A stretch of 64,000 bases of DNA from Porticoccaceae bacterium (GTDB lineage Bacteria > Pseudomonadota > Gammaproteobacteria > Pseudomonadales > Porticoccaceae). A program made the position numbers and the translations under genes. The stretch is from positions 62,001-126,000 of the forward strand of contig JALOAH010000001.1 of the NCBI GenBank assembly GCA_023228865.1, in the 5' to 3' direction. Below the pieces are notes generated by a model, which searched no databases, was not told the DNA's origin, and worked only from the letters and a program-made list of their open reading frames with translations. Below, piece after piece: positions 1-64,000 of the stretch. The number at the start of each line of letters is the position of its first letter. The first letter of the stretch is position 1.

Positions 1-62
1 TAGCGGCGGCTTGCGCCTTGTCAGGAGCGCGAATCCATGGTTTGGATTTTGTTCCACTACGT

Positions 63-95
63 CCAAATTGCAGCACTAGCCGTGCTGCAATTTGG
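63..95 (+). terminator. perfect 14-bp hairpin, possible terminator
   Basis: Positions 63-76 and 82-95 are exact reverse complements separated by five bases, and TTTT follows on the plus strand. This could end a plus-strand transcript entering from the left edge. The stem is not especially GC-rich and the T run is short, so a terminator role is plausible but not certain. Nothing else that looks like a gene is visible in positions 1-252. Confidence 0.45.
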
Positions 96-142
96 TTTTG
101 TCTGATATTGGGGAATGCCGATCGCAGCAACCTGAATCCGCC

Positions 143-204
143 ATCGCCTGCAGGGCAGGCTCCTTGTAGATCATTTTTCGGTAGGAGCCTACCCTGCAGG
201 CGAA
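143..204. repeat. inverted pair of REP-like repeats
   Basis: A copy reading ATCGCCTGCAGGGCAGGCTCC (143-163, plus strand) faces a copy reading GTAGGAGCCTACCCTGCAGG (181-200). Together they form an inverted pair downstream of orn. An AT-rich flank, CAATATCAAATTGAAAG at 228-244, recurs in inverted orientation beside other copies (14143, 40305), so the mobile unit may be larger than the palindrome. Confidence 0.8.
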
Positions 205-252
205 GATTGAAGATTCTGCGAAACAGCCAATATCAAATTGAAAGAGCATCAG

Positions 253-819
253 TTATTGAGCCATGCGGAAGAAATGATGCCGATAATAGGCCAGCTCGGC
301 AATGGAATCGACAATATCGTCCATGGCCAGGTGGCTGCCTTTTTTACGAAAGCCCGCAACCAGCTCAGGCCGCCAGCGCCGCGCGATTTCCTTCACTGAG
401 CTGACATCCAGATTGCGATAGTGAAAAAAGGCTTCCAGTTCCGGCATTAACCGCGCGAGAAAACGGCGATCCTGACAGATGGAATTGCCGCACATGGGGG
501 ATGTGCGAGGCTCCAGCCATTGACTGAGAAAATCCAGGGTCTGGCGCTCGGCTTGCGCCGTAGAGGTGGTGCTGTTTTTTACCCTGTCAGTGAGGCCGGA
601 CTTGCCGTGCTGCCGAGTATTCCATTCGTCCATGGCGGCGAGACGGGCATCGTCCTGATGAATGGCAATCACCGGGCCTTCGCCAAGAATATTGAGGTCT
701 TTGTCTGTCACCAGGGTGGCGATTTCAATAATCACATCCTTTTCCGGTTCCAGCCCGGTCATTTCCAGATCTATCCAGATTAGATTCAGCGGGTCTTTTT
801 GTGTGGGAGTATTACTCAT
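253..819 (-). CDS. orn: oligoribonuclease
   Basis: Orn is the 3'-5' exoribonuclease that finishes RNA decay by cutting 2- to 5-mers, including pGpG from c-di-GMP turnover, to mononucleotides. The 188-residue product has the DEDDh layout: an early DLEMTGL (first D and E), a central block around [16 protein letters not shown], and a late HLAMDDI carrying the H and D. Family length is about 180, so this is complete with a slightly longer N-terminus. Its ATG overlaps, as ATGA, the stop of the -1 frame of the upstream channel gene, which implies cotranscription. In the usual family alignment the middle motif is [12 protein letters not shown], and it is intact here. Confidence 0.97.
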
Positions 820-1858
820 GGATTTTCCTTGGTTTGTTCGCGCTCCAGAAGGACTTCAGACACTTTGATCTGGGATTCAAGGCGTTTGATCAGAGATTCT
901 TTGTTGGCGAGTTCATCGCTGCTGCTTTGCAGCGCCTTGAGTTCGGCCTCGAGGTTGAGGCGTTTTTCCTCCAGCATTTCGATTTTTTTGCCTGATTGGC
1001 TTTATCAAAAAGCAGGGTTTCAGGAAAGATTGCCGCCGCACTGGCCTGCGCAAGAACGCCGTCCATTGATGGAATAAAGGTTTTTGCTTTGTCGAGAACG
1101 CGCTGATTCATAAAGGTGGGCGAGACAATTTCCACCCCCTGGCTGTGCATGACATTGAGTATTGAGCCTTTAAAGGCCGATCTGGCGCTGAGTAAATGTT
1201 CGGTGTCCCTGCAAAAACCCGCCGCTTTATAGGTAACAGAAAAATCGCCAAGCTCCAGAATCTGCACAAAGGGGTCTTCAAGCCCCGCGTCTATGGCCGC
1301 CGCTTTCAAGAACTGCTCAACCTTGCCATGGGCAATATCGTAGCCCAGGGAAATGCTGCAATTCAGCACTGTTCCCGAAGAGCGCACCACCTTGACGGGG
1401 TTGGATGTTAAAAACAAATTGGGCACGGTGACCAGATCGCGATCTTCCGACTGAATTTCCGTATGAAAAAGCCCCAGTTCCGTGACCTTGCCAAAATGAT
1501 CTCCCGCCTCAATAAAATCGCCGGGGCTGAAGCTTTTCACCGACCGCAGCATCAGCCCGGCCATCAGGTTGGCAACAAAGGTGGTGCTGGAGAAGGCAAT
1601 TATCCCGGTAAGGACAATACCGAGAAGACCCAGCAATTGATTTCTGACCGAGTCGTCCAAGGGCAGAGCAAGAATAATTGCAACAATGGCCAGCAGCGTC
1701 AGGGCAACCATAATCAGTTGGTGCTGGGGGCGGTTGTGACTAGTCAGCTTCGCTCGTCTTATCAGCAGGCGATCGGCAAAAATAATCGCCAGCACCGCGA
1801 AAATCAGCGTAATCACCACAGGTATATAGGCGGCAAATTCACTGTAAACGGCTGTCAT
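816..1858 (-). CDS. MscS-family mechanosensitive channel, frame shifted near its 3' end
   Basis: The N-terminal half has three hydrophobic helices (roughly residues 8-28, 47-65, 73-95). These lead into the pore-lining/beta-domain segment [20 protein letters not shown], typical of small MscS channels that release solutes on osmotic downshock. In the starting frame translation stops at 890-892 after a poor basic tail (322 residues). If one base is slipped back at the A7 run (plus-strand T7 at 983-989), reading continues as an acidic/leucine-rich coiled coil ([19 protein letters not shown]...) and ends with a TGA at 816-818 that overlaps the orn ATG. That gives about 347 residues. The neat junction with orn and the coiled-coil quality of the -1 frame suggest that this is the real ending. 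The family call is secure; the exact C-terminus is not. Confidence 0.8.
983..989 (-). other. A7 homopolymer at the frame change of the mscS-like gene
   Basis: On the minus strand the run reads GCA AAA AAA TCG in the starting frame, which is the A AAA AAA heptamer of -1 slippery sites. A -1 step gives GCA AAA AAA ATC GAA and opens the coiled-coil ending. I see no Shine-Dalgarno-like stimulator about 10 bases upstream. The only nearby stem (GCCTC/GAGGC) starts about 21 bases downstream, farther than usual. A base deletion, a sequencing error or slippage could all explain it. Confidence 0.6.
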
Positions 1859-1935
1859 GACTTCCCCCGGTTATGTCCCTGCTCGCCATTATGCTATATC
1901 CTTGGCCGTTATTCATTAACACAGCCCGGAGCCTA

Positions 1936-2940
1936 ATGGCTAAGCGCAGACTCTCCCTCCAGCAACAGCGCCGCATAGCCAGCCAGCAGCAGCGCAGCAA
2001 CAGGCAATCCCTGCCTGACAGTGGCGACGAAGAAAATTTTGGCTCCCCCCAGGAAGGCCTGGTGACTACCAGATTCAGCCACCAGGCGCTAGTAATGCCG
2101 ACCCTGGCGGAGCCTTCAGACAAACCTTACCGCTGCCATTTCCGCGCCAATATCACTGACCTGGTTACCGGCGACCGGGTTATCTGGCGGCAGGGCAAAC
2201 CCACAGGCATCATCGAATCCGTACTGCCCCGCCGCAGCCTGATGTCGCGACCGGACGCCCGCGGCCAGCTGCGCCCGGTGGCCGCCAATGTGGATCAGAT
2301 CGGTATTGTTTTTGCCCCGGAACCTCAACCCCACCAAAACCTTATCGATCGCTATCTGGTCGCGGCAGAACACTTGGCCATCAAGCCACTGTTGATTTTC
2401 AATAAAATGGATTCCCTGAATCCGGCGGACATTGACATTCCCGCCCTGTTCGCCCTCTATAAAAGTCTGGGTTATGAGCTGGTGCAGACTTCAGCAAAAC
2501 AGGGCTTGGGCTTGACTGAATTGCACGGCGCCCTGCGGGGTCACACGACCGTGTTGGTGGGTCAGTCCGGTGTTGGCAAGTCCTCCATTATCAACCGTAT
2601 TCTCCCCCTTGCCGCAGCGGCAATTGGCGATCTCTCCCAAATCGCCAAGGGTCGCCACACCACAACTGCAGCAAAATATTATGTTCTTCCCGAAGGAGGT
2701 AGCCTCATCGACTCGCCGGGAATTCGCGAGTTTGGCCTCTGGCATCTGGAAGCCGACGCAATCGCCCGCGGGTTTATTGATTTTGAGCCCTACCTGGGCG
2801 CCTGCAGGTTTCGCAATTGCCGCCACTTTGCCGAGCCCGATTGCGCCATTGTGCAAGCGGTTGCCGAGGGCGATGTCAGGGTTGAACGGTTGTTGAGTTA
2901 CCAGCAGATTGTCAACGATCTCGCCAATGCAGCAGGCTGA
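1936..2940 (+). CDS. rsgA: ribosome small-subunit-dependent GTPase RsgA
   Basis: RsgA is a circularly permuted GTPase that checks late 30S subunit maturation. The start is placed at 1936 because MAKRRLSLQQQRRI matches the basic N-terminus of the family and CCGGAG precedes it; an upstream in-frame ATG at 1873 would add 21 unrelated residues. An OB-fold fills about residues 40-120. The permuted G motifs then follow in the order NKMD (G4), GQSGVGKSS (G1, near residue 210) and DSPG (G3). A C-terminal zinc knuckle has CRFRNCRHFAEPDC. It is divergent from the channel/orn pair, in the same orn-rsgA neighbourhood as in Pseudomonas and E. coli. Confidence 0.97.
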   Translation: MAKRRLSLQQQRRIASQQQRSNRQSLPDSGDEENFGSPQEGLVTTRFSHQALVMPTLAEPSDKPYRCHFRANITDLVTGDRVIWRQGKPTGIIESVLPRRSLMSRPDARGQLRPVAANVDQIGIVFAPEPQPHQNLIDRYLVAAEHLAIKPLLIFNKMDSLNPADIDIPALFALYKSLGYELVQTSAKQGLGLTELHGALRGHTTVLVGQSGVGKSSIINRILPLAAAAIGDLSQIAKGRHTTTAAKYYVLPEGGSLIDSPGIREFGLWHLEADAIARGFIDFEPYLGACRFRNCRHFAEPDCAIVQAVAEGDVRVERLLSYQQIVNDLANAAG

Positions 2941-3083
2941 GCCGAAAGTTGTACCAGCACTCTCTGAAATCCGGGTTTTGCCTTGGTATAGAGGCTTGCT
3001 AGCGGCGACGCGCCTGTTTTTTGCGCTTTCCCCAACCAGAATCAAACCGCTAAAATAGCGACTTCAGCGACAGGATTAAGACC

Positions 3084-3893
3084 ATGACAGATTCGTTTCA
3101 GCACCTGATTGAACCCGAAGAGCTGCAGGCCACCACAGACCCTGTGCTCATTATTGATCTCTGTAATGACCACCAGTACCTTCAGGGTCATATCCCCGGC
3201 GCTGTTCATGTTTCTGCGGCCGAAATAATGGATGGCCGACCACCGGCTCCCGGCAGGCTTCCTGACAAACACCGCCTCGACAAACTTTTTTCCCGGCTGG
3301 GTTATCGCAGCGATGCCAACATTGTGGTTTATGACGATGAAGGTGGCGGCTGGGCGGGACGAATGGCCTGGATACTGGATGTTATCGGCCACAAGCACTG
3401 GCGTTATCTCAACGGTGGCCTCACGGCCTGGCAACAGGCAAACCTGCCCCTTGAGACCAGCGCAGTGATCCCTGCCCCCACTCAGGTGGATGTCACCATC
3501 AGCAAAGCGCCCACCATTGAAGCGGACGATATTATCGCCAGCCTCGGTAAGCAAAACTTTCTGGTGTGGGATGCCCGCAGCCGCGCTGAATACGAGGGCT
3601 CTCGGGTAGTGTCGCAGCGGGGCGGACACATTCCTGGCGCCATCCACTGTGAATGGACCACATTGATGGATCCGGCTCGCGGCCTCAGAGTTCGCCGTGA
3701 CGCACTCCAGTTTCTCGCCGATCGCGGTATTACTCCCGACAAGGAAATCGCCACCCACTGCCAGAGCCATCACCGCTCCGGGTTCACCTACCTGGTGGCG
3801 CGCATCCTGGGTTTTCCCCGTATTCGCGCCTATCACGGCTCCTGGTCTGAATGGGGCAATCGTATGGACACCCCTGTGGAAACAGGCTTGTAG
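3084..3893 (+). CDS. rhdA: thiosulfate sulfurtransferase (tandem rhodanese), RhdA type
   Basis: This protein transfers sulfane sulfur from thiosulfate to cyanide or other thiophilic acceptors. Two rhodanese domains lie in tandem (about residues 8-125 and 140-265). Only the second has the catalytic cysteine, Cys226 in THCQSHHRSG, which closely resembles the active loop HCQTHHR of Azotobacter vinelandii RhdA; the first domain lacks the loop and is structural, as in the family. AGGATTAAG lies ahead of the ATG. It is followed after 43 bases by psd in the same direction, and the order orn-rsgA-rhodanese-psd is seen in pseudomonads. Confidence 0.93.
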   Translation: MTDSFQHLIEPEELQATTDPVLIIDLCNDHQYLQGHIPGAVHVSAAEIMDGRPPAPGRLPDKHRLDKLFSRLGYRSDANIVVYDDEGGGWAGRMAWILDVIGHKHWRYLNGGLTAWQQANLPLETSAVIPAPTQVDVTISKAPTIEADDIIASLGKQNFLVWDARSRAEYEGSRVVSQRGGHIPGAIHCEWTTLMDPARGLRVRRDALQFLADRGITPDKEIATHCQSHHRSGFTYLVARILGFPRIRAYHGSWSEWGNRMDTPVETGL

Positions 3894-3936
3894 TTGCCCC
3901 CTGATTTATTGCCTATTCTGCTGAGCTGGTTACTCT

Positions 3937-4815
3937 ATGTATCAATCTCGAACCACCGCCACCCTGAAAAATCACCGCGATGAACTTTTCATTGCTCTGC
4001 AAAGGCTGCTGCCACAACACACCTGCTCGCGACTGCTGGGCAAACTCGCTGAAAGCGAGAATACTTGGCTGAAAAATTTCCTTATCGAGCAGGCGATCCG
4101 CCATTACGATATTGATCTCGACGACGCCGTGGAAAATGATGCCAATGACTACAGGTCGTTTAACGATTTTTTTACCCGCCGCCTGAAAGCTGACGCCAGA
4201 CCCATTGACGCCAACCCGGCGTCAATCGTTTCCCCCGCAGATGGCGCCATAAGCCAGATAGGCGCTATCCGCGAAGGCCGAATTTTTCAAGCCAAGGGAC
4301 ACGATTTTTCAACGGCAACCCTGCTCGGCTGCGACGCGCAAACAGCCAGCCGTTTTAGTGGCGGCTCCTTTGCAACTATTTATCTGTCGCCGCGGGATTA
4401 CCACCGCGTCCATATGCCCTTTGCCGGCACTCTGGTTGAAACCCGCTATATTCCCGGCAACCTGTTTTCTGTCAATGACACCACGGCAGCCCATGTCGAC
4501 AGCCTGTTTGCCCGCAATGAACGGCTGAGTTGTCTTTTCAAAACAGACCAGGGGTTAATGGCGGTGGTAATGGTGGGTGCGTTATTCGTCGCAGGCATTG
4601 AAACCCAGTGGCAGAAATCCTTTGCGCCAGGAAAACTCCAGACCCGCCGTTTTAACGGCGAGGTAAAATTGCGCAAGGGCGACGAGCTGGGCGCTTTCAA
4701 ATTTGGCTCCACCGTTATTGTCGTCAGCGAACAATCTGTGATCTGGAACACTGAGTTCAGGGCGGCAGCAAGCTGCCGAATGGGCGAGGTCATGGGGCTA
4801 TATGGTGCAGAATAA
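3937..4815 (+). CDS. psd: phosphatidylserine decarboxylase proenzyme
   Basis: Psd converts phosphatidylserine to phosphatidylethanolamine at the inner membrane. The 292-residue chain has the family landmarks FNDFFTRRLK, IVSPADGAISQIG, YLSPRDYHRVHMP and the self-cleavage site FGST (Gly257-Ser258). There the chain splits into beta and alpha subunits and the serine becomes the pyruvoyl group. E. coli has LGST at this point. The start at 3937 gives about 16 residues more at the N-terminus than the Pseudomonas protein. No nearer ATG exists, so the start is the likely one but not proved. Confidence 0.96.
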   Translation: MYQSRTTATLKNHRDELFIALQRLLPQHTCSRLLGKLAESENTWLKNFLIEQAIRHYDIDLDDAVENDANDYRSFNDFFTRRLKADARPIDANPASIVSPADGAISQIGAIREGRIFQAKGHDFSTATLLGCDAQTASRFSGGSFATIYLSPRDYHRVHMPFAGTLVETRYIPGNLFSVNDTTAAHVDSLFARNERLSCLFKTDQGLMAVVMVGALFVAGIETQWQKSFAPGKLQTRRFNGEVKLRKGDELGAFKFGSTVIVVSEQSVIWNTEFRAAASCRMGEVMGLYGAE

Positions 4816-4933
4816 ATGGAGTGATCGGAAATAAAGGGATAGTAAGCGGAATTTTCTGCCAGCAGTTCTTTAGGGCACTGCTATAAATTGTGCCCGAGGC
4901 TGAAGGAGTCCCGCACAGGGAATCTGAATCCGT

Positions 4934-5002
4934 TATCGCCTAGGGCAGGCTACAAAATCAATCAGCGCGCCATCGACCGTAGGAGCCAGCCCTGCAGGCG
5001 AT
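4934..5002. repeat. inverted pair of REP-like repeats
   Basis: The 300-base gap between psd and the HD-GYP gene (4816-5116) holds a pair of REP-like copies: TATCGCCTAGGGCAGGCTAC (4934-4953) and GTAGGAGCCAGCCCTGCAGG (from 4979). The left flank CTGAATCCG is shared with the pair at 143-204. The right flank AATTCATATTGAAAG (5017-5031) matches the AT-rich flank seen there. No gene is visible in the gap. Confidence 0.75.
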
Positions 5003-5116
5003 ATCACGGACGAGGGAATTCATATTGAAAGAACACTGGCGGTACGAAAGCAATGGAGAAAAATGGCAATGACAGCTTCGCGCCCATGGTAAACCGACCC
5101 TCAGGCTGGCTGCCCC

Positions 5117-6544
5117 TTAACTAAAGAGCCTGTTTTTAAGGCCAGCAAAAAAGCCTGGCGATTCTGACGGTTTTTCCACTCTGGCGCCACTTTGGAGAAA
5201 GATTTCGGAGACAACATCGTAGTCGACGTCGTAGGTGCTGGGCTCCAGATCTCGTGCTATCGCCAGTTTGGCCACATTGACAATGCTGTCGCGGCCACTT
5301 TCAAGCAGCAGCCTGCGGCTCTCTTTTTCATCCTTGAGATCGATAAAAATACAATTTCCCCCCAGGCGGGTTGCTGTGGCCGACTGATCGAGAACAGCAA
5401 TGGACGGTGAAAGGCGGGAGCCCTGATTTTGCTCAAGGACAATACCGAGATCGCCGGAAGTCAATTCCACCAGTGTGCCCGTGGGATAAAGACCGATGGA
5501 TTGGATAAACTTCACCACCAGATCTTCCTGAAAAGCCTTGTCGCGCATATTGTAAATAAGGCTCACCGCTCTGGATGGCGCAACCGGGTGCGAGGATTCT
5601 CTGGGGCTTGAGATCGCGTCATACTCGCTGGCAATACCTACAATGCGCGCCAGCAATGGAATTTTGTTGCCGCTGACGCCCTGGGGAAACCCGGAACCAT
5701 CGAGGCGCTCGCAGTGATAGCGCACGATGGAAATGATTTTGGCATCGATATTATCGAGACTGCGCAGAATTTCGACGCTGTACTGAACAAATTTTTGATA
5801 CTGGGCTTCTTCTTCCGCAGTGCGCGACACTTTCTGGACAATGGTTCGCGGCAACTTGACCTTGCCAATATCCTTGAGCAAACCACCCATGCACAACAGG
5901 GCGATATCGGCTTTCGACATGCCCGCATAGCGGCCAAACTGGGCTGACAGCATGGCTGCACGCAGGGAATGATCGTAGCTCTGCTGGTCTTTGTGGCGCA
6001 GCCTCAACAGCCAGTTGAAGGCGTCCGGACAGCGCAGGACACTGGCGACCATATCATCAACAGATTTTTTAAGCCCCTCGATATCCGTCAGCCTGCCTCT
6101 GGCAACCTGCTTAGACACCAGGGTGAGATTGCCTTTTAGCTCGCGAACAATGGCTTCGGCTCGCGCCGCCTCCAAACGCAGGGGAACGGTTTTTTCATAA
6201 ACGCCAAGGCGCACTTCAATGGGGCGGGGGGGCACCGCCGTGAGTTTATTGAGGTCGGCTCTTTGGGATTGCAGTTGAAAGGCGGGAACTTTCTCTTCCG
6301 GCACCACTTCAGCCTGATCTGTCTGCGAGGCGTAAATTTTGGTTCCTGGAGACGGTCCCCGGCCTTTGGTCACATCAATATACACATAGGTACTGAACGA
6401 CTTTACCGTCTCAATATCCTTGGGTTTTTTAATGTGAAAGCCCTGGAGAGGGAACGGGGTTTGCGACCAGGGACGATCCAGCCCGGAGACAAACATCCCC
6501 AGTACCAGATCTTGCGCCCTAATTTGCACCCTGCTAATCGCCAT
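5117..6544 (-). CDS. DUF3391/HD-GYP protein with altered metal-site residues
   Basis: HD-GYP proteins are c-di-GMP phosphodiesterases. This 475-residue protein has an N-terminal DUF3391 region (about 1-125, with VLGMFVSGLDRPW and FSTYVYIDV) followed by an HD-GYP domain (about 185-350). The family's HD dyad is changed: the motif reads LLKDIGKVKLP, so Lys224 replaces the metal-binding histidine. The HHExxDGxGYP motif reads HCERLDGSGFP (Cys278 and Phe in place of His and Tyr). Such losses suggest weak or no hydrolysis and possibly a c-di-GMP sensing role; that is inference. The last 120 residues have no recognised domain. It stands alone between psd and hemE. Confidence 0.88.
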   Translation of the reverse strand: MAISRVQIRAQDLVLGMFVSGLDRPWSQTPFPLQGFHIKKPKDIETVKSFSTYVYIDVTKGRGPSPGTKIYASQTDQAEVVPEEKVPAFQLQSQRADLNKLTAVPPRPIEVRLGVYEKTVPLRLEAARAEAIVRELKGNLTLVSKQVARGRLTDIEGLKKSVDDMVASVLRCPDAFNWLLRLRHKDQQSYDHSLRAAMLSAQFGRYAGMSKADIALLCMGGLLKDIGKVKLPRTIVQKVSRTAEEEAQYQKFVQYSVEILRSLDNIDAKIISIVRYHCERLDGSGFPQGVSGNKIPLLARIVGIASEYDAISSPRESSHPVAPSRAVSLIYNMRDKAFQEDLVVKFIQSIGLYPTGTLVELTSGDLGIVLEQNQGSRLSPSIAVLDQSATATRLGGNCIFIDLKDEKESRRLLLESGRDSIVNVAKLAIARDLEPSTYDVDYDVVSEIFLQSGARVEKPSESPGFFAGLKNRLFS

Positions 6545-6701
6545 TACGCACTCTTGTCATCCAAGGCTTGAATAAAACTACATGCCGCGCAGATACAAGT
6601 TTCGAGTCATCCGCTGTCCAATGATAGGCAATCCCTATTCCACCACAACGACACAGGAACGAACGGTCATATTTGGCGACGAACAACATGACCGGAAAAA
6701 T

Positions 6702-7766
6702 TTACGTGTGGTATTTAACGGACGAACTGTGAACCCTGTCGATAAACACCTTGACCTTGTCCGGATCTATATCAGGGGTTATGCCGTGCCCCAGGTTAAA
6801 TATGTGGCCACTGCCATGACCAAATTCTGCCAATATGCGGTCCACTTCCGCGGAAATGACCGAGGAAGATGCCCTGAGAATGGCCGGATCCATATTCCCT
6901 TGCAAGGCAATTTGGCCCCCCACCTGGGCGCGAGCCTGAGCCAAGGACGTGGTCCAATCGACACCCGCAGCACTGCAGCCCGTATCGGCGATCGCTTTAA
7001 GCCACTGACCACCGCCTTTGGTAAACAGAATCACGGGGACTTCCCGCCCCTCTGATTCCCTGGTCAGCCCGTCAATAATTTTTTTCATGTAGTTTAGGGA
7101 AAATTCGCGGTAGGCCATATGGCTGAGCACACCTCCCCAGGTATCAAAAATCTGCACAGCCTGGGCGCCGGCAGCAATCTGGGCATTGAGATAATCAATC
7201 ACCGACAGGCTGAGTTTTTCCAGTAACTGATGCATCAACTCGGGCTTGGTGTATAGCCAGGTTTTACTTTTGGCAAAATCCCGTGTACTGCCACCCTCAA
7301 TCATATAGGTGGCCAATGTCCAGGGACTGCCGGAAAAACCGATAAGCGGCACAGTGCCGCCGAGGGCACGGCGAATGGCTGTCACCGCATCGGTGACATA
7401 GGCGAGATCTGAAGCCGTCTTGACGACAGGCAGATCGGCAACACTTTTTTCATCCGTTAACGGCTTGCGAAATCTGGGACCTTCACCTTCGGCAAAATAC
7501 AATCCCAACCCCATGGCGTCGGGAATGGTCAGAATATCGGAAAATAATATGGCCGCATCCAGTTCGTAGCGACGCAGTGGCTGCAAGGTCACTTCGCAGG
7601 CGAGTTCCGTATTCATACACAGGGACATAAAATCCCCGGCCTGACTCCTTGTCGCCCGGTATTCGGGGAGGTATCTACCAGCCTGACGCATCATCCATAC
7701 AGGGGTTCTGTCCACAGGCTGGCGCAGCAACGCCCTTAGAAAGCGATCATTTTTGAGTTCAGTCAT
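6702..7766 (-). CDS. hemE: uroporphyrinogen decarboxylase
   Basis: HemE removes four carboxyl groups from uroporphyrinogen III to give coproporphyrinogen III in cytosolic haem synthesis. The 354 residues are full length. The family signature is present near the N-terminus ([16 protein letters not shown]), followed by [16 protein letters not shown] with the active-site Asp, and [13 protein letters not shown] and NLGHGI motifs near the C-terminus. It lies downstream of gltD in the same direction, but a 141-base gap with a long imperfect hairpin separates them, so it may have its own transcript. Other haem genes are in this window at 29-34 kb, not beside it. Confidence 0.97.
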
Positions 7767-7851
7767 TTTTTCGTGGCCGAACCTCTGAACAATCAGTCAG
7801 AGGCCAGTGCTCTCCTTCAGGGTTAACTCGGGGTAATTTGCCTAAACAGGC

Positions 7852-7890
7852 TTACAGCTCAGCACACAGCAAAAGCTGTGCCGAGCTGTA
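7852..7890 (-). terminator. long imperfect hairpin between gltD and hemE
   Basis: TTACAGCTC and GAGCTGTAA form the outer stem and a GCAC/AGC stem continues inward around an AAAA loop. There is no strong T run on either side, so this could be a weak terminator, a processing site or a translation-control hairpin rather than a classic intrinsic terminator. Confidence 0.35.
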
Positions 7891-7907
7891 AAATCAGTTC
7901 TATGGTT

Positions 7908-9338
<1,431 letters not shown>

Positions 9339-9346
9339 CTACAGGT

Positions 9347-12300
9347 TCACTGAGGGGCTGCAACAGTAGTTTCCCAAAGGCTCGCAAGGGACGCCGCCTT
9401 GGGTTTTACCAGCCAGAATTTACGGGCGTAATCCTCGAAATTATCGAGAATTTCCCTACCCCAGGGGCTGCCTGTGTTGGTAACAAATTCATTGATAAGG
9501 AATTCCAGGTGATGGCTGTAGGCCTCAGCGTTTTCCTTGGTGATCCTCTGCAGTTCGACGAGCTCCATATTGACTCTGTCGGAGAAGCTTCTGTCCATAT
9601 CGAGAACATAGGCAAAACCGCCGGTCATGCCAGCGCCAAAGTTGTAGCCAGCTTCCCCGAGCACCACAACGATGCCCCCGGTCATATACTCGCAACAGTG
9701 ATCACCGGCGCCTTCGACAATACCTATGGCACCGGAATTGCGCACACCGAAACGCTCCCCTGTTTTTCCAGAGGCAAACAGGGTTCCTCCGGTGGCGCCA
9801 TAGAGACAGGTGTTGCCAATAATCGGCGTATCCTGGGATTTAAATCTGCTGCCTTCAGGGGGGCTGATAACAATTTTACCCCCCGCCATGCCCTTGCCAA
9901 CGTAGTCATTGGCGTCGCCGCGAAGATAAATCTCCAGGCCACCGGCATTCCATACCCCCAGGGACTGACCTGCGACACCGATGAGGTTGAGGCGGATGGG
10001 ATTGTCTGCCATGCCCTGATTACCGTGCCTTTTGGCAATTTCGCCACTCAGGCGCGCACCTATGGAACGGTCGCAGTTGGAAATGAGATAAGAAAATTCG
10101 CCGCCGGATCGGTTTTCAATGGCGGGCAGAATATCGGCCACCATGGTTTCTGCCAGCTCGCCCTTATCAAAGGGGGCATTTCTTTTTTGAGTGCAAAACT
10201 GGGGTTTGTCGGCGAGAAAATCATCCGTATGAATGATGGGGCGCAAATCCAGCTTGTTCTGCTTTGTCGTGGTGCCGGGAAGAATTTCCAGCAAATCAAC
10301 ACGGCCAATCAGCTCCTCCAGGGTGCGCACGCCCAGTTTGGACAGCCACTCCCTGGTTTCTTCGGCGACAAAGCGGAAGAAATTCATAGCCATTTCCACG
10401 GTACCGATGTAGTGATCCGCGCGCAGACCTTGATCCTGGGTGGCAACACCGGTGGCACAGTTGTTGAGGTGACAAATTCGCAGATATTTACAGCCTAGGG
10501 CAACCATGGGCGCAGTACCAAAGCCGAAGCTTTCAGCCCCCAGAATTGCTGCCTTAATCACATCGAGACCGGTTTTAAGGCCACCGTCGGTTTGTACCCG
10601 CACCTTGTCCCGCAGCTGGTTTGCTCTCAACGTTTGATGAGTTTCTGAAAGCCCCAGCTCCCAGGGTGATCCTGCATAGCGAATCGAGGTCAGCGGGCTC
10701 GCCGCTGTGCCGCCATCGTAACCGGAAATGGTGATCAGATCCGCATAGGCCTTGGCAACCCCGGCCGCGATGGTACCGACACCGGGACGGGACACCAGTT
10801 TCACCGAAATCAGCGCTTCGGGGTTAACCTGTTTGAGATCAAAAATCAGCTGCGCCAGATCCTCAATAGAATAAATATCGTGGTGGGGCGGCGGTGAAAT
10901 CAAGGTCACCCCCGGCACCGAATAGCGCAACCGGGCAATCAGCTGATTGACCTTGCCGCCGGGAAGCTGGCCGCCTTCACCGGGCTTGGCGCCCTGAGCC
11001 ACCTTGATCTGAATCACTTCAGCGTTGACCAGATAATGGGGGGTGACACCAAAGCGACCCGAGGCTACCTGCTTGATTTTTGATGAGCGCACCGTGCCAT
11101 AGCGCGCCGGATCTTCACCACCTTCACCGGAATTGGAACGGCCGCCAAGGCGGTTCATGGCTTCAGCAAGGGCTTCGTGGGCTTCTGGAGACAGGGCTCC
11201 CAGGGACATTCCCGCCGAATCAAAGCGCTTAATAACCGCTTCAACGGACTCGACACTATCGATACTGATGGCTGGCTGACCCTCGGTTTTGAGGCGCAGC
11301 AAATCCCGGAGAGTGGCGACGGGTCGACCATTCACCAAGCTGGAATAGGCTGTCCAATGGCTGTAATCCCCGGTTTGCACAGCCCGGTGCAAGGCCTGAA
11401 CAACATCCGGGTTAAAGGCGTGATATTCCTGGCCGTGAACGTACTTCAACAAACCGCCCTGGACAATGGGCTTGCGCTCTTTCCAGGCGTCTTTTGCCAG
11501 TGCCTGCTGTTCGCTCTGAATATCGCTGAAATCGGCACCCTGGATGCGACTCTTGATACCGGGGAAACACAGCGCCACCACATCGTCAGCCAAGCCCACC
11601 ACTTCGTAGAGCATGGCACCCCGGTAGGAAGCCATGGTGGAAATCCCCATTTTGGAAAGGATTTTCATCAAGCCTTTGTTAATGGATTTGCGGTAGTTTT
11701 TTAAGGCCAGATCCACAGTCACCAGAATCTCGCCACTGTTGACCATATTAAAGAGCATCAGATAGCTGAGATAGGGGTAAACCGCAGAGGCGCCGCAGCC
11801 GATAAGGGTTGCTATTTGATGGGGATCGCGGGCGTAGCCCGTACTGGCAATAATATTGGCGTCGCAACGCAGTCCGGTTTTGATCAGATGGCTGTGAACT
11901 GCACCCACGGCCAGGGCAATGTGAATGGGTATGAGTCCGGGGGCAATATCAAAATCGGAGAGGATACAAACCACGATATTGTCATTGCGCACCGCGTTCT
12001 CGACCTCGATACAAACGCGCTCAATGGCGGCCTTCAAATCTTCCTTGTCAGGGTCGAATGCAAGCGGAAACTTGCGCACCTTGAAGCTATCATGGCTGTT
12101 GTTTTTAAGAGCAAAATATTTCTTTGGCGACAGCACCGGACTGCTGAGGTCGATATAGACGGCATGATCGGGCACTTCCTCAAAAACATTGAGCTCAGGC
12201 CCCAGCTGGGTGCTGAGGGACATGGCAATGGCTTCCCTGAGGGGGTCAATCGGCGGATTGGTGACCTGGGCAAACTCTTGCCGAAAATAGTCAAAGAGGT

Positions 12301-13804
12301 TGCGATTTTTGCTGGACAACACCGCCATCGGGGTGTCATCACCCATGGAGCCGGTGGCCTCCTGACCGCCCTCGGCCATGGGACTGAGAACCTGGTCTTT
12401 TTCTTCAAAAGAGACCTGGTACATTTTCATATAGGTTCTGAGCTTTTCGGGATCCAAAACCCCTTCGGCTTCGAGACTGTCGGACTCGAGGGTGGCCTGA
12501 ATTTTAAAAACACCCTGGCGCAACCACTTTTTATAGGGTTTTGCCGCAGCGAGACGCCCATCAATTTCAGCCCTGGTTTCAATCTGTCCGGTTTGAGTGT
12601 CGATAGACAGCATATCCCCAGGCCCCAAACGGCCTTTGGCGACCACGTTTTCAGGCTTATAACCGTAAACGCCAACCTCGGAGGCAACCGTAATGATGTC
12701 GTCGTCAGTGAGCACCCAGCGGGATGGTCTGAGGCCATTGCGGTCGAGGCCACAGACGGCATAGCGGCCATCGGTGATTACCAGGCCAGCGGGACCGTCC
12801 CAGGGCTCCATCATCAGGGAATGGTATTCAAAAAAGGCGCGCACATCGGGATCCATATCCTGAACATTGTGCCAGGCGGGAGGAATCAGCATGCGTACTG
12901 CCCGGTGCAGAGGCACGCCACCGATCACCAACAGTTCGAGCATGTTATCGAGGCTGGATGAGTCTGAACCGGTGCGATTGACCAGCGGCGCCAGCTCTTC
13001 CAGCTGGGGCAGCAGGGGCGTTTTGAGTTTCGGCATCCGCGCCACAGACCAGTTGCGGTTGCCGAGAATGGTGTTGATTTCGCCGTTGTGAGCGAGCATG
13101 CGGAAGGGTTGTGCCAGCGGCCACTGGGGCAATGTGTTGGTGGAGAAGCGCTGGTGAAACACACAGATTGCTGTCTCCATGCGGGGATCAGACAAATCCG
13201 GATAAAAGCTTGTCAGGTCAGCGGGCATCATCAACCCTTTATAGCTGAGCACGGAGCTGGAAAAGCTGGCGATGTAAAAGTCACTGTCCTGGGCAAGGCG
13301 CTTTTCTATTTTGCGGCGGGCGACAAACAACAGAGCATCAAAGGTTTCACCTTTGTCGCCGGGAGCAATAAAAACCTGCTCAAAGGCTGGCAGCGACGCC
13401 AAAGCAATTTCACCAAGAACACTGTTATCTGTGGGAACCAGGCGCCAGCCCAGCACATCCAGACCCAGAGCGGCAATTTCCTCATCGACAATCTGCTTTT
13501 GACGGCTTTTGTTCTCGCCATCAAGGCTGAGCATCATGGCGCCAACGGCGTAGTTGTCGGGTAGAGTGCGAGCAAACTCTTCCTTGGCTATGGCTCTCAG
13601 GAAAGAATCCGGCTTTTGAATCAGCAGGCCGCAACCGTCACCGGTCTTACCGTCTGCAGCGATACCTCCGCGGTGAGTCATGCAGGTAAGTGACTCAATA
13701 CCGGTCAACAACAAACCGTGACTCGCTTTGCCGTGCAAATGGGCTACGAGGCCAAAGCCGCAGTTATCGCGAAACTCATCAAGCTGATACAAGCCTTTTG
13801 ACAT
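9347..13804 (-). CDS. gltB: glutamate synthase (NADPH) large subunit
   Basis: GltB has 1485 residues. An N-terminal class II glutamine amidotransferase domain begins with [10 protein letters not shown]; its cysteine becomes the N-terminal nucleophile once about 14 residues are removed. The central and FMN-binding domains follow, including [16 protein letters not shown] and [16 protein letters not shown]. The cysteines [20 protein letters not shown] ligate the 3Fe-4S cluster. The C-terminus is a GXGXG beta-helix ([17 protein letters not shown]). The enzyme makes two glutamates from glutamine and 2-oxoglutarate and so links to the P-II/AmtB block at 41-44 kb. The 480-base leader has TGCACC/GGTGC elements (for example 13996-14001) that resemble NtrC half-sites, but no clear sigma-54 promoter was found. 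Confidence 0.98.
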
Positions 13805-14142
13805 AGATTAAGTTCCATAAAATCAAGGAGTTATAAATCTTGCCCCGCCATCAGCCTATCTTCGCAGGGCAAAAGGAGTGACATTTTACACATCGAACCC
13901 TGTGGCGACAAACTCCATTATTGGTAACACTAAACCGAATATTGCGCCCGTTGCCTGCATTTTCGCACCTAAATCGAGCATTTCCAGAAATAACATGCAC
14001 CAAAAGCGAACTAACGCACTAAAATCGGGCGAAATCAAGCCAAAAACAGGCAAGCGGCGCTCACACGCCCCCCCGCTACGCCCCGTTACCGCGCAGGGGC
14101 ATGAAAACCAGAAAATACAACATCCAGGTTTGAGCATGTCCT

Positions 14143-14203
14143 AATTTGATATTGTCTGCCATGAAGAATCTTCAGACATCGCCAGCAGGACTGGCGCCGC
14201 GAT
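14143..14203. repeat. REP-like element with AT-rich flank in the gltB-aroB gap
   Basis: In the 482-base gap between gltB and aroB (13805-14286) the only repeat seen is a CATCGCCAGCAGGACTGGCG palindrome (14177-14196). It is preceded by AATTTGATATTGTC (14143-14156), the inverse of the flank at 228-244. A short hairpin TGAAGAATCTTCA lies between them. The rest of the gap presumably holds the gltB promoter; no gene was recognised. Confidence 0.65.
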
Positions 14204-14286
14204 AAAACACAATCAAGCTGAAAGGAGACAATTACAGAGGAAAGGCAAAAGTCAGGCCTACGCCAGAGCAATCTTGCCCCTTGTTG

Positions 14287-15378
14287 CTATGGGCAGAATG
14301 CATCCAGGGTTTCCTGCAACTGGGCGCCCGCGTAATCCCCAGTAACCACCGCATCGCCCAGGGCGCGCAGCAATACCAGGCGAACAACGCCGTCTGCGAC
14401 TTTTTTATCCAGGGACATGGCCGCCAGAAAAGCCTTGGAATTCATGACGGCGGGCACTGTTGTCGGCAACCCCAGAGACAGCAGCAAGTGGCGCAAATCT
14501 TCCACCTCGCTTGCAGAAATCCAGCCGAGGCGGCTGGATAGATCTGCGGCCATCAACATGCCCACGGCAACGGCTTCGCCGTGCAGCAAGCCGCAGTATT
14601 GCTCTGTAGTTTCAATGGCATGGCCGAAGGTGTGACCCAAATTGAGAATGGCGCGAATATTGGACTCCCGCTCATCCCGTGCGACCACATCCGCCTTGTT
14701 GCGACAGGAGCGTTCGACCATCGCCATCAACACCCGCTCATCGCGACCATTGATGTCAGACACATGCTCTTTTAACCAGACATAAAAGCCCGGGTCGGCA
14801 ATCAAGCCGTATTTGACAACCTCGGCAACCCCTGCCCGGTACTCACGATCCGGCAGTGTTTTGAGGGTGCCCATGTCGGCAATCACCGCCACTGGCTGAT
14901 AGAAAGCGCCGATCATGTTTTTTCCCAGAGGATGATTGACCCCAGTTTTGCCACCCACCGACGAGTCCACCTGGGACAGCAAGGTGGTTGGCACCTGAAC
15001 AAAATTAACACCCCGCTGATAGGTGGCTGCGGCAAAGCCGGTCATATCACCGATAACGCCGCCGCCAAGGGCAACCAGGGTGGTACTGCGGCTGTGGCGG
15101 TTTTTGAGCAGATGATCATAGATGAGCTTAAGTGTGTCGAGATTTTTGTGGATTTCACCGTCAGGCAAAATCAGGCTATCCAGTTTTGTCAGAGACAGCC
15201 CTGACGACAGGCTGTTTTGTAGTCTGTCGAGATAAAGAGGGGCTATGGTTTCATTGGTCACCACCAGCACCTCTCTGCCCTGAATATGCCGGCAAAGCAG
15301 CGCTCCGTCATCTACAAGGCCACTGCCAATATAAATAGGATAACTGCGCTCGCCGAGAGCAACATGCAATTTTTTCAT
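14287..15378 (-). CDS. aroB: 3-dehydroquinate synthase
   Basis: AroB cyclises DAHP to 3-dehydroquinate, step two of the shikimate pathway, using NAD and a metal ion. The 363-residue protein shows VVTNETIAPLYL, the NAD-binding DGEIHK...GGGVIGDMTGFAAATYQRG stretch in separated blocks, QVPTTLLSQVDSSVGGKTG, and the metal ligands in EVVKYGL and NLGHTFGHAIE followed by LLHGEAVAVG. All usual catalytic blocks are present. It lies 356 bases downstream of aroK, a gap crowded with palindromic repeats, so cotranscription with aroK is possible but interrupted by repeats. Confidence 0.97.
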   Translation of the reverse strand: MKKLHVALGERSYPIYIGSGLVDDGALLCRHIQGREVLVVTNETIAPLYLDRLQNSLSSGLSLTKLDSLILPDGEIHKNLDTLKLIYDHLLKNRHSRSTTLVALGGGVIGDMTGFAAATYQRGVNFVQVPTTLLSQVDSSVGGKTGVNHPLGKNMIGAFYQPVAVIADMGTLKTLPDREYRAGVAEVVKYGLIADPGFYVWLKEHVSDINGRDERVLMAMVERSCRNKADVVARDERESNIRAILNLGHTFGHAIETTEQYCGLLHGEAVAVGMLMAADLSSRLGWISASEVEDLRHLLLSLGLPTTVPAVMNSKAFLAAMSLDKKVADGVVRLVLLRALGDAVVTGDYAGAQLQETLDAFCP

Positions 15379-15490
15379 CGATGGTCGGGTTCTAAGGTTA
15401 GGTTGAAGGGAACTTTAACACATTGCTGCCACGGGGTGACTGCCCAAAAAGCCATCGCCAAAGCTCGGCCTCAACGATGAAGTATATCCT

Positions 15491-15677
15491 GTGGGAGCCG
15501 GGCGACCCGGCGATTTCTGGTTACCACGCTCCTGCGTGGTAACCCTGTGTATTGTGGCGCCATGCATTTCCACGCGGAGCGTTGGAGCGAGATACAAACG
15601 GTGGCAAGGCTTAGCTGCGGGCTTGCCCGGCGAAGGTGCTTTGCCATGCCAACATCGCGAGCAGGGCTCGCTCCTAC
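15491..15677. repeat. REP-like repeats and an 11-bp hairpin between aroK and aroB
   Basis: The 355-base gap 15379-15734 has no gene. It contains GTGGGAGCCGGGCGACCCGG (from 15491), then a perfect hairpin GGTTACCACGC/GCGTGGTAACC (15519-15529 and 15534-15544, loop TCCT). An inverted copy CATCGCGAGCAGGGCTCGCT begins at 15653. The cores differ from those of the copies near 143 or 44511 but the outer GTAGGAGC/GCGAT frame is kept. Confidence 0.75.
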
Positions 15678-15734
15678 AGAAACACCCTATCCCCTCTGGG
15701 AGCCAGCATCCTAAATGTCGGCCAAGGCGCGGGT

Positions 15735-16259
15735 TTATTTTTCGAGGGTTGCCAGTACTCTACACAATTGTTCTGTCGCTTGCCTGGAATTGCGGCTGCC
15801 AACATTAAAGACCAAATCCGCAACCTCCCGATAAAGGGGATCCCGCGCCCGCTTGAGCTCGGTAATCACCCTGAGTCGATCCGGCACCTGCAACAGGGGG
15901 CGTTTTTTGTCTTTAAGGGTGCGATTGTAAAGCTGTTCGGCGGAGGCATCGAGATAAACCACGACACCGGAGGATTTCAGCAACTGGCGATTGGCTTCCC
16001 TCAAGACAATGCCGCCGCCAGTGGAAACCAGCATGTTTTGCCTGTGGCAATATTCGGTCAGCAGATCCGATTCACGACGCCGAAAGCCATCTTCGCCTTC
16101 AACATCAAAAATCCACGGAATAGAAGCGCCCGCGCGGCGCTCTATTTCGTCATCGAGGTCAACAAAGGTTTTTTTAAGCTTTTTGGCAACCAGTTTGCCA
16201 ATGGTGGTCTTGCCGACCCCCATGGGGCCGACAAGGTAGAGATTTTGATCCGGCTTCAT
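15735..16259 (-). CDS. aroK: shikimate kinase
   Basis: AroK phosphorylates shikimate with ATP. The 174-residue product has the P-loop GPMGVGKTTIGK, the shikimate-binding DLDDEIERRAG, the arginine in FRRRES and the GGG of LVSTGGGIV, then the lid arginine region DKKRPLL. It begins with an ATG overlapping the stop of pilQ (ATGA), so it is translationally coupled to the pilus operon. The pilQ-aroK-aroB order is the same as hofQ-aroK-aroB in E. coli. Confidence 0.97.
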   Translation of the reverse strand: MKPDQNLYLVGPMGVGKTTIGKLVAKKLKKTFVDLDDEIERRAGASIPWIFDVEGEDGFRRRESDLLTEYCHRQNMLVSTGGGIVLREANRQLLKSSGVVVYLDASAEQLYNRTLKDKKRPLLQVPDRLRVITELKRARDPLYREVADLVFNVGSRNSRQATEQLCRVLATLEK

Positions 16260-18475
16260 CTGTCGAGGAGCTGATCATCAACAATTTTGGGTGTGATAAA
16301 GATAAGAATTTCTCTTTTCTCAGAGGTTTTCAGATCGTTCTTGAAGATGCGCCCCAGATAGGGGAGATCACCCAAGAAGGGAACTTTTTCTTCCTGAGTG
16401 AGATCCGTGTACTGGAAAATACCACCGAGCACCAGGGTCTGACCGTCACCCACCAGCGCCTTGGTCTGAATATCGGTGATATCCAGCGCCGGAACGCCAT
16501 TATAGGTGACATTGGCAATATTGTCCTGGGAGATAAAGAGATCGAGAATAACCCGGTTATCAGGGGTAATCTGGGGCGTTACTTCCAGCTTGAGCACGGC
16601 CTCTTTAAACTTGACCGACGTCGCGCCGCTGGAGGTTGCTTCCTGATAGGCCACTTCCTGACCGGATCGAATAACCGCTTTCTGTTTGTCGCCAGTCAGC
16701 ACCTTGGGCTGGGAGGCAATCTCGGCATAGCCGTCGCTTTCGAGGGCGCTGAGTTCGAGATCGAGAAAGAGGTTTTCCGTTAGCAGCTCAAAAGTGACCT
16801 TGCCGGCGGGGTTGGCAACGCCCAGGTCGACGTTGAGACCGTCAAAGATATCCACATTGCTGGCCTCAGGCTCATCATCAACACTGGCAGTTGGAATGGT
16901 ACCGCCGTCTTCGTTGACGGAAATGGGATCACCACTGGGGAAAGAGTGGAACGGGTTGAAGGGACTGGAAAGACCCTCAATCCCGCCGGTGGTGCCAAGA
17001 GCCACATCGCCGCCAAGATCAACAGCACCCTGGGCGCCCCAACGAACGCCGAGTTCCTTGCGGAAATCCGTTGTCGCCACCACGATGCGCGCCGAAATTT
17101 CTACCTGGCGCACGGGAATATCTATCTTGTCTACCAGACGCTTGAATTCGTTAATCTTGTCTTCGGTGTCATTGAGAATAATGGTGTTGGTGCGCGTATC
17201 GACAATAGCGGAGCCGCGCTCGGACAGAATCGATTTGGTGGCTGTGCGATCGTCGCTACCGGAACCCTGATCCTCTTCATCAACATCGAAAAGTTCAAAC
17301 AGCTCTTTGGCGTCGGCGTATTTAACGCGAATAAATTCCGTGACCAGAGGCGCGAGTTCCTGCAACTGTTTGCTGGCTTCAACCTGAAGGCGCTCGCGCT
17401 CGGCAATTTCCGCCGCCGGCGCTACCAGCAGCACGTTGCCTTCAAGGCGTTTGTCCAGACCCTTGGCCTTGAGAACGATATCCAGCGCCTGATCCCAGGG
17501 CACGTTGTCGAGTCTTAGAGTGATTTTGCCCGTCACCGTATCGCTGGCCACCAGGTTGAGGTCGGTAAAATCAGCGATCAACTGAAGTACCGAACGCACT
17601 TCTATATCCTGAAAATTGAGGGACAGTTTTTGGCCGACAAAGGCAAATTTTGATTTTTTCTCTTCCAGTTCTTCTTCTGTCAAAGGTTTGACGCTGACCA
17701 CGTACTGGCCATCGGCCTGATACGCCAGGTAGTCATACTCGCCGATAGCGTCGATGGTGACTTTGGTGGTGGACCCTTCTCTGCTGGTATCCACAGAGCG
17801 CACTGGGGTGGCAAAGTCGATGACATCGAGACGGCGATCCAGCTGGGATGGCAACGAGGTGTTAAAGAAACTGACGACAATTTTGCCGCCCTGCTGCTGC
17901 ACATCAACACTGATGTTGGGTTCTGAGAGCTGTAGCTTTATCAGACCCTCACCAACTTCTCCCCGAGAGAAATCCACATCGGTAATTGCACGCTCGCCCT
18001 GTTGCGCCACTGGCGCGACGAACTCGCTCTCCACCGCTGTATCTGTTAAGGATGGCGACGACTGCACAACCTCGCCGCCGATACCGGCAATTTTGAGGTT
18101 GAGGCTGTTTCCTGCAATTTCAGAGCTAAACGCCGTCAATTTGTTCAAATTGACAATCACCCTGGTCTTGCCTTCCGAGGACAGCACCACCGCACTCTGG
18201 GCATTTTCAAATGACAGAGGATGTTTTTTGGTTTTCAGCGCACTCTCCACCCCTGGAAAATCGAGGACAATCCGCGCCGGCGTATCCAGCGTATAAGAGG
18301 CTGGCTCAGGGGGCGTCTCAGAAAAATCCAACTGAATTTCAAACTCGTTGCCAGGCAACGCGGTGAAATCTATGTCATCAAGGGTTATCTGCTGACCAAA
18401 AACCGTCGAACTCATGCTTGCGCCAAGGAAAGCAAGAGCTGCCAGCTTTTTTCTTAAATTTATAAACCCTTTCAT
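16256..18475 (-). CDS. pilQ: type IV pilus secretin PilQ
   Basis: PilQ forms the outer-membrane pore for the type IV pilus. The start is set at 18475 because MKGFINLRKKLAALAFLGAS begins a signal peptide and GGGGAT precedes it; an ATG farther upstream (18544) would bury the signal. The 739 residues contain two AMIN domains (about 30-250) for peptidoglycan binding, an STN/N0 domain (LSLNFQDIEVRSVLQLIADF), an N1 repeat region and the C-terminal secretin domain (from about 480 to the end). The secretin domain includes VLTGDKQKAVIRSGQEVAYQ and the signature VPFLGDLPYLGRIFK. An acidic Ser/Asp-rich insert lies near residue 405, and a long Gly/Pro/Ser/Asp-rich loop lies near 500-550. It is the last pil gene of pilMNOPQ. 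Confidence 0.96.
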   Translation of the reverse strand: MKGFINLRKKLAALAFLGASMSSTVFGQQITLDDIDFTALPGNEFEIQLDFSETPPEPASYTLDTPARIVLDFPGVESALKTKKHPLSFENAQSAVVLSSEGKTRVIVNLNKLTAFSSEIAGNSLNLKIAGIGGEVVQSSPSLTDTAVESEFVAPVAQQGERAITDVDFSRGEVGEGLIKLQLSEPNISVDVQQQGGKIVVSFFNTSLPSQLDRRLDVIDFATPVRSVDTSREGSTTKVTIDAIGEYDYLAYQADGQYVVSVKPLTEEELEEKKSKFAFVGQKLSLNFQDIEVRSVLQLIADFTDLNLVASDTVTGKITLRLDNVPWDQALDIVLKAKGLDKRLEGNVLLVAPAAEIAERERLQVEASKQLQELAPLVTEFIRVKYADAKELFELFDVDEEDQGSGSDDRTATKSILSERGSAIVDTRTNTIILNDTEDKINEFKRLVDKIDIPVRQVEISARIVVATTDFRKELGVRWGAQGAVDLGGDVALGTTGGIEGLSSPFNPFHSFPSGDPISVNEDGGTIPTASVDDEPEASNVDIFDGLNVDLGVANPAGKVTFELLTENLFLDLELSALESDGYAEIASQPKVLTGDKQKAVIRSGQEVAYQEATSSGATSVKFKEAVLKLEVTPQITPDNRVILDLFISQDNIANVTYNGVPALDITDIQTKALVGDGQTLVLGGIFQYTDLTQEEKVPFLGDLPYLGRIFKNDLKTSEKREILIFITPKIVDDQLLDR

Positions 18476-18501
18476 ACTGGTATCCCCAACGTTACTCACG
18501 C

Positions 18502-19026
18502 TTAATTCTCCTTGAGCGCCAATGTTCTTGGTCTTTCGACCCAACCGTTTTTGCCATCCGGCACAATTTCGACGACGTTAATCTGCGACCTGGTCAGCGA
18601 GACAATTTTGCCGTGGTTTTTACCCAGGTAGTTGCCAAGGGTTACGCGGTGAATACCACCGCGCCCATCATCAACCAGGCCCCAGATGACGCCGTCGCGC
18701 TCAAGAATTCCCACCATGGACAAGGACGCGAAGCCAATGCCCTCAAGAAATTCCTTGGGTCTATTTTCATCAGGTGCCACAGTGACCTTGCCATAATCAT
18801 CATCGCCGGCGGCGGCGACCTGTGGCGGCTCAAAGGGACTGCGCAACGCCGTCGCCGAGTATTTATAGGCTTTATAGGGCTTGAAGGTGGGTATGGGTTC
18901 AATTTCGCCGGAGGGCTTGGCCAAGGTTTCTTCAATATAGGCATTTAATTCGTCATGGCGGGAGCCGCTACAGCCGACCAGCAGCAACGCCATCCCCAGC
19001 AACGCCATTTTGGTGGTTGCATTCAT
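18502..19026 (-). CDS. pilP: pilus assembly lipoprotein PilP
   Basis: PilP links the inner-membrane PilMNO platform to the PilQ secretin. The 174-residue protein opens with a lipoprotein signal whose lipobox is LLVGC, so Cys19 is the lipidated residue. A flexible stretch rich in Pro, Lys and Tyr follows (IPTFKPYKAYKYSATALRSP). The C-terminal beta domain has VGILERDGVIWGLVDDGRGG and VTLGNYLGKNHGKI, which are family hallmarks. It is two bases from pilO and 26 bases from the pilQ start. Confidence 0.95.
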   Translation of the reverse strand: MNATTKMALLGMALLLVGCSGSRHDELNAYIEETLAKPSGEIEPIPTFKPYKAYKYSATALRSPFEPPQVAAAGDDDYGKVTVAPDENRPKEFLEGIGFASLSMVGILERDGVIWGLVDDGRGGIHRVTLGNYLGKNHGKIVSLTRSQINVVEIVPDGKNGWVERPRTLALKEN

Positions 19027-19028
19027 CG

Positions 19029-19631
19029 TTATTCCCCCTCGCCTTTGTAGCGATAGGTCTTAGCCATAACTTCAAACTGCAGGAGTCGAGAGCCTTCGGG
19101 GACAGAAATACTGTAGTCGTGCAGCGTGACAATCCTGGGCAACCCGGCTATGCCGCTGACAAAGGAGCCAAAATCATGGTAGCCGCCCAGGGCAACAATT
19201 TTGATGGGTAATTCCACATAAAATTCTGCGGCGAGTTCGGGCTGCAGGGTAATGCTTTGAATCTCAAGACTGCTGCCATAGCCGATCTCGGTAATATCTT
19301 CAAGCATTCCGGGCACTTCAGAATCGGTTGGCAGCTGAGCCAGAAGGGCGCCAAAGGACTCTTCAATTTCCACCATCTGCTGCCGATAGGCACCCAGGTT
19401 GGCAGCTTCAAACGCTTTTTCCTCAAAAACCCCTTTAAGGCGGGTCTCTTCAAGAACCAGCTTTTCGTGCTGGAGATTGAGATCGCTAATATGAAAGTAG
19501 TAGGCAAACACCAAAATAAGAATAAAGCCAATGGCGAGAAGAATAATCCTGAAGGGCTGAGGCCAGACGCCGATGGAATTAAAATCCAGATCAGAGACAC
19601 TGGTTTCCTTGAGTTGTTTTATAAAATCCAT
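19029..19631 (-). CDS. pilO: pilus assembly protein PilO
   Basis: PilO pairs with PilN in the inner membrane and controls pilus extension and retraction. The 200 residues have a short cytoplasmic segment, one membrane helix (about residues 27-46, PFRIILLAIGFILILVFAYY), a coiled coil (about 50-95) and a ferredoxin-like periplasmic domain with ITLQPELAAEFYVELPIKI. This is the standard PilO build. It is separated from pilN by two bases. Confidence 0.95.
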   Translation of the reverse strand: MDFIKQLKETSVSDLDFNSIGVWPQPFRIILLAIGFILILVFAYYFHISDLNLQHEKLVLEETRLKGVFEEKAFEAANLGAYRQQMVEIEESFGALLAQLPTDSEVPGMLEDITEIGYGSSLEIQSITLQPELAAEFYVELPIKIVALGGYHDFGSFVSGIAGLPRIVTLHDYSISVPEGSRLLQFEVMAKTYRYKGEGE

Positions 19632-19633
19632 CG

Positions 19634-20238
19634 TTATTGGGCTCCCTTATCGCCGGCAATTGCGCCAACGCCCTGGCTGCCTGCCTCGACCACCTCTGGC
19701 TCCATGATTTTCACCCGCATATCAAAGGTGTTGCCCTGCTCGCCCAGCTGCTCGTCAGCCAGCACCTTGGTGAGATTGGGCTCGGTGAACTTGTAGGATT
19801 GGTCGAGGTTTCTCATCAAGGCCGAAACCCTGTTATTGGATTCCGCATAACCGCTAAGGGCAATGTCGTTTGCCACTCGATTGAGGCTGGCAAGAAACAC
19901 GCCCTCGGGAATCGCCATTGCCATCTCGTCAAAAATGCGCACAATCTCCGGCCGGTTGGCCTGAAGCGCCTGAATCACCGTCATGCGCTCGAGCAGTTGC
20001 TGGCGGCGCTCCTTGAGTTCGGCAATTTCTTTGACGCTTTTTTCAAGCTTGGCAATGTGCTCTTCCAACAGCTGGTTTCTGGACTGCTGGTTTTCTATAT
20101 TGGCGGTGGCAATTCGATCCCAGATAGCAACAACAGCGAGGGCGACAATGAGGACAAGGCCGGCAAGCTTGAAAAATTCGATCTTTTTCTGCTGGCGATA
20201 CTCCTCCCGCCAGGGGAGCAGATTGATTGTTGCGATCA

Positions 20239-20239
<1 letters not shown>
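19634..20239 (-). CDS. pilN: pilus assembly protein PilN
   Basis: The N-terminus MIATINLLPWREE is the conserved PilN peptide that docks in the groove of cytoplasmic PilM. A membrane helix follows (about 22-42), then a coiled coil rich in Glu/Gln/Lys (about 45-90) and a ferredoxin-like domain. The protein has 201 residues, usual for the family. The last residues (GSQGVGAIAGDKGAQ) are flexible. Its ATG overlaps the pilM stop by one base. Confidence 0.95.
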
Positions 20240-21354
<1,115 letters not shown>

Positions 21355-21406
21355 TTAACTAATTATTCGAACATTGCAACTAATGTATTACTCACTTCGA
21401 TGCCCG

Positions 21407-21412
21407 TATAAT
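21407..21412 (+). promoter_or_regulatory. candidate -10 box for mrcA
   Basis: TATAAT at 21407-21412 is a perfect -10 hexamer 28 bases ahead of the mrcA ATG. No good -35 match lies at the right distance (TGTATT at 17 bases), so strength is uncertain. Confidence 0.5.
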
Positions 21413-21440
21413 AGCCCAGCAATGGGTCATCGGTGAACCA

Positions 21441-23933
21441 ATGAAATCATATTTCCGTAAAATTAGTAAGGTATTGCTATTACTTACGAGCTTTTTTGCC
21501 GGTTCTGTGCTCTTGCTCACAGCCGGAACCTACCTCTATCTCAGCCCGAAACTGCCTTCCGCCGAGAAGCTGCGCACCGTTAAACTGCAAACACCCTTGC
21601 AAATTTTCAGCCATGACCGCCGCCTGATTGCCGAATTTGGCGAAAAACGCCGCAATCCTGTCACTTTTGATGAAATCCCCCAGGACTTTATCAACGCCAT
21701 TCTGGCTGCAGAAGATGACCGGTTTTATGAACATGGCGGCGTCGACATTCAGGGCTTGCTGAGGGCGGCGAGCGAGCTGGTCATCAGCGGCCATATCCAG
21801 TCTGGCGGCAGTACGATCACCATGCAGGTGGCTCGCAACTTTTTTCTCAGCACAGAACAGAGTTTTATCCGCAAATTTAATGAAATTCTCCTGGCTTTGC
21901 GCATTGAAGACGAACTCACCAAGGATGAAATCCTCACCCTGTATATCAACAAAATCTATCTCGGCAATAGAGCCTACGGCGTGGAGGCTGCCGCCAACGT
22001 CTATTACGGCACCTCCATCGACAAACTGACCCTGGATCAGCTGGCCATGATCGCCGGCCTGCCGAAAGCGCCGTCGGCCTACAACCCACTGGCCAACCCC
22101 CAGCGGGCAACCACCAGGCGCAACTGGATTCTCAATAGAATGTACAAGCTCAGGCTGATTACCAAGGATCAGCTTGACCAGGCCGTCAACACGGTGGATA
22201 CCGCCAGCTACCACAACCCGGTGTCTGAACTGGAAGCGCCCTATATTGCCGAGATGGCGCGCCAGAAAGTGATCGACAGCTGGGGACTGGATGCTTACAC
22301 CGAGGGCTACATAGTCACCACCACGGTGGACAGCGTCCTTCAAACCAGCGCCACCCAGGCCGTCAGATCCGGGCTCGATGACTACGACTGGCGTCACGGC
22401 TACCGGGGTGCAGAAAAAAATATTGCCGCGCCCGACGCCTGGCGCACCACATTGAGGGCAACCCATACCATCAACAAGCGCCAGCCGGCAATTGTTACCG
22501 CCGTATCAAAAGACCAGGCGCAACTACTGCTCGCCAACGGGGAAACAGCCCAGCTCGACCTCAGTCAAAATGCCAATATTCGCAAATACATCAGCGAAGA
22601 CAGCCGCACCGCGACGATCAAGGACTTTACCGAAATTCTGCACACAGGGGATTTGATCCGCATTATTCGCAACCCTGAAGGTTACTGGCAGCTGACCCAG
22701 ATACCCAAAGCCCAGGCGGCTCTTGTCTCCCTGGATCCGGAAAACGGCGCCATCAGAGCCCTCGTCGGCGGCTACGACTTTTATTCCAGCCATTTTAACC
22801 GCGCCGACCAGGCCATTCGCCAGCCCGGCTCCAACTTCAAACCCTTTATCTATACCCGCGCACTGGAAAAGGGCATGTCTGCCGCCACCCTGATCAACGA
22901 TGCCCCCGTGGTTTTCCGCGACGCCAATCTGGAAAAAGTCTGGCGTCCCGAGAACGACAGCGGCAAGTTTTACGGGCCGACGCCGCTGCGCAAGGCTCTT
23001 TACCTGTCCCGCAACCTGGTATCCATTCGCATACTCCGCCAAATTGGCATCAACTACGCCATTGCGGGAATGTCCAGATTTGGTTTTGACGAAAAAAACC
23101 TGCCTAAAAACCTGTCGCTGGCTCTGGGCACTCAGGGCACGACACCCCTGGCCATTGCCCAGGGTTACACGGCGTTTGCCAATGGCGGCTATAAAGTGAA
23201 CGCCCACCTCATAGAAAGGGTTGAAACCATCAATGGTGAGGTTATCTATGAGGCCAACCCTGCTACCGTGTGTCGAGACTGCGATGACGCGCCGCAACAA
23301 CCGCAACAGGCCGAGGCCAGTTTTGAAGAAGCCGACTCCCTGCAACAACTATTTGCCGAGCACAACCCCGATGACGGGACAACGGTAAGCCCTGCCGCCG
23401 CCAATAGCGGCACCGGCACCGACACCGCCAAACCCATCAACAAGGCGGAACGCATTATCGACGCCCGCATCGCTTTTGTGATGGACTCCATTCTTCGCGA
23501 CGTCATCAAAAAAGGTACCGGCAGAAAAGCCCTGGTTCTCAAGCGTGGCGATATCGGCGGCAAAACAGGCACTACCAACGGCCCTCGGGACGCCTGGTTT
23601 TCCGGCTACAGCCCCCACCTGGTGACCACGGTTTGGGTGGGTTTTGACGAAAATCTGCTGCTAGGACGCAACGAATATGGCGGCTCGGCGGCACTGCCCA
23701 TCTGGATTGACTACATGGGCAAGGCCTTGAAAGACAAGGAAGAAATACATCGTCCCCAGCCGCCGGGACTGATAACCGTCAGGATCAATCCCGAAACTGG
23801 CGCCCGCGTCCGCCCGGGAGACCCTTCGGGAGTTTACGAATACTTCCTTAACGACCAGAAAACGCCAAAGGTTATCCGCGAACAGACGCCAGTCCATGAA
23901 GGCAGTACGCCGCTGCCGGAAGAGTTATTCTGA
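21441..23933 (+). CDS. mrcA: penicillin-binding protein 1A
   Basis: This is a bifunctional class A peptidoglycan synthase. After a short cytoplasmic tail and one membrane helix (about residues 10-32) comes the glycosyltransferase domain with EDDRFYEHGGVD (catalytic Glu) and GGSTITMQVARNFF. An OB-like linker domain lies near residues 320-420. The transpeptidase domain has the SxxK serine in RQPGSNFKPF, the SRN motif in YLSRNLVS, and KTGTTNGPRDAWFSGY as the KTG box. An insert rich in Glu, Gln, Ala and Thr lies before the KTG box (about residues 615-670). With 830 residues it is the usual size. The position between pilM and nudE is conserved. Confidence 0.97.
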   Translation: MKSYFRKISKVLLLLTSFFAGSVLLLTAGTYLYLSPKLPSAEKLRTVKLQTPLQIFSHDRRLIAEFGEKRRNPVTFDEIPQDFINAILAAEDDRFYEHGGVDIQGLLRAASELVISGHIQSGGSTITMQVARNFFLSTEQSFIRKFNEILLALRIEDELTKDEILTLYINKIYLGNRAYGVEAAANVYYGTSIDKLTLDQLAMIAGLPKAPSAYNPLANPQRATTRRNWILNRMYKLRLITKDQLDQAVNTVDTASYHNPVSELEAPYIAEMARQKVIDSWGLDAYTEGYIVTTTVDSVLQTSATQAVRSGLDDYDWRHGYRGAEKNIAAPDAWRTTLRATHTINKRQPAIVTAVSKDQAQLLLANGETAQLDLSQNANIRKYISEDSRTATIKDFTEILHTGDLIRIIRNPEGYWQLTQIPKAQAALVSLDPENGAIRALVGGYDFYSSHFNRADQAIRQPGSNFKPFIYTRALEKGMSAATLINDAPVVFRDANLEKVWRPENDSGKFYGPTPLRKALYLSRNLVSIRILRQIGINYAIAGMSRFGFDEKNLPKNLSLALGTQGTTPLAIAQGYTAFANGGYKVNAHLIERVETINGEVIYEANPATVCRDCDDAPQQPQQAEASFEEADSLQQLFAEHNPDDGTTVSPAAANSGTGTDTAKPINKAERIIDARIAFVMDSILRDVIKKGTGRKALVLKRGDIGGKTGTTNGPRDAWFSGYSPHLVTTVWVGFDENLLLGRNEYGGSAALPIWIDYMGKALKDKEEIHRPQPPGLITVRINPETGARVRPGDPSGVYEYFLNDQKTPKVIREQTPVHEGSTPLPEELF

Positions 23934-24113
23934 AATACAGGGTCAGTTGTCAACGCCGAGCTGCAAGCCGCCCGGGCTGAATGGAAAGAACCCGCATCCT
24001 TAGGGCGTGACGGCCAAGAACAGTAACTGAAACCTTACTAACGCGACCTTTGGCATAAATACCCCTGGTTTCAGGCCGTGCTTGAACCTTCTACTTCAGT
24101 AGTGCGTTTCCAT

Positions 24114-24668
24114 TCATGAGCCTGATTGGCGGCGCAGCAGATCGCGCACCATATAGAGCGCAGCGATGGATCGCCCTTCGGTAAAGTCACCCCTGGCCAC
24201 CAGACTATCCAGATCCGACATGGACCAGGGCACAACCTCGATGGGTTCAGGCTCATCACCGGGAAGCCGTTTTTCATAGAGATTTTGCGCCAGAATAACG
24301 TCGATATCGTGGGACATATAACTGGGAGTCAGGGTCATGGATTTGACAAACTCAAGGTGGTGAGCACCGTAGCCCACCTCTTCCATCAACTCCCGATTGG
24401 CTGCCACCAATCTGTCTTCCCCGACTTCACAGGCACCCTTGGGCAGCCCCAACTGGTAACCCTCGACACCAGCGCCGTATTCCCGCACCAGCAGCACCGT
24501 ATCCTCATCGAGCATAGGCACAATCATCACCGCGCCGTGAAGGGGGTGGCAGAGCCGTTCATAAATACGCTCCACACCATTACTGAAACGCAACAGTAAT
24601 TCCTCGGCGCGAAAAAGCCGGGTTTTGGCGACTTCCCTGCGCTTCAATATTTGTGGTTCAACAGGCAT
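24114..24668 (-). CDS. nudE: ADP-sugar/NADH Nudix hydrolase NudE
   Basis: NudE cleaves ADP-ribose, diadenosine oligophosphates and NADH. The Nudix box is GACEVGEDRLVAANRELMEE followed by VGYGA, which fits GX5EX7REUXEEXGU exactly. The upstream FSNGVERIYER and AVMIVPMLDEDTVLLVREY match E. coli NudE. The ATG at 24668 is chosen; a TTG three codons upstream is possible but AGGG is well placed for the ATG. It is transcribed away from yrfG, with 41 bases between the two start codons. The product is 184 residues. Confidence 0.94.
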   Translation of the reverse strand: MPVEPQILKRREVAKTRLFRAEELLLRFSNGVERIYERLCHPLHGAVMIVPMLDEDTVLLVREYGAGVEGYQLGLPKGACEVGEDRLVAANRELMEEVGYGAHHLEFVKSMTLTPSYMSHDIDVILAQNLYEKRLPGDEPEPIEVVPWSMSDLDSLVARGDFTEGRSIAALYMVRDLLRRQSGS

Positions 24669-24709
24669 ACTGGCCAACCCTAGAAAAATATTGGCTTATA
24701 GTAGCAGAC

Positions 24710-25393
24710 ATGATCGACTGGCGCGCCATTGATACCGTCCTTCTCGACATGGACGGCACCCTGTTGGACTTGCACTTCGACAACTATTTCTGGATCACCT
24801 ACCTGCCCCGCCGCTACGCGGAACATCACGGGCTGTGTCCTGACAAAGCCAGTGCGGATTTACACAGGATTTTCCACGAAAAGCGCGGCACCCTCGACTG
24901 GTACTGCCTGGATTACTGGTCGCGGCAACTCGGCGTCGACATTCGCGCCCTCAAGGAGGAAATTCAACACCTTATTCAGGAGCGCCCCCACGCCATCCAC
25001 TTTCTACAACAGCTCAAAGAGGCGGGTAAAAAACGCTATCTGATCACCAACGCCCACCGCAAAAGTCTGGAGCTCAAGCTGTCATTGACGGGAATAGGCG
25101 GGGAGCTTGACGCTCTCATCTCATCCCACGACTTTGGCCACCCCAAAGAATCTGCGCAATTTTGGCAAAAATTGCGCGAAATGACGGGGTTCGACCCCGC
25201 CCGCACGCTGTTTATCGACGACTCGCTGAGCGTACTCAAGGCTGCAGAAACCTTTGGCATCGCCTACCTCTGCGCCATCAGACAACCGGACAGCCGCGCC
25301 AATGCTCTGGATACGGAGCACTTTACCGCCATTCACCATTTTGATGAAATTTTTCCTCTTTCCGACACCGCAAACGGCGACAACCATGGATAA
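24710..25393 (+). CDS. yrfG: HAD-superfamily GMP/IMP nucleotidase YrfG
   Basis: YrfG of E. coli dephosphorylates purine nucleotides. The 227-residue protein has HAD motif I DMDGTLLDL near residue 12, motif II in YLITNAH, the lysine of motif III in GHPKESAQFW, and motif IV FIDDSLSVLKAA. The YWSRQLGVD cap region is also family-like. The start at 24710 (MIDWRAIDTVLLD) is preferred over an upstream in-frame codon because motif I then lies at the normal distance. It overlaps hslR by eight bases, so the pair is cotranscribed, as in E. coli. Confidence 0.93.
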   Translation: MIDWRAIDTVLLDMDGTLLDLHFDNYFWITYLPRRYAEHHGLCPDKASADLHRIFHEKRGTLDWYCLDYWSRQLGVDIRALKEEIQHLIQERPHAIHFLQQLKEAGKKRYLITNAHRKSLELKLSLTGIGGELDALISSHDFGHPKESAQFWQKLREMTGFDPARTLFIDDSLSVLKAAETFGIAYLCAIRQPDSRANALDTEHFTAIHHFDEIFPLSDTANGDNHG

Positions 25394-25775
25394 AGTGCGC
25401 ATCGACAAATGGCTGTGGGCCGCCCGTTTCTTCAAGACCCGCAGCCTGGCGAAAGCGGCCATAGAGGGCGGTAAAATCAAAGTCAACAACCAGCGCCCCA
25501 AACCCAGCAGAGAACTCAGCCTCGGCGATATTCTCAACATCCGCCAGGGCTGGGATGAAAAAATCGTCGCTGTAGTCGCCCTCTCCGACCAGCGTCGAGG
25601 TGCGCCGGAAGCCGCAGCACTTTACCGCGAAACCGAGGAAAGCCTGCAAACGCGCCAGCGAGAGGCAGAACAGCGCAAACTGAACCAAGACAGGGATCAC
25701 CCAGGGCAGAGACCGACCAAAAAACAGCGGCGCCACATACACCGATTTAAAGAGATGGATCTCTATGGCGATTAA
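25386..25775 (+). CDS. hslR: heat-shock protein 15 (ribosome rescue)
   Basis: Hsp15 binds 50S subunits that carry a nascent chain after failed translation. The 129 residues begin MDKVRIDKWLWAARFFKTRS, the S4 RNA-binding fold, and the core continues as GKIKVNNQRPKPSRELSLGD. The C-terminal third is very basic (KKQRRHIHRF). The ATG at 25386 overlaps the end of yrfG, and its own end overlaps the start of the DUF4124 gene by 11 bases, giving a tightly packed yrfG-hslR-DUF4124 run. Confidence 0.95.
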   Translation: MDKVRIDKWLWAARFFKTRSLAKAAIEGGKIKVNNQRPKPSRELSLGDILNIRQGWDEKIVAVVALSDQRRGAPEAAALYRETEESLQTRQREAEQRKLNQDRDHPGQRPTKKQRRHIHRFKEMDLYGD

Positions 25776-26226
25776 ACAGCGGCATTACAGCCACTTTCTG
25801 ATCACTGTTATTTTTTTATGCCTGAGCACCGCCATCAGCGCCGACAGCATCTATAAATGGCAGGATGAAAACGGCAAATGGCATTTTTCCGACAAGGCTC
25901 CCGACAACCCCGCCGCCGCTGTAGAGGAAGCACCACTGAATTCTATCAACAGTACCGCCACAGCAAAAACCAATGCAGAACTGAAGGAAGTTTTTACTGA
26001 AGAGTCGAAAGAAGAAATAGAACACCGCCAACAAAAACAGGCCGCCGAAGACAAACGACAGGCACAGCTTGAGCGCTGGTGCCAGCAACAGCGGCGGCGA
26101 CTCAGCACCATGGAAGGGCGCGTGGTTTTTCTCGACAGCAACGGCAAAGTGATGGCGGTCAGCGAACAAGAACGCATCGCCCGCGCCGCTGCCCTGAAAA
26201 ACAAAATAGCCAAAACATGCCGTTAG
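25765..26226 (+). CDS. DUF4124 periplasmic protein
   Basis: The 153-residue product has a signal peptide (about residues 1-25, ending LSTAISA) and then SIYKWQDENGKWHFSDKAP, the hallmark of DUF4124. The rest is a charged Glu/Gln/Lys/Arg coiled-coil-like region with a cysteine in RWCQQQRRR and another as the next-to-last residue. No enzymatic motif is seen. DUF4124 proteins are widespread in proteobacteria with no firm function. It starts inside hslR, which suggests translational coupling, and sits where E. coli has hslR directly followed by hslO. Confidence 0.85.
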   Translation: MAIKQRHYSHFLITVIFLCLSTAISADSIYKWQDENGKWHFSDKAPDNPAAAVEEAPLNSINSTATAKTNAELKEVFTEESKEEIEHRQQKQAAEDKRQAQLERWCQQQRRRLSTMEGRVVFLDSNGKVMAVSEQERIARAAALKNKIAKTCR

Positions 26227-26316
26227 AAAAGCACGCAGCCCTTGGGGCTTCGTGAGCAGAACTGGCTGGGGAGACGCTGTCCGCCTGAATCCGGTGTCCT
26301 TCTGATTTGACCAATT

Positions 26317-26340
26317 ACCGCCTGCAGGACAGGTTCCTGC
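26317..26340. repeat. single REP-like copy between DUF4124 gene and hslO
   Basis: ACCGCCTGCAGGACAGGTTC at 26317-26336 is a diverged copy of the family. CTGAATCC and a TTTGACCAATT stretch upstream resemble the flanks of the copies at 143 and 4934. No promoter could be assigned with confidence in this 222-base gap. Confidence 0.55.
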
Positions 26341-26448
26341 AAAAACACGCACCTTTGCCACAGCCAATGTCATTCGCCGAACGCCACTGGACAAATTGCC
26401 ATCACTTGCATAGAGTCTGCGGCCTTCTCCAGCACGACAACGGCAGCC

Positions 26449-27321
26449 ATGGCAGCAACGGATCAACTACAACGTTTTATTTTTGACGGTACCGACGTCC
26501 GCGGTGAGATCATTCGCCTCGAAAAAAGCTATCAGCAAGTCCTTGAAAACGGCAATTACCCGCCAATCATTGCCCAATTGATGGGTGAGATGCTGGCGGC
26601 AACCGGGTTGCTGAGCGCCACCATGAAATTTGACGGTATCTTCACTCTGCAGGCGCGAGGACAGGGCGACCTTACCCTGATCATGTCAGACTGTACCCGC
26701 CAACACCTTTTGAGGGGTATCGCCAGACTCCAGCCGGGCGCCAATCCCGTCTCCCGTCATATCGGCGAACTTCTCGGTTCCGGCCATCTCGCCATTACCG
26801 TCGATCCCGCCCAGGGCGAACGCTATCAGGGCATTGTCCCTCTCGAAGGCGCCAGCCTTGCCCAGTGCCTACAGGACTATTTTCAACAGTCGGAGCAACT
26901 GCCCACTGCCCTTTGGCTGTTTGCCGATGGTGCCAGCGCGGGCGGGCTTTTATTGCAGGCGCTGCCCACCCAGTTACAAACACTGGAAGAAAGGGATCAG
27001 TACTGGCGTCATCTGAGTATACTCGCCGACACCCTGAGCGCGGCGGAATTTCTCGGCACCGATATCAACACCCTGTTATTGCGACTTTTTCACGAAGAAG
27101 ACCTGCGCCTGTTTGAACCCTCTGCCATGGAGTTTGGCTGCAGCTGCTCCCAGGCGAGAACAGCGCGAATGCTCAGCAGCCTGGGGGAGGCGGAAGTTCA
27201 GGCCATCATTGCCGAACTGGGCACGGTGGAAGTCAAATGCGAGTTCTGCAACCAGGAATATCGCTTTGACCCAAGCCAGGTTGAGGAAATTTTCAATAAC
27301 GATTTCAAGACCTTGCATTGA
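26449..27321 (+). CDS. hslO: redox-regulated chaperone Hsp33
   Basis: Hsp33 is activated when oxidation frees zinc from four cysteines. The 290 residues start with DQLQRFIFDGTDVRGEIIRL, and the C-terminal zinc site reads CSC (about residues 228-230) and CEFC (about 262-265), the expected CxC and CxxC pair. The length matches the family. The neighbours hslR upstream and pckA downstream repeat the E. coli order. Confidence 0.96.
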   Translation: MAATDQLQRFIFDGTDVRGEIIRLEKSYQQVLENGNYPPIIAQLMGEMLAATGLLSATMKFDGIFTLQARGQGDLTLIMSDCTRQHLLRGIARLQPGANPVSRHIGELLGSGHLAITVDPAQGERYQGIVPLEGASLAQCLQDYFQQSEQLPTALWLFADGASAGGLLLQALPTQLQTLEERDQYWRHLSILADTLSAAEFLGTDINTLLLRLFHEEDLRLFEPSAMEFGCSCSQARTARMLSSLGEAEVQAIIAELGTVEVKCEFCNQEYRFDPSQVEEIFNNDFKTLH

Positions 27322-27430
27322 AAGCGCTGGTATTGTTTCGCGTCCCGGCCAATTTCTGGCATAATTGCAACCCTTTTTCCCCAGAGTGATAACCGTTCTC
27401 TCATTTTGAATACTCACAGGACCTAAAACG

Positions 27431-28984
27431 ATGACGCAAATCGACGATTCTGCGGTAACCCTATACACCGACCTGAGTCCAGCCGCACTGATTGAGCAGG
27501 CCATTCTCCGCGGCGAAGGCACACTGACTGATACCGGCGCCCTCCTCGCCACCACCGGGCACAGAACCGGACGCTCACCCGCCGACCGATTTGTGGTTGA
27601 TGAACCCAGCACCACCGACGCCATCGCCTGGGGCGCAGTGAACCGCCCCTTTCCCCAGGATAAATTTGATGCCCTCTGGGACAGAGTCCACGAGTATCTT
27701 TCAGGAACTGACCGCTTTGTCTCCCACCTTCATGTCGGCCAGGATGCGGAGCACTACATCCCCGTCAAAGTGACCACAGAAACCGCTTGGCACAATCTTT
27801 TCGGTCGCAATATGTTTATCCGCCCGGAGAAATACAACCCCTCCGCCAAGGAGCAGTGGAAAATTCTTCACGCCGCCAACTTTGCCTGCAATCCCGAGCG
27901 CGACGGCACCAACAGCGAAGGCGCTGTCATCATCAACTTTGCCAGCCGCAAAGTGTTGCTGGCGGGCATGCGCTACGCTGGTGAGATGAAGAAAGCGATG
28001 TTTTCCGTGCAGAACTTTCTCCTCCCTGAAAAAGATGTCATGCCCATGCACTGCGCGGCAAATGTCGGCAAGGATGGCGATGTCGCGCTGTTTTTCGGCC
28101 TTTCCGGTACCGGCAAAACTACCCTGTCCGCCGACCCGGATCGTTTCCTAATCGGCGACGACGAGCACGGCTGGGCGAAAGGCGCTGTCTTCAACCTCGA
28201 AGGCGGCTGCTATGCCAAGACCATCAATCTGAGCAAAAAGAATGAGCCGGTTATCTGGGATGCCATTCGCTTCGGCGCCATTGTCGAAAACGTTGTCGTC
28301 AACGAAGCCCGCACCGCCGACTACGACGACACCTCCCTGACCGAAAACGGCCGCTGCAGCTACCCTCTCGAGCATGTGGAAGTTCGCTGCCTGGAAAACC
28401 GTGCCGGCGAACCTCGCCACATTCTTTTCCTCACCTGCGACGTAACCGGCGTTCTGCCACCGGTGTCCATTCTCAGCAAAGAAGCTGCCGCCTACCATTT
28501 TCTCAGCGGTTACACCGCCCGCGTCGGCTCCACGGAGCTGGGTGGCGAAGCCGGTATTACCCCCACCTTTTCCACCTGCTTCGGCGCCCCCTTTATGCCC
28601 AGAGCCGCTGGTGTTTATGCGGAACTGCTCATGAAGCGTATCGAAGATTTTGGCAGCCGCGTCTACCTGGTCAACACCGGCTGGACTGGCGGCTCCGGCG
28701 AAAAAGGCAGCCGCTTCCCTATTCCCGTGACTCGCGGCGTGGTTACCGCCATCACCAGCGGCGCCCTGGAGAATGCCGAGACTGAACATTTGGCTATCCT
28801 CAACCTGTCGTACCCCAAAGCCGTTCCCGGTGTCGACAGCAAATACCTCAACCCTCGCGCCGCATGGGCAGACACCGACGCCTATGACGCCCAGGCACGC
28901 AAACTGGCGGAGCTTTTCGTCAAGAATTTTGACAAATTCGATGTCGCCCAAAAAGTGATTGCCGCAGGCCCTCAGCTCTCCTGA
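27431..28984 (+). CDS. pckA: phosphoenolpyruvate carboxykinase (ATP)
   Basis: PckA turns oxaloacetate and ATP into PEP, CO2 and ADP for gluconeogenesis. The 517-residue protein has the kinase-1a P-loop [11 protein letters not shown] (about residues 221-231), the kinase-2 region LIGDDEHGW, the PEPCK signature around [13 protein letters not shown], and [10 protein letters not shown] near the N-terminus for substrate binding. It is complete. The transcript ends in a strong hairpin just after the stop. Confidence 0.97.
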
Positions 28985-29008
28985 GACTGTCGTGCCAGTT
29001 GCGTTCAG

Positions 29009-29048
29009 CGCAATAAAAAAGGGTGCCAATTTGGCACCCTTTTTTATT
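29009..29048. terminator. bidirectional terminator between pckA and hemY
   Basis: GCAATAAAAAAGGGTGCC and GGCACCCTTTTTTATTGC form a long perfect stem around AATTT, with an A run on the left and a T run on the right. It therefore works on both strands: it can end pckA (plus) and the hemCDXY operon (minus). Confidence 0.92.
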
Positions 29049-29065
29049 GCGGGGCGCGAAGGATA

Positions 29066-30271
29066 TTACTTTACCGCTTCCGTCAAACCCCGGCGAAAAC
29101 AGTCATTGCTGCCGCGGGTATCCTGAAGTATTTGCAGCAGCTCGCCAAGCTCCAGCCAAACCTGAGGGGAGGACTGCAACTTCAGCGCCGCTTCAAAATA
29201 TTCCTTCGCCTTACCCCATAGCTGATTGCGCACACAGAGCCTGCCAAGAGTTTGCAGCAGCGCGGGGTTGTCGGCATGATCCCTAAGCCAGGCCTCGGCA
29301 ACGGATAACTGCACCCTGGGGTCACTGCCCTGCAAATGACCGTAAAGCGCCACCAGATGGTTATCCCAGTGCTTGTTAATAAAGCGGCGTAACTTGGTTT
29401 CCGCTTTCTCCTCGAGACCCAGCTTTTTTAATTGCTCCACATAGGCGGCAACCAACTGATTATTTTTTTGCAGCTTGCCAGGCAGGCGATCCCAGAGATG
29501 ATCCAGCTCCGACTGCTGCTCCACCAGGGACTTGTGGACAGATTTAACACCATCAAAGGCGGCAATGACCTGCAGATACACTTCTATTTCGAGGGCGTTA
29601 AACTCAGCGGAAGACACCGCCTTGTGCTTCTTGAGATCGCCGAGCATGATTTCGAGATTGCGCCAGTCGCGAAGGCCTTTTCTGGTGGTGGCGAGAAGGC
29701 GCAGCACCGTGGGATGACTGGGATATTTGCGGTGAAGCCCTTCTATCAGGGGCAGGGCTTTGTGAAAATCATTGTCCTGCAACAACATTCTGACCTTCAA
29801 CAAACCGAGGGTCAGAGGGTCTGAAGCCGCGCTCTGCTGGGCTTCCTGGAGCAGAGCTTCAACTTCGGCCATATCGCCGAGATTAAAACTCGCTGCCGCC
29901 GCCCCCAGATAGTTCAGCGCCGGCATCTCGGAGCGGGCAATACCGCGCTTGAGATTGGTAACGGCTCTGGGCCAGTTGCCCTCGAGATAATCCAGCATTC
30001 CCTGAACCGTCTGGTTGCGCACTTTCAGCTGTTTTCTGTTTGCCCGCCGCCGCCACCAGCTGCGGGGATACACCATCAGCTGCCACAGTTTCCACGCCAG
30101 GAAGACGGCAACCAGAATCATCACAAGAACAACCAGCGCCCCCCACAAACTGGTTTCAAGGACATAGTTGCCCGCCGACAGCAGCAAATAACCGCGCTGG
30201 TCTGCCAGAAACTGATAGATAACCGCCCCGGACAACAGGGCGCCAGCAAGGATAATCAGCAGCTTTCTCAC
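29066..30271 (-). CDS. hemY: HemY-like inner-membrane TPR protein
   Basis: This is the proteobacterial HemY found at the end of hemCDXY, unrelated to the protoporphyrinogen oxidase of Bacillus with the same name. The 401 residues have two N-terminal membrane helices (about 3-22 and 42-64, VLVMILVAVFLAWKLWQLM). Tetratricopeptide-like helical pairs then run to the C-terminus (for example GAAAASFNLGDMAEVEALLQ and PALLQTLGRLCVRNQLWGKA). A role in assembling late haem enzymes is proposed for the family but not settled. The start is GTG and overlaps the hemX stop (GTGA). Confidence 0.9.
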   Translation of the reverse strand: MRKLLIILAGALLSGAVIYQFLADQRGYLLLSAGNYVLETSLWGALVVLVMILVAVFLAWKLWQLMVYPRSWWRRRANRKQLKVRNQTVQGMLDYLEGNWPRAVTNLKRGIARSEMPALNYLGAAAASFNLGDMAEVEALLQEAQQSAASDPLTLGLLKVRMLLQDNDFHKALPLIEGLHRKYPSHPTVLRLLATTRKGLRDWRNLEIMLGDLKKHKAVSSAEFNALEIEVYLQVIAAFDGVKSVHKSLVEQQSELDHLWDRLPGKLQKNNQLVAAYVEQLKKLGLEEKAETKLRRFINKHWDNHLVALYGHLQGSDPRVQLSVAEAWLRDHADNPALLQTLGRLCVRNQLWGKAKEYFEAALKLQSSPQVWLELGELLQILQDTRGSNDCFRRGLTEAVK

Positions 30272-31794
30272 TGCGCCACTCCTGTGTCAGCGTCAAAGGT
30301 TTCACCGGGGGGGCTATCGGCACTGGTTTTGTCTTGCTCCGGGTCGGAATAACGGTTGTGCCAGATGCGAACATAATCCTGCAATGCATGAATAGAGGCA
30401 CTGGCCTCGGGTACAGGCTGACTAATCGCCTCCTCCGCCAGGGTTCGCAGCTCGTCAGCAAAGACAGCAGCGGAAGCATCGCCGTATAAACGCTGCTCCA
30501 CATAACCCCGAGCGCGACCAAGACTGGCGCTATAAATTTTTTGCTCCTCCCGCATAAGCGCCAGCTGCGCCTGTTCCAGCGCCATCCGTAAATTGAGATG
30601 AAGAAGCTGCTGCTCAGAGGGCAGCAACACGGGCTCCAGGGGCACATCCACCCGCTCGACCCGGACAATGCCCGACATTTTGACCAGGGCGGATTTGGCA
30701 TTTTCCATCAGCTTTACATACCAGGGCTGGGCATCCAGGGCGGCACTGTTGTCGGCGACAACAGTCGGCTCCCGCAACGGCGCCCTTAAGGTGGGAATGG
30801 CGGCGATCAGGGCGTCCAGGCGCAGGTAAATACCTTCGCGATCCACCACGCCCGCCAGTTTTACTCTGGTAATATCGGCGGCCAGCGCCTTGCGCACGAC
30901 AAAGAGATCAGGGTCATCGATCTCTTTGAGAATGTCGTCGGCAGTGACCATCAGTGACAGCGCATTCGCCGTCTGGCGTTCGGTGAGAATGCGCTGGTTG
31001 GCGAGCCGCAACAGGTATTCCGCCTCCGCCAGCAACCAGTCTTCCCTGGTGGTTGTCGACAGCGCTTGCAGACGCTCCTGGTGATTGTTGAGTCGCAACT
31101 GGGACTCAGAAACCTGGGTTTCCAGCTGCTGTAATTTGGCGGCAACTCGTTCGGTTTCGGAATTGATTTCATTCCGCAGGGAGGCAATGCTGTCAGCCTG
31201 GGTGTCACCGGCGGCTGTGTTTACAGGGATTTCCGCCAGCGGGCTAGGCTGCGGGGTTTCGTTTGCAGCACTGCCGCCAAGGCGGGCGCCGGACTTGATC
31301 GGCAAAAAGCGCTCCTTGAGCTGCTCCCCATAGTGCTGCCAGCCATAATAACCCGCGGCGAGCAATGCGATAAAAATAATCAGGTAAACCAGTTTTTTCA
31401 TCAGTGAAGTGCCTTTTTGTGCAGGCCGCTGATTCGCCCCCGCAGAGGATTTTTGCGGTGAGGGAGACTGGCCGGAAGTGTCGCGACCTTTATCGGCAGA
31501 TTTTTCAGGGACTTTTGAGTCAAGGACTTTTGCGTCGGGGAGCTTTTTGTCTTGGGGCGGTTGCGCACCCTTATCGGCAGAATCCGCCGCTGATTTCTCG
31601 GTGTTTTTTCCACTGCCTTTGACGGAATCAGTGCCAATGGAAGAACTACTGTTATCGGTGCTGGCGGCTCTTTGCCCATCGACAGGGGACTGATCAGCAG
31701 CCAAACCCACCTGCCCCTTGCTGTCCGCGCCAGTGGCTGTGTCCCCGGATTTGGGCTCGTCAGAGGCTGGTGATGTCTTGGAATCATTATCCAC
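30268..31794 (-). CDS. hemX: HemX-like membrane protein
   Basis: HemX of the hemCDXY operon is annotated as a putative uroporphyrinogen III methyltransferase, but it has no recognisable methyltransferase site here. The first 130 residues are a disordered Ser/Asp/Lys/Pro-rich cytoplasmic tail. One membrane helix follows (about 133-150, LVYLIIFIALLAAGYYGW), then a long alpha-helical coiled-coil region and a HemX core with EAEYLLRLANQRI and GYVEQRLYGD. The start is GTG with AAGGAC ahead of it. The 508 residues are longer than E. coli HemX because of the N-terminal tail. Confidence 0.88.
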   Translation of the reverse strand: MDNDSKTSPASDEPKSGDTATGADSKGQVGLAADQSPVDGQRAASTDNSSSSIGTDSVKGSGKNTEKSAADSADKGAQPPQDKKLPDAKVLDSKVPEKSADKGRDTSGQSPSPQKSSAGANQRPAQKGTSLMKKLVYLIIFIALLAAGYYGWQHYGEQLKERFLPIKSGARLGGSAANETPQPSPLAEIPVNTAAGDTQADSIASLRNEINSETERVAAKLQQLETQVSESQLRLNNHQERLQALSTTTREDWLLAEAEYLLRLANQRILTERQTANALSLMVTADDILKEIDDPDLFVVRKALAADITRVKLAGVVDREGIYLRLDALIAAIPTLRAPLREPTVVADNSAALDAQPWYVKLMENAKSALVKMSGIVRVERVDVPLEPVLLPSEQQLLHLNLRMALEQAQLALMREEQKIYSASLGRARGYVEQRLYGDASAAVFADELRTLAEEAISQPVPEASASIHALQDYVRIWHNRYSDPEQDKTSADSPPGETFDADTGVAQ

Positions 31795-31891
31795 GGGATT
31801 GTCCTTTATGGAATTCTGTGGTTCGCCCGCAGCAGAATAACCATATGACTAAATCGCTGCGCGGCTTTTAGGGTCTATGAACACGAATACA

Positions 31892-32701
31892 TTATTGTTG
31901 AGTGTACCAGCCAACCAGCGCGGTCACCAAGCTTCGCGACAAGGCGCTTTCGGCCACCACCAGATTGGCGCAACCGAGATCCCGGGCAAGGCTGGCGACC
32001 CTCTCCCCCGGCACCAACAGTGGCAACCCTGTCAATATTGTCCTGTTGGCCGCCGTCAACTGATGCCACAGGGCAGCGAGAATTTCGCCACTGTGAATCA
32101 CCACCGCATCCACCAGCCCCGCACCGAGCAGGGCATTGATTTCGGCGCTGTAGCCAGCGCTGGGTCGACGCCGATAGAGATTGCTGTAAATGACTCGAGC
32201 GCCCCGATCCCCGAGCACGTCCCTGAGCTTGTCACGGCCAGTCTCGCCGCGACAAATCACCACAGTTTGCCCGGCGACATCAACCAGTTCCGGTCTTGCC
32301 AGCAACCCCTCTGACGTCATGTCGGCAGCGGGCGCTATAACCTCTATGCCTTCAGCCGCCAAAACGGAAGCCGTGGCCTGCCCCACTGCATAAATTCTGG
32401 TGTTTGTCGAAAACCCTGTGCCGGCAGCCTTGAGCGCCGCCAAGGTCATTGCCGCCGCAGTGCGGCTGACAAAAATAATATGATCTGCAGCGGCCACAGA
32501 CGCCAAAAATGCTTCCCTGGCATCAGTGTCCATGGGACAGGGCACTATGTCGATCACCGGCAACCAGTAAGGCTGGCAACCCAGGGATTGCAGGGCGGTA
32601 ACAAAATCATCCGTATCCCTCTGCGGCCTTGGCAGCAGAACCCTGAGAGCGGCAAGATTTGCACTGCTGTCGTTATTGTCGACGCTATCCCTGGTGGTCA
32701 T
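31892..32701 (-). CDS. hemD: uroporphyrinogen-III synthase
   Basis: HemD inverts ring D and closes the tetrapyrrole. HemD sequences are poorly conserved, but the 269-residue product has the two Rossmann-like halves, with VLLPRPQRD near the start, [27 protein letters not shown] and [21 protein letters not shown] blocks (here [18 protein letters not shown]), then [16 protein letters not shown]. The ATG at 32701 overlaps the end of hemC by 17 bases and is preferred over an upstream in-frame start lying wholly inside hemC. Confidence 0.92.
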
Positions 32702-33641
32702 AAACCGCCTGAAGAATTTTATCTGCGCCGCGGGAAAGCAGCGACTCCGCCAGAGCAATACCCATGGCCTCGGCCTGCTCCGGCTCGCCAACAATTTCAT
32801 CGCGGAGCATGGTTTGGCCATCTACAGAGCCCACCAAGCCGCGCAAATAAAGCTGCCTGGGCGAGCGCAACTGGGCATAGCAGGCTATGGGCACCTGGCA
32901 CCCACCCTCCAGCCGGCGATTCATGGCGCGCTCAGCGCGGACACAGATTTCCGTGACCCCATGGTGGAGCGGCCGCAGCAATTGCTGCAACTCGATATCA
33001 TCATTGCGGCATTCAATGCCGACAGCACCCTGACCGCCTGCGGGCAGACTCAGGGTATCGGGAATCCGCAGTTTGATACGATCTTCCATTTCCAGCCTGA
33101 TCAGCCCGGCGGTGGCGAGAATAATGGCGTCAAATTCACCGCCATCCAGTTTTGACAGCCTGGTCTGGACGTTGCCGCGCAGATGTTCGATGCGAAGATG
33201 GGGATATTTTTCCCGCAGCTGACACTGACGCCGTAGGCTGGAAGTGCCGACAACAGCCCCTATCGGCAGCTCGTCAGGGTGCGCGTAGCGATTGGAGACA
33301 AACGCATCCCTGGGATCTTCCCGCTCGCAGATCACCGCCAACCCAAGCCCTTCGGGAAATTCCATGGGAACATCCTTCATGGAGTGGACGGCAATATCCG
33401 CGTCGCCCGCAAGCATTGCGGCTTCCAGCTCTTTAACAAAAAGCCCCTTGCCGCCGACTTTCGCCAGAGGGGCATCGAGAATACGGTCACCCTTGGTGGT
33501 ATAACCGACCAGTTCAATATTGAGATGGGGATGAAAATGCAAAAGCCGGGCTTTGACATACTCTGCTTGCCACAGCGCCAGAGGGCTTTTGCGGGTTGCG
33601 ATGCGGAGGGTGCGGTGGGGTGAATGGCTTTGAATCGACAT
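32685..33641 (-). CDS. hemC: hydroxymethylbilane synthase
   Basis: HemC joins four porphobilinogens into hydroxymethylbilane on a dipyrromethane cofactor. The 318 residues include [25 protein letters not shown] with the catalytic Asp region, [11 protein letters not shown], and the cofactor-binding cysteine in the segment [15 protein letters not shown]. Length is standard. It follows algR after 110 bases, the same algR-hemC-hemD order as in Pseudomonas aeruginosa. Confidence 0.97.
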
Positions 33642-33751
33642 TGGCGCGTAACACAGGCTAAAAATCAGCCTCCTATACTAACAGATGGCGGCTAACAGAT
33701 GGAGACTGACCGCTGGAGACTAACCGGGGAGCGCGGTGGCGACAACAGTGG

Positions 33752-34489
33752 CTATAACTGCTGCAGCAGTTTTCGCAATGCCGAGACATGGCGACGACTC
33801 ACCTGGGGGCGAATATCAATGCCGTTGAGGCGAAGGTAATACTGGCCTTCCGAGCTGCGATCCATACCTTCGATGTGGGGAATGGACGCCAGGGCATTGC
33901 GATGAATGCGGACAAAACGCCCCTCGAACTCATCTTCGAGCTCCTTGAGGGTTTCGTCGAGGAGAGCCTCACCCTCACCGTAATAGGCAGTGACATACTT
34001 GTGATCGGCCTGGAACATGCGAATTTCAGCCACCGGCACCAGGTCGATGCCGCGGCGATTTCGCGACGTTATATGGGTGCGCCCGCCGTAGGGAATCCCC
34101 GGCGACTGCTGCAATTCAGCGAGCTGCGCCTTGTTGACCTTGCGCGCGCGGCTGAGGGCAGCGGCAAGCTCTTCTTTTTTGACGGGCTTTAGGAGATAAC
34201 CCACCGCCTGGGATGAAAACGCCTCCACCGCATAGTCATCATAGGCGGTGCAAAAAATCACCGCTGGCGGCACATCCAGGTCGGCGAGATGCTGAGCGGC
34301 GGCGAGGCCATCCATTCCCGGCATGCGCACATCCATAAAAACAATATCCGGCGACGTCCGCTGTGCCAGATCGACCGCCTCCTGGCCATTACCAGCCTGA
34401 CCGACAACGGTGTAACCGGTCACGGCGGTCACCATGCGTTGCAACCGGTCTCTCGCCAAGGGTTCATCGTCAACTATTAGGACTTTCAT
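33752..34489 (-). CDS. algR: LytTR response regulator, AlgR type
   Basis: The 245-residue protein has a receiver domain (residues 1-120) with DDEP acid pocket, phosphoacceptor Asp in FMDVRMPGMDG, Thr in FCTAYDDYAVEAF and Lys in YLLKPVKKEEL. A LytTR DNA-binding domain follows (about 140-240, with RIHRNALASI and LNGIDIRPQVSRRH). It matches AlgR of P. aeruginosa, which controls fimbrial biogenesis, alginate and twitching genes. It lies eight bases after fimS, so the two form a two-component operon. Type IV pili in this window are a likely target, by analogy only. Confidence 0.94.
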   Translation of the reverse strand: MKVLIVDDEPLARDRLQRMVTAVTGYTVVGQAGNGQEAVDLAQRTSPDIVFMDVRMPGMDGLAAAQHLADLDVPPAVIFCTAYDDYAVEAFSSQAVGYLLKPVKKEELAAALSRARKVNKAQLAELQQSPGIPYGGRTHITSRNRRGIDLVPVAEIRMFQADHKYVTAYYGEGEALLDETLKELEDEFEGRFVRIHRNALASIPHIEGMDRSSEGQYYLRLNGIDIRPQVSRRHVSALRKLLQQL

Positions 34490-34497
34490 GTCTCAAC

Positions 34498-35571
34498 TCA
34501 TGCTACGACAGGGTAACTGATGTGGGTAATATAACAGCTTTCATTGATCTCGGCCTGTATGGTCGCCGAAGAACCGAAATGCGCCTGCAGGCGGGTGAGT
34601 ACATTATCCATGGCCATTTTATTGCCCTTGTTATGCTGCATGCGCGGGTTGCGGGGATTGCGAACGGCGATATTGATACGATCCCCCGCCCTGCCCACGG
34701 TCACCACAATCTGGCCACCCTCGGGGATCAACTGAATCCCGTGGTAAACCGCATTTTCCAGCACCGGCTGCAGGGTCAACGAGGGAATCTGAACACCGGC
34801 ACCATAATCATCAATTTGCCACACGGTTTCGAGGCGATCACCCAGGCGCAATTTCTCAATCGACATATAGCGGCGGCACAGATTGAGCTCATCGCGAAGG
34901 GGCACCAGAGTATGATTTGAGGTCAGGGCGTGGCGGAACAGATCCGATAGATCCTCAACCACGGTTTCCGCCTTATCGGGATCAGAACCGATCAGGCTGG
35001 CGATGATATTCATGCTGTTAAAGAGAAAGTGTGGGCGTATGCGCGACTGCAGCGCCTGAATGCGCGACTCCAGTTCGGCGCGTTGCTGCACGCGAAGCAT
35101 CTGCTGCAGATAGAGGTGGCGCAGTAAAATTCCAGCGGGTATGGCGGCGATAATAACGTGGTTGAGGAGGCGCCACACATCTACGGAAAACCGGTTCGTA
35201 TCAGGATTCAAAAAAGACATCAGCCCCTGACCGGCAAGGCTGGTAATAGCCGTAACCAGCAAAATCAAGCCGTAGCTGAACACCGCCGTCCAGGTATGGC
35301 TGTATTCGGCAAGCAGGTTGCGGGTGAGACAGAGCCCCGAGGCACTCAAAAGGGTCACCCACAGCGCCATCAGGGATGTGGTGCCGAGCAGAAGCCAGTC
35401 GAAACCATCAATGCCGGTCTCCACCACCACAATCAGAATCGACAGCAATTCTGCAGTGATGACCACGCCAAACAAACCCTCGCCCTTGCAGAGATTGGGA
35501 AAAAGGTAATCTGCATCGTCGTGTGGCCGTCGCTTTACTGCGGCCACACTGTCATCAATAGCCAAGTCCAT
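34498..35571 (-). CDS. fimS: LytS-family sensor kinase, FimS/AlgZ type
   Basis: FimS pairs with AlgR. The start at 35571 (MDLAIDDSVAAVKRRPHDD) is chosen because the longer open frame runs antisense through argH. The 357 residues hold four predicted membrane helices in the first 170 residues. The His-kinase motif SRIRPHFLFNSMNIIASLIG carries the phosphoacceptor His, and the N-box is LEPV-like LQPVLENAVYHG. The C-terminal ATP lid has NKMAMDNVLTRLQAHFG. The kinase lacks a large sensory domain. It is divergent from argH with 78 bases between the starts. Confidence 0.91.
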   Translation of the reverse strand: MDLAIDDSVAAVKRRPHDDADYLFPNLCKGEGLFGVVITAELLSILIVVVETGIDGFDWLLLGTTSLMALWVTLLSASGLCLTRNLLAEYSHTWTAVFSYGLILLVTAITSLAGQGLMSFLNPDTNRFSVDVWRLLNHVIIAAIPAGILLRHLYLQQMLRVQQRAELESRIQALQSRIRPHFLFNSMNIIASLIGSDPDKAETVVEDLSDLFRHALTSNHTLVPLRDELNLCRRYMSIEKLRLGDRLETVWQIDDYGAGVQIPSLTLQPVLENAVYHGIQLIPEGGQIVVTVGRAGDRINIAVRNPRNPRMQHNKGNKMAMDNVLTRLQAHFGSSATIQAEINESCYITHISYPVVA

Positions 35572-35649
35572 TCGCCCTGTGATCAAACCTCCAGCTATAA
35601 TAGCGCCAACTTTCAACCAGCCACAATGTAAATACGCGGAAACCACAAC

Positions 35650-37065
35650 ATGAGTAGCACAAAGGACACCAACAGATCCTGGGGCGGTCGCTTCAGCGAG
35701 GCCACAGACGCCTTCGTCGCCCGATTTACCGCTTCGGTAACCTTCGATCAGCGCATGTACCGCCAGGATATTCGCGGCTCCCTTGCCCACGCCACCATGC
35801 TCGAGCGCGTCGGTGTCCTCAACGACAAGGAATTGCAGTCTATTACCGAGGGCCTGGAAGAGATTCTTGCCAGCATTGAATCCGGCAATTTCGAATGGTC
35901 TGTCGCCCTTGAAGATGTCCATATGAATATCGAGGCGGCACTGACCGACAAAATCGGCATCACCGGCAAAAAACTCCACACCGGGCGCTCCCGCAACGAC
36001 CAGGTGGCCACGGATATTCGCCTCTGGCTGCGGGATCAAATCGATGACATCAGCGCTGAACTCACTCGCCTGCAAGCGGGTATTCTCGACCTCGCCGGTC
36101 GCAATGCCGACACCATTATGCCGGGATTTACCCATCTGCAGACCGCCCAGCCCGTCACCTTTGGCCACCACCTGCTCGCCTGGTTTGAAATGCTCGACCG
36201 CGATTACAGCCGTCTTCAGGACTGTCGCAAGCGCATGAACTTCTCCCCCCTCGGTGCGGCGGCGCTGGCGGGAACCACCTACCCCATCGACCGCCACCTC
36301 AGCGCTGCCCTGATGGACTTTGACGGCCCCACAGAAAACTCACTGGACTCCGTCAGCGATCGCGATTTCGCCATTGAATTCTGTAGCTTTGCCAGCCTGC
36401 TGATGACCCATCTGTCGCGCTTTTCCGAAGAACTGGTGCTGTGGACATCCGCCCAGTTCAACTTTATCAACCTGCCGGATCGTTTCTGCACCGGCTCCTC
36501 CATCATGCCCCAAAAGAAAAATCCCGACGTTCCCGAGCTGGTGCGGGGCAAAACCGGCAGGGTCAATGGCAACCTCATCAGCCTGCTGACCCTGATGAAA
36601 TCCCAGCCCCTGGCCTACAACAAGGACAACCAGGAAGACAAGGAACCCATCTTCGATAGCGTCGATACCGTTCGCGACTGCCTGCGCGCCTTTGCCGACA
36701 TGGTGCCCGCCATCGAAGCCAACAGGGAGGTGATGAGAGAGGCCGCGCGCCGAGGCTTTTCCACCGCCACCGATCTGGCGGACTACCTGGTGCGCAAGGG
36801 CATTGCCTTTCGCGACGCCCACGAAATTGTCGGCAGCGCTGTTGCCTACGGCATCGCCAACAGCAAGGATCTCGCGGAAATGTCCCTGAACGAGCTGCAA
36901 CAGTTCAGCACCGCGATTGACGAAGATGTTTTTGCCGTACTGACATTGGAGGGCTCCGTGGCCGCCCGCAACCACATTGGCGGCACCGCGCCGGAACAGG
37001 TTAGAGCAGCCATCCAAAGAGCCAGGGAGAGGTTGAAAGCGCCGAGCGCCGAGCGCCGAGTTTGA
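35650..37065 (+). CDS. argH: argininosuccinate lyase with repeat-derived tail
   Basis: ArgH splits argininosuccinate to arginine and fumarate. The 471 residues carry the fumarase/lyase signature [29 protein letters not shown] and TPGFTHLQ-like [17 protein letters not shown]. The catalytic core is complete. The last residues, APSAERRV, are encoded by the AGCGCCGAGCGCCGAG repeat at 37037-37060 rather than by family sequence; the normal end is near RARERL. The same repeat forms the tail of coaE. A possible -10 box (TATAAT, 35596-35601) lies in the shared fimS-argH promoter gap. Confidence 0.97.
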
Positions 37066-37135
37066 AGGGGCAAGAGGCATATCAGTCAGCTGCAGAGCAA
37101 CTTCCTAGAAACTCGGCGCTAGGCGCTTGCAGCTT
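37037..37135. repeat. family-B repeats, inverted pair at the end of argH
   Basis: AAGCGCCGAGCGCCGAGCGC starts at 37037 inside the argH 3' end and its inverse ACTCGGCGCTAGGCGCTTGC starts at 37111. The RNA between could fold into a large stem-loop after argH. Related copies occur at 41282, 44465, 44632, 47775, 49297, 53851, 63150, 63330 and 63430, usually beside a GTAGGAGC-type repeat. Confidence 0.85.
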
Positions 37136-37284
37136 AGAACCCACAACCATCCCGCTGGCGATATCGACTGGCAAATCCTTCCTTGCCGCAGAGATTCCAG
37201 CAAAAGCGCTTTTTTGCCCCGACCGCAATTGAGCGCCACCACCAGAAACCCTATACTTCACCGTTTTCGGTCAGGCGATAAAAC

Positions 37285-37425
37285 ATGCAACAGTGTTTAA
37301 GGTTAACCATCCTTGGCGGCGCGATATTGATCATCATGCTGGCGAGCGGCTGTGGCAACAAGGGGGCGCTGTATATCCCTGAAAGCCCGGCAGAACCCCA
37401 ATCAGCGCCAGAATCTGGCCAGTAA
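37285..37425 (+). CDS. lptM: LPS-assembly lipoprotein LptM (YifL family)
   Basis: This 46-residue gene encodes a lipoprotein signal ending in the lipobox LASGC, followed by GNKGALYIPESPAEPQ. The Cys-Gly-x-Lys-Gly-x-Leu-Tyr pattern after the lipid anchor is the family signature. LptM stabilises disulfide formation in the LptDE outer-membrane LPS translocon. It lies 21 bases before lysA, in the same place as lppL in Pseudomonas and yifL before dapF in E. coli. Confidence 0.9.
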   Translation: MQQCLRLTILGGAILIIMLASGCGNKGALYIPESPAEPQSAPESGQ

Positions 37426-37446
37426 TCGCTACGGAAATTCGCCCAC

Positions 37447-38700
37447 ATGAACCATTTTAACCGCCGCGACGGCCAGCTGTTCGCCGAACAGGTTCCACTT
37501 GCCACCATTGCCAACGACTTTGGCACCCCCTGCTATGTCTACAGCCGAGCGGCTATTCGCGACAATTTTCTCGCCTATCAAAATGCCGACATCCCCCAGG
37601 ACAAACTGATCTGCTACGCGGTCAAGGCCAACTCCAACATCGCCGTACTCAATGTTCTCGCCAAACTGGGCGCAGGTTTTGACATTGTTTCCGGCGGCGA
37701 ACTGCAGCGTGTCCTGAAAGCTGGTGGCGATCCCGCCAAAATCGTTTTTTCCGGCGTCGGCAAGCAGTCCCACGAAATGGCGCTGGCGCTCAATACCGGT
37801 ATCCATTGTTTTAATGTCGAATCGGAACAGGAGCTGGAAACCCTCAATCGTGTCGCTGGCAACGTGGGAAAAATTGCCCCGGTTTCCCTGCGAGTGAACC
37901 CGGATGTCGACGCCCAGACGCACCCCTACATCTCCACTGGTCTCAAAGACAACAAGTTTGGCATTGATATCCACCGCGCTCGCCATGTCTATGCCCAGGC
38001 TCGGGGTATGAATCACATCAAAATTGTTGGCGTAGACTGCCACATCGGTTCTCAATTGACGGATCTGGCTCCTTTTCTCGACGCCCTCGACCGCACCCTG
38101 GCGCTGGTGGATGAACTGGCTGATCTGGGTATCCAAATCGAACATCTGGATCTGGGGGGTGGCCTCGGCGTTTGTTACAGAGACGAACAGCCGCCACACC
38201 CCGGAGATTACCTCAAGCAGGTGGCCGAACGGCTGGGAAGCCGCCCCCTGAAGCTGATCTTCGAGCCGGGGCGCTCCATCGTTGCCAACGCAGGGGTTCT
38301 GCTCACCCGTGTGGAATATGTGAAAGAGGCGGATCACAAGAATTTTGCCGTGGTCGACGGCGCCATGAACGATATGATTCGCCCGGCGCTTTACAGTGCC
38401 TGGATGAACATTGAGCCTGTCATCGCCCCCCAGAGCAGTGGCAGCCCCCGCAAGTACGATATTGTCGGCCCGGTTTGCGAAACCGGTGATTTTCTCGGTA
38501 AGGATCGCATGCTTGTTTTGTCCCCTGGCGACCTGCTCTGCATGCATTCTGCGGGCGCCTACGGCTTCACCATGAGCTCCAACTACAATACTCGCGGCCG
38601 CGCCGCCGAAATCATGGTAGACGAACGCCAGAGCCACCTTATCCGCCGCCGCGAAACCTTTGACGACATGGTGCGCGGCGAACAATTGCTGCCGGAGTAA
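37447..38700 (+). CDS. lysA: diaminopimelate decarboxylase
   Basis: LysA makes lysine from meso-diaminopimelate with PLP. The 417 residues show the PLP lysine in CYAVKANSNIAVLNVL, GAGFDIVSGGEL, the Gly-rich HLDLGGGLGVCY, the phosphate-binding EPGRSIVANAG, and the Cys/Asp pair of GPVCETGDFLGKDR that completes the dimer active site. It is complete and sits in lptM-lysA-dapF, where it shares a pathway with DapF. Confidence 0.97.
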   Translation: MNHFNRRDGQLFAEQVPLATIANDFGTPCYVYSRAAIRDNFLAYQNADIPQDKLICYAVKANSNIAVLNVLAKLGAGFDIVSGGELQRVLKAGGDPAKIVFSGVGKQSHEMALALNTGIHCFNVESEQELETLNRVAGNVGKIAPVSLRVNPDVDAQTHPYISTGLKDNKFGIDIHRARHVYAQARGMNHIKIVGVDCHIGSQLTDLAPFLDALDRTLALVDELADLGIQIEHLDLGGGLGVCYRDEQPPHPGDYLKQVAERLGSRPLKLIFEPGRSIVANAGVLLTRVEYVKEADHKNFAVVDGAMNDMIRPALYSAWMNIEPVIAPQSSGSPRKYDIVGPVCETGDFLGKDRMLVLSPGDLLCMHSAGAYGFTMSSNYNTRGRAAEIMVDERQSHLIRRRETFDDMVRGEQLLPE

Positions 38701-38705
38701 CCCAA

Positions 38706-39536
38706 GTGCTGCTACGCTTCACCAAAATGCACGGCCTTGGCAATGACTTTGTCGTTATCGATGCCGTGACCCAGGCGGTAACCATGACGGAAGCCCTGGC
38801 GCGCAAGCTCGGCGATCGCCATTTTGGCATCGGCTGCGACCAGATTCTGGTGGTTGAAGCGCCATCCACCCCGGATGTGGATTTCGATTACCGCATTTTC
38901 AATACCGATGGCACCGAGGTCGCCCAGTGCGGCAACGGCGCCCGCTGTTTTGCCAAATTTGTTCGCGATCGCCGCCTCACCGGCAAACGCGCCATCAGAG
39001 TTCGCACCGCCGCCGGCGTGCTGACACTGAACGTTGTCAGCAACAGCCAGATCACCGTCAATATGGGGGCGCCTCTATTCACCCCCCAGGCCATTCCCTT
39101 TGTGGCCGAGAGCGAACAGGCCACCTACCACATCGATGTCGACGGCGACAGCGTTGAAATTTCCGCACTGTCCATGGGCAACCCCCATGCGGTTATTGTC
39201 GTAAATGACGTCGCCACAGCGCCGGTGGCCACACTGGGAGCCGCCATCGAGTGCCATCCGCGCTTTCCTGAGCGGGTCAATGTCGGCTTTATGGCGGTAA
39301 AAAATAGCCGCGCAATCGATCTCCGTGTTTACGAACGCGGTGCGGGTGAAACACTGGCCTGCGGCAGCGGCGCCTGTGCCGCCGTGGTTGCGGGGATTCG
39401 CCTCGGCATCCTCGCCAACGAGGTTGAAGCGAACCTTGCCGGAGGTAAACTCAGCATCAGCTGGCAGGGCAACGACTCCCCGGTGATGATGACGGGGCCG
39501 GCCACCACTGTCTTTCAAGGGCGTATCCGGGTATGA
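38706..39536 (+). CDS. dapF: diaminopimelate epimerase
   Basis: DapF converts LL- to meso-diaminopimelate with a two-cysteine mechanism. The first cysteine is in VAQCGNGARCFAKF and the second in GETLACGSGACAAVV. FTKMHGLGNDFVVID near the start is the family opening. The start codon is GTG at 38706, five bases after the lysA stop, with GGAG in the end of lysA; the product is 276 residues. The end overlaps the next gene as ATGA. Confidence 0.97.
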   Translation: MLLRFTKMHGLGNDFVVIDAVTQAVTMTEALARKLGDRHFGIGCDQILVVEAPSTPDVDFDYRIFNTDGTEVAQCGNGARCFAKFVRDRRLTGKRAIRVRTAAGVLTLNVVSNSQITVNMGAPLFTPQAIPFVAESEQATYHIDVDGDSVEISALSMGNPHAVIVVNDVATAPVATLGAAIECHPRFPERVNVGFMAVKNSRAIDLRVYERGAGETLACGSGACAAVVAGIRLGILANEVEANLAGGKLSISWQGNDSPVMMTGPATTVFQGRIRV

Positions 39537-40219
39537 CCATTCGCGAAAATAAACCGGCAGAAAACAGCAAAGACGTCCAGTTTGTCGCCGCTTACCTACA
39601 GGCGCATCCGGAGTTTTTTAAGCAACATCCCAGTATTCTTGAAACCCTGGCGCTACCCCACAGCTCTGGCGCCGCAGTCTCCCTGATTGAAAGACAGCTC
39701 GCTGTATTGCGGGAGCGCAACACCGAACTGCGCACCCGTCTCAACGACTTGCTGGAAACCTCAAAGGCCAATGACGCCCTTTTTGATAAAACCCGATCCC
39801 TGGTGCTCAGCCTGATTAGAGCCGACAGTGTCGACAGCATCGTCAAAACCTTGCATAAAAGCATTTGCCAGGATTTTGGCATTGAATACTACAGCTTGCT
39901 GCTACTTGACCGTCAGGTTGAAGGCGCTGGTGTCCGCCACGCCTCCCTCAAAGAACTGGAGGACAACTTTTCCCTGCTGCTGACCTCTGAAGAACCTGTT
40001 TGCGGCGTACTGCGCCCCATACAGCTGGCGTTTTTATTCGGCGAATCCAGCCACAAAAATGTTGGCTCTGCGGCGGCAGTGCGCCTGGTTTCCGATACTG
40101 TCTATGGCATTATCGCCCTCGGCAGCTCTGATCCCCACCGCTACCACAGCGCCATGGACACCTTGTTTTTGCGCTTTGTGGCCGATGTTCTCAATCTGGT
40201 GCTGCAACCCAAACTCTGA
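39533..40219 (+). CDS. DUF484 family protein
   Basis: The 228-residue protein has an N-terminal helical segment (VQFVAAYLQAHPEFFKQHPS), a coiled coil (about 45-80, IERQLAVLRERNTELRTRL) and a GAF-like domain in the rest (for example YGIIALGSSDPHRYHSAMDTLFL, seen in two parts). DUF484 is known next to dapF and xerC in gammaproteobacteria, with no proven function. The gene is translationally coupled to dapF. The xerC gene that normally follows is absent here. Confidence 0.9.
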   Translation: MTIRENKPAENSKDVQFVAAYLQAHPEFFKQHPSILETLALPHSSGAAVSLIERQLAVLRERNTELRTRLNDLLETSKANDALFDKTRSLVLSLIRADSVDSIVKTLHKSICQDFGIEYYSLLLLDRQVEGAGVRHASLKELEDNFSLLLTSEEPVCGVLRPIQLAFLFGESSHKNVGSAAAVRLVSDTVYGIIALGSSDPHRYHSAMDTLFLRFVADVLNLVLQPKL

Positions 40220-40304
40220 TTTGGCTGTCGCCCACCGGGCGGACTGCTGCGGGCAAAAGTTTTTTTGGCACCTTTTGCCCAGCGCTTTGTCTGAGCTGGT
40301 GATA

Positions 40305-40416
40305 TTTCAATTTGATGTTGTCCGCTATCGCTTGCAGGCAAGCTCCCACAAAAACACAACCTCATCGCTGGGAGCCTGATGGCGGAGCAAGTGAACAAGG
40401 CAAAATCATATTGAGA
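40305..40416. repeat. REP-like pair with inverted AT-rich ends
   Basis: TTTCAATTTGATGTTGTCC (40305-40323) leads into CTATCGCTTGCAGGCAAGCT (from 40325). A second partial copy, ATCGCTGGGAGCC, lies near 40364. The unit ends with AAAATCATATTGAGAG (40401-40416), roughly the inverse of the left end. The whole looks like a 110-base mobile unit with terminal inverted repeats. Confidence 0.7.
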
Positions 40417-40481
40417 GCGCAACAGCAGTGCGCCCCACATCAACAGACGCCAAACATTCATACTTTCAAGGATGCCTCGCT

Positions 40482-41195
40482 ATGACACGTTTTTTATTGC
40501 TTCCGACCCTTCTGATACTACTGCCTTTCAGCAGCCAGATGCTGGCAAATGACGGCACAGCCCCCCGCACGGTAACCACCACGGGTCAGGGTCTGGTGGA
40601 AGTCAAAGCCAATATGGCGGATGTAGTGATGCAAACGGCGACCACGCAAAAATCTGCCACCGAGGCAAAGCGGGAAGTGGACAAAAGGGTAAACCTATTT
40701 CTGGAGCAGCTTAAGGCACTGGGAATAGCCCAGGATGACATAGTCGCGTCGACGCTGCGAATTGCTCCCGAATACGATTACAACAATCGGACTCGCCTCT
40801 TTTCCGGTTACAACGCATCCAGGGACATCATTGTAACCCTCAAGGATCTGAATAAACTGGACAGTCTTCTGGAGACGGCGACAGGCACCGACATTACTTT
40901 TATTCAGCAAATTCAGCTAAAAACCCGCGACGAGGCAAAATTTAAACAGCAGGCCTTTGAACAGGCCATTGCCGACTCCAAGGCAAAAGCCGAGGTTCTC
41001 GCCAAAGCCTATGGCGCTGAATTAGGTGCCATCTATACCATCAATTACCAAAACCAGGAGCCCATGTTGATGCCAAAAGCAGAAATGGCGTCAATGCGAC
41101 TTGCAGCGGACGGTGGCGGCGGCCAGTACCTTCACGACAGCATAAAATTTAACGATCAGGTCAGTGTGGTGTTTGAATTGATCATTCCCCGCTAA
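40482..41195 (+). CDS. SIMPL (DUF541) periplasmic protein
   Basis: The 237-residue product has a clear signal peptide (MTRFLLLPTLLILLPFSSQM, cleavage near LAN). A SIMPL/DUF541 domain follows, with TTTGQGLVEVKANMADVVM at its start and DEAKFKQQAFEQAIADSKAK AEVLAKAYG split over two helices. Members are exported proteins linked to oxidative or envelope stress in a few cases, with no known reaction. AAGGA precedes the ATG at 40482. A longer in-frame start at 40428 would hide the signal peptide. It stands alone between two repeat clusters, where a pseudomonad would have xerC. Confidence 0.87.
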   Translation: MTRFLLLPTLLILLPFSSQMLANDGTAPRTVTTTGQGLVEVKANMADVVMQTATTQKSATEAKREVDKRVNLFLEQLKALGIAQDDIVASTLRIAPEYDYNNRTRLFSGYNASRDIIVTLKDLNKLDSLLETATGTDITFIQQIQLKTRDEAKFKQQAFEQAIADSKAKAEVLAKAYGAELGAIYTINYQNQEPMLMPKAEMASMRLAADGGGGQYLHDSIKFNDQVSVVFELIIPR

Positions 41196-41233
41196 TGAAC
41201 GGACAAACCCGGCGCACAGGGAATACGGTGCGC

Positions 41234-41308
41234 CATCGGCTGCAGGGCAGCCTCCTACAAAAAACACACCCCATCCACCCTTGCCCCTTGAGGCTCGGCG
41301 CTAGGCGC
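41234..41308. repeat. composite REP-like plus family-B repeat
   Basis: CATCGGCTGCAGGGCAGCCT begins at 41234 and is followed by a CTCCTACAAAA junction and the family-B copy GGCTCGGCGCTAGGCGCTTG (from 41283). It separates the convergent SIMPL and glnK genes. Confidence 0.75.
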
Positions 41309-41330
41309 TTGTAACTCAAACCTTTTTCCA

Positions 41331-41678
<348 letters not shown>

Positions 41679-41769
41679 TTAATTAAAACATGGTCAAAAT
41701 AACTGTGGAAAAGATACACCGGTTAGCCTTGAAATGCACCATTTGCAGTCAAATAACCGACGCGCGCCC

Positions 41770-41807
41770 ATAAAAAACGGCAGGCTCCAGGCCTGCCGTT
41801 TTTTATG
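41770..41807. terminator. terminator after amtB
   Basis: CATAAAAAACGGCAGGC and GCCTGCCGTTTTTTATG pair perfectly around a four-base loop (TCCA). On the minus strand it ends the amtB transcript 18 bases after the stop; the A/T runs on both sides make it work in both directions. Confidence 0.92.
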
Positions 41808-41824
41808 GGGATTCAATCCCCGGG

Positions 41825-43078
41825 TTATTTCGAAGAAACAAACTCAGGGTAGGCTTCCATACCACATTCAGAAAGATCGACGCCGTCATACTCATCCTGC
41901 TCGCTGACGCGGATACCAACAACCGCTTTCAGGATAGCCCAGACGATCAGACTGGTGACGAAGACCCATGTGAAGATGACGCCAATACCCAGCAGCTGGC
42001 CGCCGAAACTGGCGTCCTCGTTGCCAGAGAAGCAGACTGCAATCAATCCCCAGATACCCACAACACCGTGCACTGAAATGGCGCCGACCGGGTCATCAAT
42101 TTTGATCTTGTCCATAAGGATCACGGAGAAGACAACCAGCACGCCACCCACAGCACCCACCAAAGTGGCCCAGCCCGCAGTCCAGCTGAGAGGTTCAGCA
42201 GTAATGGCAACCAGACCGGCAAGGGCGCCGTTGATGGCCATGGTCAGATCCGCTTTGCCAAACATAAAGCGCGCGGTAATCAAGGCTGCCAAGAGACCAC
42301 CACAGGCTGCGGCATTGGTGTTGACGAAAACATTGGATACAGCATTGGCTTCATCGATATTGGACACCATCAACTCGGAACCACCGTTGAAACCGAACCA
42401 GCCCATCCACAGAATAAACATACCCAGAGTGGAGAGAGGCAGATTAGAGCCGGGAATAGCGATAGCTTTGCCATCTTTGGTGTACTTACCTTTGCGAGGA
42501 CCGAGAAGAAGAACACCGGCGATAGCCGCAGTGGCACCAGTGAGGTGAACCACACCAGAGCCAGCGAAATCCTGGAAGCCCGCGGCATCAAGGAAACCGC
42601 CACCCCACTTCCACATACCCTGCATGGGGTAGATGAAACCGGTCATAACGATGGCAAAAGCGAGGAACGCCCACAACTTCATGCGCTCAGCGACAGCACC
42701 GGAGACAATGGACATGGCGGTTGCCACGAACACCACCTGGAAGAAGAAGTCTGAAGCGCCGGAATAATAGGTATCTCCACCACTGGCAAGAACTTCATCG
42801 GCAGTTGCGTTGCCGATACTGTTGCCAAACCAGGTGTCGGGAAGAATTCCCGCCTCGCTGCCGCCGTACATAATGGTGTAGCCCATGACCAGATACATGG
42901 TGCAGGCAACCGCATAGAGGGCAATATTTTTGGTTAAAATTTCTGTGGTGTTTTTGGCTCGAACCAGGCCGGCTTCAAGCATGGCGAAACCTGCCGCCAT
43001 CCACATCACAAAGGCACCCATCACCAGAAAGTAGAAGGTATCCAGGGCATATTGCAAATTGACAATATCAGTTTCCAT
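41825..43078 (-). CDS. amtB: ammonium transporter AmtB
   Basis: AmtB is a trimeric inner-membrane channel for ammonium, blocked by GlnK at high nitrogen. The 417 residues have the usual eleven hydrophobic segments. Key sites are visible: the Asp in QDFAGSGVVHLTGA, whose His is the first of the twin histidines, and the second His in ISVHGVVGIWG. The C-terminal tail DEYDGVDLSECGMEAYPEF is the GlnK-binding region. There is no obvious separate signal peptide. It follows glnK by 26 bases, so both are cotranscribed. Confidence 0.97.
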   Translation of the reverse strand: METDIVNLQYALDTFYFLVMGAFVMWMAAGFAMLEAGLVRAKNTTEILTKNIALYAVACTMYLVMGYTIMYGGSEAGILPDTWFGNSIGNATADEVLASGGDTYYSGASDFFFQVVFVATAMSIVSGAVAERMKLWAFLAFAIVMTGFIYPMQGMWKWGGGFLDAAGFQDFAGSGVVHLTGATAAIAGVLLLGPRKGKYTKDGKAIAIPGSNLPLSTLGMFILWMGWFGFNGGSELMVSNIDEANAVSNVFVNTNAAACGGLLAALITARFMFGKADLTMAINGALAGLVAITAEPLSWTAGWATLVGAVGGVLVVFSVILMDKIKIDDPVGAISVHGVVGIWGLIAVCFSGNEDASFGGQLLGIGVIFTWVFVTSLIVWAILKAVVGIRVSEQDEYDGVDLSECGMEAYPEFVSSK

Positions 43079-43104
43079 AGTGAGCTCCGATTAAGCGGTT
43101 ATCG

Positions 43105-43452
<348 letters not shown>

Positions 43453-43512
43453 CTATGGGTCTGCTTTTTTAATCGCCACCCTGCAAGCGGGGCGGCGACC
43501 CTGTGGTTAGCC

Positions 43513-44193
43513 TTACTCTGTAATCGGCAGGCTGTAAGAAATGACAAATTTGAGATCATCGTCAACAGGCTCATCAGAGATGAACTGGCTGACAGTAAAG
43601 CTCAGCGCATCGTTGTAGGCATAGCTAACGTTGAGGTGAGTCGGCTCGCAATCCTCTGTACAGTTGTCGATATCCCACATACCAATCAATGCAGAAAACT
43701 TGCCGTACTCGCCGCTCAAGGTAAAGTATTCAGTGCCTTCCGAACCGTCACCGGCAACGTTGTCGTACCAGGAAAAGCTCACCGGACCATAGCCGATGGT
43801 GTACACCACGTCGGTGAGATCACCGAAATCTGTCTCACCGTCTATGGTGTAACCGGCGCCAGTGGGGTAGTTGTAATTCCAGACGCTGACATCAAAAACA
43901 AAACCGCCAGCCTCGAGGCCGTAACCTGCGTAAAGATCGTACTCGGTTCCTGCCGAGGTATCGCCGGATGAACCCCAGATACCGGCATAAGCACCGCCAG
44001 CACTCACAGACAGGTCACCAGACACCGCAGGAGTACCCGAACCCAGATCATAGCCGCGCCACAGGTAGATGCTTGCGACCGCTGCTGAACCACTGATTTC
44101 TATTGCTGCAGCTTGGCTGGATACCATCAGACTGGATGCGGCCATAGCCACAGCAGCAACAGAACCGCAAAGTGCTTTTTTAGTGAATTTCAT
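43513..44193 (-). CDS. TorF-family putative outer-membrane porin
   Basis: The 226-residue product has a signal peptide (about residues 1-29, ending SQAAA). A beta-barrel-like sequence follows, with alternating aromatic and polar residues and the family opening SGSAAVASIYLWRGYDLGSG. The last residue is not the classic terminal Phe, but YSLPITE follows a strand-like segment. A pair of cysteines (NCTEDC) could form a disulfide. Members of the family (TIGR02001) are found beside ammonium transporter genes. Here it lies first in the glnK-amtB operon behind an NtrC-type control region, so a role in nitrogen uptake across the outer membrane is a reasonable inference. Confidence 0.85.
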   Translation of the reverse strand: MKFTKKALCGSVAAVAMAASSLMVSSQAAAIEISGSAAVASIYLWRGYDLGSGTPAVSGDLSVSAGGAYAGIWGSSGDTSAGTEYDLYAGYGLEAGGFVFDVSVWNYNYPTGAGYTIDGETDFGDLTDVVYTIGYGPVSFSWYDNVAGDGSEGTEYFTLSGEYGKFSALIGMWDIDNCTEDCEPTHLNVSYAYNDALSFTVSQFISDEPVDDDLKFVISYSLPITE

Positions 44194-44270
44194 CGATGTC
44201 TCTCCTCGTTGTTTGCTTTAGCTAAATAATCCAATCAACATTTTTAAACTGACCGAACAATTCGAATATA

Positions 44271-44286
44271 AGCAAAAGCGGTGCCA
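44271..44286 (-). promoter_or_regulatory. sigma-54 promoter of torF-glnK-amtB
   Basis: On the minus strand the site reads TGGCACCGCTTTTGCT. The GG of the -24 element and the GC of the -12 element are separated by exactly ten bases, and both hexamers match the consensus TGGCACG-N4-TTGC(A/T) almost fully. It lies 78 bases ahead of the TorF-like start codon. Confidence 0.88.
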
Positions 44287-44352
44287 ATTTAAATTTATTA
44301 TTATTTATCATAAAGTTACGATATTTTTAGCCAGACTGATCGCAGCCAGCAA

Positions 44353-44386
44353 TGCACCAAAACAACATAAGCACCATTATGGTGCA
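44353..44386 (-). promoter_or_regulatory. NtrC-type enhancer sites
   Basis: GCACCATTATGGTGC (44371-44385) is an inverted repeat with the same TGCACC-N4-TGGTGC spacing as the glnA enhancer of E. coli. A second half-site TGCACC lies at 44353-44358. The sites are about 85-100 bases upstream of the sigma-54 box, the usual enhancer range. Confidence 0.78.
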
Positions 44387-44464
44387 AACGACGGTTTTAG
44401 TGCGCAAACGCGCCCCCAAAGAGGTTTTTTGGTCGCAACAGGTCGGAGAAAGCGGAAAGTGGAA

Positions 44465-44654
44465 AGCGCCGAGCAGAAAGAAGAGGAAAGAAGAAGAGCG
44501 CCGAGCTATAGGAGCCTGCCTGCAGGCGATTGTTGGCGTATCGCCTGCAGGCAGGCTACAGATAAACCCAGATACCCAAGTGGGAGCATGGGAACCAGAC
44601 AACCATCGGCTGCAGGCAACCTCCTACAAAACCTCGGCGCTCGGCGCTTGCAGC
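44465..44654. repeat. cluster of REP-like and family-B repeats
   Basis: The 577-base gap between the TorF-like gene and groL holds the nitrogen promoter region, a purine-rich stretch, and this cluster. The cluster includes GGAGCCTGCCTGCAGGCGAT (44511-44530), its inverse TATCGCCTGCAGGCAGGCTA (from 44539), CATCGGCTGCAGGCAACCTC (from 44604) and family-B copies near 44465, 44497 and 44632. No gene is seen. Confidence 0.85.
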
Positions 44655-44678
44655 TGACAACTCCTACAGCACCAAAAA

Positions 44679-44716
44679 CGCAAAAAGCCGATTGTCAAAG
44701 ACAACCGGCTTTTGCG
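44679..44716 (-). terminator. groESL terminator
   Basis: CGCAAAAAGCCGATTGTC and GACAACCGGCTTTTGCG pair around AAA with one mismatch. On the minus strand a T run follows the stem. It lies about 55 bases after the groL stop. Confidence 0.88.
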
Positions 44717-44770
44717 AACCCACACCCAACAGCAGGTGTGGAAACTATAGCGAAGGCTATAAGGGCAAAA

Positions 44771-46444
<1,674 letters not shown>

Positions 46445-46492
46445 CTAAGCGTTTTAGGCTAATTGACTCAGAAAAATAACTGTTTTTAAGAA

Positions 46493-46786
46493 TTAAGCTT
46501 CAACAACACCGTAGATGTCGCTTTCGCTCATAATGATCAGTTCTTCGCCATCTTCTTTGATGGTGTTGCTGTCGGCATAGCGACCAAAAATAATGGTGTC
46601 GCCCACTTTTACTGCCAAAGGACGAACTTCGCCATTCTCCAGCACCTTGCCACCGCCTACAGCGACAACTTCACCCTGATTGGGTTTTTCTTTTGCAGAG
46701 CCAGGCAACAGAATGCCACCAGCGGTTTTTTCCTCTTCTGCTTTGCGACGGACTACGACGCGGTCATACAAAGGACGAATTTTCAT
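46493..46786 (-). CDS. groS: co-chaperonin GroES
   Basis: GroES caps the GroEL ring. The start at 46786 gives [15 protein letters not shown] and a 97-residue product, the normal size; an ATG five codons upstream is less likely because GGAG is better placed for the internal one. The mobile loop ([18 protein letters not shown]) is intact. Confidence 0.98.
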
Positions 46787-46864
46787 TTCGACTTTCTCCA
46801 ACTATTTTATTGATCACAAATGTCCAGCATCCTGAGAAATCAGGCTTGACCGGAAGCTGTCCTC

Positions 46865-46900
46865 TATTTGGTGTCACCTTTGGGGTTTTCAAGGGTCACA
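46865..46900 (-). promoter_or_regulatory. sigma-32 (heat-shock) promoter of groESL
   Basis: On the minus strand, TGTGACCCTTGAA (46900-46888) matches the -35 element with its CCCTTGAA core. CACCAAATA (46873-46865) resembles the -10 element CCCCATNTA, with a 14-base spacer. The pair lies about 80 bases ahead of the groS ATG. No CIRCE inverted repeat was seen. Confidence 0.8.
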
Positions 46901-47121
46901 CGAAAATTTTTTACGCCAAACGCCACTTTTATTCTGAATCTTGATTTTAGTGCAGCTCTTTGCCGCGGCCAGCCTCCTTTGCAACGGAGTCCAGCCATGA
47001 CAGATTGAACTGAGGCACAAATCGAGGAGCTGCACAGTGGGCGGCAGCTCAACGTAAAAGGGCGCCGCCCCGACATGCGCCAGCTGCCTGAATTTTCGCG
47101 CCGAGAGGTGCAATTTCCCGG

Positions 47122-47595
47122 TTAACCAGGAGGATCCAAAGGCTTGCGGCGGCTGTCGTCGTGGCGCCAGTATTCACCATCAAAAACATCACGGCCATTC
47201 TGACTGCGTTGCCGAAAATCGCCGCACTGACCAACCACAAAGGCACGAAACTCGGCCTTGGCCAGCAATCTGGTCACCAACCAGCGCCGCGTCCAGGGAA
47301 TCAAGCCCAAAAAACCGACGACATCCGTGGCAAAGCCGGGCGCCAGTAATAGCGCCCCGGAAATGCCAAGAACAAAGCCCTCAAAAACCTCCTGCGCCGG
47401 CAATTCACCGGCATCCAGCTTGAGATTGCTGCGGGTCAGCAGCTTAAAGCCTTCCTTTTTCAGTAGTGCTACACCGATCATTGCCGTCAACAACACCAGG
47501 GCAATGGTTGGCCAGGCGCCAATCACACCGCCAACTTGAATCAACAGCCACAGCTCAAAAACAGGAACGGCGAGAAAAAACAAAAAGAAACGCAC
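47122..47595 (-). CDS. fxsA: FxsA family membrane protein
   Basis: FxsA is a small inner-membrane protein that, in E. coli, relieves exclusion of phage T7 by the F plasmid. The 157 residues have hydrophobic helices at about 2-22, 26-46 and 75-95, with FLLFLAVPVFELWLLIQVG-like start (here RFFLFFLAVPVFELWLLIQV) and the conserved LLLAPGFATDVVGFLGLIPW. A basic soluble tail follows. It lies upstream of groES in the same direction, as in E. coli. No gene was recognised in the 335 bases between fxsA and groS; they hold the heat-shock promoter. Confidence 0.92.
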   Translation of the reverse strand: MRFFLFFLAVPVFELWLLIQVGGVIGAWPTIALVLLTAMIGVALLKKEGFKLLTRSNLKLDAGELPAQEVFEGFVLGISGALLLAPGFATDVVGFLGLIPWTRRWLVTRLLAKAEFRAFVVGQCGDFRQRSQNGRDVFDGEYWRHDDSRRKPLDPPG

Positions 47596-47705
47596 AATAA
47601 ATGGCCGGTTGGCATGTGTTTTTTATATGGGGGGTACGGCGGGGGAATTCAAGCGCACCCTAAAGAATTCCCACCGACTATGCTTTTTGTGAGATTGCCT
47701 TTTTG

Positions 47706-47933
47706 TAGCCTGCCCTGCTGGCGATGATGCGCACATCTGAAAACCTAGCGCCGGGATGCCCGGCTCCCACAAAACTCGGCGCTTCCAGCTTGCCTCTTAC
47801 AACCCGCCCCTACCAAAAACCCAGGAGCCAGCCTGCTGGCGATAACCAGTTGTGTTTCAACAATCGTCTGCAGGGGAGACTCCTACGAGGGAGCTTGTGG
47901 CTGAGGTTTTGTAGGAGCTTGCCTGCAAGCGAT
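47706..47933. repeat. REP-like cluster upstream of ampG
   Basis: The 430-base gap 47596-48027 has at least five copies with different cores: GTAGCCTGCCCTGCTGGCGA (from 47706), CGCCGGGATGCCCGGCTCCC (from 47751), GGAGCCAGCCTGCTGGCGAT (47824-47843), a CGTCTGCAGGGGAGACTCCT copy near 47864, and GTAGGAGCTTGCCTGCAAGC (from 47911). A short family-B remnant lies near 47775. No gene is seen. Confidence 0.85.
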
Positions 47934-48027
47934 ATTGACTTTGCCAGGCAATCACGGTCAGGTCTATTTCAACAGACCTCCGAATCGCGTAGTCTTGCCC
48001 CTGATGAAATACGGATATCGAGGATTC

Positions 48028-49287
48028 ATGACAGCAAGAGAAATTTCCCAGGCAATCCTCAACCGCCGCATGCTGATCTGTATTTTCACAGGCTTTGCCT
48101 CCGGCCTTCCTCTCTACCTGCTTATCTCCCTGGTGCCCGCCTGGCTGCGCACCGAAGGCGTCGGCCTTAAAGAAATTGGCTTCTTTTCCATTATCGGCCT
48201 GCCCTACACCTGGAAATTTCTCTGGTCGCCGCTGCTGGACAGGTTTCAATTTCCACTATTGGGGCTGCGTCGCGGCTGGATGCTGCTGACACAGATTGCC
48301 CTGTTAGCCGCCATTGCCGGGCTGGGGTTTCTCGACCCGGTGGAACAAATATGGACTATCGCCTACTGCTGCGCCTTTATTGCCTTTCTCAGCGCCACTC
48401 AGGATATCGTGCTCGATGCCTACCGCCGGGAAATTCTCCCCGACAACGAGTTGGGTCTCGGCAACTCCATCCATGTCAACGCCTACCGCATCGCCGGTCT
48501 TGTTCCTGGCTCGTTATCGCTGATTCTCGCCGACCTGCTTCCCTGGGAAACGGTTTTCGCCATCACCGCGGCTTTTATGGTTTTTGGCATTGGCCTGACC
48601 CTCAGCATTGCCGAGCCTGTTAAAGAGGTGGGCAAACCCCTTACCCTAAGACTCGCCGTAGTTGAACCCTTCAAGGAATTTTTTCAGCGCAATGGTGTGC
48701 GCCAGGCCTGCCTGGTACTGGCGTTTATGCTGCTCTACAAACTCGGCGACAGCATGGCCACCGCCCTGGCCACCCCCTTTTATCTGGACATGGGGTTCAG
48801 CAATACCCAAATTGGCCTGGTTGCCAAACACGCGGCGCTGTGGCCCATGATTATCGGCGGCATTCTCGGCGGTATTCTGATGCTGCGCATCGGCATCAAC
48901 AAAGCCCTCTGGCTTTTTGGTCTGGTGCAGATTATTTCCATTCTCGGCTTTGCCGTCCTCGCCAGAGTGGGGGAAGGGCTTTGGCTGCTGGGTTTGGTGA
49001 TAGGATTTGAATATCTTGGCGTCGGCCTTGGCACCGCCGCCTTTGTGTCTTTTATTGCCCGCTCCACCCACAAAGCCTACACCGCCACCCAGCTCGCCCT
49101 TTTTACTGGTTTAACGGCAATACCGCGCACGGTGGCCAATACCACCACAGGGGTGATCGTGGAGACTGTAGGTTGGGAGAATTTTTTCTATATTTGCACT
49201 GTGTTGGCAATTCCCGGCATGTTGCTGCTTCTCAAAGTCGCGCCCTGGCATGGCGACAGCCTGACGGCTCAGCAGAAGACAGGGTGA
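48028..49287 (+). CDS. ampG: AmpG muropeptide permease
   Basis: AmpG is a major-facilitator transporter that brings anhydromuropeptides from the periplasm for recycling and beta-lactamase signalling. The 419 residues have about twelve to fourteen membrane helices and the family stretches CIFTGFASGLPLYLLIS, EIGFFSIIGLPYTWKFLWSP and TQDIVLDAYRREIL. The start at 48028 (MTAREISQAIL) has AGGA ahead; earlier in-frame ATGs give an unlikely soluble leader. It converges with ampE, so three recycling genes lie together. Confidence 0.94.
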   Translation: MTAREISQAILNRRMLICIFTGFASGLPLYLLISLVPAWLRTEGVGLKEIGFFSIIGLPYTWKFLWSPLLDRFQFPLLGLRRGWMLLTQIALLAAIAGLGFLDPVEQIWTIAYCCAFIAFLSATQDIVLDAYRREILPDNELGLGNSIHVNAYRIAGLVPGSLSLILADLLPWETVFAITAAFMVFGIGLTLSIAEPVKEVGKPLTLRLAVVEPFKEFFQRNGVRQACLVLAFMLLYKLGDSMATALATPFYLDMGFSNTQIGLVAKHAALWPMIIGGILGGILMLRIGINKALWLFGLVQIISILGFAVLARVGEGLWLLGLVIGFEYLGVGLGTAAFVSFIARSTHKAYTATQLALFTGLTAIPRTVANTTTGVIVETVGWENFFYICTVLAIPGMLLLLKVAPWHGDSLTAQQKTG

Positions 49288-49296
49288 AAGGAGCGA

Positions 49297-49535
49297 GCTG
49301 GAAGCGCCGAGCGCCGGGTTTTTGTAGGGGCAAGTTGCAAGGAGCAAGGGTGGATGGGGTGTGTTTTTTGCAGGAGGTTGCCTGCAGCCGATGGTTCGCG
49401 AAGTTTAAAATCTATCGCCAGTAGGCTGGCTCCCACGGGGTGGTTGGGATTGTGTTTTTTTGTAGGAGCCTGCCTGCAGGCGATTGTTGAAACACAATCA
49501 ATCCATCCTTTTATCGCTTGCAGGCAGGCTCCTAC
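49297..49535. repeat. repeat cluster between ampG and ampE
   Basis: The gap between the convergent ampG and ampE has a family-B copy (from 49297) and CAGGAGGTTGCCTGCAGCCG (from 49371). It then has ATCGCCAGTAGGCTGGCTCC (from 49414) and a facing pair, GTAGGAGCCTGCCTGCAGGC (from 49462) and TATCGCTTGCAGGCAGGCTC (from 49512). The pair may fold on the RNA and act as a two-way terminator. Confidence 0.85.
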
Positions 49536-49543
49536 GAAAACGT

Positions 49544-50392
49544 CTAAATCACCGCCATAACCCCCAGCAGAGCGATCCAGCTAATCAGCGCCCGGTCGAT
49601 CAACTCCGGCAGTTCTTCAAGTTCGGCAACCTCCTGCTGGGGGTTGTCGGTTTCGACAACCTGGTCGCCGTGGATTGCCGCAACCACATAAGTTGTCACC
49701 AAAGTTGGCGGCGCTGCAGCCAGGCTCGCCAAACTGGCCACCACCTGCTTAAAGGTTGCCCGCCAGTTGCCGACAATGGCCAGGGAAAGCCCGAAAATCC
49801 GCAACGGCAGCCACTCCAAAATCAGCTTCATCCGCTGTAGCCTGGCCAGGTTTGCAGCTCCGGTTTCCAGTTGCTGGTAATCGCACAATAAACGGTAGAG
49901 CACTGCCCCAGGCGTACCCAGCACGGCAAACCAAAACATCACCGGAAAATAACATTGAAAATATTGCCAGGAAATTGACCTCAGGGTTTGCTGATGCAGC
50001 TGGCTCCAGTCTTCCGCTTCGCTGGCGCCTGCCTCAAACGAAGCCGCATCGTGAAAAGCCGCCTGGACATCGTTGCGATTGAGATCCGCCAGGTAGCTGG
50101 CAATGGTATTTTTGAGATCGTTGACGCCAAAGGCATAGAGCAGGCCAACCAAACTGACCCCATAGGCCACCATCCGCCAGCCCATATAATGAAGCACGAC
50201 CAGCACCAGCACCAGCGCCACTACAGGAACTGCAAGAGTCAGATAAAGCTGAACACTCTCCCTTCCGGCGCCATAGGGGGATGCCGCCACGGCCTGTTGC
50301 CAGTGCGAAAAACCCAGGTTTCGTGCAAAACTTGCGCTTTGGGGATAGAAGCGGGTGAGCAAAACTCCCAGCACGAGAATAAGATATGTCAT
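49544..50392 (-). CDS. ampE: AmpE-like inner-membrane protein
   Basis: AmpE is encoded with AmpD and modulates beta-lactamase induction; its biochemical job is unclear. The 282-residue product has about four membrane segments and the family patterns GVNDLKNTIASYLADLNRND, QYFQCYFPVMFWFAVLGTPG and LYRLLCDY. The ATG at 50392 is used; a TTG one codon earlier is less likely. It follows ampD in the same direction, but a 280-base gap with two REP-like copies separates them. Confidence 0.88.
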   Translation of the reverse strand: MTYLILVLGVLLTRFYPQSASFARNLGFSHWQQAVAASPYGAGRESVQLYLTLAVPVVALVLVLVVLHYMGWRMVAYGVSLVGLLYAFGVNDLKNTIASYLADLNRNDVQAAFHDAASFEAGASEAEDWSQLHQQTLRSISWQYFQCYFPVMFWFAVLGTPGAVLYRLLCDYQQLETGAANLARLQRMKLILEWLPLRIFGLSLAIVGNWRATFKQVVASLASLAAAPPTLVTTYVVAAIHGDQVVETDNPQQEVAELEELPELIDRALISWIALLGVMAVI

Positions 50393-50471
50393 CAAAATGC
50401 CTATTTAAGTAGTAAGAAATTTACCCACAAGCCAGAAAATTGGCTTACAACACCGCAAAGCCTGATGATCT

Positions 50472-50536
50472 GTAGGAGCGAGCCCTGCTCGCGATCGCTG
50501 TACGCTCTGGCTTGTCGCGAGCAGAGTTCGCTGGTA
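50472..50536. repeat. REP-like pair of the GCGAGC core type
   Basis: GTAGGAGCGAGCCCTGCTCG (from 50472) and its inverse TGTCGCGAGCAGAGTTCGCT (from 50513) lie between ampD and ampE. This core is the closest to the well-known Pseudomonas REP sequence built on GTGGGAGCGGGC...GCTCGCGA. Confidence 0.8.
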
Positions 50537-50674
50537 AATGTAGTCTACACTCGAATGGCACTGACTTAAGCCGTCATTGCCACGCAGGCGGGAATCCAAG
50601 GGTCTCGATACCCTGATCCCACTGCGCGAAAATGACAAAAATCGTGGTTTTGGCGCGAAGTCAGTGCCCTTCGT

Positions 50675-51232
50675 CTACACCCCGGACTTCTCGGTGAGCG
50701 CTGATAAATACCGGTGCCAGTCAAAAGAGGTGCCCGGGTCGGTCTTTCGCTGCGGGGCAATCTCGCAATGGCCAACAATCCGTTCAAGGCTGATTGCCGG
50801 ATAATAGCCCATCAGCGCTCCCGTGACTTCCGTGAGGCGCTGATACTGAATATCGGTATAGGGGTCTATATCTGTACCCTCCAGCTCGATGCCGATGGAA
50901 AAATCATTGCACTTGTCGCGACCCGCAAAAGATGAAATACCCGCATGCCAGGCACGCTGATGAAATGAGGCAAACTGGGTGATCACCCCGCTGCGCTCTA
51001 TCAGCAGATGGGCAGACACCCGCGTGTCGGCAATGGTGGCAAAATAGCTGTGCTCGGCCACATCAAGGGAATTGGTAAAAAAATTCTGCACATGACCGCC
51101 GCCAAACTGTCCCGGCGGCAGGCTGATATTGTGAATCACCAAAACACTGACCACTTCCGCGGCAGGCCTGTCATCCACGTTGGGGGAAATTAAGCGTACA
51201 GCGCGTTCATACCAACCATTCGGGGTAATCAC
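50675..51232 (-). CDS. ampD: 1,6-anhydro-N-acetylmuramyl-L-alanine amidase AmpD
   Basis: AmpD is the cytosolic zinc amidase that cuts anhydromuropeptides brought in by AmpG. The 185-residue protein has the zinc ligands His in VIHNISLPPGQFGGG and His/Asp in GHCEIAPQRKTDPG. It also has the catalytic-domain stretch RAWHAGISSFAGRDKCNDFS in family order. The start codon is GTG and overlaps the stop of the DUF1631 gene (GTGA), so the two are translationally coupled. Confidence 0.96.
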   Translation of the reverse strand: MITPNGWYERAVRLISPNVDDRPAAEVVSVLVIHNISLPPGQFGGGHVQNFFTNSLDVAEHSYFATIADTRVSAHLLIERSGVITQFASFHQRAWHAGISSFAGRDKCNDFSIGIELEGTDIDPYTDIQYQRLTEVTGALMGYYPAISLERIVGHCEIAPQRKTDPGTSFDWHRYLSALTEKSGV

Positions 51233-53475
51233 TGCACAGCCCCCTGCTCCCGCTTCGCCGTGCCCTGGCTGTGAATTTCAGCGACCACCTGGGAAAAAGC
51301 CTCGTCAAAAAGATTGCCATTGTCGACAATAACCACATTGCCGGATTTTAATTTGCCAGCGAGTTGAGTGCGGCTCTCCTCGGCAACCTTTACCCCTTTG
51401 CGATTGGTAAACACATACTTGGCCGTTGGCCGAATAATACCCGCCAGTTTACAGCGCACGGGGGCGCTATTGCTCGTGGCCTGAAACTCAACCCAAACTC
51501 CCTGTTTCAGGGCATCCACAGCTTCGAGGGCGCGAATATCCACATCCTCCGCTGACGGCGGCGCTACGGCGGCCACACCTGGCAGGCGCAACACCAGCTG
51601 TTTGATGTCGACAAGGGCAAACGCGGGATTATGGGACGGCGTTTTAGCGGCAACAATCACCTCGCGCAAATAACCAGACAACAGGGTCAGCCAGCGGTTG
51701 AGCGCTGCCGGATCGAGACTGATGTGCTCAAGCTCCCCTTCAACACCGCTGAGCAGGGCATCGATCTCCGCCGAGGTCACGGGTTTTTCTCCGGAAATCA
51801 TCACCAGAACCCGCTTCAACTGTGTTACCAGTTCCCGCCAGCGGCCGCCGTCGACACCCTCGCGAAGCACATTGAGAAAAATCACCTTGCTCCAGGCGTC
51901 CTCACAAAACTGGCGAAAAAAACTCGGCACCGTTCTCCCTATCAACAGCGGGGCAAGCTGTTCATAGACAAACTGATGGGTGACGGCCACTTTGGCGGCG
52001 GCCTCTTCCTCCTCCAGCAACCGCCGTTCGCGAATTGCCAACTGCTTCTTGTCCTTTTCAACAAAATCAATAAATTCCGCAAGCAGTCTGGTCAACTCCT
52101 TGTTGCCAAGGTTGAGCTTGCCCAGTTTCGCCACCAGCTCATCGACAGCATTACGCAGGGGATCATTACTTGCGTCGGCACTGTCGACATAGGTGACTGA
52201 CACCTTAAACATCTCATTGATAAGGCGGCGGCCTGGGTGATTGATCCGATCCAGAAACTGGGGATCATTAAGCACCATAGCGGCAACCGGAATTTCGAGG
52301 CGAAGAACCAGAGACGACAGCTCTTCAGGAATCAATTTTTGCGTGGTTATTTTTTTAAAGGCTTGATCCAACACATGAATTACACTGCGGTCAACCGGAC
52401 TCACGCCATCGAACTGCTGGCCGCAACGGGTTAACAAGTCTGCGATCACCGCCTCCAGGCCCCGCTGATTGAGCTCATCAAGGGTATTCGGCGACAATCC
52501 CGAATCCACCATGTGACTGGCAAGTGCCTTCAGCGCATCAGCGGTTGCCACTGGCTCTGCCTGCTCGGCCGCCAATGGCGCAGTCGACGGCGGCAACGTG
52601 CCGGTTAAGCGCCTGTGAATATCCGCCAGCAACTGGCCATCCCTATAGGCGGCTCTGTTACCACCAGCTCGCGACACCCCCTGGTGAAGGGGCGGCTGAG
52701 CTTGTCTCTGGGCTGGGGTTGCGGGCGTTTCCTGTCGCGGTGCCTGCTCTCGCGGCGGTTTTACCACGGCGCCATCATCTGCGGATTTATTGACCGGGCG
52801 TTTTTGCTTTTCGAGGTCGGGACGAATGCCATAGCCTTTTAATAGTTCATTGCACTGGGCTACCCACTGGGGCCACAGGGTCACAAAATACTTTTCAAAA
52901 TGCTTTAAAATCAGCAACCTGGGTTCCATGTCGAGATGCAGCTGGCGCAGCTGCTCGGCAAAAGCCGCACAGAGAGTCTCCGGTACCAGGGGGTTCTCCT
53001 CATCCCTTACTGGCCGCCCCAACAAATACTCCAGGCGTTTATTGAAAAATTCCAGCTCAGAGCCCGAGGCCGACACCAACAGAGAAACAATGGTGTCGAG
53101 GGCAATCATTTCCTCAAGCACATGGTTTTCAAGGAGTTTAAAACCGTCATCGCCAACGCGCTGATGAGCGGTCAGCAGGGAAAGATCGTTATCGAGAAGG
53201 GCATTGAAGGTATTTAAATAGGTGTCAAGGGTTCGAGTAGCGACCACTTCCCGCTGATTGCGCAATGTGCGCATGGCATCAAAAAATGACCGCTGTTCGT
53301 TCATGTTTCTCGCGGCGTCGGCGCGGTCAAAAAGCGCTTCATCCGCCAGGGTAAAAAGGTCGGCAAAAGCCGCAGCAACAGCCTGTTCAAGAACAGACTT
53401 GAGGCTCTTTAAAACAGCCGCGAATCCTATGCCATTCGGGCGGGTTTCGTCGTGGGGACGCTTTCTCTCCGACAT
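51229..53475 (-). CDS. DUF1631 family protein
   Basis: A 748-residue protein of the DUF1631 family, the same kind as the uncharacterised gene between ampD and nadC in P. aeruginosa. It is mostly alpha-helical. A Pro/Gln/Arg/Ala-rich disordered linker lies at about residues 230-285, and two large helical regions flank it. The C-terminal 90 residues (GVWVEFQATSNSAPVRCKLA, then YVFTNRKGVKV) look like a small beta domain. No catalytic motif or membrane helix was seen. Function is unknown; position and coupling suggest an envelope or surface-related role, which is inference. Confidence 0.85.
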   Translation of the reverse strand: MSERKRPHDETRPNGIGFAAVLKSLKSVLEQAVAAAFADLFTLADEALFDRADAARNMNEQRSFFDAMRTLRNQREVVATRTLDTYLNTFNALLDNDLSLLTAHQRVGDDGFKLLENHVLEEMIALDTIVSLLVSASGSELEFFNKRLEYLLGRPVRDEENPLVPETLCAAFAEQLRQLHLDMEPRLLILKHFEKYFVTLWPQWVAQCNELLKGYGIRPDLEKQKRPVNKSADDGAVVKPPREQAPRQETPATPAQRQAQPPLHQGVSRAGGNRAAYRDGQLLADIHRRLTGTLPPSTAPLAAEQAEPVATADALKALASHMVDSGLSPNTLDELNQRGLEAVIADLLTRCGQQFDGVSPVDRSVIHVLDQAFKKITTQKLIPEELSSLVLRLEIPVAAMVLNDPQFLDRINHPGRRLINEMFKVSVTYVDSADASNDPLRNAVDELVAKLGKLNLGNKELTRLLAEFIDFVEKDKKQLAIRERRLLEEEEAAAKVAVTHQFVYEQLAPLLIGRTVPSFFRQFCEDAWSKVIFLNVLREGVDGGRWRELVTQLKRVLVMISGEKPVTSAEIDALLSGVEGELEHISLDPAALNRWLTLLSGYLREVIVAAKTPSHNPAFALVDIKQLVLRLPGVAAVAPPSAEDVDIRALEAVDALKQGVWVEFQATSNSAPVRCKLAGIIRPTAKYVFTNRKGVKVAEESRTQLAGKLKSGNVVIVDNGNLFDEAFSQVVAEIHSQGTAKREQGAVQ

Positions 53476-53782
53476 AATAGTGGCAATAATGCCCCTTTAA
53501 TACTCAACCTGCTGCTTAACATCCCCTCAACTCCGAGCACAGAAAAGCCGGGCACAACGAAGACAAGGAACCGAAACCTACTATTGCCATGAAATTTAAC
53601 ACCTGCAATAAGTCTTCCATAAGTACAAAAACGTGGAATTCACAGACTTCATTCCGATCCCTGGCGCCTCACCATGCCCCTGGGCGTCACCGCCGAGACA
53701 ACATAAGAGCAATTAGACAGGATTCTTATTATAAATCAGCACGATGTCAAACTTTTCTATCATTCTACAAAAATCCAAACCT

Positions 53783-53874
53783 GTGGGAGCCAGCCTGCTG
53801 GCGATAGGTTCAAAGTCCGTACCCTCGGCTGCAGGCAACCTCCTACAAAAACTCGGCGCCAGGCGCTTGCAGCT
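53783..53874. repeat. REP-like and family-B repeats downstream of nadC
   Basis: The 413-base gap 53476-53888 is AT-rich at its start with no recognised gene. It ends with GTGGGAGCCAGCCTGCTGGC (from 53783), CGGCTGCAGGCAACCTCCTA (53826-53845) and the family-B copy ACTCGGCGCCAGGCGCTTGC (from 53851). The last lies just beyond the nadC stop. Confidence 0.8.
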
Positions 53875-53888
53875 TGCCCCTTTCCCGC

Positions 53889-54728
53889 CTATCCGCAAAA
53901 CCTCATGGAAAAATCAATGGCTCGACAATGCTTGGTCAAGCTTCCTGAAGAGAGAAAATCAACCCCCGCAATAGCCACCCGCGCCAGCGAATGCTCGTCC
54001 AAATTACCGGATATTTCAATCTTCACACCCGGCGCTTTCTCCGCCACAGCCTGCCTGACAAGCTCGGGGGAAAAATTATCGAGCATAATAATGTCGGCTT
54101 TTGCCGCTATCGCCTGGCGATATTCATCCAGGGTTTCCACCTCAACCTCCACGGGTTTGTCGGGGGCAATACGGCGAGCGGCGGCAATGGCCTCGCCAAT
54201 ACCGCCACAGGCGGCAATGTGGTTTTCCTTAATCAAAAAAGCGTCGTACAACCCCAAACGGTGATTATGGCAGCCGCCCACCACAGTGGCATACTTCTGC
54301 GCCAAGCGCAGGCCGGGAATGGTTTTGCGGGTGTCGAGAATTTTAATGCCCGTGCCCTCCACCAATTTGGCATACTGGCGGGCAATGGTTGCCGTGCCAG
54401 AGAGGGTTTGCAAAAAGTTAAGCGCCGTGCGCTCGCCGGTTAACAGCGACCGGGCTGAACCCGAAAGGCGGCAAACCAGCTGATCAGGAGCGATATCCGT
54501 CCCCTCTTTAGCCTCCCACACCACGCTGACATCAGCATCCAGTTGGCGAAACACCTCATCAAACCAGGGTTGGCCACAGAGAACGGCGTTTTCACGGCAA
54601 ATTACCCTTGCCTCGGCGCTGGCCTGTTCAGGAATCAGCATGGCGGTGATGTCGCCGCTGCCTATGTCTTCTGCAAGGGCAAGAGTAATGATTTTCTGGA
54701 TATAATCTTCGGGAAGAATAACAGGCAT
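53889..54728 (-). CDS. nadC: nicotinate-nucleotide pyrophosphorylase (carboxylating)
   Basis: NadC makes nicotinate mononucleotide from quinolinate and PRPP in NAD synthesis. The 279-residue product (start [11 protein letters not shown] at 54728) has [66 protein letters not shown] and the C-terminal [11 protein letters not shown], all family blocks. It is complete. Its start region is not shared with the cassette downstream in coordinates, which lies upstream in its own transcription direction. Confidence 0.97.
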
Positions 54729-54864
54729 GTGCTTAGGTGCTCCGATAAAAACCGTGGGATTATAGCATTTTCGTTTTTTCCGATCGCACAAGAATAACTA
54801 ACTGATGAACTAGCCAATCTATCAATAAAACTAGCGCCTTTTAAAATCGCACAACCTCAAAGAC

Positions 54865-55680
54865 CTATTCAGTAAACTCGTGCACCTTACGAGCCTCAAT
54901 AACGGCCAAATACATCAATATGCATGTCAATGAATATGTATGTACAGGTAACAGCAAAAAGAACGCCGCGTGCATGGCAATACCAAAAGGAATCAACAGC
55001 GACTGAAACCGCTTGAAAAACAAACCAAATGCGAGAACATACTCAAGGACAAGAACCACCAGCGCCAGGCCGCGCATCAGTGGGTTGAACCACCAGGGCT
55101 CAACGAACGTGGAGCCAAAATAAAAGAGCACCGCGTAATACTCCATCCTCACACCAGAAACCCAGAGCGGATAACTTTTATCAAAAGCTGCCCAAAAATA
55201 CAAAACGCAAAGCTGGAGCATAATCAGGCGCAATCCCCATAAATTGCCATACTCAGGCGGCATAGGGGATTGAGAGAGGGCGGACTCCCTCACCAGAAGC
55301 TTTCGATCTACTGAGTATGATTTTCCTGCAGGCGTGAGGGCAGACAAAAACGACATCCAAGCCAGTAGATAAGTATGGTGATGGTTCCAGCCACTTACAC
55401 CCAAACCATAACTAAAATGGAAGTACATCAGAAATAATGTTGCAGAAACCCACAATGTGGAAATTCTCGTTTTATAACCAACCAGCATCAAAGTGGTGGA
55501 AAGAAAAAAACTGACGGACAATAAGAAGTAATTGAGACTGAGATGCTGAAAAAACGACAACTCCCCTGCCCAGCGCGCCCAGATAAGGAACACAAGGCCA
55601 ATGCGAATGATTGCGCTCGATCTTGTGGAACCGCTGTAATCAAAGCACCAGGCATTAACTCTGGCTAGATAAGAGGACAT
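54865..55680 (-). CDS. HTTM-domain multipass membrane protein
   Basis: The 271-residue protein has seven or eight hydrophobic segments and the layout of HTTM proteins, the membrane domain shared with vitamin K-dependent gamma-carboxylase. Family-like features are SSAIIRIGLVFLIWARWAGE near the N-terminus, WNHHHTYLLAWMSFLSALTP in the middle, LRLIMLQLCVLYFWAAFDK and the closing amphipathic helices. A full carboxylase site cannot be claimed. The start at 55680 has GAGG nine bases upstream; a TTG at 55689 is in frame. It is the last gene of a four-gene run and lies 11 bases from the previous stop. Whether it modifies a protein or a lipid is not known. Confidence 0.82.
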   Translation of the reverse strand: MSSYLARVNAWCFDYSGSTRSSAIIRIGLVFLIWARWAGELSFFQHLSLNYFLLSVSFFLSTTLMLVGYKTRISTLWVSATLFLMYFHFSYGLGVSGWNHHHTYLLAWMSFLSALTPAGKSYSVDRKLLVRESALSQSPMPPEYGNLWGLRLIMLQLCVLYFWAAFDKSYPLWVSGVRMEYYAVLFYFGSTFVEPWWFNPLMRGLALVVLVLEYVLAFGLFFKRFQSLLIPFGIAMHAAFFLLLPVHTYSLTCILMYLAVIEARKVHEFTE

Positions 55681-55691
55681 ATTCAGCAACC

Positions 55692-56102
55692 TCAGCAGAT
55701 AATAGTTTGACGATCGGCCACCAACGTCCAGCCACCAATGAGTGTCGCTCTATGAGCTGTGATTTGAAGGAGCTGATTGGGATAAATCACACAAAGTTCC
55801 TCCATAAGCCGGTCGAGGCCATCCTGATGACTGATGCTCAACGGCTTGTCAGCTGGGATCATTCTGTACGCTTTAACTACAGCATCAATTTCAAGGTTGT
55901 GCCATTGGCCATCGCCGCTTTTTTTTACGTTGATTTTATGCACACCAAGACCGATTTGGCTGAACATAGTCCATTGTCGAAACAAGATATTATTTACATC
56001 AAGCACCTGCCTCAGGAACGGGCCTATCAAAATAAAGCAGGCTACAACGATAAAGATAAAATAACGCAACTGACCAAGTTGATTAGTCATTAAGGTTCTC
56101 AT
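55692..56102 (-). CDS. unrecognised small membrane protein with periplasmic domain
   Basis: I do not recognise this 136-residue product. It has one membrane helix (about residues 14-32, YFIFIVVACFILIGPFLRQV) and then a predicted soluble part. That part starts FRQWTMFSQIGLGVHKI, continues as a beta-rich stretch and ends near a lone cysteine. The WTMFS patch resembles a segment common beside HTTM proteins, but that is weak. It overlaps the DCC gene by 20 bases and precedes the HTTM gene by 11, so it is almost surely a partner in the same process. A second in-frame ATG at 56090 is an alternative start. Confidence 0.7.
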   Translation of the reverse strand: MRTLMTNQLGQLRYFIFIVVACFILIGPFLRQVLDVNNILFRQWTMFSQIGLGVHKINVKKSGDGQWHNLEIDAVVKAYRMIPADKPLSISHQDGLDRLMEELCVIYPNQLLQITAHRATLIGGWTLVADRQTIIC

Positions 56103-56538
56103 CCTCTATAAATTTTTGTTTTAATTGTTCACTGGGAAGCAAACAATAGTCTTTTTTTCCAAACCAGCGATATCGTCTCCTGCCGATGAAATCATAGACC
56201 TTATCTGTCAGCACTGCGGGTAACCATAGAAAATATTGCAAAAGATTGAATGGAAATGCCATCTTCGCCAATAAGATTCTCCATGCGCCGCTCTTGCTGT
56301 ATAAGCGGTTCCCCTCAACAACAAAAAAGGAATTTAACCTCTCGTTTTCGGGTATTTTGTAATAATTGAGTACGCTTACTCCAAAGGCTGACTGTATTGA
56401 AGCGAAACGGCATTGGTCTAACCTGTCGTGCTTAATGAGGAAAATGACTGAGCTCTCGCATAAATTGCAGACGCCATCAAAAAGCACCAGGGTTTTTTCA
56501 CTGGAATACATACAAAAAACCGTCGTCTCCACTGACAT
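56083..56538 (-). CDS. DCC-family (DUF393) thioredoxin-like protein
   Basis: The 151-residue product has the hallmark DGVCNLCESSVIFLIKHD near the N-terminus, the CxxC dithiol of the DCC family, followed by the family's FASIQSAFG and SKSGAWRILLA regions and RRRYRWFGKKDYC near the end. DCC proteins are predicted thiol-disulfide oxidoreductases and often neighbour or fuse to HTTM domains. The start at 56538 overlaps the propeller gene by 41 bases; an ATG at 56511 is possible, but GAGGG is better placed for the first. No signal peptide is seen, so the dithiol is probably cytoplasmic. Confidence 0.88.
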   Translation of the reverse strand: MSVETTVFCMYSSEKTLVLFDGVCNLCESSVIFLIKHDRLDQCRFASIQSAFGVSVLNYYKIPENERLNSFFVVEGNRLYSKSGAWRILLAKMAFPFNLLQYFLWLPAVLTDKVYDFIGRRRYRWFGKKDYCLLPSEQLKQKFIEDENLND

Positions 56539-57643
56539 AGACGCGACCCTCGTGAATCAGAGGCACACTGGTCACCTTGGCCTGGGTCTGATAACTAAAC
56601 AATTCAACACCATCCTGAGCGCGTAACCAATAAATACGGCCATCTGCAGAACCAACAATGACAACCGACTCTCCGGTCGCTAATGAAGCAATAGTTCCCG
56701 AACTTAAAATTTTTCCCCCAGTGTTAAATCGCCAAATCTCCATACCTGTACGAGCATCCAAGCCGAAAAAACTGCCGTTATGAGAACCGACAAATAGCAA
56801 ACCCAACTTTTCATCAATCGACGGACTACTCATGGTCATTGCCCCTGTATTGAAGCGCCAACAGAGCTTTCCACTACCCTGATCGAGGGCGTAGACATGA
56901 TGATCCCAGGATGTAAAATAGACGTTTTTCTCAAACAGGGCTGCGGTGGACTTGATGTCTCCCTGACTGTCGAATCGCCATATCAACTCACCGGTTACTC
57001 CATCCAAAGCTACAAAGCGATCACTGTTCGCGCCCAGAAAAATACGGCCTGATTCAGTATTAATGGTGGGCGTGGCGTGGGTATGCCCGCCCAGAAAATA
57101 CCTGGGCATACAGTCCCACTTCGTTTCTCCCGGCTGCACACAGGCGACGTACCCGTTGGGCGCCGAGGTCTCAACCCCAACATAAACCTTTTTGTTCCAA
57201 ATCACTGGCGAAGCGCCGATAAAGTCACCCAGCTTGTACTGTTCTGCAAGTTCGCCCGTCAGTTTGTCAAGTTGGTATAACCATCCGTCGTAAGCACCAA
57301 TATAAACAAAGCGCCCATCAACCGCCGCAGTGCCATGAATGCCAAAAGCCGCCTGCGGCCTCACAGCGAAACTCCACAGGGTAGTACCACTGTTGGCATC
57401 AATGGCATAAATATGGCCAGTATCAACCCCCACATAGAGGACGCCCTGGTCAATAACAGGGGAAGACTTGGCTGCCGTATGAATACCCACATTCAGCAAC
57501 CCTTTTTTATAGTAAAGTGAAGGGGTGGAGCTGACGACCTCTTCGGGGTAGTGGCCAGTATGGGTCAATGGGTAACGGTAAAATGTATTGGCTTCAGTTA
57601 TTAGTGAACAGGCCAGCCAAAAGGCAGCAAAAACAAATCTCAT
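56498..57643 (-). CDS. exported PQQ-like beta-propeller protein
   Basis: The 381-residue protein has a signal peptide (about residues 1-18, MRFVFAAFWLACSLITEA), with a cysteine preceded by WLA that is a poor lipobox. Seven blade-like repeats follow, each with a pattern such as YVGVDTGHIYAIDANSGTTLW, and the last is YVSGDDGFLYVFQ. This is the quinoprotein/BamB-like propeller fold. No catalytic Ca-PQQ residues are evident, so it may be a scaffold or binding protein. Two cysteines (YVACVQPG and KWDCMPR) lie close together and may form a disulfide. It is the first gene of the four-gene run, with only 54 bases to the terminator behind pilA. Confidence 0.87.
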   Translation of the reverse strand: MRFVFAAFWLACSLITEANTFYRYPLTHTGHYPEEVVSSTPSLYYKKGLLNVGIHTAAKSSPVIDQGVLYVGVDTGHIYAIDANSGTTLWSFAVRPQAAFGIHGTAAVDGRFVYIGAYDGWLYQLDKLTGELAEQYKLGDFIGASPVIWNKKVYVGVETSAPNGYVACVQPGETKWDCMPRYFLGGHTHATPTINTESGRIFLGANSDRFVALDGVTGELIWRFDSQGDIKSTAALFEKNVYFTSWDHHVYALDQGSGKLCWRFNTGAMTMSSPSIDEKLGLLFVGSHNGSFFGLDARTGMEIWRFNTGGKILSSGTIASLATGESVVIVGSADGRIYWLRAQDGVELFSYQTQAKVTSVPLIHEGRVYVSGDDGFLYVFQ

Positions 57644-57696
57644 CGTGTTTCCTGATTCATGGTGGTCAATATTAAAACTTAAAACACAGCTAATGG

Positions 57697-57738
57697 CACA
57701 TAAAAAAACCCCGGATAAACCGGGGCTTTTTTTATGTG
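57697..57738. terminator. terminator after pilA
   Basis: GCACATAAAAAAACCCCGG and CCGGGGCTTTTTTTATGTGC form a long stem around ATAAA, with A and T runs outside. It ends the pilA transcript and also insulates the propeller cassette from it. Confidence 0.93.
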
Positions 57739-57780
57739 CTAATACGCTATTGGCAGCTTCCGACTAGAGCCGGGCAAGGA

Positions 57781-58236
57781 TTAATCACCGCCACCACCGC
57801 CACCAGTAGCTGGACCCTGACAGGAGCCAGGGCGAAACTGGGCTGGTATCGTACCCTCACAAACCCATACGGTTATAACACCATCGGCTTCGACAATCGT
57901 GGGCGTTAGGGTGATAGTTTGACCATCAACCTCACCGTTGCCAGTATTTGTAGCCGTGGCGGTAATCACGCCATCAGTCCCATTGACTACACTGCTAACA
58001 TATTGGGTAGCGTTGTCTTCCACGATGTTTGCAGGAATTGTATTGGTATTTGTCGCCGCCACGTACTCAGCTATCGCTGTTCTACCTGCCGACGCGGCAA
58101 GAATAACCTCAGACACTTTTGCACGGGTGGTATAGTTGTTGTATGCGGGCAGTGCAATGGCCGCCAGAATACCAATGATTGCCACTACAATCATCAGCTC
58201 GATAAGGGTAAAACCCGATTGTTTTTTCATATCCAT
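57781..58236 (-). CDS. pilA: type IV major pilin
   Basis: The start at 58236 (MDMKKQSG) has GGAG six bases upstream. The prepilin leader ends at Gly, and the mature pilin begins [20 protein letters not shown] with the conserved Glu5. The cut is made by PilD, encoded at 61706. The rest is a variable beta region, with two cysteines near the C-terminus ([15 protein letters not shown]) that close the D-loop. The protein ends in an unusual stretch [10 protein letters not shown] after the disulfide loop. The 151 residues include an eight-residue leader. Confidence 0.96.
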
Positions 58237-58275
58237 GTGTTTCTCCAAAGTTAATTAATAACGCTTAAAATTGAC

Positions 58276-58291
58276 TGCATGAGTTATGCCA
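58276..58291 (-). promoter_or_regulatory. sigma-54 promoter of pilA
   Basis: The minus strand reads TGGCATAACTCATGCA, with the GG and GC dinucleotides exactly ten bases apart as required for RpoN. It lies about 40 bases ahead of the pilA ATG, giving a leader of roughly 28 bases. RpoN control of pilA is established in Pseudomonas. Confidence 0.8.
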
Positions 58292-58347
58292 AAAAAAACA
58301 GCAATAAAATCAATTTTCTAGAAAATACAAAAACTCCACACTGGCCG

Positions 58348-58377
58348 GACAGCGACAGAACAGGTGGCATACTGACA
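58348..58377 (-). promoter_or_regulatory. candidate PilR binding cluster
   Basis: Three TGTC motifs on the minus strand (GACA at 58348-58351, 58354-58357 and 58374-58377) lie 57-86 bases upstream of the -24 element. PilR of P. aeruginosa binds repeats with a TGTC core, so this is a plausible enhancer; the match is short. Confidence 0.45.
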
Positions 58378-58550
58378 AAATTTGTCACCGATGTCTGAAG
58401 TATTATGCGCCAGCCAGCGGCGAATCTTTTGAGCAATCACTTTTTTATAGCAATCAATCTGTTATAGGATAGCATTGTTGCCGTTTATTACTATCCCAAA
58501 ATACTATAGCGGTAAAATTACCAGCAAGACGCGCAGTGGTGGCAATGCTA

Positions 58551-58661
58551 TCGCCGAAGTGCCCGGCTCCTTGAATGATGTTGCGGTTTTTGTAGGAGCC
58601 AGCCCTGCTGGCGATAAGCGCGGGGTTGATTGGGCATTTCGCCTGCAGGGCAGGCTCCTAC
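58551..58661. repeat. REP-like repeats between pilA and pilB
   Basis: The 515-base gap 58237-58751 holds the pilA promoter and enhancer and this repeat block: ATCGCCGAAGTGCCCGGCTC (from 58551), GTAGGAGCCAGCCCTGCTGG (from 58592) and TTTCGCCTGCAGGGCAGGCT (from 58637). pilA and pilB are divergent here. No other gene is seen. Confidence 0.85.
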
Positions 58662-58751
58662 GGGTTGGGTGTTTGGCTGGCGTCGAATGCTTGGTCGGGG
58701 CAATTGCACATTGGGCTATGGAACAAATTTTATCTTTAAGGGGTTGAGCCT

Positions 58752-60473
58752 GTGAATACAACTAGCATTTCTTTACGCGGCCTGCCCAAGCGCCTGGTTG
58801 CCGCCGGGCTGATGGACGAGGCTCAGGCCATAGAACTGACTGACGCCAGCGCCAAAAGCAAGACAAGCTTTGTTAAGCACCTTGTCGATGAAGATATATT
58901 ACCCGCCAGTCTGGTTGCCAGTGTGGCCTCAGAAGAGTTTGGCATTCCCCTGTATGACCTCGATGCCCATAATATAGCCCTGTGCCCCAAAGACATTCTC
59001 AATGCCGATTTGATCAACAAGCACGAAGCCCTGCCACTGTTCAAAAAACAAAACCGCTTGTTTGTCGCCGTTAACGACCCCACCAATCAGCACGCCCTTA
59101 CCGAAATCCGCTTTCAGTCGGGCTGCCAGGTTGATCCGGTGCTTGTCGAGCACGACAAACTCACTCTGGCTATCGACAAATACCTCAACGACAACGACAG
59201 CGCCCTTGCCGACGCTCTTGGCGATCTCGATGACGCCAGCCTGGAAGGCCTGGATTATGATCCATCCAAGGCGGACGACAAAACCCTGGATGATCCCGAG
59301 AACGATGCCCCCATTGTTCGCTATGTCAATAAAGTGCTGCTGGACGCCATTAAGCGAGGCGCATCGGACATTCATTTTGAACCCTACGAAAAATCCTACC
59401 GCGTCCGCTACCGCATTGACGGCATTCTCAACAAAGCCACAGCGCCTCCTGCGTCCCTCTCCACCCGCCTTGCTGCACGGCTGAAAGTGATGTCGCAAAT
59501 GGATATTTCCGAACGCCGCCTGCCTCAGGATGGCCGCATCAAACTAAAAATCACCAAAACCAAGGCCATCGATTTTCGGGTTAACACCCTGCCCACTCTG
59601 TTTGGCGAAAAAGTGGTATTGCGTATTCTCGATGCTTCCCAGGCGAAAATGGGTATTGATTCTCTGGGTTATGAAGAAGATCAAAAAAACGCCTATATGG
59701 AATGCCTTAACCAGTCGCAGGGTATGATTCTGGTGACGGGGCCAACAGGTTCTGGTAAAACCGTTTCTCTCTATACCGGGCTGGGGATTCTCAATACCAG
59801 CGAACGCAATATCTCCACCGCCGAAGACCCGGTGGAGATTAATATGGAGGGCATCAATCAGGTTCAAATTCACAACAGGATCGGTTTTACCTTTGCCGAA
59901 GCCTTGCGCTCGTTTTTGCGGCAAGACCCCGACGTTATTATGGTGGGGGAAATTCGCGACCTGGAAACCGCCGAAATTGGCATTAAAGCCGCGCAAACCG
60001 GGCACCTGGTGTTGTCCACACTGCACACCAACAGTGCGCCGGAAACCCTGACCCGGCTGCTGAATATGGGGGTGCCCTCCTTTAACGTTGCCACATCGGT
60101 AAGCCTGATTATTGCCCAGCGCCTGGGCAGACGCCTGTGCAGCCACTGCAAAACACCTTATGAAGACATCCCCAAGTCGGTCTTGGCAGAAGAAGGTTTT
60201 AACGAAATCGACTACCCTGTTGATGAAATCACCCTCTTTAAACCCGTAGGTTGCAAGCAGTGCACCAATGGCTATAAGGGGCGAACCGGCATCTATGAGG
60301 TGTTAAAAGTGACACCGGCGATTTCGCGAATCATAATGGACGGCGGCAACTCCATTCAGATTGCCGACAAGGCAAAAGAAGAAGGTTTCAGAACCTTGCG
60401 GCAGTCCGCACTTCGCAAAGTGGCCGAGGGTATAATGAGCCTCGAAGAAGCCAATCGCATAACCAAGGACTAG
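58752..60473 (+). CDS. pilB: type IV pilus extension ATPase PilB
   Basis: PilB powers pilus assembly. The 573 residues begin at GTG (AAGGGG eight bases upstream). They have an N-terminal regulatory region, then Walker A GPTGSGKTVSLYTGL, the Asp box in AEDPVEI, Walker B QDPDVIMVGEIRD and His box TGHLVLSTLHTN. Four zinc cysteines follow (CSHC and CKQC). Length matches P. aeruginosa PilB. It is followed by pilC after three bases. Confidence 0.97.
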   Translation: MNTTSISLRGLPKRLVAAGLMDEAQAIELTDASAKSKTSFVKHLVDEDILPASLVASVASEEFGIPLYDLDAHNIALCPKDILNADLINKHEALPLFKKQNRLFVAVNDPTNQHALTEIRFQSGCQVDPVLVEHDKLTLAIDKYLNDNDSALADALGDLDDASLEGLDYDPSKADDKTLDDPENDAPIVRYVNKVLLDAIKRGASDIHFEPYEKSYRVRYRIDGILNKATAPPASLSTRLAARLKVMSQMDISERRLPQDGRIKLKITKTKAIDFRVNTLPTLFGEKVVLRILDASQAKMGIDSLGYEEDQKNAYMECLNQSQGMILVTGPTGSGKTVSLYTGLGILNTSERNISTAEDPVEINMEGINQVQIHNRIGFTFAEALRSFLRQDPDVIMVGEIRDLETAEIGIKAAQTGHLVLSTLHTNSAPETLTRLLNMGVPSFNVATSVSLIIAQRLGRRLCSHCKTPYEDIPKSVLAEEGFNEIDYPVDEITLFKPVGCKQCTNGYKGRTGIYEVLKVTPAISRIIMDGGNSIQIADKAKEEGFRTLRQSALRKVAEGIMSLEEANRITKD

Positions 60474-60476
60474 ACC

Positions 60477-61691
60477 ATGGCGACAGCAGAGTTTTCCACG
60501 TTCAAATTCAAGGGTAAAAACAAGCAGGGCAAGGCCGTTGAGGGGGAGCTGCGCGGCACCAACGCTAATATTGTTAAAGCTCAGTTACGCAAGCAGGGCA
60601 TTGCTGTCACCAACGTCAAGAAAAAGCCCAAGCCCCTGTTTAAGAGATCCAAGCCCATTACACCCGCAGACATTGCCGCTTTTACCCGCCAAATGGCCAC
60701 CATGATGAAAGCTGGGGTTCCCCTGGTGCAAAGCTTTGAAATTGTCGAGGAAGGCACAGAAAACGACAATATGCGTACCATGATCCAAGCTATTCGCGAC
60801 GATGTGTCTGCGGGTTTGGGTTTTGCCACCGCCCTTAAAAAGCATCACCGCCAGTTTGACGACCTCTATTGCAGCCTGGTAGAGGCTGGCGAGCAGTCGG
60901 GCGCCTTGGAAAAAATGCTCGATCGCGTCGCCACCTATAAGGAAAAAAGCGAGGCGCTAAAAGCAAAAATTAAAAAAGCCTTAACCTATCCCGCAGCTGT
61001 TGTTGTCGTTGCCATTATCGTCACCGCCATTCTTTTGGTTAAAGTTGTACCCGTGTTTGCCGAAGTGTTTACTGGTTTCGGCGCAGATCTGCCTGCCTTT
61101 ACCCTTTTTGTGATGGGCATTTCCAACTTTGCCCAGGACTGGTGGCTGGTTGGTTTGATAGGAGCCATATTAGCTGGCGTTGCCTTTAAGGAAGCTCGAT
61201 TAAGATCTCAAAAATTTTCCGACAATGTCGACCGCCTCACTCTAAAAATACCCATCATTGGCGCTATTGTTCACGAGGCCACTGTCGCCCGATTTGCCAG
61301 AACCCTGGCCACCACCTTTGCCTCTGGTGTGCCCCTTATCGACTCCCTCGATTCGGTCGCCAACTCAGCGGGCAATGCGGTATTTCGGGACGCGGTGCTC
61401 AAAGTGAAGGAAGACGTTTCTTCGGGGATTCAACTTAATGCGGCGCTGAGATCGACAAACCTGTTCCCGACGCTTCTGCTGCAATTAACCACTATCGGTG
61501 AGGAGTCCGGCGCCCTCGACGATATGATGGAAAGAGCCGCCATTCACTACGAGGCCTCTGTCGATAATCAGGTGGACAACCTCACCGCACTACTAGAGCC
61601 TTTGATTATGTCGGTGCTCGGCATTTTAGTGGGCGGCCTGCTGGTCGCCATGTACCTGCCAATTTTCAACCTTGGCAATGTGGTCGGTTAA
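60477..61691 (+). CDS. pilC: type IV pilus inner-membrane platform protein PilC
   Basis: The 404 residues carry two GspF-type domains. The first (about 70-195) starts at ITPADIAAFTRQMATMMKAG and the second (about 270-400) at VARFARTLATTFASGVPLID, with the usual hydrophobic helices (AAVVVVAIIVTAILLVKVVP, and two later). PilC carries the rotation of PilB to the pilin pool. It is complete and in the usual place. Confidence 0.97.
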   Translation: MATAEFSTFKFKGKNKQGKAVEGELRGTNANIVKAQLRKQGIAVTNVKKKPKPLFKRSKPITPADIAAFTRQMATMMKAGVPLVQSFEIVEEGTENDNMRTMIQAIRDDVSAGLGFATALKKHHRQFDDLYCSLVEAGEQSGALEKMLDRVATYKEKSEALKAKIKKALTYPAAVVVVAIIVTAILLVKVVPVFAEVFTGFGADLPAFTLFVMGISNFAQDWWLVGLIGAILAGVAFKEARLRSQKFSDNVDRLTLKIPIIGAIVHEATVARFARTLATTFASGVPLIDSLDSVANSAGNAVFRDAVLKVKEDVSSGIQLNAALRSTNLFPTLLLQLTTIGEESGALDDMMERAAIHYEASVDNQVDNLTALLEPLIMSVLGILVGGLLVAMYLPIFNLGNVVG

Positions 61692-61705
61692 ATGACGCTT
61701 ATTGC

Positions 61706-62557
61706 ATGATGGATGGAATCGTTCTCTATGCCGTAGCATTGATCGTCGGCCTGTGCGTAGGCAGTTTCCTCAATGTCATTATCTATCGCCTGCCCCTGCA
61801 ATTGCAGGCAAGTTGGCAGCGGGATTCCAGGGATTTTCTCGGCCTTGAACCCGCTACTGAAGAGCCAAAATCCAGGTTCAACATCGCCTTTCCTGCGTCC
61901 CACTGCCCAAAATGCCAGAAACCACTTAAAGCTTGGCACAATATTCCGATGATCAGTTACCTGTTCCTGCGGGGAAAATGCAACCAGTGCGCCGCGCCCA
62001 TCTCCCTGCAGTACCCACTGGTGGAGCTGGCAGCAGGGCTTATTTTTGCTTTTGTCGCCATCGCCTATGGTTTAACCGCCACCGGCGGCTTTGTCCTGCT
62101 TTTTTCCCTGCTATTGCTAACCCTCACGGGCATTGATTTCAAAACCCAGTTACTGCCGGATATTCTCACCTACCCGCTGCTGTGGTTAGGGTTGCTGGTT
62201 AACACCCAGAGCCTGTTCACCGATTTACAGAGCGCCGTTATTGGTGCTGCTGCCGGTTATCTTTCCCTGTGGAGTGTTTATTGGCTGTTCAAATTGGTCA
62301 CCGGCAAAGAAGGTATGGGGCACGGCGATTTCAAATTACTTGCCGCCCTCGGCGCCTGGCTGGGCTGGCAGATGCTGCCGCTGATTATTATTTTATCTTC
62401 TCTGGTTGGCGCCCTGATTGGCGTCACCATGATGATCGCCCTGGGGCGAGACAAACAACTACCCATGGCGTTTGGCCCCTACCTGGCCATTGCGGGCTGG
62501 ATTGCGTTCTTCTGGGGAGAGCAAATCGTCAGCGCCTATTTGGCTTACCTCGGTTGA
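61706..62557 (+). CDS. pilD: prepilin peptidase/N-methyltransferase PilD
   Basis: PilD cleaves the pilA leader and methylates the new N-terminus. The 283 residues have about seven membrane helices. The cytoplasmic zinc loop has CPKCQKPLKAWHN and CNQC, and the two catalytic aspartates lie in LTGIDFKTQLLPD and GHGDFKLLAALG. It starts with two ATGs in a row (61706 and 61709); either may be used. coaE follows after seven bases. Confidence 0.97.
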   Translation: MMDGIVLYAVALIVGLCVGSFLNVIIYRLPLQLQASWQRDSRDFLGLEPATEEPKSRFNIAFPASHCPKCQKPLKAWHNIPMISYLFLRGKCNQCAAPISLQYPLVELAAGLIFAFVAIAYGLTATGGFVLLFSLLLLTLTGIDFKTQLLPDILTYPLLWLGLLVNTQSLFTDLQSAVIGAAAGYLSLWSVYWLFKLVTGKEGMGHGDFKLLAALGAWLGWQMLPLIIILSSLVGALIGVTMMIALGRDKQLPMAFGPYLAIAGWIAFFWGEQIVSAYLAYLG

Positions 62558-62564
62558 CGGCCTT

Positions 62565-63188
62565 ATGTATGTAGTGGGCTTAACCGGCGGCATTGGCAGC
62601 GGCAAAAGCGCGGTTGGCAACTGTTTTCGCAACCTCGGCATTAAAGTGGTCGATGCCGACCAGATGGCGCGCCGCGTAGTTGAACCCGGCACCCAGGCGC
62701 TGGCGGAAATTGGCGAACATTTCGGCAACAACATGCTGCTCGCCGACGGCAGCCTCAACCGCGCCGCCCTGCGCGAGAAAATTTTTGCCGACAATCACGC
62801 AAAAATCTGGCTGGAACAGCTCCTCCACCCATTAATTCGCCAACTGACGCGAACAGAACTGGACTCTGCCATCAGCCCCTACGCCGTTTTGGAATCGCCC
62901 CTGCTCATTGAAATGGGTCAAAACGCCATCGTAAACCGTGTTCTGGTTGTCGACGTGCCAGAGGAAACTCAGATAGCCCGCGCCAGCTCAAGGGACAGCA
63001 ATTCTGAAACCCAGATTCGCGCCATTATCGCCAGCCAGATAAACAGAAAAGATCGCCTCGCCGCAGCTGACGATATTATTGATAACACCTGCCCCCTAGA
63101 GGAGCTACCCGCTTTAGTCGCCAAATTGCACCAACGGTATCTTGAGGAAGCTGCAAGCGCCGAGCGCCGAGCGCCGAGCTTTTTGTAG
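62565..63188 (+). CDS. coaE: dephospho-CoA kinase with repeat-derived tail
   Basis: CoaE makes coenzyme A in the last step. The 207 residues start at 62565 (MYVVGLTGGIGSGKSAVGN with the P-loop) and continue through DADQMARRVVEPG, the LHPLIR motif, VLESPLLIE and DIIDNTCP with the lid region between. The tail, [13 protein letters not shown], is coded by a family-B repeat (from 63150), and the TAG stop is part of the following GTAGGAGC repeat. The same SAERR peptide ends argH. The catalytic core is not affected. Confidence 0.95.
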   Translation: MYVVGLTGGIGSGKSAVGNCFRNLGIKVVDADQMARRVVEPGTQALAEIGEHFGNNMLLADGSLNRAALREKIFADNHAKIWLEQLLHPLIRQLTRTELDSAISPYAVLESPLLIEMGQNAIVNRVLVVDVPEETQIARASSRDSNSETQIRAIIASQINRKDRLAAADDIIDNTCPLEELPALVAKLHQRYLEEAASAERRAPSFL

Positions 63189-63465
63189 GAGCTTGCCTGC
63201 AAGCGATTTTTGCCTATCTCGCCAGGTGAATTATTTTGCAGGAGCCAGCCGCCGGCGATAATTTGCCAAACCTAAAATCCATCGCCGGGATGCCCGGCTC
63301 CTACGCTTTTGGTAGGTGCGTATCAGCTACAAGCGCCGAGCGGAAAGGAGAACCGTCAAACTCGGCACTTTCAGCTTAGGAGGAGAACCCACCTAAATGC
63401 CTGGTACGTTACAGATAAATCGATGCCCTGCACTTACAGCTTGGCGCTCGGCGCTTGTAGCTTCC
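63150..63465. repeat. repeat cluster at the coaE-yacG boundary
   Basis: GCTGCAAGCGCCGAGCGCCG (from 63150) is inside coaE; GTAGGAGCTTGCCTGCAAGC (from 63185) gives its stop. CAGGAGCCAGCCGCCGGCGA (from 63239), CATCGCCGGGATGCCCGGCT (from 63280) and further family-B pieces follow near 63330, 63362 and 63430. No gene is seen in 63189-63549 apart from these. Confidence 0.85.
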
Positions 63466-63549
63466 AATCCCCCAAATAAGCGAACTGAGGGTGTCCCGTC
63501 GATTATTCTTGCGGTACCCTTTTCTGCAAACCAAATCAGGAACAGACCA

Positions 63550-63744
63550 ATGGCCACAACCAGCACCCGCAAACTCAATTGCCCCACTTGCGGAAACCCT
63601 GTGCAGTGGACGGATAAATTCCCCTACCGACCATTTTGTTGCAAACGCTGCCAGTTAATTGATTTTGGCGATTGGGCTGCGGAAAAACACAGCATCCCCG
63701 GAGAACCCGCTTTGAACCCTGAACAAAATGATTCTGATCTGTAG
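63550..63744 (+). CDS. yacG: DNA gyrase inhibitor YacG
   Basis: YacG is a small zinc protein that binds GyrB. The 64 residues have [10 protein letters not shown] and [16 protein letters not shown], the four-cysteine zinc site and the conserved tail. An in-frame ATG at 63397 would add an unrelated leader with repeat sequence, so the start is set at 63550 ([14 protein letters not shown]). The stop TAG at 63742-63744 lies in the GTAGGAAC of a REP-like copy. coaE-yacG order is normal. Confidence 0.93.
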
Positions 63745-63891
63745 GAACATGGCGTCCCGGCGACAATCCCTCTCACAAGCAATGCATTTTCGCCAGCAGG
63801 GCTGGCTCCTACGGAAGGATTGGATGGAGCATGATCTCCTCCAAAACCAACCACGCACATTCCTACCGTAGGAGCAGGGCGTCCCGGCGAT
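63742..63891. repeat. REP-like repeats after yacG
   Basis: GTAGGAACATGGCGTCCCGG (from 63741), TTTCGCCAGCAGGGCTGGCT (from 63788) and GTAGGAGCAGGGCGTCCCGG (from 63868) fill most of the last 256 bases. No gene is visible to the right edge at 64000. Confidence 0.8.
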
Positions 63892-64000
63892 AGGTTTTGA
63901 AAAATGGGAACAGCATCTCCGGAAAGCCCTCCCCTACTCCCAAAAACCATACTCATAACCAACAAGCATCCCAAAGAGAATAATCCCTTATCGATTTCAC

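Follow-up and report, generated by a model that had tools for sequence, protein, structure and literature searches.

In the window (the whole stretch of DNA analysed, 64,000 nucleotides), an HTTM gene and the gene for a 136-aa protein were interpreted, with somewhat better than even confidence, as genes for a split enzyme of the vitamin K-dependent gamma-glutamyl carboxylase (VKGC; human GGCX) type, one for each of its two subunits. In the examined loci the small gene lies directly before the HTTM gene, and the two could thus represent the blood-clotting carboxylase in two-piece form. The interpretation is based on this gene pairing, on a natural fusion, on conserved catalytic residues and on the fold resemblance of a predicted model. 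Both genes belong to a cassette on the minus strand between pilA and nadC, with the following features.

57781-58248, minus strand: type IV pilin gene pilA (Pfam), cassette neighbour and alternative substrate candidate
57709-57725, strand-neutral: G+C hairpin with A and T runs on both flanks, between pilA and the cassette, probable terminator
56498-57643, minus strand: PQQ/BamB-like beta-propeller gene (381 aa; Pfam), first of the cassette, its product perhaps a substrate, perhaps a passenger
56083-56538, minus strand: DCC1-like thiol-disulfide oxidoreductase gene (151 aa; likely start 56511; Pfam and DGVCNLC motif)
55692-56102, minus strand: gene for a 136-aa protein with one TM helix (another possible start is the ATG at 56090), proposed to be a VKGC lumenal domain in detached form
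54865-55689, minus strand: HTTM gene (274 aa; TTG start, ATG at 55680), proposed membrane half of the split enzyme
53889-54791, minus strand: nadC, quinolinate phosphoribosyltransferase (Pfam), cassette neighbour

An earlier note had described four close-packed minus-strand genes here, and ORFs of 381, 151, 136 and 274 aa were confirmed at these positions; its overlaps of 41 and 20 bases and gap of 11 bases depend on the starts chosen. With the longest ORFs, propeller and DCC overlap by 41 bases and DCC and small protein by 20, shrinking to 14 and 8 with the downstream ATGs (DCC 56511, small protein 56090), and the small-HTTM gap is 11 bases with the HTTM ATG at 55680 and 2 bases with the listed TTG. 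The hairpin at 57709-57725 was program-listed for the plus strand, and its minus-strand T run was read from the sequence; among the terminator-like sites listed by the program, none on the minus strand fell between HTTM and nadC. In the region 57709-57860 the hairpin follows pilA, whose product ends in a GGGGGGD tail. Further neighbours were provisionally named pilB, pilC, pilD, DUF1631 and ampD from their translations, with no family call.

The 274-aa protein was assigned to HTTM by Pfam (PF05090, 40.5 bits against a gathering cut-off of 27.7). A profile (A1) was built from 21 sequences, comprising 19 of 43 homologues, the window protein and the protein of a Sulfitobacter plasmid (L001). All PDB sequences matched by this profile (8/8) were GGCX, in agreement with the relationship to gamma-carboxylase claimed earlier. 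By profile alignment K171, H105 and H240 are equivalent to GGCX K218, H160 and H287, and all three were invariant in the 21 sequences of A1; within the HHHTY motif, the histidine matching H160 could be H104 instead of H105. In GGCX, K218 acts as the base that takes the proton from vitamin K hydroquinone, and Glu is contacted by H160 (PMC12589487). The closest HTTM relatives of the window protein, P0003 and P0004 (66 and 63% identical), lie on metagenome contigs.

Loci were collected by searching GTDB genome contigs with A1, and a homologue of the small protein was found directly upstream of the HTTM gene, on the same strand, in 28 of 28 loci, which are not independent (18 Hyphomicrobiales, 14 of these Mesorhizobium; 4 Poribacteria; 3 Myxococcota/Polyangia; 3 'uncultured proteobacteria'). 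The same arrangement was present on the Sulfitobacter plasmid (two records matched, one examined). When the small protein was used as query, HTTM lay directly downstream in 16/16 loci, nine of which (L107, L108, L111-L117) were absent, by sequence, from the first set. Among 299 Pseudomonadota genomes, PF05090 was found in four, two with the pair, one with a full-length VKGC and one with a lone weak HTTM match. The pairing thus holds for this HTTM clade and does not extend to HTTM proteins in general. Few genomes carry the small family: with only part of each genome's candidates scored (A3 and A5), the counts are lower bounds of 2/398 sampled Pseudomonadota genomes, at least 5/68 in the phylum of a Poribacteria genome and at least 7/86 in the phylum of the L026 genome, a sample that overlaps the one around a Polyangia genome. 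The phylum of a Polyangia genome is rich in bacterial VKGC, the lumenal domain being found in 34/140 genomes with up to four matches each.

The 136-aa protein had no Pfam match at E up to 1. Its homologues were aligned as A3 (window plus 18 of 29 small homologues) and as A5 (window plus 25 of the 28 loci, all but L018, L021 and L029; L001, from outside the 28, was not in it either). The predicted model and the majority of the profile tests were based on A5. R13, F17, G27-P28, Q32, W44 and W125 were invariant in 26/26 rows, and M46 was kept in 25. Cys104 and Cys136 occurred together in 22 rows and were both absent from the other four (all Poribacteria); this joint presence or absence suggests a disulfide in the outer domain. 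The list of fold matches to the predicted model was headed by GGCX, which suggests a resemblance to its lumenal domain. Positions W44, M46 and F47 correspond to GGCX W399, M401 and M402 (numbers counted from the alignment), and in GGCX M401 lines the quinone pocket and, with M402, contributes to the wall that divides this pocket from the Glu pocket (PMC12589487); the active site would therefore be common to both subunits.

A natural fusion was found in one of the 43 HTTM homologues (P0040, 474 aa), whose C-terminal extension contains a hydrophobic stretch (313-331) and a domain matched by the small-protein profile at 369-442 (E 4e-10). Its parts stand in the same order as in GGCX, namely membrane part, last TM and lumenal domain, and the fusion is good evidence that the small protein and HTTM would act as one. 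When the small family was aligned with 38 bacterial VKGC lumenal rows, a score of 22.7 over 100 columns was obtained (P 0.0089; 0/300 column shuffles as high), in the expected register of TM, proline, W-x-M and strands. The corresponding values were P 0.0003 with P0040 added (0/300 shuffles), P 0.045 with five lumenal rows only (1/60 shuffles higher), P 0.028 with fourteen further small proteins (2/200 shuffles) and P 0.023 with these and P0040 (1/200 shuffles). Controls against the 38 rows scored 15.5 (SdpA), 13.2 (DCC) and 20.5 (HTTM profile); since the HTTM profile itself scores so high, plain membrane-helix likeness may account for part of the score. PF22777, the VKGC lumenal domain, matched 0/19 small-family members at E up to 10 and did not match P0040, while the positive control L051 was matched at 1e-34, and with a VKGC lumenal HMM individual small proteins could not be told apart from SdpA controls. 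Sequence support for equating the small protein with the lumenal domain is thin, and because PF22777 gave no match and the lumenal HMM did not discriminate, the protein was not assigned to PF22777; it appears to function like the VKGC lumenal domain and probably descends from it. The membrane protein described earlier as unrecognised can be placed, being paired with HTTM in the examined loci and probably the lumenal domain of the same enzyme.

Compared with GGCX and bacterial VKGC (PF05090 plus PF22777), the window HTTM has the Lys218, His160 and His287 equivalents in common, and some bacterial full-length VKGC loci have a DCC neighbour, as in the window. GGCX is one polypeptide, whereas the window has two ORFs with the outer-domain gene first, and the outer domain of the split pair is far shorter, with a Cys pair that is either present or absent as a whole. 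In the proposed enzyme HTTM would be the membrane half, bearing the catalytic lysine K171 and histidine H105, and the small protein would contribute the final TM helix, a W-x-M linker of the kind that borders the quinone and Glu pockets of GGCX, and a lumenal (periplasmic) domain of reduced size. We infer formation of a complex and, from GGCX, a chemistry in which K171 would deprotonate a reduced quinone, O2 would oxidise the quinone to give a strong base, and an exported protein would have one of its acidic side chains deprotonated and carboxylated. The DCC protein might supply reducing equivalents in place of VKOR.

The 151-aa protein was identified as DCC1-like (PF04134, 90.6 bits, gathering score passed) with the CxxC motif DGVCNLC; no signal peptide was seen by eye. 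Beside the split pair, DCC was found in the window and in the fetched flanks of 2/29 relatives (L001 and L025). No DCC was detected in the fetched flanks of 27/28 split loci (searched with a profile built from five DCC proteins, with E values of 1e-4 or less), which places it outside the core, nor in the 1.5 kb flanks of L104-L117. DCC adjoined a full-length VKGC in 4/4 loci of one class: L055 (Paracoccus plasmid), L051, L059/L092 and L060/L093, the last three being presumed to come from Alphaproteobacteria in view of the 65% identity between the L051 and Paracoccus enzymes. It was seen in 0/30 VKGC loci of the Myxococcota sample (flanks up to 1.5 kb) and in 0/3 Bacteroidota plasmid loci. At L054 (5832-7610, minus strand) a 593-aa frame joins an N-terminal DCC domain to a stretch that matches HTTM weakly, and another region follows at the C-terminus; Pfam confirms only the DCC. 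The partnership of DCC with HTTM claimed earlier thus recurs, beside split genes, beside full-length genes and at L054. For HTTM proteins of the carboxylase type DCC is an optional companion, as it is for the small-HTTM core, and it is a plausible candidate for a bacterial counterpart of VKOR. Neighbourhoods of HTTM with DCC1-like (DUF393) proteins, in which a DGxCxxC protein adjoins an HTTM gene as in the window, were called known in the earlier note; a description in print was not found. At L051 (4834-5598, minus strand), the full-length VKGC and DCC have two small neighbours that are rich in Asp and begin with signal-like N-termini; one looked EF-hand-like by eye, and both are possible acidic, calcium-binding substrates.

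The 381-aa protein was assigned to PQQ/BamB-like propellers by Pfam (PF13570, 174.4 bits; PF13360, 124.3 bits) and fell below the BamB equivalog cut-off (NCBIfam TIGR03300, 140.1 against 285.2 bits), placing it in the PQQ-like superfamily only. That it is a propeller, as proposed before, was upheld; the proposal that it is exported rests solely on a hydrophobic N-terminus (residues 3-21). In 17/18 Hyphomicrobiales loci HTTM is followed by a gene whose product has a signal-like N-terminus (L003-L011, L013-L018, L021 and L029; at L009 the match covers residues 1-231 only), so a lineage-specific exported neighbour may be the pattern, represented in the window by the propeller. At L004 (7840-8997) this protein, the one copy tested, has an SdrD_B-like domain, and its gene overlaps HTTM by 4 bases; proteins of this type are candidate substrates of the split pair.

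pilA and nadC were both seen in 4/10 fetched loci from genomes taken as related. The interval between them held a TfpZ pilin accessory protein (L103), an O-antigen-ligase-type protein and other genes (L099), tRNA-Thr and a galE-type gene (L096) or tRNA-Thr and other genes (L098). The cassette thus occupies the same slot as pilin accessory genes (TfpZ, O-antigen-ligase-type), to which we know of no sequence relation. Pilin alleles of P. aeruginosa are described as differing by genes inserted between tRNA-Thr and pilA (PMC4628258). Since the cassette lies in an interval that elsewhere is a pilin accessory slot, the pilin is a second substrate candidate beside the propeller; no pilin match was present in the fetched flanks of 28 relatives. 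The fuller scheme, with a two-subunit gamma-carboxylase that is encoded in the pilin accessory slot and acts on an acidic residue in the pilin or the propeller, and with DCC replacing VKOR, is put forward only tentatively and is on the whole doubtful.

SdpA-SdpB is the best-known pair of a small protein and an HTTM protein. In SDP maturation of B. subtilis (TIGR04034/PF17418) a small membrane protein and an HTTM-like protein stand behind the product gene, as in the window, and the small protein and HTTM could likewise process an exported peptide or protein whose gene lies upstream, in this case the propeller. An HTTM-like protein whose gene neighbours that of an SdpA is related to HTTM (hhalign against A1, P 4e-8; Pfam 25.4 bits, just below the cut-off), and the sdp-type locus L033 of Myxococcota has the order product, small membrane protein and HTTM-like protein, 'product' being an interpretation. 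A linaridin cluster also contains an HTTM protein (PMC9927463). The small protein has, however, no detectable sequence relation to SdpA: its profile scored 14.0 against 72 SdpA sequences, within the range of 30 shuffles (8.5-17.5), TIGR04034 matched none of 19 small-family members at E up to 10, and the His160 position was not His in one SdpB-like protein examined. The likeness is one of functional analogy, and Sdp-like maturation is considered unlikely. In the Myxococcota sample, SdpA was found in 1/112 genomes, at the L033 sdp-type operon.

An account in which HTTM and DCC form a membrane thiol:quinone redox module, with the small protein as a structural subunit and no carboxylation, would explain the DCC genes beside split and full-length HTTM genes and the L054 frame, but it is at odds with the split loci that have no DCC in their fetched flanks and with the invariance of K171, the base, and of H105 on the Glu side; it too has little probability. 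The earlier proposal of one dedicated four-gene system, with the propeller as substrate or cofactor, is improbable: overlapping same-strand genes behind a probable terminator and the exported-type partner in Hyphomicrobiales speak for it, yet the four genes rarely co-occur, and a propeller was near the core in 0/29 relatives (fetched flanks up to 7 kb). These relatives did not include P0003 and P0004, and close kin of that kind may still carry the four-gene set. By itself, close packing of genes says little about a single system. Conserved adjacency gives strong evidence for the small protein with HTTM and weak to moderate evidence for DCC, and it was not observed for the propeller; packing had pointed to something real but different, a two-gene core in place of a four-part machine. 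It is very improbable that the fold match is a coincidence and the small protein an unrelated subunit of an HTTM enzyme, given that the top-ranked fold is that of the enzyme whose other half lies next door and that P0040 has the right order.

The real unit is therefore taken to be the two-gene core, which probably encodes a VKGC-like enzyme in split form and to which DCC and an exported protein have been added locally. A probable identity is thereby given to a protein family without a Pfam or NCBIfam match that accompanies HTTM in Pseudomonadota, Myxococcota and Poribacteria; the VKGC fold is suggested to exist in separable form. A two-piece carboxylase would allow the membrane catalyst and the substrate-side domain to be expressed and studied separately. 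The role of bacterial VKGC homologues would become more testable, an exported-protein gene beside a split pair being a candidate substrate. If the fuller scheme, with the pilin or the propeller as substrate, is true, bacteria would carry out a post-translational modification with a split relative of the blood-clotting carboxylase.
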